From a virus: a stretch of DNA of 29,720 nucleotides. The position numbers and the translations under genes were made by a program. The notes under the pieces are model-generated. The model did not search any database and was not told where the DNA came from. It saw only the letters and a list, made by a program, of their open reading frames with translations. The stretch covers positions 1 through 29,720 of IMG/VR virus record IMGVR_UViG_3300042879_004575. The stretch is one strand, 5' to 3'. Positions 1-29,720 of the stretch are shown here, piece after piece. The stretch's first letter is position 1. Every line of letters begins with the position of its first letter.

Positions 1-75
1 GGCAACTGGCGCACGAAATTCAACAGCTCTTGCGTCGCACGAGACACAGTGTTAGACTCCTACAGGAATGTTTGA
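1..75 (+). other. Left-edge fragment, probable 3' end of an upstream gene
   Basis: Plus frame 1 is open from the edge and stops with TGA at 73-75, five bases before a strong plus-strand terminator hairpin, which is the placement expected for the last codons of a rightward gene. Frame 2 stops at 53-55 and frame 3 stays open to about 121, so the true frame is not settled. An alternative is a minus-strand gene starting with GTG at 47-45, preceded on that strand by AGGAG nine bases away. Too little is visible to name a product. Confidence 0.35.
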
Positions 76-79
76 CTTG

Positions 80-112
80 CGCCCTGGCCGCCTTCCGCGG
101 CTGGGGCGTTTT
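80..112 (+). terminator. Rho-independent terminator
   Basis: CGCCC-TG-GCCGC pairs with GCGGC-TG-GGGCG (the TG/TG step forms two G-U wobbles), giving a 12-bp stem around a CTTCC loop, followed by TTTT at 109-112. It would end transcription arriving from the left edge. Its 3' arm contains the GCTGGGGC octamer that recurs downstream. Confidence 0.8.
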
Positions 113-139
113 ACTAGGCTAGCCGTCTCGTCAATCCCG

Positions 140-148
140 TGTTACTGT
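140..148 (+). promoter_or_regulatory. Extended -10 promoter element (TGnTACTGT)
   Basis: TG-T-TACTGT lies between the terminator at 80-112 and the ATG at 194, so it can start the transcript for the first full gene. No good -35 box is seen, as is common for extended -10 promoters. The same TACTGT core recurs before other early genes. Confidence 0.45.
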
Positions 149-193
149 CATAGACGTTGCCCTCTGGCGACCACCAAAACACCGGAAACCACA

Positions 194-775
194 ATGCCTT
201 TCCTTTCCAAGCAAGCCTCTGCTGCTGTTACGTCCAACAGCACCGGCGGCGGCTACCTCAGCCTCAGCAAGCTTCCCGACGGCGGCTCCGTGCGGTTCGC
301 CCTCCTTACAGACGAACCCCTGGAGTTCTACGAGTGCTGGGGCCAAGCCAACGGCGCCTCCAAGCCCTTCCGCTTTGACTACGAGCCCACCATCGAGGAC
401 GTAACGACTGAGATGGGCGAGTTCGAGCCCCGCGAAGGCCGCGGCGGCCCTGGTACCGCCGATGTGAAGTTCGCCATCGCCTGCCCCGTCTACAACTACG
501 AGTCCGGCAAAGTCCAAGTCCTGCAGATCACCCAAAAGTCCATCCTCAAGGAAATCGACCAGATCTCCCAAATGGAGGACTACGAGAACCTGCTGGAGTG
601 GGACTTCACCATCAGCAAGAAGGGCAGCGGCCTGCTCACCGAGTACACCGTCCGCCCGGTGCCCCGCAAGAAGGGCAGCCAAGAGCACGTCGATGCCGCC
701 TGGCTCGAAGCCAAGTCTGAAGGCTTCGACATCTCCCGACTTCTCACGGGAGGCAACCCCTTCAAGGCTGCCTAA
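194..775 (+). CDS. Putative phage ssDNA-binding protein (gp32/OB-fold-like)
   Basis: This 193-residue protein begins MPFLSKQ and has the layout seen in phage single-stranded-DNA-binding proteins: an N-terminal 'LPDGGSVRFALL' segment, a central 'VQVLQITQKSILKEI' stretch, then 'WDFTISKKGSGLLTEYTVRP' and a short C-terminal tail. Such proteins coat ssDNA during phage replication and recombination. The reading frame is open back to an ATG at 68, but that would place the terminator and promoter elements inside the coding region, so the ATG at 194 is chosen. A PD-(D/E)XK nuclease gene follows two genes on, which fits a recombination module. Family assignment is from pattern memory, without a C-terminal acidic tail to confirm it. 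Confidence 0.6.
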   Translation: MPFLSKQASAAVTSNSTGGGYLSLSKLPDGGSVRFALLTDEPLEFYECWGQANGASKPFRFDYEPTIEDVTTEMGEFEPREGRGGPGTADVKFAIACPVYNYESGKVQVLQITQKSILKEIDQISQMEDYENLLEWDFTISKKGSGLLTEYTVRPVPRKKGSQEHVDAAWLEAKSEGFDISRLLTGGNPFKAA

Positions 776-792
776 CTCGCACTAATTACACC

Positions 793-817
793 GGCCCCGT
801 CCATGTATGGGGCCTTT
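793..817 (+). terminator. Terminator after the ssDNA-binding gene
   Basis: GGCCCC (793-798) pairs with GGGGCC (809-814) across a 10-base loop, followed by TTT. It lies 17 bases past the stop at 775. The T tract is short, so termination may be partial. Confidence 0.55.
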
Positions 818-838
818 CAAAACAATTACGAAATCACC

Positions 839-1171
839 ATGGCAAAAAGACGCCCCAAAGCCGAACCGTTAGGCATCAGTCCTTTCGAAGCTCGCTGGAA
901 ACGCCGCAGCCCCGAGTATTCCAGCATCCAAGTGATTGAACTTGATTCAAACATCACTGCCGAAGTAATACGCCCCAAACGCGCAGAAACAGGCAAGCGT
1001 CGTCAATCGTTTGGAGCACTTACTTTTCAGGATGTTGCTGTGCTGCATTTAGCCCTAACACGCCAGTATCAGCGCACAAAAGTAGACAGCATCGCTGACA
1101 GCTACGAAAAACTCCTGGCAGAGCTGGAGGACATCATGGAAAACCGTCCCGAGGCCATCCGTTTCCTGTAA
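839..1171 (+). CDS. Hypothetical early phage protein, 110 aa
   Basis: Not recognised. The protein is basic at its N-terminus (MAKRRPK), then shows a mixed beta-like region around 'SIQVIELDSNITAEVIRPKR', and ends in a charged helix rich in Glu and Leu ('SYEKLLAELEDIMENRPEAI'), which may form a coiled coil or contact surface. An in-frame ATG at 803 lies within the preceding terminator hairpin, so the ATG at 839 is preferred. The gene stands alone between two terminators and upstream of the nuclease gene, suggesting an accessory role in early DNA metabolism, but that is only position-based inference. Confidence 0.6.
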   Translation: MAKRRPKAEPLGISPFEARWKRRSPEYSSIQVIELDSNITAEVIRPKRAETGKRRQSFGALTFQDVAVLHLALTRQYQRTKVDSIADSYEKLLAELEDIMENRPEAIRFL

Positions 1172-1179
1172 ACCCCACC

Positions 1180-1206
1180 GCCCCCTCTAACCCAGGGGGC
1201 TTTTTT
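1180..1206 (+). terminator. Rho-independent terminator
   Basis: GCCCCC (1180-1185) and GGGGGC (1195-1200) form a stem around a nine-base loop and are followed by TTTTTT at 1201-1206. It sits nine bases beyond the stop of the preceding gene. Confidence 0.85.
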
Positions 1207-1208
1207 AC

Positions 1209-1217
1209 TGGTATTAT
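1209..1217 (+). promoter_or_regulatory. Extended -10 promoter (TGGTATTAT)
   Basis: Immediately after the U tract of the terminator, TG-G-TATTAT matches an extended -10 closely. It is 22 bases upstream of the ATG at 1240, so the nuclease gene would have its own short-leader transcript. Confidence 0.5.
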
Positions 1218-1239
1218 CAGATTGGGAAAGAATAACTTC

Positions 1240-2079
1240 ATGGCCTCCAACACCCAAGACACGCTGGCAGGACTGCGTAAATGGAGGCTGGAGCAAGACA
1301 ACAGTGGCCCCTTCCGGGTCTACCGGGACATCAAAGGTAATGTATACCATAGTGTTACACACATCCTGAAGGAGACGAGTGATAAAACCGGACTGGAGCG
1401 TTGGGAAGCCCGCCTGGGACCAGTCGAGGCAAGCTGCCAGCGCAACGTTGCCGCCACCCGAGGCAACATGGCCCACAGCCAGGCTGAATATCTATTGAAA
1501 ACGTCTCAGCAGCTGGCACGCTCCACTGCAAACAAGCGCAACGCCATCCGCTGGGACGATCAGGGACTAGCCCGCATCCCCACGCCAATCACGCAATGGG
1601 CACTCAAGAGGGTCCGCCCCAACGTTCCCCGCGTTGGCTGGAGCGCATCCGGCTACGCCCGCAGTCTCTCCGACTGGATCGCCGAAAACGTCACCGAAAT
1701 TTTTGCCAGCGAGTTCAGCATCCACCACCCGGCAGGATTTGCTGGAACGGCAGATGCCCTGCTGGGATTCAAGAACAACTCCATCGTGGTTGCCGACTGG
1801 AAAACCAGCGTCGGGCGCAAAACTAAAAAAGATGAAGATGGCCTGGAACGCTTGCCCCCAGGTCATTCATACATCGACCAGTGTGGGGCTTACAGCCTCG
1901 GCCTAAAACACCTGACCGGACTGGAACCGACTGGAGCTGTGATCGTTCTAGCCCGCCGCTGTGGAGCGCCAAACATTCACTGGATGACCCCCGAAGAACT
2001 GCAGCAGGCTGAGAAGTCATTCATGACCAGGGTGGAGCAGTATTACTCCGCTTTTCAGAATCCCATTCATGCGGCATGA
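1240..2079 (+). CDS. PD-(D/E)XK-family exonuclease (RecB/Cas4-like)
   Basis: The 279-residue protein carries the hallmarks of a RecB-type PD-(D/E)XK nuclease in order: 'RGNMAHSQAEYLL' (helix with a His before the core), 'AGFAGTADALLGF' (motif II Asp), 'VVADWKTS' (the D-x-K motif III) and 'HSYIDQCGAYSLGL' (the Gln-containing helix typical of this family). These residues coordinate Mg2+ for phosphodiester cleavage. In phages such enzymes resect DNA ends for recombination or replication, working beside an ssDNA-binding protein such as the one at 194. A TTG at 1222 is in frame, but GGGAAAG before the ATG at 1240 is a plausible ribosome site and supports the ATG. Confidence 0.8.
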   Translation: MASNTQDTLAGLRKWRLEQDNSGPFRVYRDIKGNVYHSVTHILKETSDKTGLERWEARLGPVEASCQRNVAATRGNMAHSQAEYLLKTSQQLARSTANKRNAIRWDDQGLARIPTPITQWALKRVRPNVPRVGWSASGYARSLSDWIAENVTEIFASEFSIHHPAGFAGTADALLGFKNNSIVVADWKTSVGRKTKKDEDGLERLPPGHSYIDQCGAYSLGLKHLTGLEPTGAVIVLARRCGAPNIHWMTPEELQQAEKSFMTRVEQYYSAFQNPIHAA

Positions 2080-2111
2080 AAACCCATTCATGGTGTCTTA
2101 CTGCGTGTCTC

Positions 2112-2234
2112 ATGAGTCTCACTGCTGAGGCGGTGTTGCTGGCGCCATTGGCTGGGGTCCTGCTGGGGCTGGCGTGGGGCTTGCTGCTGGGGCGTCTTAG
2201 GGCGATTTTCGTGGGTCTCACGGCAAGACGGTGA
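2112..2234 (+). CDS. Possible 40-residue membrane peptide
   Basis: An ATG-initiated frame begins MSLTAEAVLLAPLAGVLL, continues as a single strongly hydrophobic segment of about 26 residues rich in Gly and Leu, and ends with a basic tail (residues 27-40, several Arg). This is the pattern of a one-span inner-membrane peptide, positive inside. However, the DNA contains three copies of the recurring GCTGGGG heptamer, which by itself would create Leu/Gly/Ala codons, and there is no clear ribosome binding site. It may therefore be a by-product of the repeat rather than a gene. Confidence 0.3.
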   Translation: MSLTAEAVLLAPLAGVLLGLAWGLLLGRLRAIFVGLTARR

Positions 2235-2237
2235 GAG

Positions 2238-2265
2238 GCCCCACCCCGTAGGGCAGGGCTGGGGC
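2238..2265. terminator. Hairpin between convergent genes
   Basis: GCCCCA (2238-2243) pairs with TGGGGC (2260-2265), with an inner CCC/GGG extension. It lies between the plus-strand frame ending at 2234 and the minus-strand operon ending at 2267, where a bidirectional terminator is expected. Neither side has a U tract, so function is uncertain. Confidence 0.35.
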
Positions 2266-2266
2266 G

Positions 2267-2599
2267 TCAGTTGATGGGGCGGCAGAAGCTGTACAGCGGG
2301 CGCGGCAACTGGCGCAAGTACTGCCAGAACTCCGCGTGGCTCAGACTGAAAAGGTCGCCTTCTGGGTCGCAGTACTCGCAACCATCAGCACGGATCAGAA
2401 CCCACTGTTCTTCCCCCCACGGATTGTCAACCAACACCGCGAAGGATTCCGGGCAGCCTGGAGCGTACCCGCTGTAACCGGGCTGGGGCCCGGAGCTGTA
2501 ACCGGCCAAAACAGCCTCATGCTCCAGCAGCTGGGGCAGCAGATAAGCAAGGGAAGGCGCAGACCGCGCCCAAGCAGGAATTTTTGTGGTGGTGCTCAT
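2267..2599 (-). CDS. Hypothetical protein, third gene of minus-strand operon
   Basis: Not recognised. The 110-residue protein has an N-terminal helix ('SLAYLLPQLLEHEAVLAGY'), a Gly/Pro/Tyr-rich middle ('SSGPQPGYSGYAPGCPES'), then a beta-like 'EQWVLIRADGCEYCDPEGDLF' with a C-x2-C pair (CEYC) that could bind a metal or simply be structural. Its ATG overlaps the TGA of the upstream gene as ATGA at 2596-2599, indicating translational coupling. It is the last gene of a leftward operon embedded in an otherwise rightward genome. Confidence 0.65.
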   Translation of the reverse strand: MSTTTKIPAWARSAPSLAYLLPQLLEHEAVLAGYSSGPQPGYSGYAPGCPESFAVLVDNPWGEEQWVLIRADGCEYCDPEGDLFSLSHAEFWQYLRQLPRPLYSFCRPIN

Positions 2600-3018
2600 G
2601 GTTTGGCTGTTGTGCGTGGTTTGGTGATGCCGGCATCGCTGCGCCGCTTCCGGCTGGCTCCCTTGCTGGAGCGGGTCCTATTGGCTGGGGCCTTGGCTGG
2701 CTGATCGTTGCGCGGAAAAATACCCGTAGCCTGTGGAAAAAGCTCGGGGGGAATGTCAGCGCCGCCGTTGCAACGCTGACAGGCCCGCCAGTAGGGCACC
2801 AGTTCCCGCCATAGCTGGAGCGGACCTTCCTTGCCGTGGGCAGCCTGCAGGGCCAGCAGATCAGCCCAATCGGAAGCCGCCAGGCTGGAGCGTTCTACTG
2901 CCCACCGCATATCCCGCAGCTGGCGCTTTTCGAGACGCAGCTGTTCGCGCTCCATCTCCCGGGCATCTAGGGCCAGCTGTTTGCGCTCCCGGGTGGTGTT
3001 CCACTCTCCGCCGCTCAT
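2596..3018 (-). CDS. Hypothetical helical protein, second gene of minus-strand operon
   Basis: Not recognised. Residues about 8-45 are a long, highly charged helix ('RERKQLALDAREMEREQLRL...'), likely a coiled coil. The middle contains 'YWRACQRCNGG', a C-x2-C pair that may be half of a zinc site, and the C-terminal 35 residues are strongly basic ('RSSKGASRKRRSDAGITK'), suggesting nucleic-acid binding. Start and stop overlap the flanking genes by four bases each (ATGA at 3015-3018 and 2596-2599), so the three genes are translated as a unit. Confidence 0.65.
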   Translation of the reverse strand: MSGGEWNTTRERKQLALDAREMEREQLRLEKRQLRDMRWAVERSSLAASDWADLLALQAAHGKEGPLQLWRELVPYWRACQRCNGGADIPPELFPQATGIFPRNDQPAKAPANRTRSSKGASRKRRSDAGITKPRTTAKP

Positions 3019-3239
3019 TGCTGGGGCGCCTCCACCGCTTCTAGGGTGTACACCGGGAGCCCCTTTAGGTCGGTGATGGTAGCTGGGGCCATGGTGATGA
3101 GGCCACGGTCACGCAGCGATTCCGCGATTCGCTGGTCACGCTGGGGCATCGCAACGTAATTGGGCCCGGGGTTGCGGCGGAGGTAGTTAAACCAGTTCCG
3201 TTGGAGCGGGCCCAGTGGGCGGTTGCCGTAGGTTGGCAT
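3015..3239 (-). CDS. Small hypothetical protein, first gene of minus-strand operon
   Basis: Not recognised; 74 residues. The segment 'RDQRIAESLRDRGLITMAPATITDLKGLPVYTLEAVE' resembles a small winged-helix unit: two helices followed by a beta hairpin, so a DNA-binding or regulatory role is possible, but this is inference. On the minus strand CAGGGAACC precedes the ATG at 3239, a good ribosome site. A TGCTACTGT promoter element lies about 30 bases upstream, divergent from the promoter of the plus-strand gene at 3344. Confidence 0.65.
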   Translation of the reverse strand: MPTYGNRPLGPLQRNWFNYLRRNPGPNYVAMPQRDQRIAESLRDRGLITMAPATITDLKGLPVYTLEAVEAPQQ

Positions 3240-3267
3240 GGTTCCCTGGGTTGGGGTGTGCCATGTA

Positions 3268-3276
3268 ACAGTAGCA
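3268..3276 (-). promoter_or_regulatory. Extended -10 promoter of the minus-strand operon
   Basis: Read on the minus strand the sequence is GTGCTACTGTTACATGG, containing TG-C-TACTGT. It is about 29 bases before the ATG at 3239 and forms a divergent pair with the identical GTGCTACTGT at 3308-3317 on the plus strand, 31 bases away. Confidence 0.5.
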
Positions 3277-3308
3277 CGGCCCGCAATGCCGGCTGGGGTT
3301 GCCTGGTG

Positions 3309-3317
3309 TGCTACTGT
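3309..3317 (+). promoter_or_regulatory. Extended -10 promoter (TGCTACTGT)
   Basis: TG-C-TACTGT is 26 bases before the ATG at 3344. It shares the ten-base core GTGCTACTGT with the divergent minus-strand promoter, so both may be read by the same polymerase holoenzyme at the same time. Confidence 0.5.
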
Positions 3318-3343
3318 ATGGGAGCACTACGGCAAACCCTGCC

Positions 3344-3748
3344 ATGCACACCGCAACCGTTAAGCGTGAAACCGCCTGCTGGGGCGACGTCCAGCACTGC
3401 AGCGGCCTAGTGTCGCTGGAATCCGAGACCGTCTGGCACCGCAGCAACCGCGACCCTGAGGCGGAATTTATCCGCACCGCTTGGCTGAGCGTGGAACAGC
3501 TGCCGGAATCCCGGCATGATCTGCCCACTTTTAAGGTGCTGGCGCGTGATCAGTGGATCCGCCGGGCCGGCAAGTATCGGGGCACCGTGGAAGTGAGCTG
3601 GTTTGAGTCCGGCACCTTTGATCGGTTGTGCGATGCCCAACTGTTCGCAGACTGGGCCATAGAGCGCTGGCACGCTGCCGATACGTTCGGCGCTTCCGGC
3701 ATGGATCTGAGGCTAGATCTGGACCCCAACGGAAACCCTGGCACTTGA
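3344..3748 (+). CDS. Hypothetical early phage protein, 134 aa
   Basis: Not recognised. The protein begins MHTATVKRETACWGDVQ and has alternating beta-like and charged segments, with 'KYRGTVEVSWFESGTF' followed by an amphipathic helix 'CDAQLFADWAIERW' and an Asp-rich end. The frame is open to 3299, but the ATG at 3344 is preferred because the upstream portion contains the promoter element. The stop codon is part of a TTGACG -35-like box for the next gene, so the two are adjacent but may be separately transcribed. Placement next to an antirestriction-like gene suggests a host-takeover or defence-evasion role, by position only. Confidence 0.55.
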   Translation: MHTATVKRETACWGDVQHCSGLVSLESETVWHRSNRDPEAEFIRTAWLSVEQLPESRHDLPTFKVLARDQWIRRAGKYRGTVEVSWFESGTFDRLCDAQLFADWAIERWHAADTFGASGMDLRLDLDPNGNPGT

Positions 3749-3774
3749 CGCCGGGCCGCTTCCGGTTCTACTGT
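3745..3774 (+). promoter_or_regulatory. Sigma70-type promoter before the ArdA-like gene
   Basis: TTGACG at 3745-3750 and TACTGT at 3769-3774 are separated by 18 bases, a near-standard -35/-10 arrangement. The -35 overlaps the stop codon of the preceding gene. The ATG served lies at 3808. Confidence 0.6.
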
Positions 3775-3807
3775 TTGCAACGACAGCCCTACCCTAAGGC
3801 TCACACC

Positions 3808-4467
3808 ATGACCCGTTACAACTCCGAAGCCCTGGCCCACTTCCCGTGGATTGCCAGCTGTGACACCCTGCGGCCGGAGGATCTCCTGCCGAAATTCTGG
3901 AGCGTGGCTGAAGTGCTGGCCCTGGCGGCATACAAGCCGGAAGCCCTCAGCCCTGCCACGCTTGCCAGCCTGGCGCGGCTGGTGGGTGAGGATTCCCGAG
4001 AGTCGGACTGGGACGACACCGAAGCCTGCCACACCCTGGAGGAACTGACCGAAGCCCTGCAGGAACTGGCGCCCGTCGGCTTCTACTTCGGAAGCCAGGA
4101 CGGCGACGGCGCGTGTTTCGGCTTCTGGCTTGACGAATCCTGGGCCGAAGCCCTGGAGCACTTCGGCTTCGGGAACGACGACCCCAGCGGATGGGCGGAT
4201 CTGATCGCCGAACTTGACGCCGACGGGATCGACCCCGAGACGGTGGAGGATTCCTACTGCGGCCGCGCCGAGGGCTGGTCAGAAGAACGGGCCGGCGCAG
4301 ACTATGCCCAACAGCTGGCGGAGGATCTGGGCGTTAAGCTCGACCAGATGGAATGGCCGCTAACTTGCGTTGACTGGGAAGCGGCCTGGCGTGAGCTGGA
4401 GATGGGCGACGGTTACCGGCTGCACAGTATCGGCGGCGGTGACTGGCTGGTGTTCCGTGCGGTGTGA
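3808..4467 (+). CDS. ArdA-like antirestriction protein, strongly acidic
   Basis: ArdA proteins imitate B-form DNA and occupy type I restriction-modification enzymes, protecting incoming phage or plasmid DNA. By hand count this 219-residue protein has 47 Asp/Glu against 12 Lys/Arg, as expected for a DNA mimic. The last third fits the ArdA pattern: 'YCGRAEGWSEERAGADYAQQ' (Y-x-G followed by a helix with E and Y-A), then 'WPLTCVDWEAAWREL' (aromatic-D-W/Y-E, A-R-E-L) and a terminal aromatic-Val-Phe-Arg strand. Residues 1-90 ('LPKFWSVAEVLALAAYKPEAL') are not typical of the enterobacterial family and may be a cyanobacterial variant. It has its own promoter and a terminator immediately after, consistent with early expression on entry. 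Other acidic DNA mimics are the main alternative. Confidence 0.65.
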   Translation: MTRYNSEALAHFPWIASCDTLRPEDLLPKFWSVAEVLALAAYKPEALSPATLASLARLVGEDSRESDWDDTEACHTLEELTEALQELAPVGFYFGSQDGDGACFGFWLDESWAEALEHFGFGNDDPSGWADLIAELDADGIDPETVEDSYCGRAEGWSEERAGADYAQQLAEDLGVKLDQMEWPLTCVDWEAAWRELEMGDGYRLHSIGGGDWLVFRAV

Positions 4468-4490
4468 CACCAGCGCCCATAGATTCCGTG

Positions 4491-4513
4491 GCCCCGGCTC
4501 GCGCTGGGGCTTT
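4491..4513 (+). terminator. Rho-independent terminator
   Basis: GCCCCGGC (4491-4498) pairs with GCTGGGGC (4503-4510), one G-U wobble, around a TCGC loop, followed by TTT. It closes the transcript of the ArdA-like gene. Again the 3' arm is the GCTGGGGC octamer. Confidence 0.75.
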
Positions 4514-4533
4514 ATCATTGGCGCAGATAGTTT

Positions 4534-4971
4534 GTGACTGTAACCGTGGACGATTCCGGCGGCCAAGATGTAAACAAACCCCAGCGGCCGTATGGGAAGC
4601 GGAATCCCGATGCGGTGATTGAGGAACGGCGGAAGCGGCTTTATAAACGGCAGCTCAGCGGTTTGACCGTTCGCCAGCTGGTTCTAGAGCACGCGGATCG
4701 TGAGTCCATCGCCGAAGCTACAGCTTGGCGGGACTGGGACGCCGTGAAAGACTGGAACGAGGAAGACTGGAAGCGGGATCGGGACTCGATAGTCTCACGA
4801 CTCCAGAGCATGAGACTGCGGGCGATCGACGTTGCTATCCGCAAAGGCCAGATCGGCAGCGCGCAGCTGCTGATGCGAGACCTCGGCGCGGTGGTCGGCG
4901 AGGTCGCACCGGAAGCGCAGGCCGCCGCGGCCCCCGTGCTGCGCGTGGAGATTGACGACAAGCGCGTGTGA
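4534..4971 (+). CDS. terS: Probable terminase small subunit
   Basis: Small terminases bind the packaging site on concatemeric phage DNA and recruit the large subunit. This 145-residue protein has a basic N-terminal region with a helix-turn-helix-like stretch ('RRKRLYKRQLSGLTVRQLVL'), a central charged helical zone ('WNEEDWKRDRDSIVSRLQSM') suited to oligomerisation, and a C-terminal tail. It lies two small genes before the large terminase, the usual order. GTG codons at 4534 and 4546 are both in frame and no clear ribosome site separates them. Assignment rests on size, helical architecture and position; sequence of this subunit is poorly conserved. Confidence 0.65.
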   Translation: MTVTVDDSGGQDVNKPQRPYGKRNPDAVIEERRKRLYKRQLSGLTVRQLVLEHADRESIAEATAWRDWDAVKDWNEEDWKRDRDSIVSRLQSMRLRAIDVAIRKGQIGSAQLLMRDLGAVVGEVAPEAQAAAAPVLRVEIDDKRV

Positions 4972-4976
4972 AGTAT

Positions 4977-4990
4977 TGTTACTATGTAAC
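4977..4990 (+). promoter_or_regulatory. Extended -10 with overlapping palindrome
   Basis: TG-T-TACTAT (4977-4985) is an extended -10. It is overlapped by the perfect dyad GTTAC-TAT-GTAAC (4978-4990), so a dimeric repressor or activator could bind exactly on the promoter. It lies between the small terminase stop and the small membrane protein gene at 5055. Confidence 0.35.
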
Positions 4991-5024
4991 ATGCTGAACA
5001 GCGGGCCGGCTGCCGGATGCTTCA

Positions 5025-5030
5025 TACTGT
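5025..5030 (+). promoter_or_regulatory. TACTGT -10-like element
   Basis: TACTGT ends at 5030 and is followed at once by AGGAG. The ATG at 5055 is a further 20 bases on, so this AGGAG is too distant to be its ribosome site. No -35 box is evident. Confidence 0.3.
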
Positions 5031-5054
5031 AGGAGTCAACACGGAAGCCGACCC

Positions 5055-5192
5055 ATGGCCCAACATCCCATCAACCCCAAACTTGCTGCCGGCCTCCTGT
5101 TCGCTGGCGCAGCCTGCTGTACGTTCCTCCCCCTCACCGCGCTCCTAGTGGTCGCCGGTGGTGGTGTGCTGTACCTGGACGCCAGCCGCTGA
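5055..5192 (+). CDS. Small membrane protein, 45 aa
   Basis: The frame encodes MAQHPINPKLAAGLLFAGAA and then a further hydrophobic stretch ('LTALLVVAGGGVLYL') ending DASR. Two short hydrophobic segments, about residues 10-23 and 24-41, are separated by CCTFLP, so it could be a helical hairpin or a single long membrane span. It contains a Cys pair at 21-22. It is preceded by two promoter-like elements. Small membrane proteins near lysis or packaging genes are often holins or superinfection factors, but neither role is shown here. Confidence 0.5.
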   Translation: MAQHPINPKLAAGLLFAGAACCTFLPLTALLVVAGGGVLYLDASR

Positions 5193-5221
5193 GGCGGCGT
5201 TACAGTCTGTGACAGAATCGG

Positions 5222-5246
5222 CCCTCCCCCTTGACGGGGGGCAGGG
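5222..5246. other. Stable hairpin in the 5193-5346 gap
   Basis: CCCTCCCCC and GGGGG-GC-AGGG form a stem with a TTGAC loop and a two-base bulge. There is no U tract, so it is not a standard terminator. The following 'GGGTTCGAGTTCT' imitates a tRNA T arm, but no acceptor or anticodon stem accompanies it. The rest of the gap holds only the promoter at 5288-5315. Confidence 0.4.
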
Positions 5247-5287
5247 TTCGAGTTCTGGCGGGGCGGGAGCGGGTCCCAGGGAACCTA

Positions 5288-5315
5288 CTGACACATTCGC
5301 ATCTCCTTCTACTGT
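5288..5315 (+). promoter_or_regulatory. Promoter before the CPYG-repeat protein gene
   Basis: CTGACA (5288-5293) and TACTGT (5310-5315) are 16 bases apart. A second -10-like hexamer, TG-C-TAAACT (5315-5323), overlaps it, so early-type and structural-type elements are superimposed here. The ATG is at 5347. Confidence 0.5.
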
Positions 5316-5346
5316 GCTAAACTAAGCTGTTCTGTACTACATTCCC

Positions 5347-5556
5347 ATGCTTCCCCTTGCTCTGGTACTCGCCACCGCCTACCCAATCACGAAGGTTGGC
5401 TCGTCCTGCCCCTACGGCTACTACTCCCAAGGCAGTTACTGTCTCCCGAACGCCGCAATGCAAAGGCCGGTTCGCGCTGTCCCCCAAACCAGCAGCCCCT
5501 GCCCGTACGGCACCTACAGCGCCGGCAACTACTGCACCTGGACCCCAAAACGCTGA
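5347..5556 (+). CDS. Small secreted-type protein with two CPYG-YC repeats
   Basis: The 69-residue protein starts with a short hydrophobic segment (MLPLALVLATAYP) that may act as a signal peptide or membrane anchor. It then contains two copies of a unit: 'SCPYGYYSQGSYC' (about residues 20-32) and 'PCPYGTYSAGNYC' (about 51-63), i.e. C-P-Y-G-x-Y-S-x-G-x-Y-C. Two Cys per unit suggest one disulfide per unit outside the cytoplasm. I recall similar CPxGYYSxGxYC units in small proteins of marine picocyanobacteria, which would make this a host-derived gene; this is not verified. It sits between the small and large terminase genes with its own promoter. Confidence 0.6.
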   Translation: MLPLALVLATAYPITKVGSSCPYGYYSQGSYCLPNAAMQRPVRAVPQTSSPCPYGTYSAGNYCTWTPKR

Positions 5557-5611
5557 AGGGGGCAGGGGTTCAATTCCTGTAATACCCTAGAAGGTACCCG
5601 TACCCGAAAAA

Positions 5612-6862
5612 GTGACCGACACGGCTGGAACCCTCTCGCTCCGCTACGCCCAGGGGCAAGTCTTCTCCAGCCGTAAACGCTTCCGTGTCTTGGTCGCCGG
5701 CCGCCGTTTCGGCAAGAGCTACCTGTCATGTATCGAGTTGCTGCGTGGGGCGATCGAAAGGCCGGGCGAAACATTCTTCTATGCGGCCCCTACATACCGG
5801 ATGGCGAAAGACATTGCCTGGAAGGTAATGAAAAAACTCGTCCCGAAAGCCTGGATCAAGTCCAAGAACGAGACCGACCTGAAGATCGAGCTGGTGAACG
5901 GCTCAACGATCGAGCTGAAGGGCACTGAAAACGCCATGGCCCTTCGCGGCCGAAGCCTCGCTGGCGTGGTGCTCGACGAAGCCGCGTTCATGTCCAGCGA
6001 CGTCTGGTTCGAGGTCATCCGCCCCGCCCTCGCCGACAAACAGGGCTGGGCCCTCTTCATCTCCACCCCCGACGGCACCGCCAGCTGGTTCTACGACCTC
6101 TGGTGCTACTGCGACCAAGACGACCCGGACTGGCACCGGTGGCAGTTCACCACGATCGATGGCGATAACGTCCCACCGGAAGAAATCGAGGCTGCCCGCG
6201 CCCAACTCGACGCCCGCACCTTCCGCCAAGAATTTGAGGCCAGCTTCGAGAATCTCAGCGGTCTCGTTGCCGTCTCATTTAGCGACGAAAACATCGACAG
6301 CGTGGTGCAAGACCTGCCGGTGCTGCCTTTGCTGCTGGGCGTCGACTTCAACGTGGACCCCATGTCCGCCGTATGTGCGGTCAAAAAAGGCGACGTGCTC
6401 TGGGTTTTCGACGAAATCATCATGACCGGCGGCGCCACCACCTGGGACCTTTGCGAAGAAATCCAATCCCGCTACGGCATCGAGCGCCGAATCATCGCCT
6501 GCCCAGACCCCACCGGCGGCGCCCGCAAAACCAGCGGCGTCGGCGCCACCGACCACAACATCCTCCGCAAATCCGGCTTCACGGTCTCCAGCCCCCGAAA
6601 TCCCTGGAAAATCCGCGACAAAATCACCTGCGTCAACACCGCCCTCCTCGATGCCTCTGGAACGCGCCGCCTCTTCATCCACCCCAAGTGCAAAGAGCTA
6701 ATCAAGTCCCTCCGCACATTGACTTATGCCCCTGGAACCGGCCTCCCCAACAAAAATCTCGGCGTAGACCACGCATTTGACGCCTTGGGCTACCTCTGCC
6801 TCCAAACTTTCAACCTCGCCAAACCAGAGAACCTCGGAAAGACCTCCTATCGTGTGTGGTAA
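5612..6862 (+). CDS. terL: Terminase large subunit (ATPase-nuclease)
   Basis: This motor protein translocates DNA into the prohead and cuts it at the end of packaging. Visible motifs in the 416 residues: Walker A AGRRFGKS (29-36), Walker B VVLDEAAF (119-126, catalytic Glu123), coupling motif ISTP (150-153), then an RNase H-like nuclease with 'LGVDFNVDP' (Asp245, Asp249) and 'GVDHAFDALG' (Asp386/Asp390) near the end. Length and order are normal for a compact TerL. The start is GTG at 5612, with no nearby ATG that keeps the N-terminal segment before Walker A. The gene is followed by virion genes in the same direction. Confidence 0.95.
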   Translation: MTDTAGTLSLRYAQGQVFSSRKRFRVLVAGRRFGKSYLSCIELLRGAIERPGETFFYAAPTYRMAKDIAWKVMKKLVPKAWIKSKNETDLKIELVNGSTIELKGTENAMALRGRSLAGVVLDEAAFMSSDVWFEVIRPALADKQGWALFISTPDGTASWFYDLWCYCDQDDPDWHRWQFTTIDGDNVPPEEIEAARAQLDARTFRQEFEASFENLSGLVAVSFSDENIDSVVQDLPVLPLLLGVDFNVDPMSAVCAVKKGDVLWVFDEIIMTGGATTWDLCEEIQSRYGIERRIIACPDPTGGARKTSGVGATDHNILRKSGFTVSSPRNPWKIRDKITCVNTALLDASGTRRLFIHPKCKELIKSLRTLTYAPGTGLPNKNLGVDHAFDALGYLCLQTFNLAKPENLGKTSYRVW

Positions 6863-6875
6863 CAGCGTAAAAACC

Positions 6876-7064
6876 ATGGCCAAAAAGCCAACTAAGGCTC
6901 AGAAAAAGGTCGCCAAGGTCATGCGCGAGTACGGCAAAGGCGAACTGCACTCGGGCAGCAAGAAAGGCCCCGTGGTGAAATCCCGCAAACAAGCAATCGC
7001 CATCGCCATGAGCGAAGCCGGCATGGCAAAACCCAAAAAATCCACCAAAAAAGGTAAGAAGTGA
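6876..7064 (+). CDS. Small basic DUF6496-like protein
   Basis: The 62 residues match the common phage/bacterial pattern 'KVMREYGKGELHSGSKKGPV' followed by 'KSRKQAIAIAMSEAG', which I associate with DUF6496, and end in a Lys-rich tail (KKSTKKGKK). The protein is very basic and probably contacts nucleic acid; the molecular role of the family is unknown. The ATG at 6876 lies 13 bases after the large terminase stop. Its stop TGA overlaps the next ATG by one base (TGATG), so the pair is translationally coupled. Confidence 0.75.
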   Translation: MAKKPTKAQKKVAKVMREYGKGELHSGSKKGPVVKSRKQAIAIAMSEAGMAKPKKSTKKGKK

Positions 7065-7219
7065 TGGCCAAACGCGGTCTTTACGCCAATATCGCGGCCA
7101 AACGGAAGCGCATCGCCGCCGGCAGCGGCGAAAAAATGCGTAAGCCTGGAACCAAGGGCGCCCCAACCGCCGCTGCCTTCAAAGCATCCGCCAAAACCGC
7201 CAAAAAAGGTAAGAAATAA
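7064..7219 (+). CDS. Small basic protein coupled to the DUF6496-like gene
   Basis: The 51-residue frame begins MAKRGLYANIAAKRKRIAAG and contains 'GEKMRKPGTKGAPTAAAF', a form of a short Lys/Arg-rich protein found beside DUF6496-type genes in many phages. It ends AKTAKKGKK, nearly the same tail as the preceding protein, and the DNA encoding the two tails shares 'CCAAAAAAGGTAAGAA'. Start overlaps the previous stop. It may bind DNA or RNA during packaging, but no function is established. Confidence 0.7.
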   Translation: MAKRGLYANIAAKRKRIAAGSGEKMRKPGTKGAPTAAAFKASAKTAKKGKK

Positions 7220-7222
7220 GCC

Positions 7223-8470
7223 ATGTCCTTATTCGTCCAGACCTCTTCCTACACCAACCCCTTTGTAACCACGGCTCTACCCGTTGGTGCCGGAGATGCT
7301 TTTGGACGTCTACGCACATCTAACCCACTTACTCTTTTCGATTCCAGTCACCGATACCACGACAACGGCCTCTGGGCCACCTCCACCGCTACCGGTGGAA
7401 CGTCCACGTTCGACGTTAACGCCGGCCTCGTCAACCTCGCCGTAACCACCAGCTCTGGCTCCGAGGTCATCCGCGAAACCACCAAATGCTGCTCATACCA
7501 GCCGGGCAAATCCCTGCTGGTGATGTCCACTTTTACGCTGAACCCCGCCAAAACCGGCCTCCGCCAGCGCGTCGGCTACTACGGCGCCGCCAACGGCATG
7601 TACCTGGAACTTGCCGACAACACCCTCTCCTTCGTCGAACGCAGTTCCTCCACCGGCTCCCTGGTCGAAACCCGCGTCTCCCAATCCAACTGGAACACCG
7701 ACCCCCTAAACGGCGACGGTCCCTCCAACCTCGAATTAGACATCACAAAGTCCCAAATCCTGTGGATGGACATCGAGTGGCTGGGCCTCGGCACCGTCCG
7801 CATGGGTTTCGTTATTAACGGCAAATTTATCCACTGCCACTCCTTCCACCACGCCAACATCATTACTTCAACTTATATCACCACCGCCTCACTTCCCCTC
7901 CGCTACGAAATAACCAACACCGCCGCCACAGCAAGCGCCAGCACCCTCAAGCAGGTCTGCTCGACTGTACTTTCTGAAGGCGGCTACGAACTCCGCGGCC
8001 TCCAACAAGCCATCGGCACCACCATCACCACTCCCTACGCACTTACCGTCGCTGGTACTTACTACCCAGTTATTTCCTTACGTCTTAAATCCAGTTCACT
8101 GGACGCAATCGTCATTCTCACCGCCCTATCCATCCTCGGCGCCACAGCCAACGCCAACTACAACTGGCGCGTAATGGCTAACACCACCACTACCGGCGGC
8201 ACCTGGACAAGCGCCGGTAGCGAATCCAGCGTCGAGTACAACCTCACCGGCACCGCCACAACCGGCGGCCGCATCCTGGCCCAGGGCTACTTCAGCTCCA
8301 CCAACCAAAGCACAGCATCCGTAGACATCCTCAAGGAAGCCCTATTCAAATTCCAACTGGAACGCAATGGCCTCACCTCCACCCCTTACGAACTAAGCCT
8401 TGTTGTTACAGCCAGTGCGGCAACGTCTAATGTGCACGCATCCATGGACTGGGAGGAAATCAGCCGCTGA
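7223..8470 (+). CDS. Virion structural protein, 415 aa
   Basis: This protein is mostly predicted beta structure with Ser/Thr/Gly-rich segments and no enzyme motif. The N-terminal 'DAFGRLRTSNPLTLFDSSHR' and the central 'WMDIEWLGLGTVRMGFVING' followed by 'FHHAN' recall an uncharacterised structural protein that occurs in diverse marine tailed phages. Position between terminase and portal fits a head decoration or fibre protein. The ATG at 7223 follows the previous stop by three bases, and its own stop overlaps the next ATG. A head fibre, decoration or tail component cannot be distinguished from sequence alone. Confidence 0.65.
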   Translation: MSLFVQTSSYTNPFVTTALPVGAGDAFGRLRTSNPLTLFDSSHRYHDNGLWATSTATGGTSTFDVNAGLVNLAVTTSSGSEVIRETTKCCSYQPGKSLLVMSTFTLNPAKTGLRQRVGYYGAANGMYLELADNTLSFVERSSSTGSLVETRVSQSNWNTDPLNGDGPSNLELDITKSQILWMDIEWLGLGTVRMGFVINGKFIHCHSFHHANIITSTYITTASLPLRYEITNTAATASASTLKQVCSTVLSEGGYELRGLQQAIGTTITTPYALTVAGTYYPVISLRLKSSSLDAIVILTALSILGATANANYNWRVMANTTTTGGTWTSAGSESSVEYNLTGTATTGGRILAQGYFSSTNQSTASVDILKEALFKFQLERNGLTSTPYELSLVVTASAATSNVHASMDWEEISR

Positions 8471-8667
8471 TGACCATCCAGACAATTACCGGCAGCTGCC
8501 TCCACATCGAAATTGACGGCGAGGAAGGCACCACGCACGCCACGTTTGTATTCAAAACCCCCTCAATCCCCGACACCTTGGGCAACTTCATCAAGATGCT
8601 CGCCCTCGGCATCGAAGTGCTGGTGCCCATCGAAAACCCCGAAGACGAGGAGGAAGACGATGATTGA
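8470..8667 (+). CDS. Small acidic protein, 65 aa
   Basis: The sequence starts MTIQTITGSCLHIEIDGEEG, has one hydrophobic stretch ('NFIKMLALGIEVLVPI') and ends in a run of Asp/Glu (EDEEEDDD). The ATG overlaps the preceding TGA (TGATG at 8468-8472), and its 3' end overlaps the next gene by eight bases. The acidic tail next to a basic neighbour protein suggests the two could interact, which is inference. Not recognised as a named family. Confidence 0.6.
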   Translation: MTIQTITGSCLHIEIDGEEGTTHATFVFKTPSIPDTLGNFIKMLALGIEVLVPIENPEDEEEDDD

Positions 8668-8932
8668 GTATCGCGGCGAAAAATTCGAGGGCTACAACAA
8701 GCCCAAACGCACCCCCAACCACCCGAAAAAATCCCACGTCGTCCTCGCCAAGGAAGGCGACACGGTAAAACTCATCCGTTTCGGCCAGCAGGGCGTATCT
8801 GGCTCACCAGCACAAAAAGGAGAGTCATCAGCAGACAAGGCCAGAAGGGCATCGTTCAAGGCGCGTCACGCCCAAAATATCTCCAAGGGCAAAATGAGTG
8901 CGGCCTACTGGGCAAATAAGGTGAAATGGTGA
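8660..8932 (+). CDS. Small conserved phage protein (DUF6321-like)
   Basis: The 90-residue protein has a basic N-terminus and the segment 'KLIRFGQQGVSGSPAQKGES' followed by 'RRASFKARHAQNISKGKMS' and 'AAYWANKVKW', which I recognise as a short conserved protein of phages, probably DUF6321. Its role is unknown; the conserved Arg/His cluster suggests nucleic-acid or phosphate contact. The start ATG at 8660 lies inside the acidic tail of the previous gene. Its stop at 8930-8932 abuts the stop of a minus-strand gene. Confidence 0.65.
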   Translation: MIEYRGEKFEGYNKPKRTPNHPKKSHVVLAKEGDTVKLIRFGQQGVSGSPAQKGESSADKARRASFKARHAQNISKGKMSAAYWANKVKW

Positions 8933-9130
8933 CTATCTCCCCTCAACTTTATGAATCCACATCTTCAACTCCAACACATAATTTCTCAACGTATCTGCCT
9001 TCTCTAAATGCCAAACATTCCCAGTCTCCATGTACTGGTGCATGTGATTATCAACGCCCCTCAAACACTGGTGAATGAGCGCGTTCCACGGCTCCCGCAC
9101 GGGCGTGTTCCACTCACGCACGAGACACAC
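8933..9130 (-). CDS. Small minus-strand gene between structural genes, 65 aa
   Basis: The protein reads as a helical small protein, with 'WNALIHQCLRGVDNHMHQYM' and 'LEKADTLRNYVLELKMWIHK'. The composition (Trp, His, Met) is protein-like rather than that of a shadow frame, and no plus-strand gene occupies this space. GTG codons at 9130 and 9121 on the minus strand are both possible starts, with TAGGTG upstream of the second. It exactly fills the gap between a rightward gene and the portal gene, with its stop directly back-to-back with the preceding stop. Function unknown; an antisense transcript here would oppose late transcription. Confidence 0.6.
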   Translation of the reverse strand: MCLVREWNTPVREPWNALIHQCLRGVDNHMHQYMETGNVWHLEKADTLRNYVLELKMWIHKVEGR

Positions 9131-9174
9131 CTAGATCTCTAGTGCCAAAATAGGTACAAAGTAGGAGTCAAGCC

Positions 9175-10653
9175 GTGGTCTACAGCGCCAATATCCCACC
9201 AACTGGTGCTGTAGTCAGCGAATCCCCGTTTGTCCGCAGCCTGGACGTCATCGCCATGATGCCGGACTGGAGCGTAATGGCCGCCGTCACCAGCGGCACC
9301 AACTACCTGCGGGACATGAGTGAAACTTATCTCCCGCAAGAACCCCGCGAAGACGACGACGCCTACCAAACCCGCGTTGACCGCAGCGTCCTGAGCCCCT
9401 ACACCAGCCGCCTCATCGAAACCGCCGCTGGCGCCATCCTCCGCAAACCCATCCACGTCGAAGGCGACCCCTACTGGCTGGACCTGATCCAAAACATCGA
9501 CGGCTTGGGCTCCAACATCAACGAATACGCCCGCCGCGCCTTGGTCAGCAGCCTGACCTACGGCCACAGCGCCATCCTCGTTGACTACCCAGCCGCCGCT
9601 GGAGCGATGAATCTGGCGGAAGAGCGTGCGATGGGCCGCCGCCCCTACTTCGTCCACGTCGATGCCTTCCAGATCTGGGGCTGGCGCAAAGAACCCGGCA
9701 CCAACCGCCTGCTGCAAGTCCGCATCCACGACTACGACGTCCGCCCCCTCAACGAGTTCGGCGAAGAACAGGTCGAGGAAATGCGCGTCATCTACCCCGG
9801 CCGCTACGACCTCTACACGCTGGGCCAAGAGATCGTCGAATTTACCTCCACCGGCGGCTACAGCCTCGACGAAATCCCCCTGGTCCCGATCTACAGCAAC
9901 CGCCGCGGCCTGCTGATCTCCCAGCCCCCACTGCTGGACATCGCCAACCTCAACATCACCCACTACCAACGCCAAGCCGACCTAATCCACGCCCTCCACA
10001 TCGCCGCAATGCCCACCCTCGTCCTAGAGGGCTGGGACGACACGACTGGCTCGGCAACGATGGGCGTCAACTACGCCATCGCCATGCAACCGGGCAACAA
10101 GGCGTACTACGTACAGGCCGACGCCACCAGTTTCGACGCCCAAATGGCCGAACTCCAATCCCTGGAGAGCCAAATGTCCACGCTGGGCGTGACCAAACTC
10201 TTCGGCCAGAAGTTCGTTGCCGAGTCCGCCGAGGCCAAGCGCATCGACCAAGCCCAGTCAAATAGCGTGCTATCAATCATCAGCCAAGAGCTGGAAAGCG
10301 CCCTCAACCAAGCCTTCGAGTTCGCCGCCCAATACGTCGGCATCGAAGCCCCCGAAATCACCATCGACCGCGACTTCGATTACTACCGCCTAATCGGCCA
10401 AGACGTCGCCGTCCTGACCCAACTCAACCAACTCGGCAAGATCAGCGACTCCATGCTTCTGGAGATCCTGCGCCGCGGCGAAGTCCTCCCCGACAACATC
10501 AACGTTGAGGACGAGGCCGACGAAGCCCGCGAGGACATGGAAGCCCCTGAGCTAATCGAGGCCAACGAAAACACTGGCGAGGACGACATGAACGAACGCG
10601 CCGAAATGACGCCCGACCGCATGGATCAGCTGATTGAGCTGCTGACCCGCTGA
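9175..10653 (+). CDS. Portal protein (DUF4055-type)
   Basis: The portal is the dodecameric ring at the capsid vertex through which DNA passes and to which the tail attaches. This 492-residue protein has the usual alpha-rich layout: N-terminal '[20 protein letters not shown]' and '[18 protein letters not shown]', a central '[15 protein letters not shown]', and a long helical C-terminal third ('[20 protein letters not shown]' then '[14 protein letters not shown]'), matching my recollection of DUF4055 portals. The final 60 residues are very acidic. The GTG at 9175 is preceded by GTAGGAGTC, a strong ribosome site. The stop overlaps the next ATG (TGATG). Confidence 0.85.
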
Positions 10654-11531
10654 TGGCCACCCAAATCGAGCAATTAACGCTCGCCCAAATCACCTCCCTG
10701 GTGCGCCTCACCAAGCGCGTCAACCAACTCCGCAACATCCTTTCCGGCACCAACGACCCCTCCACCAGCACCGGCAAAACCGGCGACTGGTACATCAACA
10801 CCACTGACTACACCCTGTTCGGCCCCAAAACCGACGACTGGGGCGACGGCTTCCCCCTTGGCACGGGCTCCAAGATTCGCACCACGGAACTAACGGTTGC
10901 CGGCTTCCCAGGCACCAACAGTGGCGGAGGCGGCGGTGGCACTGCCGGCACCATCACCATCGGCACGGTCACGACTGGCGCCCCAGGCAGCAGCGCGACG
11001 ATCACAAACGTCGGCACCGCCGAAAACGCAATCCTCGATTTCGTCATTCCCCGCGGTGACGTCGGCGCCACGGGCGCCACCGGCCCTACAGGCGCAACCG
11101 GCGCTACGGGCCCTGCCGGCCCCACTGGAGCCACCGGCCCCCAAGGCGCCACAGGTCCCGCTGGTCCCCAAGGCGAGACGGGTCCTGCAGGCCCCCAAGG
11201 CCCTCAGGGCGACCCCGGCGAACAGGGCCCCCAGGGCGAAACCGGCCCCGCAGGACCCCAAGGCGAAACAGGCGCAACGGGCGCCACTGGAGCAACCGGC
11301 GCTACCGGCCCGGCTGGCACCATCACAGTCGGCGCCGTCACCACGGGCTCCCCTGGCACGGGCGTCACTGTCACCAACAGCGGCACCAGCACCGCCGCCA
11401 TCCTGAACTTCACCATTCCCCGCGGCGACGCTGGCACCAACGCAACCGTCACCGCCGGCACAAACATCACTGTTGTAGACGGGCAAGTCTCCGTATCGGC
11501 TACCGCTGAATTTGACGATGGAACTTATTGA
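10653..11531 (+). CDS. Collagen-like virion fibre protein
   Basis: The 292 residues comprise a short N-terminal helix ('[20 protein letters not shown]'), a '[20 protein letters not shown]' adaptor seen in phage fibre proteins, a Gly-rich linker, and about 29 uninterrupted Gly-X-Y triplets (about 135-222). The collagen stretch is bracketed by two copies of a 38-residue unit (99-136 and 222-259), each ending 'AIL(D/N)F(V/T)IPRGD', probably trimerisation caps. Phage collagen domains form triple-helical stalks on heads, necks or tails. The gene is coupled to the portal by TGATG and precedes the scaffold, so a head or neck fibre is likely. Confidence 0.8.
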
Positions 11532-11542
11532 TACTGGTGAAG

Positions 11543-11548
11543 TAAACT
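11543..11548 (+). promoter_or_regulatory. TAAACT element before the scaffold gene
   Basis: TAAACTAG lies in the short gap between the collagen-like and scaffold genes. The same TAAACTAG occurs before the fibre gene at 26050, and TAAACT before the tape measure gene. It may be a -10 for structural genes; no matching -35 is visible. Confidence 0.3.
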
Positions 11549-11573
11549 AGAGCCGTCCAAGTAACACACAACC

Positions 11574-12281
11574 GTGCCCGAAGAACAGCAAGCAGCAGCC
11601 ACTCCCGTGGAGCCTGTTGCCCCTCAGCCTGTGGCTGAAAGCTCCGATCTGGCCGCCCAACTCGAAGCACTTCGTGCGAAAAACCAAGAGTTGATCGCCG
11701 AGCGCCGCAAGGACCGCGAAAACCGCGAATCCCTCCAATCCCAGCTGGAAGAATTGCGCCAAGCGCAAGAATCCGCCAAAACCGCCAAATTGGCCGAATC
11801 CGGCGAGTTCAAAACCCTCTGGGAAGAGGCCCAACAAACTGTTGCTGACCTCAAGCAACAAATGGCGGCAAAAGAAGCGGAAGTCGAGCAAATCCGCCAG
11901 GGTTACTCAAAAGAGCAACTCCGCGCTGGCGCCATCGCCCAACTCTCTTCTGCTGGTGCGCTTGCACCCGATCAGCTGTATCGTTTGGTGCAGGAGAACT
12001 TACGCGCCAAAGAAGGACAGCCTGTGGCTTATGTCGGCGGCGTGGAAGTTCCGATTGGCGAGTATATCGCCAACTTAAAAAACCCCGGCAGCGGTTACGA
12101 GCACCACTTTGCGGCTACGAACCGCGCCGGTATGGGTGTCACGGGTAGTGCCCGCGCCACCGCCCTCCCCGGCCAATCCAACCCCTGGTCCAAGGACGCC
12201 TGGAACGTCACTCAGCAAATGATGATGCTCGCCAGCGACCCCGACAAAGCCAGGCTGTTGAAAACAGAAGCCGGTTTCTAG
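11574..12281 (+). CDS. Capsid scaffolding protein
   Basis: Scaffolds guide coat assembly and leave before DNA fills the head. This 235-residue protein sits directly before the coat gene and has the expected build: a Pro/Ala/Glu-rich N-terminus, a long coiled coil from about residue 24 to 115 ('LAAQLEALRAKNQELIAERR' and 'LEELRQAQESAKTAKLAES'), and a more ordered C-terminal part with 'NPWSKDAWNVTQQMMMLASD', a likely coat-contact helix. The GTG at 11574 is the start. No protease motif (Ser/Lys dyad) is evident, so any cleavage would depend on another protein. Confidence 0.85.
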   Translation: MPEEQQAAATPVEPVAPQPVAESSDLAAQLEALRAKNQELIAERRKDRENRESLQSQLEELRQAQESAKTAKLAESGEFKTLWEEAQQTVADLKQQMAAKEAEVEQIRQGYSKEQLRAGAIAQLSSAGALAPDQLYRLVQENLRAKEGQPVAYVGGVEVPIGEYIANLKNPGSGYEHHFAATNRAGMGVTGSARATALPGQSNPWSKDAWNVTQQMMMLASDPDKARLLKTEAGF

Positions 12282-12327
12282 CCCCTGTGGGGCACCTCCC
12301 CAACCCTGACTCCACTGGAGCTAACCC

Positions 12328-13434
12328 ATGTCTGCTTCTAACAGCAACTTCGGGGGAACTTTTCTCTCGAACCTTGTTACCCGTCCTGAATTTCTTCAGT
12401 ACACCGCTGAAGGCATCTTCGAGCAATCGAAGTGGATCCAGAGCGGCATTGTGCAGCGCAACGCTGCCCTCGACGCCCGTGCTGGCGGCACCCGCGTGCG
12501 CGTGCCCTTCTTCGACCCCATCGCCCCGACCGAAACCCAAATCCTGTCCACCTCCAGCTGGAACGGTGGTCTGGGTTATCTGACCGCCCAGAACGTCACT
12601 GCCGACGAGCAGATCATGACGATTCTGCACCGTGGTTTCGCTTATGCGGCCGACGACCTCAGCAAACTCGGCTCTGGCGCCGACCCCCTGGCCCACGTCC
12701 GCAACCAACTGTCTGCAGCCATCAACAAGCTGAAGACCGCCACCCTGGCATCCCAACTGCTGGGTCTGTTCGGCGGCATCTCCGGCGCTGGTGTGCTCGG
12801 CCCCAACCAGAGCAACAAATCGTTCGCTGGTGTCCCCGGTTCCATGACCGAGGCCAACTTCCTGAACGTGGCCAACGTGGTTGGCACCAAAGCTCTGCTG
12901 GGTGAGCGCGGCGACGAGCTGGACTCGATCGCCATGCACTCCAACGTGGCTTACTACCTGCAACAGGTGGGGATGCTGACCTTCAGCACCTCGGCTCTGT
13001 CCACCGGCGGCGCCATCACCTGGGGTGGCGGCGGCGTGGGCGTCACCGCTGCTGAAGTGGCTACGTTCGCTGGCCTCCGCGTCGTCATCGACGACCAACT
13101 GACTGCCCTGACCGGCGGCACCTCCACCCACGCCAAGAAGTACCCCGTGTACCTCTTCAAGTCGGGTGTGGTTTCCGAGGGCATCCAGCAGGACCTGCGC
13201 CTCGGTGCAGACCGCAACATCCTGTCCATGCAGGACATCCTGGCCGTTGACTACCACTACGGTTACCACATCACTGGCACCAAGTGGGCCGACGCCGGCG
13301 ACAACCCGACCAACGCCTCCACCTCCGGCAACCTGGCCAACACCAGCAGCTGGAGCCTGGTGTACAGCACCACCAAGCAAGTGCCCATCGCTCGCCTGCT
13401 GGTCAACACCCCGTTCGACACCACCGCTTACTGA
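12328..13434 (+). CDS. Major capsid protein
   Basis: The 368-residue coat protein builds the icosahedral shell, presumably with the HK97 fold. Supporting features are its position after the scaffold, its length, the N-terminal 'SNLVTRPEFLQYTAEGIFEQ', the E-loop-like region 'GGTRVRVPFFDPIAPTETQI', the long central helix 'DPLAHVRNQLSAAINKLKTA' and the Gly-rich P-domain. 'GLRVVIDDQLTAL' resembles the conserved strand of P22/HK97-like coats. A GGAG ribosome site lies 8 bases before the ATG. A strong terminator follows the stop, as suits the most highly expressed late gene. Confidence 0.9.
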   Translation: MSASNSNFGGTFLSNLVTRPEFLQYTAEGIFEQSKWIQSGIVQRNAALDARAGGTRVRVPFFDPIAPTETQILSTSSWNGGLGYLTAQNVTADEQIMTILHRGFAYAADDLSKLGSGADPLAHVRNQLSAAINKLKTATLASQLLGLFGGISGAGVLGPNQSNKSFAGVPGSMTEANFLNVANVVGTKALLGERGDELDSIAMHSNVAYYLQQVGMLTFSTSALSTGGAITWGGGGVGVTAAEVATFAGLRVVIDDQLTALTGGTSTHAKKYPVYLFKSGVVSEGIQQDLRLGADRNILSMQDILAVDYHYGYHITGTKWADAGDNPTNASTSGNLANTSSWSLVYSTTKQVPIARLLVNTPFDTTAY

Positions 13435-13457
13435 TCTTCAGTACGCGCCAAAACAAA

Positions 13458-13482
13458 GGCCCCCAAACCGGGGGCCTTTTCT
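13458..13482. terminator. Bidirectional terminator after the major capsid gene
   Basis: GGCCCCC (13458-13464) and GGGGGCC (13470-13476) form a 7-bp stem with a five-base loop. TTTTCTTTT follows on the plus strand, and TTTGTTTT follows on the minus strand. It can end both the capsid transcript and the convergent minus-strand gene at 13498-13782. Confidence 0.85.
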
Positions 13483-13497
13483 TTTGCCAAAAACTAC

Positions 13498-13782
13498 TCA
13501 GCCTTCAATCTCCCCAATCCGCATTTTCTCCTGATACTCAAAAATCACTGGGGCACGCCCCACCAGCTGGTACGACTGGGTGAGCAGTTCTCTAAATACG
13601 TGCTCACTGACCTGCAGATCCTGCAGGATCGTCTCAGCAGATTCCCCACTGGAGAACCGTTCCCGAATAGCGTTAGCCACCACTTCCAGCGACCGCACGG
13701 TTTTTCCGGGGGCCGCCGATGGAACAGAAGCCACCTTTGTTTCTACGCTGGCATCAGCGTCCACAAGTTTGCGAGCAGGCAT
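13498..13782 (-). CDS. Minus-strand hypothetical protein inside the late region, 94 aa
   Basis: The protein has an unstructured Ala/Ser/Val-rich start followed by helices: 'TVRSLEVVANAIRERF' and 'ESAETILQDLQVSEHVFREL', the latter helix-turn-helix-like, then 'RAPVIFEYQEKMRIGEIEG'. Codon choice read from the minus strand is ordinary for this genome, and the bidirectional terminator lies just past its stop, both supporting a real gene. A small DNA-binding regulator or a structural accessory protein is possible. Its ATG and that of the plus-strand gene at 13781 share one palindromic CATG. Confidence 0.6.
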   Translation of the reverse strand: MPARKLVDADASVETKVASVPSAAPGKTVRSLEVVANAIRERFSSGESAETILQDLQVSEHVFRELLTQSYQLVGRAPVIFEYQEKMRIGEIEG

Positions 13783-13975
13783 GAGTACAGTCCGGCTTTT
13801 CGTACTACAGGATAACCTCCGCAGCTTTATTGACGTCCCCTACGACCAACACGCCGAAATCCAAGCTGATATTGAAATGACCGGTGGCAAGGTTTACCAC
13901 GCCGTCATCTTGAGTCCACCCCCTAAAACAAGAAGATCTACTTCTGGAGCTAAACTCAAGAAAAGACTGTATTGA
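13781..13975 (+). CDS. Small hypothetical protein, 64 aa
   Basis: The sequence starts MSTVRLFVLQDNLRSFIDV and continues 'ADIEMTGGKVYHAVILSPPP', a short beta-rich segment, before a basic Ser/Lys/Arg tail. The frame is open upstream to 13580 but that part is antisense to the minus-strand gene and has poor composition, so the ATG at 13781 is used. It lies three bases before the connector gene and probably belongs to the same transcript. Not recognised. Confidence 0.5.
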   Translation: MSTVRLFVLQDNLRSFIDVPYDQHAEIQADIEMTGGKVYHAVILSPPPKTRRSTSGAKLKKRLY

Positions 13976-13978
13976 GCC

Positions 13979-14509
13979 GTGCCCGCCGCCATTGACGCCA
14001 CAGTGGGTGGAGCTTCGGCCAACAGCTATGTGACGCTGGCGGCTGCTGACACCTACTTTGAAACGGTGCCTGATTCCAGCACCTGGACCACCAAGACCAC
14101 CGACCAAAAAAACCGCGCCCTGATCTCCGCCACCCGCTGGATCGACGCGCTGAGCTTCTACGGCGACCGCTGCACGGACACCCAAGCCCTGAAGTGGCCC
14201 CGCGACAACTACACGGTGGACGGCGTTGACCTCGCCTGCACCCTGATTCCCGACGGCATCAAAACCGCCACTTACGAGCTGGCACGCGCCTTCGCCAACG
14301 ACACCGACGCCATCACCGGCAGCACCGGCACCACCGGCATCTACGACCAAGTGGAACTTGGCGAACTGAAGGTCAAATACAACAAATCCAGCCAGACCAG
14401 CGGCGTCATCAACAATGTCTTCGACGTCTACCCCTGGCTCCAGACCTACCTAGGCCCCTACTGCATGGGCGGCGCCGCCAACTACGCCGTCCGCCTCTTC
14501 CGAGGGTGA
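13979..14509 (+). CDS. Head-tail connector (DnaT-like/HK97 gp6-like)
   Basis: First connector ring under the portal. The 176-residue protein contains 'SYVTLAAADTYFETVPDSST' and 'DQKNRALISATRWIDALSFY', the alpha-helical W...K..AL..A...ID pattern of the phage proteins often mislabelled DnaT-like ssDNA-binding, followed by 'IKTATYELARAFAND' and a beta-like end. GTG start at 13979. It begins the standard cluster connector, closure, neck, terminator, tube, and its stop is one base before the next ATG. Confidence 0.75.
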   Translation: MPAAIDATVGGASANSYVTLAAADTYFETVPDSSTWTTKTTDQKNRALISATRWIDALSFYGDRCTDTQALKWPRDNYTVDGVDLACTLIPDGIKTATYELARAFANDTDAITGSTGTTGIYDQVELGELKVKYNKSSQTSGVINNVFDVYPWLQTYLGPYCMGGAANYAVRLFRG

Positions 14510-14510
14510 C

Positions 14511-14888
14511 ATGGGCCTAATCGACGACACTTTTGCCCCAATCCCCACCTCCGTCCTAGCGGACTGGGGCCAAAACATCACGTACATCAAAACCGTCACA
14601 CCCCGCACCTACGACCCCACCACCGGCAACGTGACTGGCGCCGACGCCACGGTCACGGTCAAAGCCGTCATCACCCGCGTCACACCCCGCGAATCCGAAG
14701 GTTTGTACCAAGCCACCGACGTCAAATTCATCTTCGGCAGCAACGAGCTTGGAACGTACTACCCCACCGAGGCCGACCGGATCCAGTACACCCAAGCCGG
14801 CGTCACCCGCGAAGCCAAAATCCTCAACGTCAACACCTACCGCGGCGACGCCCCAGTCCTGCACATCGTCATAGCGAGGCCCCAGTAA
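14511..14888 (+). CDS. Head-closure / head-tail adaptor protein
   Basis: The 125-residue, mostly beta-stranded protein ('DATVTVKAVITRVTPRESEG', 'VKFIFGSNELGTYYPTEADR', 'AKILNVNTYRGDAPVLHIVI') has the size and strand-rich composition of stopper or adaptor proteins (gpFII/gp16-type fold) that seal the connector after packaging. It lies second in the neck cluster. The stop shares a base with the next start. Assignment is chiefly from fold-like pattern and gene order. Confidence 0.65.
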   Translation: MGLIDDTFAPIPTSVLADWGQNITYIKTVTPRTYDPTTGNVTGADATVTVKAVITRVTPRESEGLYQATDVKFIFGSNELGTYYPTEADRIQYTQAGVTREAKILNVNTYRGDAPVLHIVIARPQ

Positions 14889-15457
14889 TGGCAAAGCTGA
14901 ACGCTCTAATCAAAGAATTAGATCGTCTCGGCGGTTCTCTGGCCCTTGTCGGCCCCACGCTTGCGGCAGAACAAATTGTGCGGGATTTACAAGATAAAGG
15001 ACCTCTGTGGACAGGTACATTTGCAAACTCCTGGGAAATAACAGGTCCACAAGGCCAAACTGCAAGAGGCACCGGTTCTGCTGGTGCTCCTCAAGCTATA
15101 GGTTTTAATACAACCCCGTTTAGCGGACGTCAAGCTACACAAACTTTGCTCAGAACCGTATTTACTACAGACAAAGTTGTGTACACCATCTCTAACTTCT
15201 GCTCCTATGCAGATGAAGCTAGAGATCTTGTGGCCTACACGCCGCCTTCGAAAGAAGAACGCAGCAAGATAGGAGAACCCCTGGGACAAGCGACATTCGG
15301 TTTCCGTAGCGCCGGCGCCAAGCGCGGTGACGTCAGTGGTTCTGGCCGTAATCGCTCCACTGCGCCCCTTGACTGGTACACCACTTATGCCGGAGGAGGA
15401 GAATTGGATCGCACCATCCAAGTAATGTTGGACAAGGCATTTAAGGCAGCCCGATGA
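14888..15457 (+). CDS. Neck / tail-completion protein (HK97 gp10-like)
   Basis: The 189-residue protein opens with a helix ('LNALIKELDRLGGSLALVGP'), then 'RDLQDKGPLWTGTFANSWEI', the 'P..TG.l..S' motif typical of HK97 gp10-type neck proteins, then 'VVYTISNFCSYADEARDLVA', where the family usually has an 'N..pYA..le.G' element. It caps the tail tube below the connector. From about 14890 to 15300 the codons are clearly more AT-rich than in the flanking genes. Its 3' end overlaps the next gene by four bases (ATGA). Confidence 0.7.
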   Translation: MAKLNALIKELDRLGGSLALVGPTLAAEQIVRDLQDKGPLWTGTFANSWEITGPQGQTARGTGSAGAPQAIGFNTTPFSGRQATQTLLRTVFTTDKVVYTISNFCSYADEARDLVAYTPPSKEERSKIGEPLGQATFGFRSAGAKRGDVSGSGRNRSTAPLDWYTTYAGGGELDRTIQVMLDKAFKAAR

Positions 15458-15885
15458 ACTACCAAGCCATCCGCGCCGCCGTCGAAAACCCGCTGCTAAC
15501 AGCGTTTGGCGCTCTTGTGCCAGCGGTGCCGGTCTATTTCGACAACATCACCGCCGTCCCACCCAACACAACTACTGAATACGTCCGCGTAAACGTCACC
15601 TTCGGCATCACCAACGAACCCACCCTGACCTCCAGCGTCGACAACGCCCGCGGAGCAATAATCATTCGCATTTTTACCGAAAAAGGCCGTGGTCCCGCCC
15701 GCAACCAAACCCTGCTAACCACCGCAGTCAACGTGCTGGAAACCCTCAACAACTCAACGAAGAGCACAACCGGCGTTTATTTCAAGGTTGGCGAAATTAA
15801 CGGCCCTACATTTTCAGCTACTGAAGATGCGCCCCATTTCGTGGGGCGAATTGAGACTTCCTACGTCGCCACTGTGTTGTCGTAG
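15454..15885 (+). CDS. Tail terminator protein (DUF4128-like)
   Basis: This 143-residue protein stops tail-tube growth and joins the tail to the neck. The features 'VYFDNITAVPPNTTTEYVRV', 'GAIIIRIFTEKGRGPARNQT' and a C-terminal beta strand pair match the DUF4128 / gpU-like pattern: a helix, a strand with 'G.l.i.if...g.G', and an end strand. Position right before the tube gene is standard. ATG overlaps the preceding gene. Confidence 0.75.
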   Translation: MNYQAIRAAVENPLLTAFGALVPAVPVYFDNITAVPPNTTTEYVRVNVTFGITNEPTLTSSVDNARGAIIIRIFTEKGRGPARNQTLLTTAVNVLETLNNSTKSTTGVYFKVGEINGPTFSATEDAPHFVGRIETSYVATVLS

Positions 15886-15959
15886 GAAGAAAGTATTGCA
15901 GGCGCTAACCTGTAATAAGCCGGGCAGTGCCCGCCCTGTAACAACCTCCTGGTACGCCA

Positions 15960-16733
15960 ATGGCCACCACCGTTCTGTCCGGCACGTCCGGCGCTCTTTA
16001 CTACAAGCCCGCTGGCACCACCGGCTCGTTCGGTGAGTCTGGCGTCAACATCGCCACCGACACCATCACGGTCGAGACCTACCTGAACCTCAAGGTAGGC
16101 GACCCCGTGAAGTTCAGCGTGATTAACAGCCAAACCGGCGGCTCCGGTTCCGGCACCCTGCCTGCTCCTATCTCGGCAGCCACCACCTATTACGTGCTCA
16201 GCTACACCGCTGCCACCGGTGAACTGACCGTCTCTACCAGCGCCGGCGGCACCATTCTCGCCATCACCGACGACGGTACCGCCGTTGCCCCCAACGAGTT
16301 CCAGGTCGCCTACGCCGATTTCGTGGCCGTGGGCCAAGTCCGCGACTGGAGCTTCGAGATCAACCGCGCTGAAATCGACGTCACCACCATCGGTCAAACC
16401 CAAGGTCAGTACGTCCCCTTCCGCAGCTACATCGCCGGCTTCGGCGACGGCACTGGCACTGCCACGGTCTACATGACCAACGAGAACGCTTCGATGTCCA
16501 ACCGGATGATCGAGGATGTGCTCCAGCGCCAGCAGACCGGTGCTGCCTTCAAGCTGTACATCGACCGCGTGTACAGCGGCGGCAACGTGAGCGACACTCT
16601 GAGCCGCTCGATCAGCTTCGACGCCACGCTGACCTCGGCCAGCATGAACGTCAACCCTGACGACGCCCAGTCCGTGACGGTGAACTTCCGCCCGGCTGCC
16701 ACCCCGACCTTCGACTTCAGCACTTCCGCCTGA
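15960..16733 (+). CDS. Major tail (tube) protein with inserted domain
   Basis: The 257-residue protein polymerises as stacked hexamers to make the tail tube. Tube-fold signatures are 'TSGALYYKPAGT' at the start, 'VRDWSFEINRAEIDVTTIGQ' (127-146), a Gly-rich 'FGDGTGTATVYM', and the end strands 'RSISFDATLTSASMNVNPDD'. Residues about 31-115 form an extra domain ('GDPVKFSV', 'TTYYVLSY', 'LTVSTSAGGT', 'LAITDDG'), a small beta module I have seen in other cyanophage structural proteins. Two downstream genes (24651, 25142) share the core but not this insert. A strong terminator follows. Confidence 0.85.
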   Translation: MATTVLSGTSGALYYKPAGTTGSFGESGVNIATDTITVETYLNLKVGDPVKFSVINSQTGGSGSGTLPAPISAATTYYVLSYTAATGELTVSTSAGGTILAITDDGTAVAPNEFQVAYADFVAVGQVRDWSFEINRAEIDVTTIGQTQGQYVPFRSYIAGFGDGTGTATVYMTNENASMSNRMIEDVLQRQQTGAAFKLYIDRVYSGGNVSDTLSRSISFDATLTSASMNVNPDDAQSVTVNFRPAATPTFDFSTSA

Positions 16734-16760
16734 TAGTCTGCAAAACGGACGAAACCCGGA

Positions 16761-16786
16761 CCCCGGCCTCACCGCCGGGGTTTTTT
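16761..16786 (+). terminator. Rho-independent terminator after the tail tube gene
   Basis: CCCCGGC (16761-16767) pairs with GCCGGGG (16774-16780) around a six-base loop, followed by TTTTTT. Confidence 0.9.
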
Positions 16787-16799
16787 GTCTCTACTCCGC

Positions 16800-16805
16800 T
16801 ACACT
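16800..16805 (+). promoter_or_regulatory. TACACT element before the chaperone gene
   Basis: TACACT lies 13 bases past the preceding U tract and 23 bases before the ATG at 16829, the same terminator-then-element arrangement as at 17351-17388. Confidence 0.3.
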
Positions 16806-16828
16806 AATCCGAGACCATCAGGATTTTT

Positions 16829-17176
16829 ATGCCTGCTCCCAGCTCATTGCGTGCCATTGATCGCCTCCGCAAGGCCGCCAACCTGGAGCCCATCAAAAAG
16901 ATCGTCGAACTTTCCGACGGCACCAAATTTGAAATGTGGGTGGCGCCCCTGACAATGGCCGAGCGCGAACGCGCCCAAAAACAAGCCAAGTCCGACGACG
17001 CCAACGCCTTCGCCCTCCAACTGCTGATCGCCAAGGCTCTCGACGAAAATGGCGCCAAGTTGTTTAGCACCGGCGAGATCGACGTGCTCAAGAACGAAGT
17101 CAAGGACAAGGATCTGCAAGCCCTGATGCTGGCGATCCTGACCGACGACGCGGAGCCCATCGACCCAAAATCCTGA
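16829..17176 (+). CDS. Tail assembly chaperone, short form (gpG-like)
   Basis: This is the unshifted product, 115 residues. It has the usual chaperone content: 'KIVELSDGTKFEMWVAPLTM' near the start (the beta strand pattern of this family), then helices 'AERERAQKQAKSDDANAFAL' and 'VLKNEVKDKDLQALMLAILT'. It coats the tape measure before tube polymerisation. The zero frame ends with TGA at 17174-17176, four bases after a -1 slippery heptamer, and the extended product is described in the next entry. Confidence 0.85.
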   Translation: MPAPSSLRAIDRLRKAANLEPIKKIVELSDGTKFEMWVAPLTMAERERAQKQAKSDDANAFALQLLIAKALDENGAKLFSTGEIDVLKNEVKDKDLQALMLAILTDDAEPIDPKS

Positions 17177-17361
17177 GTGCCGAACTTCGGAAAGACAACT
17201 GGCTCATGCTCCAATTCGGAGTCGCCAAAGAGCTAGGCAAAACCCTTTCCGAAGTCAGCACCACCATGACCGCCGAAGAACTGATCGGCTGGAGCGCCTA
17301 CTTCAGCATCCTCAACGAGGACCAGCAGAAGGAGATCGACAAAGCCCGACGCCGCCGCTAG
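16829..17361 (+). CDS. Tail assembly chaperone, -1 frameshift fusion (gpGT-like)
   Basis: At 17164-17170 the sequence C CCA AAA is a classical X-XXY-YYZ slippery site in the zero frame, just before the stop. A -1 slip after residue 114 continues as 'ILSAELRKDNWLMLQFGVAK' and 'MTAEELIGWSAYFSILNEDQ', ending KARRRR with TAG at 17359-17361, to give about 177 residues. The downstream part has the normal sequence character of the T domain, which links the chaperone to the tube protein. This G/GT arrangement is conserved in long-tailed phages between tube and tape-measure genes, as here. The T region has no good start codon of its own. Frameshift efficiency cannot be read from sequence. Confidence 0.85.
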
Positions 17362-17376
17362 CCCCGGCGGCTTTTT
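17351..17376 (+). terminator. Terminator overlapping the end of the frameshifted gene
   Basis: GCCGCC (17351-17356) and GGCGGC (17366-17371) form a stem around a nine-base loop containing the TAG stop, followed by TTTTT. The hairpin's 5' arm encodes the last Arg codons. Confidence 0.8.
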
Positions 17377-17382
17377 ACGGCG

Positions 17383-17388
17383 TAAACT
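17383..17388 (+). promoter_or_regulatory. TAAACT element before the tape measure gene
   Basis: TAAACT lies seven bases after the terminator U tract and 27 bases before the GTG at 17415. Same hexamer as upstream of the scaffold and fibre genes. Confidence 0.35.
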
Positions 17389-17414
17389 GAAGTACCAGAG
17401 TGTGACGCGGCGCC

Positions 17415-19883
17415 GTGGCCTACAGAGCCGACATTGAAATAGGCGTAAAGGGTATTAGATACCTCGATGAGCTGCAGAATAAACTGACAGAAGTATCAAA
17501 AAGTATTGAAAATGTAAACAAACAAAATGTAGTAATTAGGCGCACTATTGCTGGGGCAGCTTACGCTACGCCTGCGGGTCCAGTCGGTAATGCTTTTGCA
17601 GAAGAAAGGGCCCGTGCAGCCCAAGCAAGTAGAGCACTTGAGCGGCAAGTTGCTGCAACAAGAAACGCAGAAATGCAAGCAAGTCGCATACAAACACAAG
17701 CGGAACTAAAAGCTGTAAAAGATCGCGCTATTGCGGAAAACTATATTACAAACGTATTAAACAAGCGTCTTGCAGCTAAAGCAAAAGAGGTACAGCTTGA
17801 ACAGCAACAAACCGCAGAAATAAAAAACCGCGCAGCAGCAGAAAGCCGCGGACGGACTGGAGGTGCGGTTAGCAGCGCACTTATTGGTGGCGGCTTTCCG
17901 TTACTGTTTGGGCAAGGTCCAGCAGCCGCAGCCGGTGGTGCTATCGGCGGCTTAGCTGGCGGTCTTGTAGGAGGAGGTTTTGGCTTTGCTCTTTCTATTG
18001 TTGGTACAGCTCTTGGCGATGCTGCCGAAAAAGCTGACACGTTCAACAAGCAGCTAGCAGTTTTAAATTCCCAAGTTTCCGGCACTGGAAACGCCGCAAA
18101 TATAGTCAGTAAAGATGTAAGTAATCTCGCTAAAACTTTTGGTATAGCCAATGATGAAGCCTTAAAATTACTGCAAAGTTTTGCAGGTTTTGGCGATGCT
18201 AACGTAACCAAATCGTTGGCTTTCTTGTACGGTGATGACGCTTCTATCCTAAAAGGTCTAGCCGCAGCAAAAGATCAAGCGGATTTAGCGCAAGTAATTC
18301 TTGGAGCGTATGAAAAGATCGGAATTGAAAGAGCTACTCAGCTAATAAATCAAATAAAACTGGGCGACTCGGCTGCTGTAGAACTTGCTTTCCAAAAAGC
18401 TCTGCTTGAAGCAAGAATAAAACAAACAGAAGAGGGGCTAAAGCAAATAACGATCCAAGATCGTATTGTTGCCGGTCTTGCCACTGCTGCCAGCTTTATG
18501 GGAGGCGGTCAAGGGCAAATTATTGACCCGGCTATTTTTGGTCAGCAACGCGTATTAGAAAACCGTAAAAATAATCCGCCGTCTTCAATATTTACTAACG
18601 CTTTACAGGGACTTAGACAACTGCGTTCTGCCACGCAAGGTGTGGAATCTTTGCGTCCAGATAAAGGTGCTGATAAAGCTGCTAGAGATGCTGAGCGCGA
18701 ACGCCAGCGGGTTGCTCAAGTGGTACGTGATCGCAATGCAGAAGCCTCGATACTGCGTATCCAGTCCGGGCTACAACAAAAAATTGCGGATGCTGAACTC
18801 AAGCGCGATCCTATCCTTGTAGCTCGTTTACAAGGTGAAGAAAGGATACTGGCTATTCAATACCAGTACGCTAAAGAACTAGCAAACGAGAAGAACCTAG
18901 AAGCCCAAATTGCGATTACACGCGAAGGGCGTGCCGCAATCAAAAAACAGCAAGTCGAAAATGAAATACGCCTCAACGCTATTTATGCAGAACGTAAAGA
19001 GTTTACCGAAGACACCATTAAGTCTCTGCAGTACGAACTTAACCTCAAAAATGCAACTACGGAAGCAGAACGTAATAGTTTGCGGATAGCGTATGAAATG
19101 GAGGCATTAAAAAAAGGCGGGCAAGTTGACACAAACGCGCTTCCGCAAATTGAGGCACTCAAGAAACAGCTTGCTGCCCCAGAAACCGCCGGCGAAATCA
19201 TCCAAAAACGCATTGGCGCCCTGCAAGACGAGCTAACCAAACTGACTAACATCGGCACCGTTGCCGTATCGGTGGCAGACAGCATTGGCACGGCCTTCAG
19301 CCAAGCGTTCCAGGGCATTATCTCTGGCACGATGACGGCCCAAGAAGCCCTGGCCAGTTTCTTCCAATCTGTCGGCGATGCCTTTATTCAAATGGCATCC
19401 GAGATCATCGCCAAACAGCTAACGATGATCATTCTCCAAACCGTTCTCAAAGCACTGGGTGGCGGTAGCTTCGGCGGAGGCGGCGGAGGCGCTACAGATT
19501 CTGTAGCTAACTTCAACCTTGGCGCAGCCCAATATGGCGGCGGTTTGGCAGGAGGCGGCCCAACCCGCGCTGGTACCCCTTACCTCGTTGGCGAGCGCGG
19601 CCCCGAGTTGTTTGTGCCTGGCACCAGCGGCGGCGTCATGTCCAACAGCGACCTGCGTGCCTCGATGGGCGCAGCCCCTGGTTCCAGCGGCGGCCCTGTC
19701 CTTAACATGAGCTTTGAGACCAGCACGATCAACGGGGTGGAATACGTCAGCCGCGATCAACTGGAGGCTGCGATGGCTCAAACCCGCCGCCAAGCCGCCC
19801 GCGACGGCGCCCAACGCGGCATGTCCATGACACTGGACAAACTCCAGCAGTCACCTTCCACACGTAAAAGGGTCGGCTTCTAA
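17415..19883 (+). CDS. Tail tape measure protein
   Basis: The 822-residue protein sets tail length and helps DNA exit. Features in order: an N-terminal amphipathic helix ('LDELQNKLTEVSKSIENVNK'), long helical coiled-coil regions rich in Ala/Gln/Glu, a Gly-rich hydrophobic stretch around 175-205 ('GGAIGGLAGGLVGGGFGFAL'), more coiled coil, then 'SGTMTAQEALASFFQSVGDA' and 'AFIQMASEIIAKQ', and near the end 'GERGPELFVPGTSGGVMSN', which is typical of lambda-type tape measures. By the usual rule of about 0.15 nm per residue the tail would be near 120 nm. Codon style changes near 19180 from AT-rich to GC-rich. GTG start. Confidence 0.92.
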   Translation: MAYRADIEIGVKGIRYLDELQNKLTEVSKSIENVNKQNVVIRRTIAGAAYATPAGPVGNAFAEERARAAQASRALERQVAATRNAEMQASRIQTQAELKAVKDRAIAENYITNVLNKRLAAKAKEVQLEQQQTAEIKNRAAAESRGRTGGAVSSALIGGGFPLLFGQGPAAAAGGAIGGLAGGLVGGGFGFALSIVGTALGDAAEKADTFNKQLAVLNSQVSGTGNAANIVSKDVSNLAKTFGIANDEALKLLQSFAGFGDANVTKSLAFLYGDDASILKGLAAAKDQADLAQVILGAYEKIGIERATQLINQIKLGDSAAVELAFQKALLEARIKQTEEGLKQITIQDRIVAGLATAASFMGGGQGQIIDPAIFGQQRVLENRKNNPPSSIFTNALQGLRQLRSATQGVESLRPDKGADKAARDAERERQRVAQVVRDRNAEASILRIQSGLQQKIADAELKRDPILVARLQGEERILAIQYQYAKELANEKNLEAQIAITREGRAAIKKQQVENEIRLNAIYAERKEFTEDTIKSLQYELNLKNATTEAERNSLRIAYEMEALKKGGQVDTNALPQIEALKKQLAAPETAGEIIQKRIGALQDELTKLTNIGTVAVSVADSIGTAFSQAFQGIISGTMTAQEALASFFQSVGDAFIQMASEIIAKQLTMIILQTVLKALGGGSFGGGGGGATDSVANFNLGAAQYGGGLAGGGPTRAGTPYLVGERGPELFVPGTSGGVMSNSDLRASMGAAPGSSGGPVLNMSFETSTINGVEYVSRDQLEAAMAQTRRQAARDGAQRGMSMTLDKLQQSPSTRKRVGF

Positions 19884-20299
19884 TGGCTAACTTCCCCTCC
19901 TTTACACCTACCGCACGCCGCTACACACCCGGCGTCTACCCCCAAAAAACATTCCGCACGCTGTCTGGAGTTACGGTCCGCCGTACCTTCGGCAACAGCC
20001 CCTACGGCGCCCAACTGGAACTGGAATACGGAAATATCCCCGACGCAACCGTCGACGCCTTTTTGAATCATTATCATTCTCAAACCGCCAGCAACAGCCG
20101 TTTCCGCTTATCCGACAACGTGACCGCCGGCATGAGTTCCGCGCTGACCGCCGAAGTCACCAGCTACACGGCCGACCGCGGCAATGTGCGCTGGGAGTAC
20201 GAAAAGCCGCCCCAGGTCCAGTCTGTACGCCCCGGCATTTACACCGTTACCATCACACTGCTTGGAGAAATCCGCAACACGACTACGGATGATGCGTGA
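19883..20299 (+). CDS. Minor tail protein (distal tail, gpM-like position)
   Basis: A 138-residue beta-rich protein beginning MANFPSFTPTARRYTPGVYP, with 'TFRTLSGVTVRRTFGNSPYG', then 'LELEYGNIPDATVDAFLNHY' and 'RFRLSDN', a pattern common to small distal-tail proteins that follow the tape measure. In lambda order this slot holds gpM, which attaches the tip to the tube. Start and stop overlap both neighbours (TAATG at 19881-19885; TGATG at 20297-20301). Family name is inferred from position and pattern. Confidence 0.7.
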   Translation: MANFPSFTPTARRYTPGVYPQKTFRTLSGVTVRRTFGNSPYGAQLELEYGNIPDATVDAFLNHYHSQTASNSRFRLSDNVTAGMSSALTAEVTSYTADRGNVRWEYEKPPQVQSVRPGIYTVTITLLGEIRNTTTDDA

Positions 20300-20775
20300 T
20301 GGCTATTGACGTCCGCATCGCCCAATTTTTCAATCTGACCACAACCGACGGCACCACCCACCGCTATCAAAACTATTTTGTAAACGAAAGTTACAGCTAC
20401 CTAAGCCAGCGCTACGAGTTTGCCCCTTTTCGCGCCGAAGGCACCGTATCCAACAACACGGGCGACAACACCCTTGTGCAGGTGCTGTTCCCCAACGTAG
20501 ATTTTGCCATCCGTTTGTTGGACGCCGGCAACGGCAACCGCCTGGGACGCCTGGTGCTTTCCACTGTGTGGCTGACGAGCAACAACGAAATTGCCGTAAA
20601 CGGCGCCACCCAAGTCGAGTATCTGGTTGGCATTGGCGCCAGTATCAGCGAGACTACTATTGAGCTGCGCTACCGCTCAGCCATCGACAGCGTGGTTTCC
20701 AACTTTCCGGCCCGCGTACTCACGCGCCAGCTGGTCGGCCCCCTTCCCGTCAGCGCCAACGTATCCCTCCAGTGA
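20299..20775 (+). CDS. Minor tail protein (gpL-like position)
   Basis: This 158-residue protein (MAIDVRIAQFFNLTTTDGTT) is rich in beta strands: 'YLSQRYEFAPFRAEGTVSNN', 'VDFAIRLLDAGNGNRLGRLV', 'NGATQVEYLVGIGASISETT' and an end segment 'RSAIDSVVSNFPARVLTRQL', resembling the N-terminal domain of lambda gpL-type proteins (DUF1833-like). It lacks the Cys-rich C-terminal iron-sulfur part of lambda gpL. A GTG at 20296 directly precedes the ATG; either may be used. It overlaps the next gene by four bases. Confidence 0.65.
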   Translation: MAIDVRIAQFFNLTTTDGTTHRYQNYFVNESYSYLSQRYEFAPFRAEGTVSNNTGDNTLVQVLFPNVDFAIRLLDAGNGNRLGRLVLSTVWLTSNNEIAVNGATQVEYLVGIGASISETTIELRYRSAIDSVVSNFPARVLTRQLVGPLPVSANVSLQ

Positions 20776-21149
20776 ACGATCTCATCGGTTTGCAATACGC
20801 CTGGGGCCACTCACCCCGAGACGGATCCGGCAAAACCGACTGCTTCCAGTTGGCATGTGAAGTTCACGAACGTTTGGGCTTCGGCGACTATCGCGCCCAG
20901 TTTGATTGGGTGTACGAGCAATACACGGAAACCACATTTCAGTACCGGCTAATTATTCGTTGGTTAAACGAAAACGGTCGTCGCCTTACTCAACCCATCC
21001 CCGGCGCAGTGGCCCTGTTGCCAGCCAGCGTTGGCTTGGCTTTAGCCACAGTCCTAGATGACACCTTCCTATATATTGCCCCAAGTAAGAACGTAGTTCG
21101 CAGCCCTATCCCCAAAGGCATAGGCCACTATTACTGGATGGAACGATGA
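20772..21149 (+). CDS. NlpC/P60-like tail protein, catalytic His apparently lost (gpK-like)
   Basis: NlpC/P60 proteins cleave peptidoglycan cross-peptides with a Cys-His-polar triad, and lambda gpK occupies this slot. The 125-residue protein has the Cys motif 'GKTDCFQLACEVHERLG' (Cys24). The next conserved segment, normally 'GD...HVGV...FLHA', here reads 'PGAVALLPASVGLALATVLD' and 'TFLYIAPSK': the His is replaced by Ser. It may thus be catalytically inactive, acting only structurally, or use another residue. It starts with GTG inside the previous gene and ends overlapping the hub gene's ATG. Confidence 0.6.
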   Translation: MNDLIGLQYAWGHSPRDGSGKTDCFQLACEVHERLGFGDYRAQFDWVYEQYTETTFQYRLIIRWLNENGRRLTQPIPGAVALLPASVGLALATVLDDTFLYIAPSKNVVRSPIPKGIGHYYWMER

Positions 21150-24100
21150 CACGCAAACTCCTTCCATTTGAGCACGAGCTAATTGACATTCTTGGCATCA
21201 GCAAGGATGAATATCTGGAGTTTGTTGCATTATGTGCAAAACCTAATTTTGAAGGTAAACCGACAGCAACGGGCGCAGAAGTCGCAATTGTTTTGGCAAT
21301 CGTCGGCATCATTGCTCAAGTTGTCTCGGCACTATTAACTCCTCAACCGCAGGTTCCTGAATTACCTGGAATCCAGAAACAAGAAGGCGGCGGTCAACAA
21401 CAAACACGCGATGAGCGCTTTTCGCCACGATTCGGTTTTAACAGCGTTCAAGAACTGGCCGCCTACGGGGAACCGGTAAACCTCGTATATGCAAACCGCG
21501 GCACAGGCACTGGCGCAAACCCCAACGGCGGCGTCCGCATCACCAGCGCTTTGCTGTGGTCCGCCGTCCGCAGTTACGGCTCCAGTCAATTTATTCAGAT
21601 GTTGCTGCTGCTTGCCGGTGGCGCCATCACAGCAATCGACCCGGAAAAAAGCGCTTTCGGTCAAACCCCCATCCGCGATCTGATAACCAACAACCTCTGG
21701 ATGTATTTCAATCCTGGGGCTACGGGCTTCCTCGCCCAAAGTAATGAACTGAATAGCCAATCGACATCAGACCCCACCAGTTACGGCCAGCTGACTGATA
21801 ATCCTTATCGCATCCAGACGACAGCAGCCAATGTCCGCGTCGACGGTTTCAGCCAGGCGTATTCACCTACAACCTCCAATACTTGCGGCATTTACGGTGT
21901 TGTACCTCTAAACGTACTGCTGTATCTACGTAATTCCACCGGCGACAAAGAGAGTGTCAACCTAGGTGTTTACGCAGAAATGACGCCGTGGGTAATTGGT
22001 TCCGGCGTTTCTATCCCTCTAAATACAGCACTAACAGTCCGCATTACTAGAACAACCGGACAAACATACGCTCCGGCTCAAGAAGCAGAAGATGCTCGCC
22101 GTAGCATTGTTAGCACATTCGATGTGGCCAGTATTTTCAAACTTGGCACAGCATTGTTCAAAGTTACAGAACTGGTCAATCCTGATATAGAAACTACTGA
22201 TGCAACAATCACGCTTAAATGCATTGCGGCTGGCCGCGTACCGTCTGCTGCTTACACCAGTCTTGACCCCGCGTCAACGACGCCCACAGTATCCGAAGCA
22301 GACCGAGCTGAATACGACCGCCTGCGCCCTGGTGCCTTAGCTCTACTTAATGAAGATCAAAGACCTGATATTACCAACGCCGCACAACTCGCAGATTCTG
22401 GTGAAATAAGAGTTGCTTCTTACAGTTCTTACCCAGCCACACGCGTCGAGAAAACAGGTGCTAGAGCACTTGGAGCTAGAGGGGGTAGTGGAAATGGCGG
22501 CTTTGTATGTGAACCAGGTTGGACCCTTAAAAATACAGGCGGTCGCAATGCTTCATGGTACTGCGAACGTACAGTTAGTTATACAGGGCAATCGTTTAAC
22601 GGTTATGTTAAAAGCAGATCATTGACCTCAGACGAGATAGCTTTACTTCGTCGCTATGAATATCTGGATAGTATTGTGCTTAATTTGTCTGGCGCCGTTG
22701 ACGACGTTTTTTACACCAAAGCACTGGTACGCATCGCACAAGCTAGCTACGAAACAGTGTCCCAGTGCCACATCGTTGACCTGGCACTTAAAGCTGTTGT
22801 CTACAAGCGCATTAGTGGCCGCCAAATGGAATACGGCAGTGGCAGGCGCAGCGGCTATCCAGCCAGTGACAACGGCATCAAACCCCGCGTATCACTGTTC
22901 AAACTGCGTTACAAAGAAGTAGGCCAGACTCAGTATTCAACTGTTCCCGGCGTATTTGCAATCAGTCGCGCCGCCGACAACGAAAACTACGTCTACATCA
23001 AATTCAACAGCGGTCTCACCGATCCAGCGGCAGCAACGCAATGGGCATTTGAGCTGGAACCCATTAGCGATCCCCTTGCCGAACGCGACGCATCCGCAAA
23101 CTACTTTTACCTCGAAAACACCGGAAGCCCCGTTACTTACACACTCGATACATACAGACTAAACAGCGGCAACACCACAGTTCCGTCGGTTCAATTTACA
23201 GGATTGTCCCTGCTTGGTACGAATCGCAATTTCCCGCCTCAAAACAACAATCCCGCAGACCTGAACGAGTGGGACTTGTTTAACTATGACTCCGATACTC
23301 AACTCCAGTTCTCTTTTGACGCAGGACCGGAAATAACTCTTACTGCAGCTACCGAACAAATTATCCAACCGTTCTCCGATTACACAAGCGTAAACGGCGG
23401 TGTAACCCGCCAGCTGTACAACAACTTAACCTTGTACGGCTTCAACGCCTACTCGGGCAAAACAATCCAGGATCTCCGCTCGTTCAGCGTTTTTGCTACC
23501 CAAGGTCGCCGCGTCCGCAGAATCCGCACCAGCGGCACCGATGAGTTCGGCACCGCCTGGGGCGACGACGGTTATGTCTACTACCCCTCTACTCCCGACG
23601 GCGCAAGCAGTTTGGCACCCGATATTTTCCTTGATACCGTCATCGACAGTGACGACGGCATTGGAAATTACGCCGAAGTCAACGCGATTGATCTGCGCCA
23701 GCTGGCACTAACCAAGCGTTTCTGCCAGGCCAACAACTTGTTTATGGACTGCATGATTGCCAGTCCCCGCAGCTGGCGCGAGTTCTGGGTTGAAGTGGCC
23801 CCATTTAATTTGCTGGAGTTTGCCCGTATTGGGGGTCGCGAAACCTTGGTGCCCGCCGTGCCCTTCGACCCCAACACCGGTCAAATCGTCCGCACAATCA
23901 ACGTAAGCGCCATCTTCAACCAAGGCAACATCATCGAAGACTCCTACAAAGAGGAGTACATGGACTTCGGATCCAACGTCCAAGATATTATTGCCACTGT
24001 CATTTATACCGACATTCCAGAAGACGCAGTTTTCTCCAAGAAAAAGTCTTTAGAAGTCCAACTTGCGGACACTTTAGAAGTGGATGCAATTCGCCAAACA

Positions 24101-24622
24101 TTTGACCTGTCCTTGTATGTAACTAACCCGGAACAGGCCATTTTGTTTGGAAAACTGATCTGCAACCTGCGCCGCTACGTCCGCCAAGCCATCGAATTTA
24201 AGACGTATCCGACCCTCGATCCGATCTCACCCGGTGCTTTTGTCTACGTCGACATCGGCCAAAACAGCTGGGACGCCATCCGCACCGGCACAATCGGCGT
24301 TGGTGGAGCACTTAACATTCCACTGGACAACGGCCTGCTGTCGGGCACCTACAACTTCCGCCTATACCGCAGTGACCGTGGCCTGCTCGACGTCAACACA
24401 GTAACCGTCACCAACGGCGTAGCACCCCAGCTAGCCGACTACGAAAACTTCCTGTTTGTGCTTGGCGTGGAGACCACCACCCGCCGCATATTCCGAGTCA
24501 GCGAAGTGCAGATGGACGAGGAAGGCGAGATTACTGTTCGGGCAACCATCTATCCCTGCACCACTGACGGTCAATCCCTTATTGCCGACTTCAGCGATAA
24601 TCTGTTTACCATCCGCCGCTAA
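21146..24622 (+). CDS. Central tail hub / tip attachment protein (gpJ-like)
   Basis: At 1158 residues this is the largest gene and sits where lambda J does. It forms the trimeric tail hub that contacts the host. An N-terminal part contains a hydrophobic segment 'AIVLAIVGIIAQVVSALLTP' (about 47-66) like those of gpI/gpJ assemblies, then 'GFNSVQELAAYGEPVNLVYA', typical of hub N-termini. The C-terminal third contains 'FWVEVAPFNLLEFARIGGRE', 'IIEDSYKEEYMDFGSNVQDI' and 'YPTLDPISPGAFVYVDIGQN', matching gpJ hub domains. Parts (about 21150-21420 and 21880-22700) use a more AT-rich codon style. ATGA overlap with the preceding gene. Confidence 0.85.
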   Translation: MTRKLLPFEHELIDILGISKDEYLEFVALCAKPNFEGKPTATGAEVAIVLAIVGIIAQVVSALLTPQPQVPELPGIQKQEGGGQQQTRDERFSPRFGFNSVQELAAYGEPVNLVYANRGTGTGANPNGGVRITSALLWSAVRSYGSSQFIQMLLLLAGGAITAIDPEKSAFGQTPIRDLITNNLWMYFNPGATGFLAQSNELNSQSTSDPTSYGQLTDNPYRIQTTAANVRVDGFSQAYSPTTSNTCGIYGVVPLNVLLYLRNSTGDKESVNLGVYAEMTPWVIGSGVSIPLNTALTVRITRTTGQTYAPAQEAEDARRSIVSTFDVASIFKLGTALFKVTELVNPDIETTDATITLKCIAAGRVPSAAYTSLDPASTTPTVSEADRAEYDRLRPGALALLNEDQRPDITNAAQLADSGEIRVASYSSYPATRVEKTGARALGARGGSGNGGFVCEPGWTLKNTGGRNASWYCERTVSYTGQSFNGYVKSRSLTSDEIALLRRYEYLDSIVLNLSGAVDDVFYTKALVRIAQASYETVSQCHIVDLALKAVVYKRISGRQMEYGSGRRSGYPASDNGIKPRVSLFKLRYKEVGQTQYSTVPGVFAISRAADNENYVYIKFNSGLTDPAAATQWAFELEPISDPLAERDASANYFYLENTGSPVTYTLDTYRLNSGNTTVPSVQFTGLSLLGTNRNFPPQNNNPADLNEWDLFNYDSDTQLQFSFDAGPEITLTAATEQIIQPFSDYTSVNGGVTRQLYNNLTLYGFNAYSGKTIQDLRSFSVFATQGRRVRRIRTSGTDEFGTAWGDDGYVYYPSTPDGASSLAPDIFLDTVIDSDDGIGNYAEVNAIDLRQLALTKRFCQANNLFMDCMIASPRSWREFWVEVAPFNLLEFARIGGRETLVPAVPFDPNTGQIVRTINVSAIFNQGNIIEDSYKEEYMDFGSNVQDIIATVIYTDIPEDAVFSKKKSLEVQLADTLEVDAIRQTFDLSLYVTNPEQAILFGKLICNLRRYVRQAIEFKTYPTLDPISPGAFVYVDIGQNSWDAIRTGTIGVGGALNIPLDNGLLSGTYNFRLYRSDRGLLDVNTVTVTNGVAPQLADYENFLFVLGVETTTRRIFRVSEVQMDEEGEITVRATIYPCTTDGQSLIADFSDNLFTIRR

Positions 24623-24650
24623 AGTGGCATAAGAAAACGGGATTGCCGCA

Positions 24651-25145
24651 ATGGCCTTTTACACCGGACGCACCGGGGCTCTGTACCTGACCAGCACCGG
24701 CACCGGCGATGTAACGCCCGCCGCTTCCGAGCAAGCCCTCAAACTCCGCGATTGGAGCTTGGAAACCACTGTCGAACTGCTGGAAACCACCACCGTCGAC
24801 ACCGCCGTCAAAAGTTACACACCTGGATCTAGCAGCGCTTCCGGCAGCGCCACGCTGCTGTATTACCGCCGCGAAGGCACCGTTAGCACCGAACCTGGCA
24901 CGCAATTCGACCAGTTCCTGAACAAGATCATGAAGACGTCCACCACGGGCGTCACCGAAAGTGATCGCGTCGGCATGGTCCTGCGCGTGGGCCAAACTGC
25001 CGGAAGCGGCAACGACATCAAGGACGACATCGCTTTTAACGCTTATATCACCAACGCCTCGCTGCAGGTCAGCACCGGCGAACTGTCTTCGGTGGCGCTT
25101 CAATTTACGGTTGACGGACCATTCCGCGAGACCGTTGACGCATGA
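24651..25145 (+). CDS. Tail tube-like protein, compact paralogue
   Basis: The 164-residue protein resembles the tail tube protein at 15960: 'GRTGALYLTSTGT' against 'GTSGALYYKPAGT' near the start, 'LRDWSLETTVELLETTTVDT' against 'VRDWSFEINRAEIDVTTIG', 'SASGSATLLYY' against 'DGTGTATVYM', and 'DDIAFNAYITNASLQVSTGE' against 'RSISFDATLTSASMNVNPDD'. It lacks the 85-residue insert. It lies after the hub gene rather than before the tape measure, so it probably forms a ring or collar at the tail tip. Its 3' end overlaps the next gene by four bases. Confidence 0.7.
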   Translation: MAFYTGRTGALYLTSTGTGDVTPAASEQALKLRDWSLETTVELLETTTVDTAVKSYTPGSSSASGSATLLYYRREGTVSTEPGTQFDQFLNKIMKTSTTGVTESDRVGMVLRVGQTAGSGNDIKDDIAFNAYITNASLQVSTGELSSVALQFTVDGPFRETVDA

Positions 25146-26014
25146 CCTACTTCCTAGGGCATTACGGCAAAATAAAACTGCGCCGTAAATCTCCGGGCAG
25201 TTTTGCATCGACAGTTAGTCCCGCCGACGTCAACACTACCCTCAACCGTTTTGGCCTGGAGGGCTCAGTTGAAAACCTGCTGACTGGTGACCAACTGATC
25301 ATCAGTACCGAAGACGCACGCGGCCTTGACTTTTTACCGACATCCACTTGGCCCGACGGCGGCGGCACGACACAAAAGATGGTCGTGGCCTACGCAAACG
25401 TCAACGCCATCGGTGGTGTCCGCCTTTTTGAAACTTTTAGCCAAGCCATCAACAACGACCGTTCAGTCGAATACCCCCTCGAATCTTTTACTGGTACTGC
25501 TCTACCGGTAGACGTAAAAATTTACGGTTCCGTGGAACGTGTACTGGGCGACGTAACCGGCTACACATTTAACACCGACCGTGAAGCAATGGACACCACC
25601 ACAATGTCCGACCGCTTCCGGCAAATGTACTCCGCCGGGCTTATTTCCGGCAGTGGATCAATCGACTGTTTGTTTAATACCGAAAACAGTGGACTGACGG
25701 AAAATTCCCTGTTGATGCTCCAGCTGATTAACCGCACAGACATCGGCAGCGAATTTTCTTGTGCTTTGCAGCTTGTAGAAGATTCTGTGTATACAAAATC
25801 AAGCGACATTTACTACGAGTTTGATGCCATGGTGACCAAAACCGGCATTGAAGTCCGCAGTGACCAAACCATCAACTGCGTCATCGACTTTGTGACCACC
25901 GGCGAAATCCGCCTGCTGATTGGCGAACCGTCGGGTTACATCCTTAAGGAAGACACCGACCGAATCCGCCTGCAGCAGAACCTCGACTTCTTGCTGACAG
26001 AAGTAACCGACTAA
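25142..26014 (+). CDS. Tail tube-like protein, larger relative
   Basis: This 290-residue protein starts MTYFLGHYGKIKLRRKSPGS and has an N-terminal domain of about 125 residues followed by a segment with the tube pattern 'GDVTGYTFNTDREAMDTTTM' then 'YSAGLISGSGSIDCLF' (136-178) and closing strands 'IYYEFDAMVTKTGIEVRSDQ'. It is coupled to the compact tube-like gene by ATGA overlap. Both lie between the hub and the fibres, so together they may form a tail-tip ring carrying the fibres. This is inference from pattern similarity. Confidence 0.65.
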   Translation: MTYFLGHYGKIKLRRKSPGSFASTVSPADVNTTLNRFGLEGSVENLLTGDQLIISTEDARGLDFLPTSTWPDGGGTTQKMVVAYANVNAIGGVRLFETFSQAINNDRSVEYPLESFTGTALPVDVKIYGSVERVLGDVTGYTFNTDREAMDTTTMSDRFRQMYSAGLISGSGSIDCLFNTENSGLTENSLLMLQLINRTDIGSEFSCALQLVEDSVYTKSSDIYYEFDAMVTKTGIEVRSDQTINCVIDFVTTGEIRLLIGEPSGYILKEDTDRIRLQQNLDFLLTEVTD

Positions 26015-26017
26015 ACT
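26012..26017 (+). promoter_or_regulatory. TAAACT element before the fibre gene
   Basis: TAAACTAG overlaps the stop codon of the preceding gene, 33 bases before the GTG at 26050. Confidence 0.3.
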
Positions 26018-26049
26018 AGCAACAGACTTCCCAGACCTGGAGCGGGTGC

Positions 26050-28221
26050 GTGGCCGACCAGCGAATTACACAGCTGACCCAACTGAACGAGGTAGACGTC
26101 GCAGCCACGGACGTTCTGCCCATCGTTGATATTTCGGCTAGCGAGACCAAAAAAGTCACCGCTAAAGACCTGTTTGAAGCTGGCGCAACCCTCGCCGACA
26201 GTTCCAGCATCGACCTGGCAAAACTCAACCAAGCCAGCGTCACCAAACTCGGTACCACGGCACTGGATAACAGCGCCGTCACCTACGCCAAGATCCAAAA
26301 CGTCAGCGCCACCGACAAACTGCTGGGTCGTAGCAGTGCTGGTGCGGGTGTTGTTGAAGAAATTTCGCTGACTGCAGCCGGCCGCGCTCTGCTTGACGAC
26401 GCGGACGCCGCCGCGCAACGCACCACGCTGGGTCTTGGCACGATCGCCACCCAAGATGCCAGCACCGTTGCAATAACTGGCGGCACGATCACCGGCGGCA
26501 CGATCACCGGCATCACCGACCTCGCCGTTGCCGACGGCGGCACTGGCGCATCTGACGCCGACACCGCCCGCACCAATCTTGGCGTGGCGATCGGCACCAA
26601 CGTCCAGGCATATGACGCCGGCCTGCAAAGCATTTCCGGGCTGACCACCAGCGCCGATCAAACCGTTTACACCACGGCCAGCGACACCTACGCGACCACA
26701 AGCCTCACCAGCTATGGCCGCAGCCTGATTGACGACACCGACGCCGCCACCGCCCGCACCACCCTCGGCCTTGGCACGCTCGCCACCCAATCCGGCACGT
26801 TTAGCGGCACCCATTCCGGCACCACTTCTGGCACCAACACCGGTGACCAGACGATCACGCTGACCGGCGACGTCACCGGCTCGGGCACTGGCTCGTTCGC
26901 CACCACCATTGCCAACGACGCCGTTACTGCCGCCAAGATCGCCAGCAGCGCCGTCACCACCGCCAAAATCAACGCGGCGGCTGTGACAGCTGCAAAATTG
27001 GCCGCTGACTCCAGCACCATCATCTCCGGCAACACGCCCAGCGGCAGCGGCGCTTTTGTAGGTCAACAGTGGTTTAACACCAACACCGGACTGGCCTACG
27101 CCTGGGATGGAACCGCGTGGATCCAACAAGCCGGCGTCCAGAGTTTTGTTTTCTCGGATTCCACCCCGCTTACGTTTAGCGCATCGGTCAATGCAGCTGG
27201 TGTTGCCACAATCACCACCGGCCTTGATACCCAAGCGGCCAACCGCATTTTTGCCGGTCCGACCACCGGCTCGAGCGCAACCCCAACATTCCGCGCACTG
27301 GTTCCTGCCGATCTACCAGTCGCCACTGCTGGTGCAACCGGCGCAATTCAACCAGGCACTGGTCTAACCGTAACCGCTGGTGGTGTCCTCAACCACAGCA
27401 ACGCCACCACTGCCGGCATCTACACCAAGGTTTCGATTGACGCCCAGGGTCACATCGTCACCGGCGACGTTCTGGCCGCAACCGATATTCCCAATCTTGA
27501 CGCCAGCAAGATTACGACTGGCACTTTCACCAGTGCGTTCCTCGCTAACAACAGCGTTACTGCTGCCCAGTTGGCTGACTACGGCATCGCCCAAGTCAGC
27601 GAAAGTGCTCCAACACCTGAATTTGCTGGTCAGTGGTGGATTAACCCGTCCGACCGCTCGGCCTACATCTGGGTCGGCACAGTTAGCCCAACTCCCAACG
27701 GTTACTGGCTGCTTGTCGGCTACGGCAGCCCCACCCAACTCAACATTCGTTTCGGTGGCACGTACAACGCCAGTACCAACACCGTTGCCACCCTCAACCA
27801 GTACGGCACCGAAGCTGGCCTGACTGTGGGCCAAGCACTGGGTGCGCCCAACCCCCAAAACAACGGTATTTACCTGATTACAACGGTAGCCGGCACCGGC
27901 ACCACGCCGGCTCCTATTGCATCCCTGGCAGTCGGCGACTGGGTTCTCAGCCAAGGCACCACAGCCAACTGGACCAAGATTGCTGTGGTCTCTGGCGCGA
28001 CCGGCACCTTCAACGATTACGACATTCTGTCGGACGGCACCTACTTCACCCCGGACATGACCGGGGTGACGGACGTCCGAGACGCACTTGTCTTGCTGTG
28101 GGGCCGCACTCAAATAGCCACCACCTCGCAAATCGGCGTGGTACTCGAATCTGCCGAAGTGCTGGTTAATAACAGCACGGGTGAAATGACAATCGGTGTG
28201 GTTGACGATGGCACCTTCTGA
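26050..28221 (+). CDS. Tail fibre protein with repeated modules
   Basis: The 723-residue protein is Thr/Ala/Gly/Ser-rich, as expected for an elongated trimeric fibre. Its N-terminus 'MADQRITQLTQLNEVDVAAT' with 'LPIVDISASETKKVTAKDLF' is the attachment domain found in many phage fibres. Inside are repeats: 'DDADAAAQRTTLGLGTIATQ' and 'DDTDAATARTTLGLGTLATQ', and several 'AVTAAKI' units. The C-terminal part has 'GQWWINPSDRSAYIWVGTVS' and 'NIRFGGTYNASTNTVATLNQ', then 'GVTDVRDALVLLWGR' and an end domain that may bind the receptor or the next gene product. GTG start; the stop overlaps the next ATG (TGATG). Confidence 0.85.
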   Translation: MADQRITQLTQLNEVDVAATDVLPIVDISASETKKVTAKDLFEAGATLADSSSIDLAKLNQASVTKLGTTALDNSAVTYAKIQNVSATDKLLGRSSAGAGVVEEISLTAAGRALLDDADAAAQRTTLGLGTIATQDASTVAITGGTITGGTITGITDLAVADGGTGASDADTARTNLGVAIGTNVQAYDAGLQSISGLTTSADQTVYTTASDTYATTSLTSYGRSLIDDTDAATARTTLGLGTLATQSGTFSGTHSGTTSGTNTGDQTITLTGDVTGSGTGSFATTIANDAVTAAKIASSAVTTAKINAAAVTAAKLAADSSTIISGNTPSGSGAFVGQQWFNTNTGLAYAWDGTAWIQQAGVQSFVFSDSTPLTFSASVNAAGVATITTGLDTQAANRIFAGPTTGSSATPTFRALVPADLPVATAGATGAIQPGTGLTVTAGGVLNHSNATTAGIYTKVSIDAQGHIVTGDVLAATDIPNLDASKITTGTFTSAFLANNSVTAAQLADYGIAQVSESAPTPEFAGQWWINPSDRSAYIWVGTVSPTPNGYWLLVGYGSPTQLNIRFGGTYNASTNTVATLNQYGTEAGLTVGQALGAPNPQNNGIYLITTVAGTGTTPAPIASLAVGDWVLSQGTTANWTKIAVVSGATGTFNDYDILSDGTYFTPDMTGVTDVRDALVLLWGRTQIATTSQIGVVLESAEVLVNNSTGEMTIGVVDDGTF
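26479..26508 (+). repeat. Tandem 15-bp repeat in the fibre gene
   Basis: GGCGGCACGATCACC occurs twice head to tail (26479-26493, 26494-26508), keeping the reading frame and encoding GGTIT twice. Such in-frame repeats allow fibre length to change by slippage. Confidence 0.75.
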
Positions 28222-28391
28222 TGTCACACCGCACAGAAAATTTTGTCTATAGCGCCGAGAACGTCCCCATCGGCGGGCAACCCGGCGACGTCCTGGTAAA
28301 ACTGCAAAACGCCAACTACTACACCGCCTGGCGCGACTTCACGTACGTTTTTGAGACCTACGACGTGGTACTTGACGACGGCGAATACTAG
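28221..28391 (+). CDS. Small protein between fibre genes, 56 aa
   Basis: The frame begins MSHRTENFVYSAENVPIGGQ, continues 'PGDVLVKLQNANYYTAWRDF' and ends with an acidic C-terminus (VLDDGEY). It starts on the last base of the fibre gene's stop and has ordinary codon use for this region. 'GQPGDVLVK...W' resembles short adaptor units in phage fibre proteins, so it may be a fibre connector or chaperone. Not a named family. Confidence 0.6.
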   Translation: MSHRTENFVYSAENVPIGGQPGDVLVKLQNANYYTAWRDFTYVFETYDVVLDDGEY

Positions 28392-28394
28392 ACT
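28389..28394 (+). promoter_or_regulatory. TAGACT element before the last fibre gene
   Basis: TAGACT overlaps the stop codon of the small preceding gene, 35 bases before the ATG at 28429. It is one base from the TAAACT seen before other structural genes. Confidence 0.2.
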
Positions 28395-28428
28395 GCTCCA
28401 GTAATCCCGTCCTACCGGAGTTAAGGGA

Positions 28429-29720
28429 ATGGCCTCGACGCATAAGTCTCTTCGCAGCGGCACTGCAAATAAGCGCCCGACGACTTCGATTGCCGACGGC
28501 CAGATTGCCCTTAACACCAATACCACCAGTCCCGGCCTGTTCTTCAAGGACAGCACTGGTGCCACCATCATCAAAGTCGGCCCGGTTCACGTTGGCACGA
28601 CTGCACCTAACGCCAGCCCGGCAGCCGGCGGCAGTGCCGGCAACAGCGTTGGCGAGATCTGGCTTGACACCAGTCTGACCCCCGTCGGCGTCAAGATCTG
28701 GAACGGCAGCGCCTTTGTCAACGCCACCCCCATCGGCAGCACCACCGTTCAGGGTCTGCTGGAACTTGCCACCAGCGCCGAAACTCAGACTGGTACTGAC
28801 ACCGACCGCGCTGTAACTCCCGCTGGTCTGCAGTCCAAAGTCAGCGATAGCACCAGCACCACCAGCTCCACCACTATTGCTTCGAGCACGGCAGTCAAGT
28901 CGGCCTACGACCTCGCCAATGCTGCTCTGCCCAAATCCGGCGGCACTGTTACCGGCAACCTGGAGATCGGCACCACCGGCAGCCTGAGTTTCGAAGGCGC
29001 CACTGCCGACGCTTTTGAAACCACGATTGCGGTCACCGACCCAACTGCTGACCGCACCATCACTCTGCCGGATACCACTGGCACGGTAGTCACGACTGGT
29101 GACACCGGCACCGTGACCAGCACGATGATCCTTGATGGCACCATCGTCAACGGAGACATCAACGCTTCTGCCGCAATCGATCACAGCAAGCTGGCAAATA
29201 TCACTGCTGGTTCTGTGCTGCTTGGTAATGCCAGCAACGTCCCCACCGCCACTGCTCTTACTGGTGATGTAACCATCAGTAGCAGCGGTGTTACTGCCAT
29301 TGGCAGCGGTGTAATTGTCAACGCCGACGTAAACGCTTCTGCCGCCATCGCTGGCACCAAGATCAGCCCGGACTTTGGCAGCCAAAACACCACGACCACC
29401 GGCACCAGCACTGCAGCCAGCTTCATCCCCACCAGCAGCACCGCCCCCAGCAACGGCGTTTATCTGCCTTCGGCAAACAACGTAGCCATCTCAACTAATG
29501 GGTCTGGCAAGATCTTTGTTGGCAGCACTGGCACCGTTAATTTCACTGGTGGCGGCACCGCAGGCTCCACTCAAGCCGTCAGCTTTAACGGCAGCGCACC
29601 TGTCAACAGCCTCGTTATTGACTCCAGTGGGCGAACGGGCTTAGGAGTTGCTTCGCCTCAATACAACCTACACGGCACTGGATACGTTGGCCTTGGTACT
29701 CAGGCATCTTCGGGCTCTGG
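28429..29720 (+). CDS. Tail fibre / receptor-binding protein, incomplete at right edge
   Basis: An ATG preceded by GGAG and AAGGG opens a frame with no stop to the window edge, giving at least 430 residues. It starts MASTHKSLRSGTANKRPTTS followed by 'IADGQIALNTNTTSPGLFFK', a typical phage fibre N-terminal attachment unit, then 'GEIWLDTSLTPVGVKIWNGS' and beta-repeat stretches such as 'TITLPDTTGTVVTTGDTG' and 'ALTGDVTISSSGVTAIGSG'. Near the edge 'DSSGRTGLGVASPQYNLHG' resembles the 'RVGIGT.SP...L' unit that commonly precedes a C-terminal chaperone or receptor-binding domain. The C-terminus lies outside the window. Confidence 0.8.
   Translation, partial: MASTHKSLRSGTANKRPTTSIADGQIALNTNTTSPGLFFKDSTGATIIKVGPVHVGTTAPNASPAAGGSAGNSVGEIWLDTSLTPVGVKIWNGSAFVNATPIGSTTVQGLLELATSAETQTGTDTDRAVTPAGLQSKVSDSTSTTSSTTIASSTAVKSAYDLANAALPKSGGTVTGNLEIGTTGSLSFEGATADAFETTIAVTDPTADRTITLPDTTGTVVTTGDTGTVTSTMILDGTIVNGDINASAAIDHSKLANITAGSVLLGNASNVPTATALTGDVTISSSGVTAIGSGVIVNADVNASAAIAGTKISPDFGSQNTTTTGTSTAASFIPTSSTAPSNGVYLPSANNVAISTNGSGKIFVGSTGTVNFTGGGTAGSTQAVSFNGSAPVNSLVIDSSGRTGLGVASPQYNLHGTGYVGLGTQASSGS

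Follow-up and report, generated by a model that had tools for sequence, protein, structure and literature searches.

A candidate tail-tip pair related to the tail tube protein, encoded between the hub and fibre genes of an environmental virus

The attachment of side fibres varies among siphophages and is understood for only a few of them. In T5, p140, a duplicate of the tail tube protein (TTP) without its decoration, forms a ring at the tip on which the fibre collar sits; the ring is a trimer forming a pseudo-hexamer, and the collar is built from a separate Ig-fold protein, p132 (PMC10038345). The T5 authors regarded p140 and p132 as a landmark of T5-like phages only and considered that anchoring elsewhere would differ (PMC10038345). 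In T4, gp54 is an extra TTP-like baseplate ring that separates the tube initiator from the main tube (PMC10038345). In lambda, gpM is the distal tube-fold ring between tube and hub, and gpK, a product of the tip cluster, was not detected in virions (PMC10721106). Extra tube-fold rings at the tip are already known, as T5 p140, T4 gp54 and gpM/Dit illustrate. The first reading of the locus described here knew of no such arrangement as a described standard for siphophages; p140, however, is a precedent (PMC10038345), and gp54 is another.

The tail gene cluster and two homologues of the tube protein

We analysed a 29,720-base virus fragment from IMG/VR (IMGVR_UViG_3300042879_004575, positions 1 to 29,720; hereafter the window), which probably derives from an uncultured tailed virus related to aquatic cyanobacterial viruses. 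The nearest named phages by TTP are the cyanophages KBS-S-2A (70% identity) and S-2L (31%). The window carries a lambda-like tail cluster that comprises a terminator, TTP, chaperone, tape measure, M, L, K and J, followed by A164, B290 and the fibres (Table 1). The names M, L, K and J were assigned by gene position together with PHROG matches; among the tail genes tested, the terminator alone attained its Pfam cut-off, and K had no Pfam match. Rfam and tRNA scans of the window returned no match. Between portal-like and capsid genes, positions 10653-11531 encode a 292-residue protein with collagen-type repeats (Pfam Collagen, E = 2.9e-15).

Table 1. Positions of the tail genes in the window
Feature	Position	Strand	Remarks
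Tail terminator	15454-15885		Separate gene; Pfam match
Main tail tube protein (TTP), 257 aa	15960..16733	+	70% identical to the TTP of cyanophage KBS-S-2A
Chaperone	start 16829
Tape measure	start 17415
M, small minor tail protein	19883..20299	+	Position of lambda gpM
L, minor tail protein of the tip module	20296..20775	+	Position of lambda gpL
K, small protein	20772..21149	+	Position of lambda gpK; NlpC/P60-like by eye only
J, hub/central tip protein, 1158 aa	21146..24622	+
A164, predicted minimal tail-tube-fold protein, 164 aa	24651..25145	+	Short loop at the site of the TTP insert
B290, probable tail-tube-fold protein, 290 aa	25142..26014	+	Core ~133-260; N-terminal insert ~20-132
Fibre 1	26050..28221	+	Directly 3' of B290; N-terminal ~45 residues conserved among relatives
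Second fibre-like repetitive ORF	28429..29718	+	Continues beyond the window end

The original prediction, made from the sequence of the window, had placed two extra tube-like genes at 24651-25145 and 25142-26014, beside the fibres and with motifs in common with TTP. Both open reading frames are present, and both do adjoin the fibres, lying between hub gene J and fibre 1; the A164 stop and the B290 start overlap by 4 bases (ATGA, 25142-25145). The motifs can likewise be located in TTP (VRDWSFEINRAEIDVTT), A164 (LRDWSLETTVELLETTT) and B290 (VTGYTFNTDREAMDTTT); in all three, a Gly/Ser-rich turn and then a closing strand come next. Judged at the level of sequence, this likeness is greater than chance would give.

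Among the three proteins, TTP and B290 were the sole significant pair by BLASTP (E = 3e-6); the comparison of TTP with A164 (E = 0.15) was not significant alone, nor was that of A164 with B290. With TTP as the query, phmmer retrieved homologues of A164 at E-values as good as 4.5e-11 and homologues of B290 at up to 1.2e-7. Profile-profile comparison linked all three families, both with full families and narrow alignments (A-TTP, 1e-8; B-TTP, 2.6e-5; A-B, 0.0016) and with cores and broader alignments (A-TTP, 9e-12; B-TTP, 1e-11; A-B, 5e-9). When the A profile was compared with eight window proteins, TTP (1.8e-13) and the B protein (5e-9) stood apart from the tail proteins M and L (>0.3). Up to 18 of 20 members of the A family matched PHROG families annotated as major tail protein (best E-values, 5.5e-12 for PHROG 10528 and 1.6e-12 for PHROG 1407), and 3 of 14 members of the B family did so (best, 5.8e-5); some A members also matched Pfam Phage_TTP_11/16 and Phage_tail_2, at E-values of only ~1e-3. 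We conclude that A164 and B290 are almost certainly homologous to TTP. The claim that this phage has three tube-fold relatives is therefore borne out by the family profiles (E ~1e-11 for each against TTP), and the significant similarity among all three that the original prediction had called for was obtained. A relationship of M to A or B was also considered and is unsupported, as no significant profile link was detected.

Single-sequence searches of Pfam, NCBIfam and PDB sequences with A164 and B290 gave nothing useful, and the A and B family profiles had no tail-protein match among the sequences of solved structures in the PDB. Neither protein had a tblastn match in 50,697 phage records, and genome contigs of 84,980 species contained no relative. 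Among phage records, the proteins matched by a divergent A protein, from phages of Prochlorococcus and others, either carried an annotation as ordinary tube proteins or had none; a divergent B protein had no match in these records.

Predicted folds and inserts

The AlphaFold2 model of A164 (pLDDT 72, pTM 0.66) presents one strand, two long strands, a helix and three strands, in this order. Its best Foldseek match in the PDB is lambda gpV (E = 4.5e-7, TM 0.57-0.60), and all 46 PDB matches at E <= 0.001 are phage tails, phage-like particles or injection systems, a class judged by entry titles (tubes, baseplates, necks, caps and Hcp). On this model, A164 very probably adopts the tube fold. Confidence in the B290 model is lower (pLDDT 69, pTM 0.62): its core resembles gpV and other tubes over ~90 columns with a Foldseek probability of ~0.95 at E >= 0.02, so that no PDB match reached a significant E-value, and four matches to predicted viral proteins at E <= 0.001, without a name and with rmsd near 16, added little. 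Because this model is weak, the tube fold of B290, which we consider probable, stands mainly on sequence homology. The features that characterize the gpV-like superfamily, a beta sandwich with a long hairpin and a flanking helix, are found in the A164 model and, weakly, in the B290 core, where the sequence profiles add to them. The suggested fold comparison thus came out clearly in its A164 part, which matches solved tail tubes, but at E >= 0.02 only for the resemblance of the B290 core to gpV.

In TTP and B290 the first strand is separated from the core by ~100 residues (~105 in the TTP insert), where A164 has only a short loop. That the two inserts are the same domain is unsupported, since only 11 columns align in a profile comparison. 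The B proteins of one divergent clade (L185, L285-L291) exceed the others in length by ~75-85 residues, and the next fibre there has a different N-terminus; in L285-L291 this N-terminus is unlike that of other relatives and, by eye, recalls the start of the S-2L fibre. In L218, a protein encoded downstream of the fibre gene (15024-15605) matches the TTP profile (3.5e-7), apparently via an insert like the GDPVxF...LPA...TTYYV stretch of TTP; a similar insert is visible in the TTP of S-2L, which suggests a mobile insert that serves as a decoration domain.

Inheritance of the pair with the tail tip and its fibre neighbour

The A-B pair is present in well over a hundred environmental contigs, and no cultured representative was detected. 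A and then B followed J in 21 of 21 TTP-anchored loci with >800 bases past J (B being incomplete at the locus end in some); one further TTP-anchored locus stops 305 bases past J, inside M. A likewise lay past J in 19 of the 19 L-anchored loci that extend at least 700 bases beyond it, and A-anchored loci show the identical gene order. A and B occur as a fixed pair, with an overlap of 4 or 1 bases in 189/197 loci (some contigs counted twice); an overlap shared by almost every relative suggests that production of the two proteins is coupled and matched.

Relatives come in two arrangements, one with M before L (arrangement 1) and one reading J-M-A-B, with M directly before A (arrangement 2). M directly precedes A164 in about half of the relatives, for example at L137:18652-19017, and so alternates between two fixed sites, before L or after J upstream of A164. 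A sister hub type, found with the L protein of the isolated phage S-LBS1, had A after J in none of 49 contigs; loci of this type have a related but shorter hub and then one or two M-type genes. S-LBS1 itself (L200) carries two M-type tail proteins (15008-15559 and 16001-16441). The isolated phage Mic1 (L201) encodes four (11938-13614, 14229-14621, 19017-19442 and 19439-20746), two of them with long C-terminal additions; A and B were not detected in Mic1.

Mantel tests on pairwise identities over 36 distinct loci indicated that A and B diverge together (r = 0.90) and with M, L, K and J (r = 0.74-0.82, p = 0.0005). Their correlation with TTP was r = 0.12 (p = 0.08-0.10), in a TTP sample of limited range (59-100% identity). 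The pair is absent from phages that have a related TTP but another hub, namely KBS-S-2A (70%) and L333, L351 and L359 (50-52%). In a tree, the TTPs, including those of KBS-S-2A and S-2L, both of which lack the pair, form one group (98/91), B forms one group (94/98), and A forms one group except for the long-branched A_L185, which falls beside the TTP clade; some other branches are also long, and the tree is to be read with this caution. A recent duplication of the TTP gene within this phage is rejected by the tree. From the tree grouping and the inheritance with the hub genes, it follows that the pair is part of the tip module and that it either predates this TTP lineage or entered from elsewhere. 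The proposed duplication of the tube protein is thus upheld as common ancestry with TTP, but not as a recent copy of this phage's own TTP, and the tip module is inherited independently of the tube gene.

The gene after B opens, in most loci, with a conserved stretch of ~45 residues. Divergence of this fibre N-terminus follows B290 best (r = 0.89; partial correlation given J, 0.78; that of J given B, 0.03), a correlation that gene adjacency alone could produce. Within each arrangement the fibre tracks the B290 insert more than the core. We do not rely on this insert-specific tracking, since in arrangement 1 other genes do likewise; in the control for arrangement 2, A follows the B core and the fibre follows the B insert. 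KBS-S-2A fibres have a similar N-terminus without A or B. That the fibre is mounted on B290 is offered as a tentative suggestion. Of the tip ring or fibre-carrying collar that had been proposed, the tip is still the best reading, but the fibre part is confounded by adjacency and by the similar N-terminus in KBS-S-2A.

Proposed role and comparison with known tails

On balance we favour the reading that A164 and B290 are built into the tail tip as structural proteins and form extra tube-type rings there, one of them perhaps fibre-bearing. Since the pair is inherited with the tip genes and not with TTP, extra rings at the tip are the most likely arrangement; we consider a location at the tip likely, and ring formation reasonably probable. 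A164 and B290 would each form a ring, or would share rings, at the distal end of the tube, and these would lie where the last TTP ring meets the M/L/J hub, either between the two or around them. A164, lacking the TTP insert, could be a plain ring that leaves space for a surrounding structure, as T5 p140 does, and B290, with its outward insert and its gene directly before a fibre gene, could be a decorated ring on which the first fibre is mounted or by which it is spaced. The full picture for this common, uncultured group of lambda-like siphophages, with two further kinds of tube-fold ring at the tip besides the main tube and the gpM-type ring, the first fibre on the B290 insert and the tube fold itself as a fibre collar exchanged with the hub as one module, is more doubtful.

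Alternatively, the two proteins could have kept the tube fold without lining the channel and could surround the hub as an outer collar or fibre adaptor, in the manner of the Ig-fold proteins BppU or T5 p132. The location of the genes between hub and fibre genes, the B290 insert and the fibre N-terminus that follows B290 would all fit an outer collar, but in the tails that have been solved, the tube or its ends are where tube-fold homologues form the lining, and A164, a bare tube domain, offers little extra surface; we consider this reading unlikely. Incorporation of A164 and B290 into the tail shaft as alternative subunits would have a parallel in SPP1, which mixes gp17.1 and gp17.1* in its shaft. 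The shared fold and the two tandem tube genes found at the canonical place in S-H1 and L396 agree with mixing; however, inheritance follows the tip rather than TTP, and the pair varies with the hub type while TTP stays, which makes shaft subunits very unlikely.

Tail terminators and completion proteins have a related fold, and the Foldseek matches include neck proteins, as would suit a place for A164 and B290 at the head-proximal end, in the neck or on the terminator side. The window, however, has a separate terminator (15454-15885), and this, together with gene position and co-inheritance with the hub, leaves a head-proximal location hardly credible. The pair could also act in assembly, starting tube formation on the hub without staying in the virion; lambda gpK, encoded in the tip cluster and undetected in virions (PMC10721106), offers a model. 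A complete tube fold that is strongly conserved points to a part built into the particle, nothing found here speaks for an assembly role, and we regard it as highly improbable. We retain the preferred reading of tip rings, in which the A-B pair is a candidate fibre-bearing tip ring that adjoins a fibre gene and is exchanged with the hub.

Several described systems resemble this locus in part. Synechococcus phage S-H1, Prochlorococcus phage MED4-117 and contig L396 have two tube-fold paralogues each. In S-H1 and L396, however, both tube genes occupy the canonical tube site, ahead of the chaperone, and not after the hub, and in MED4-117 the two genes are at opposite ends of the linear record. 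Tube-fold genes of this kind were located at 7193-8031 in L396, at 15510-16351 in L118, and at 611-1030 and 38473-38832 in L119, and they represent another route by which one phage can come to have two tubes. The S-LBS1-type hub shares with the present one related L and J proteins and small structural genes after J, but there the extra genes are M paralogues, and not one of the 49 contigs has A or B after J. A conserved, co-inherited pair of tube paralogues, recognisable as such by sequence and placed after the hub, was found neither in the cultured phage records searched nor in the literature searched, which took in only a minority of subscription-journal papers.

Among the extra rings of known tails, T4 gp54 belongs to a contractile-tail phage and has no detectable sequence relationship to A164 or B290. 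Lambda gpM differs in that the present phage has a separate M gene in the gpM position; A164 and B290 would therefore be additional. T5 p140 is likewise a tube-fold protein distinct from TTP and encoded in the tip-gene cluster of a phage with side fibres, as the A164 and B290 genes lie in a tip/fibre cluster. A sequence link of the A164 and B290 profiles to p140 was not found among PDB sequences. Like p140, A164 is without the decoration domain of TTP; B290, in contrast, has an insert of its own. T5 combines one p140 ring with a separate p132, whereas the locus described here encodes two single-domain paralogues, one of them decorated.
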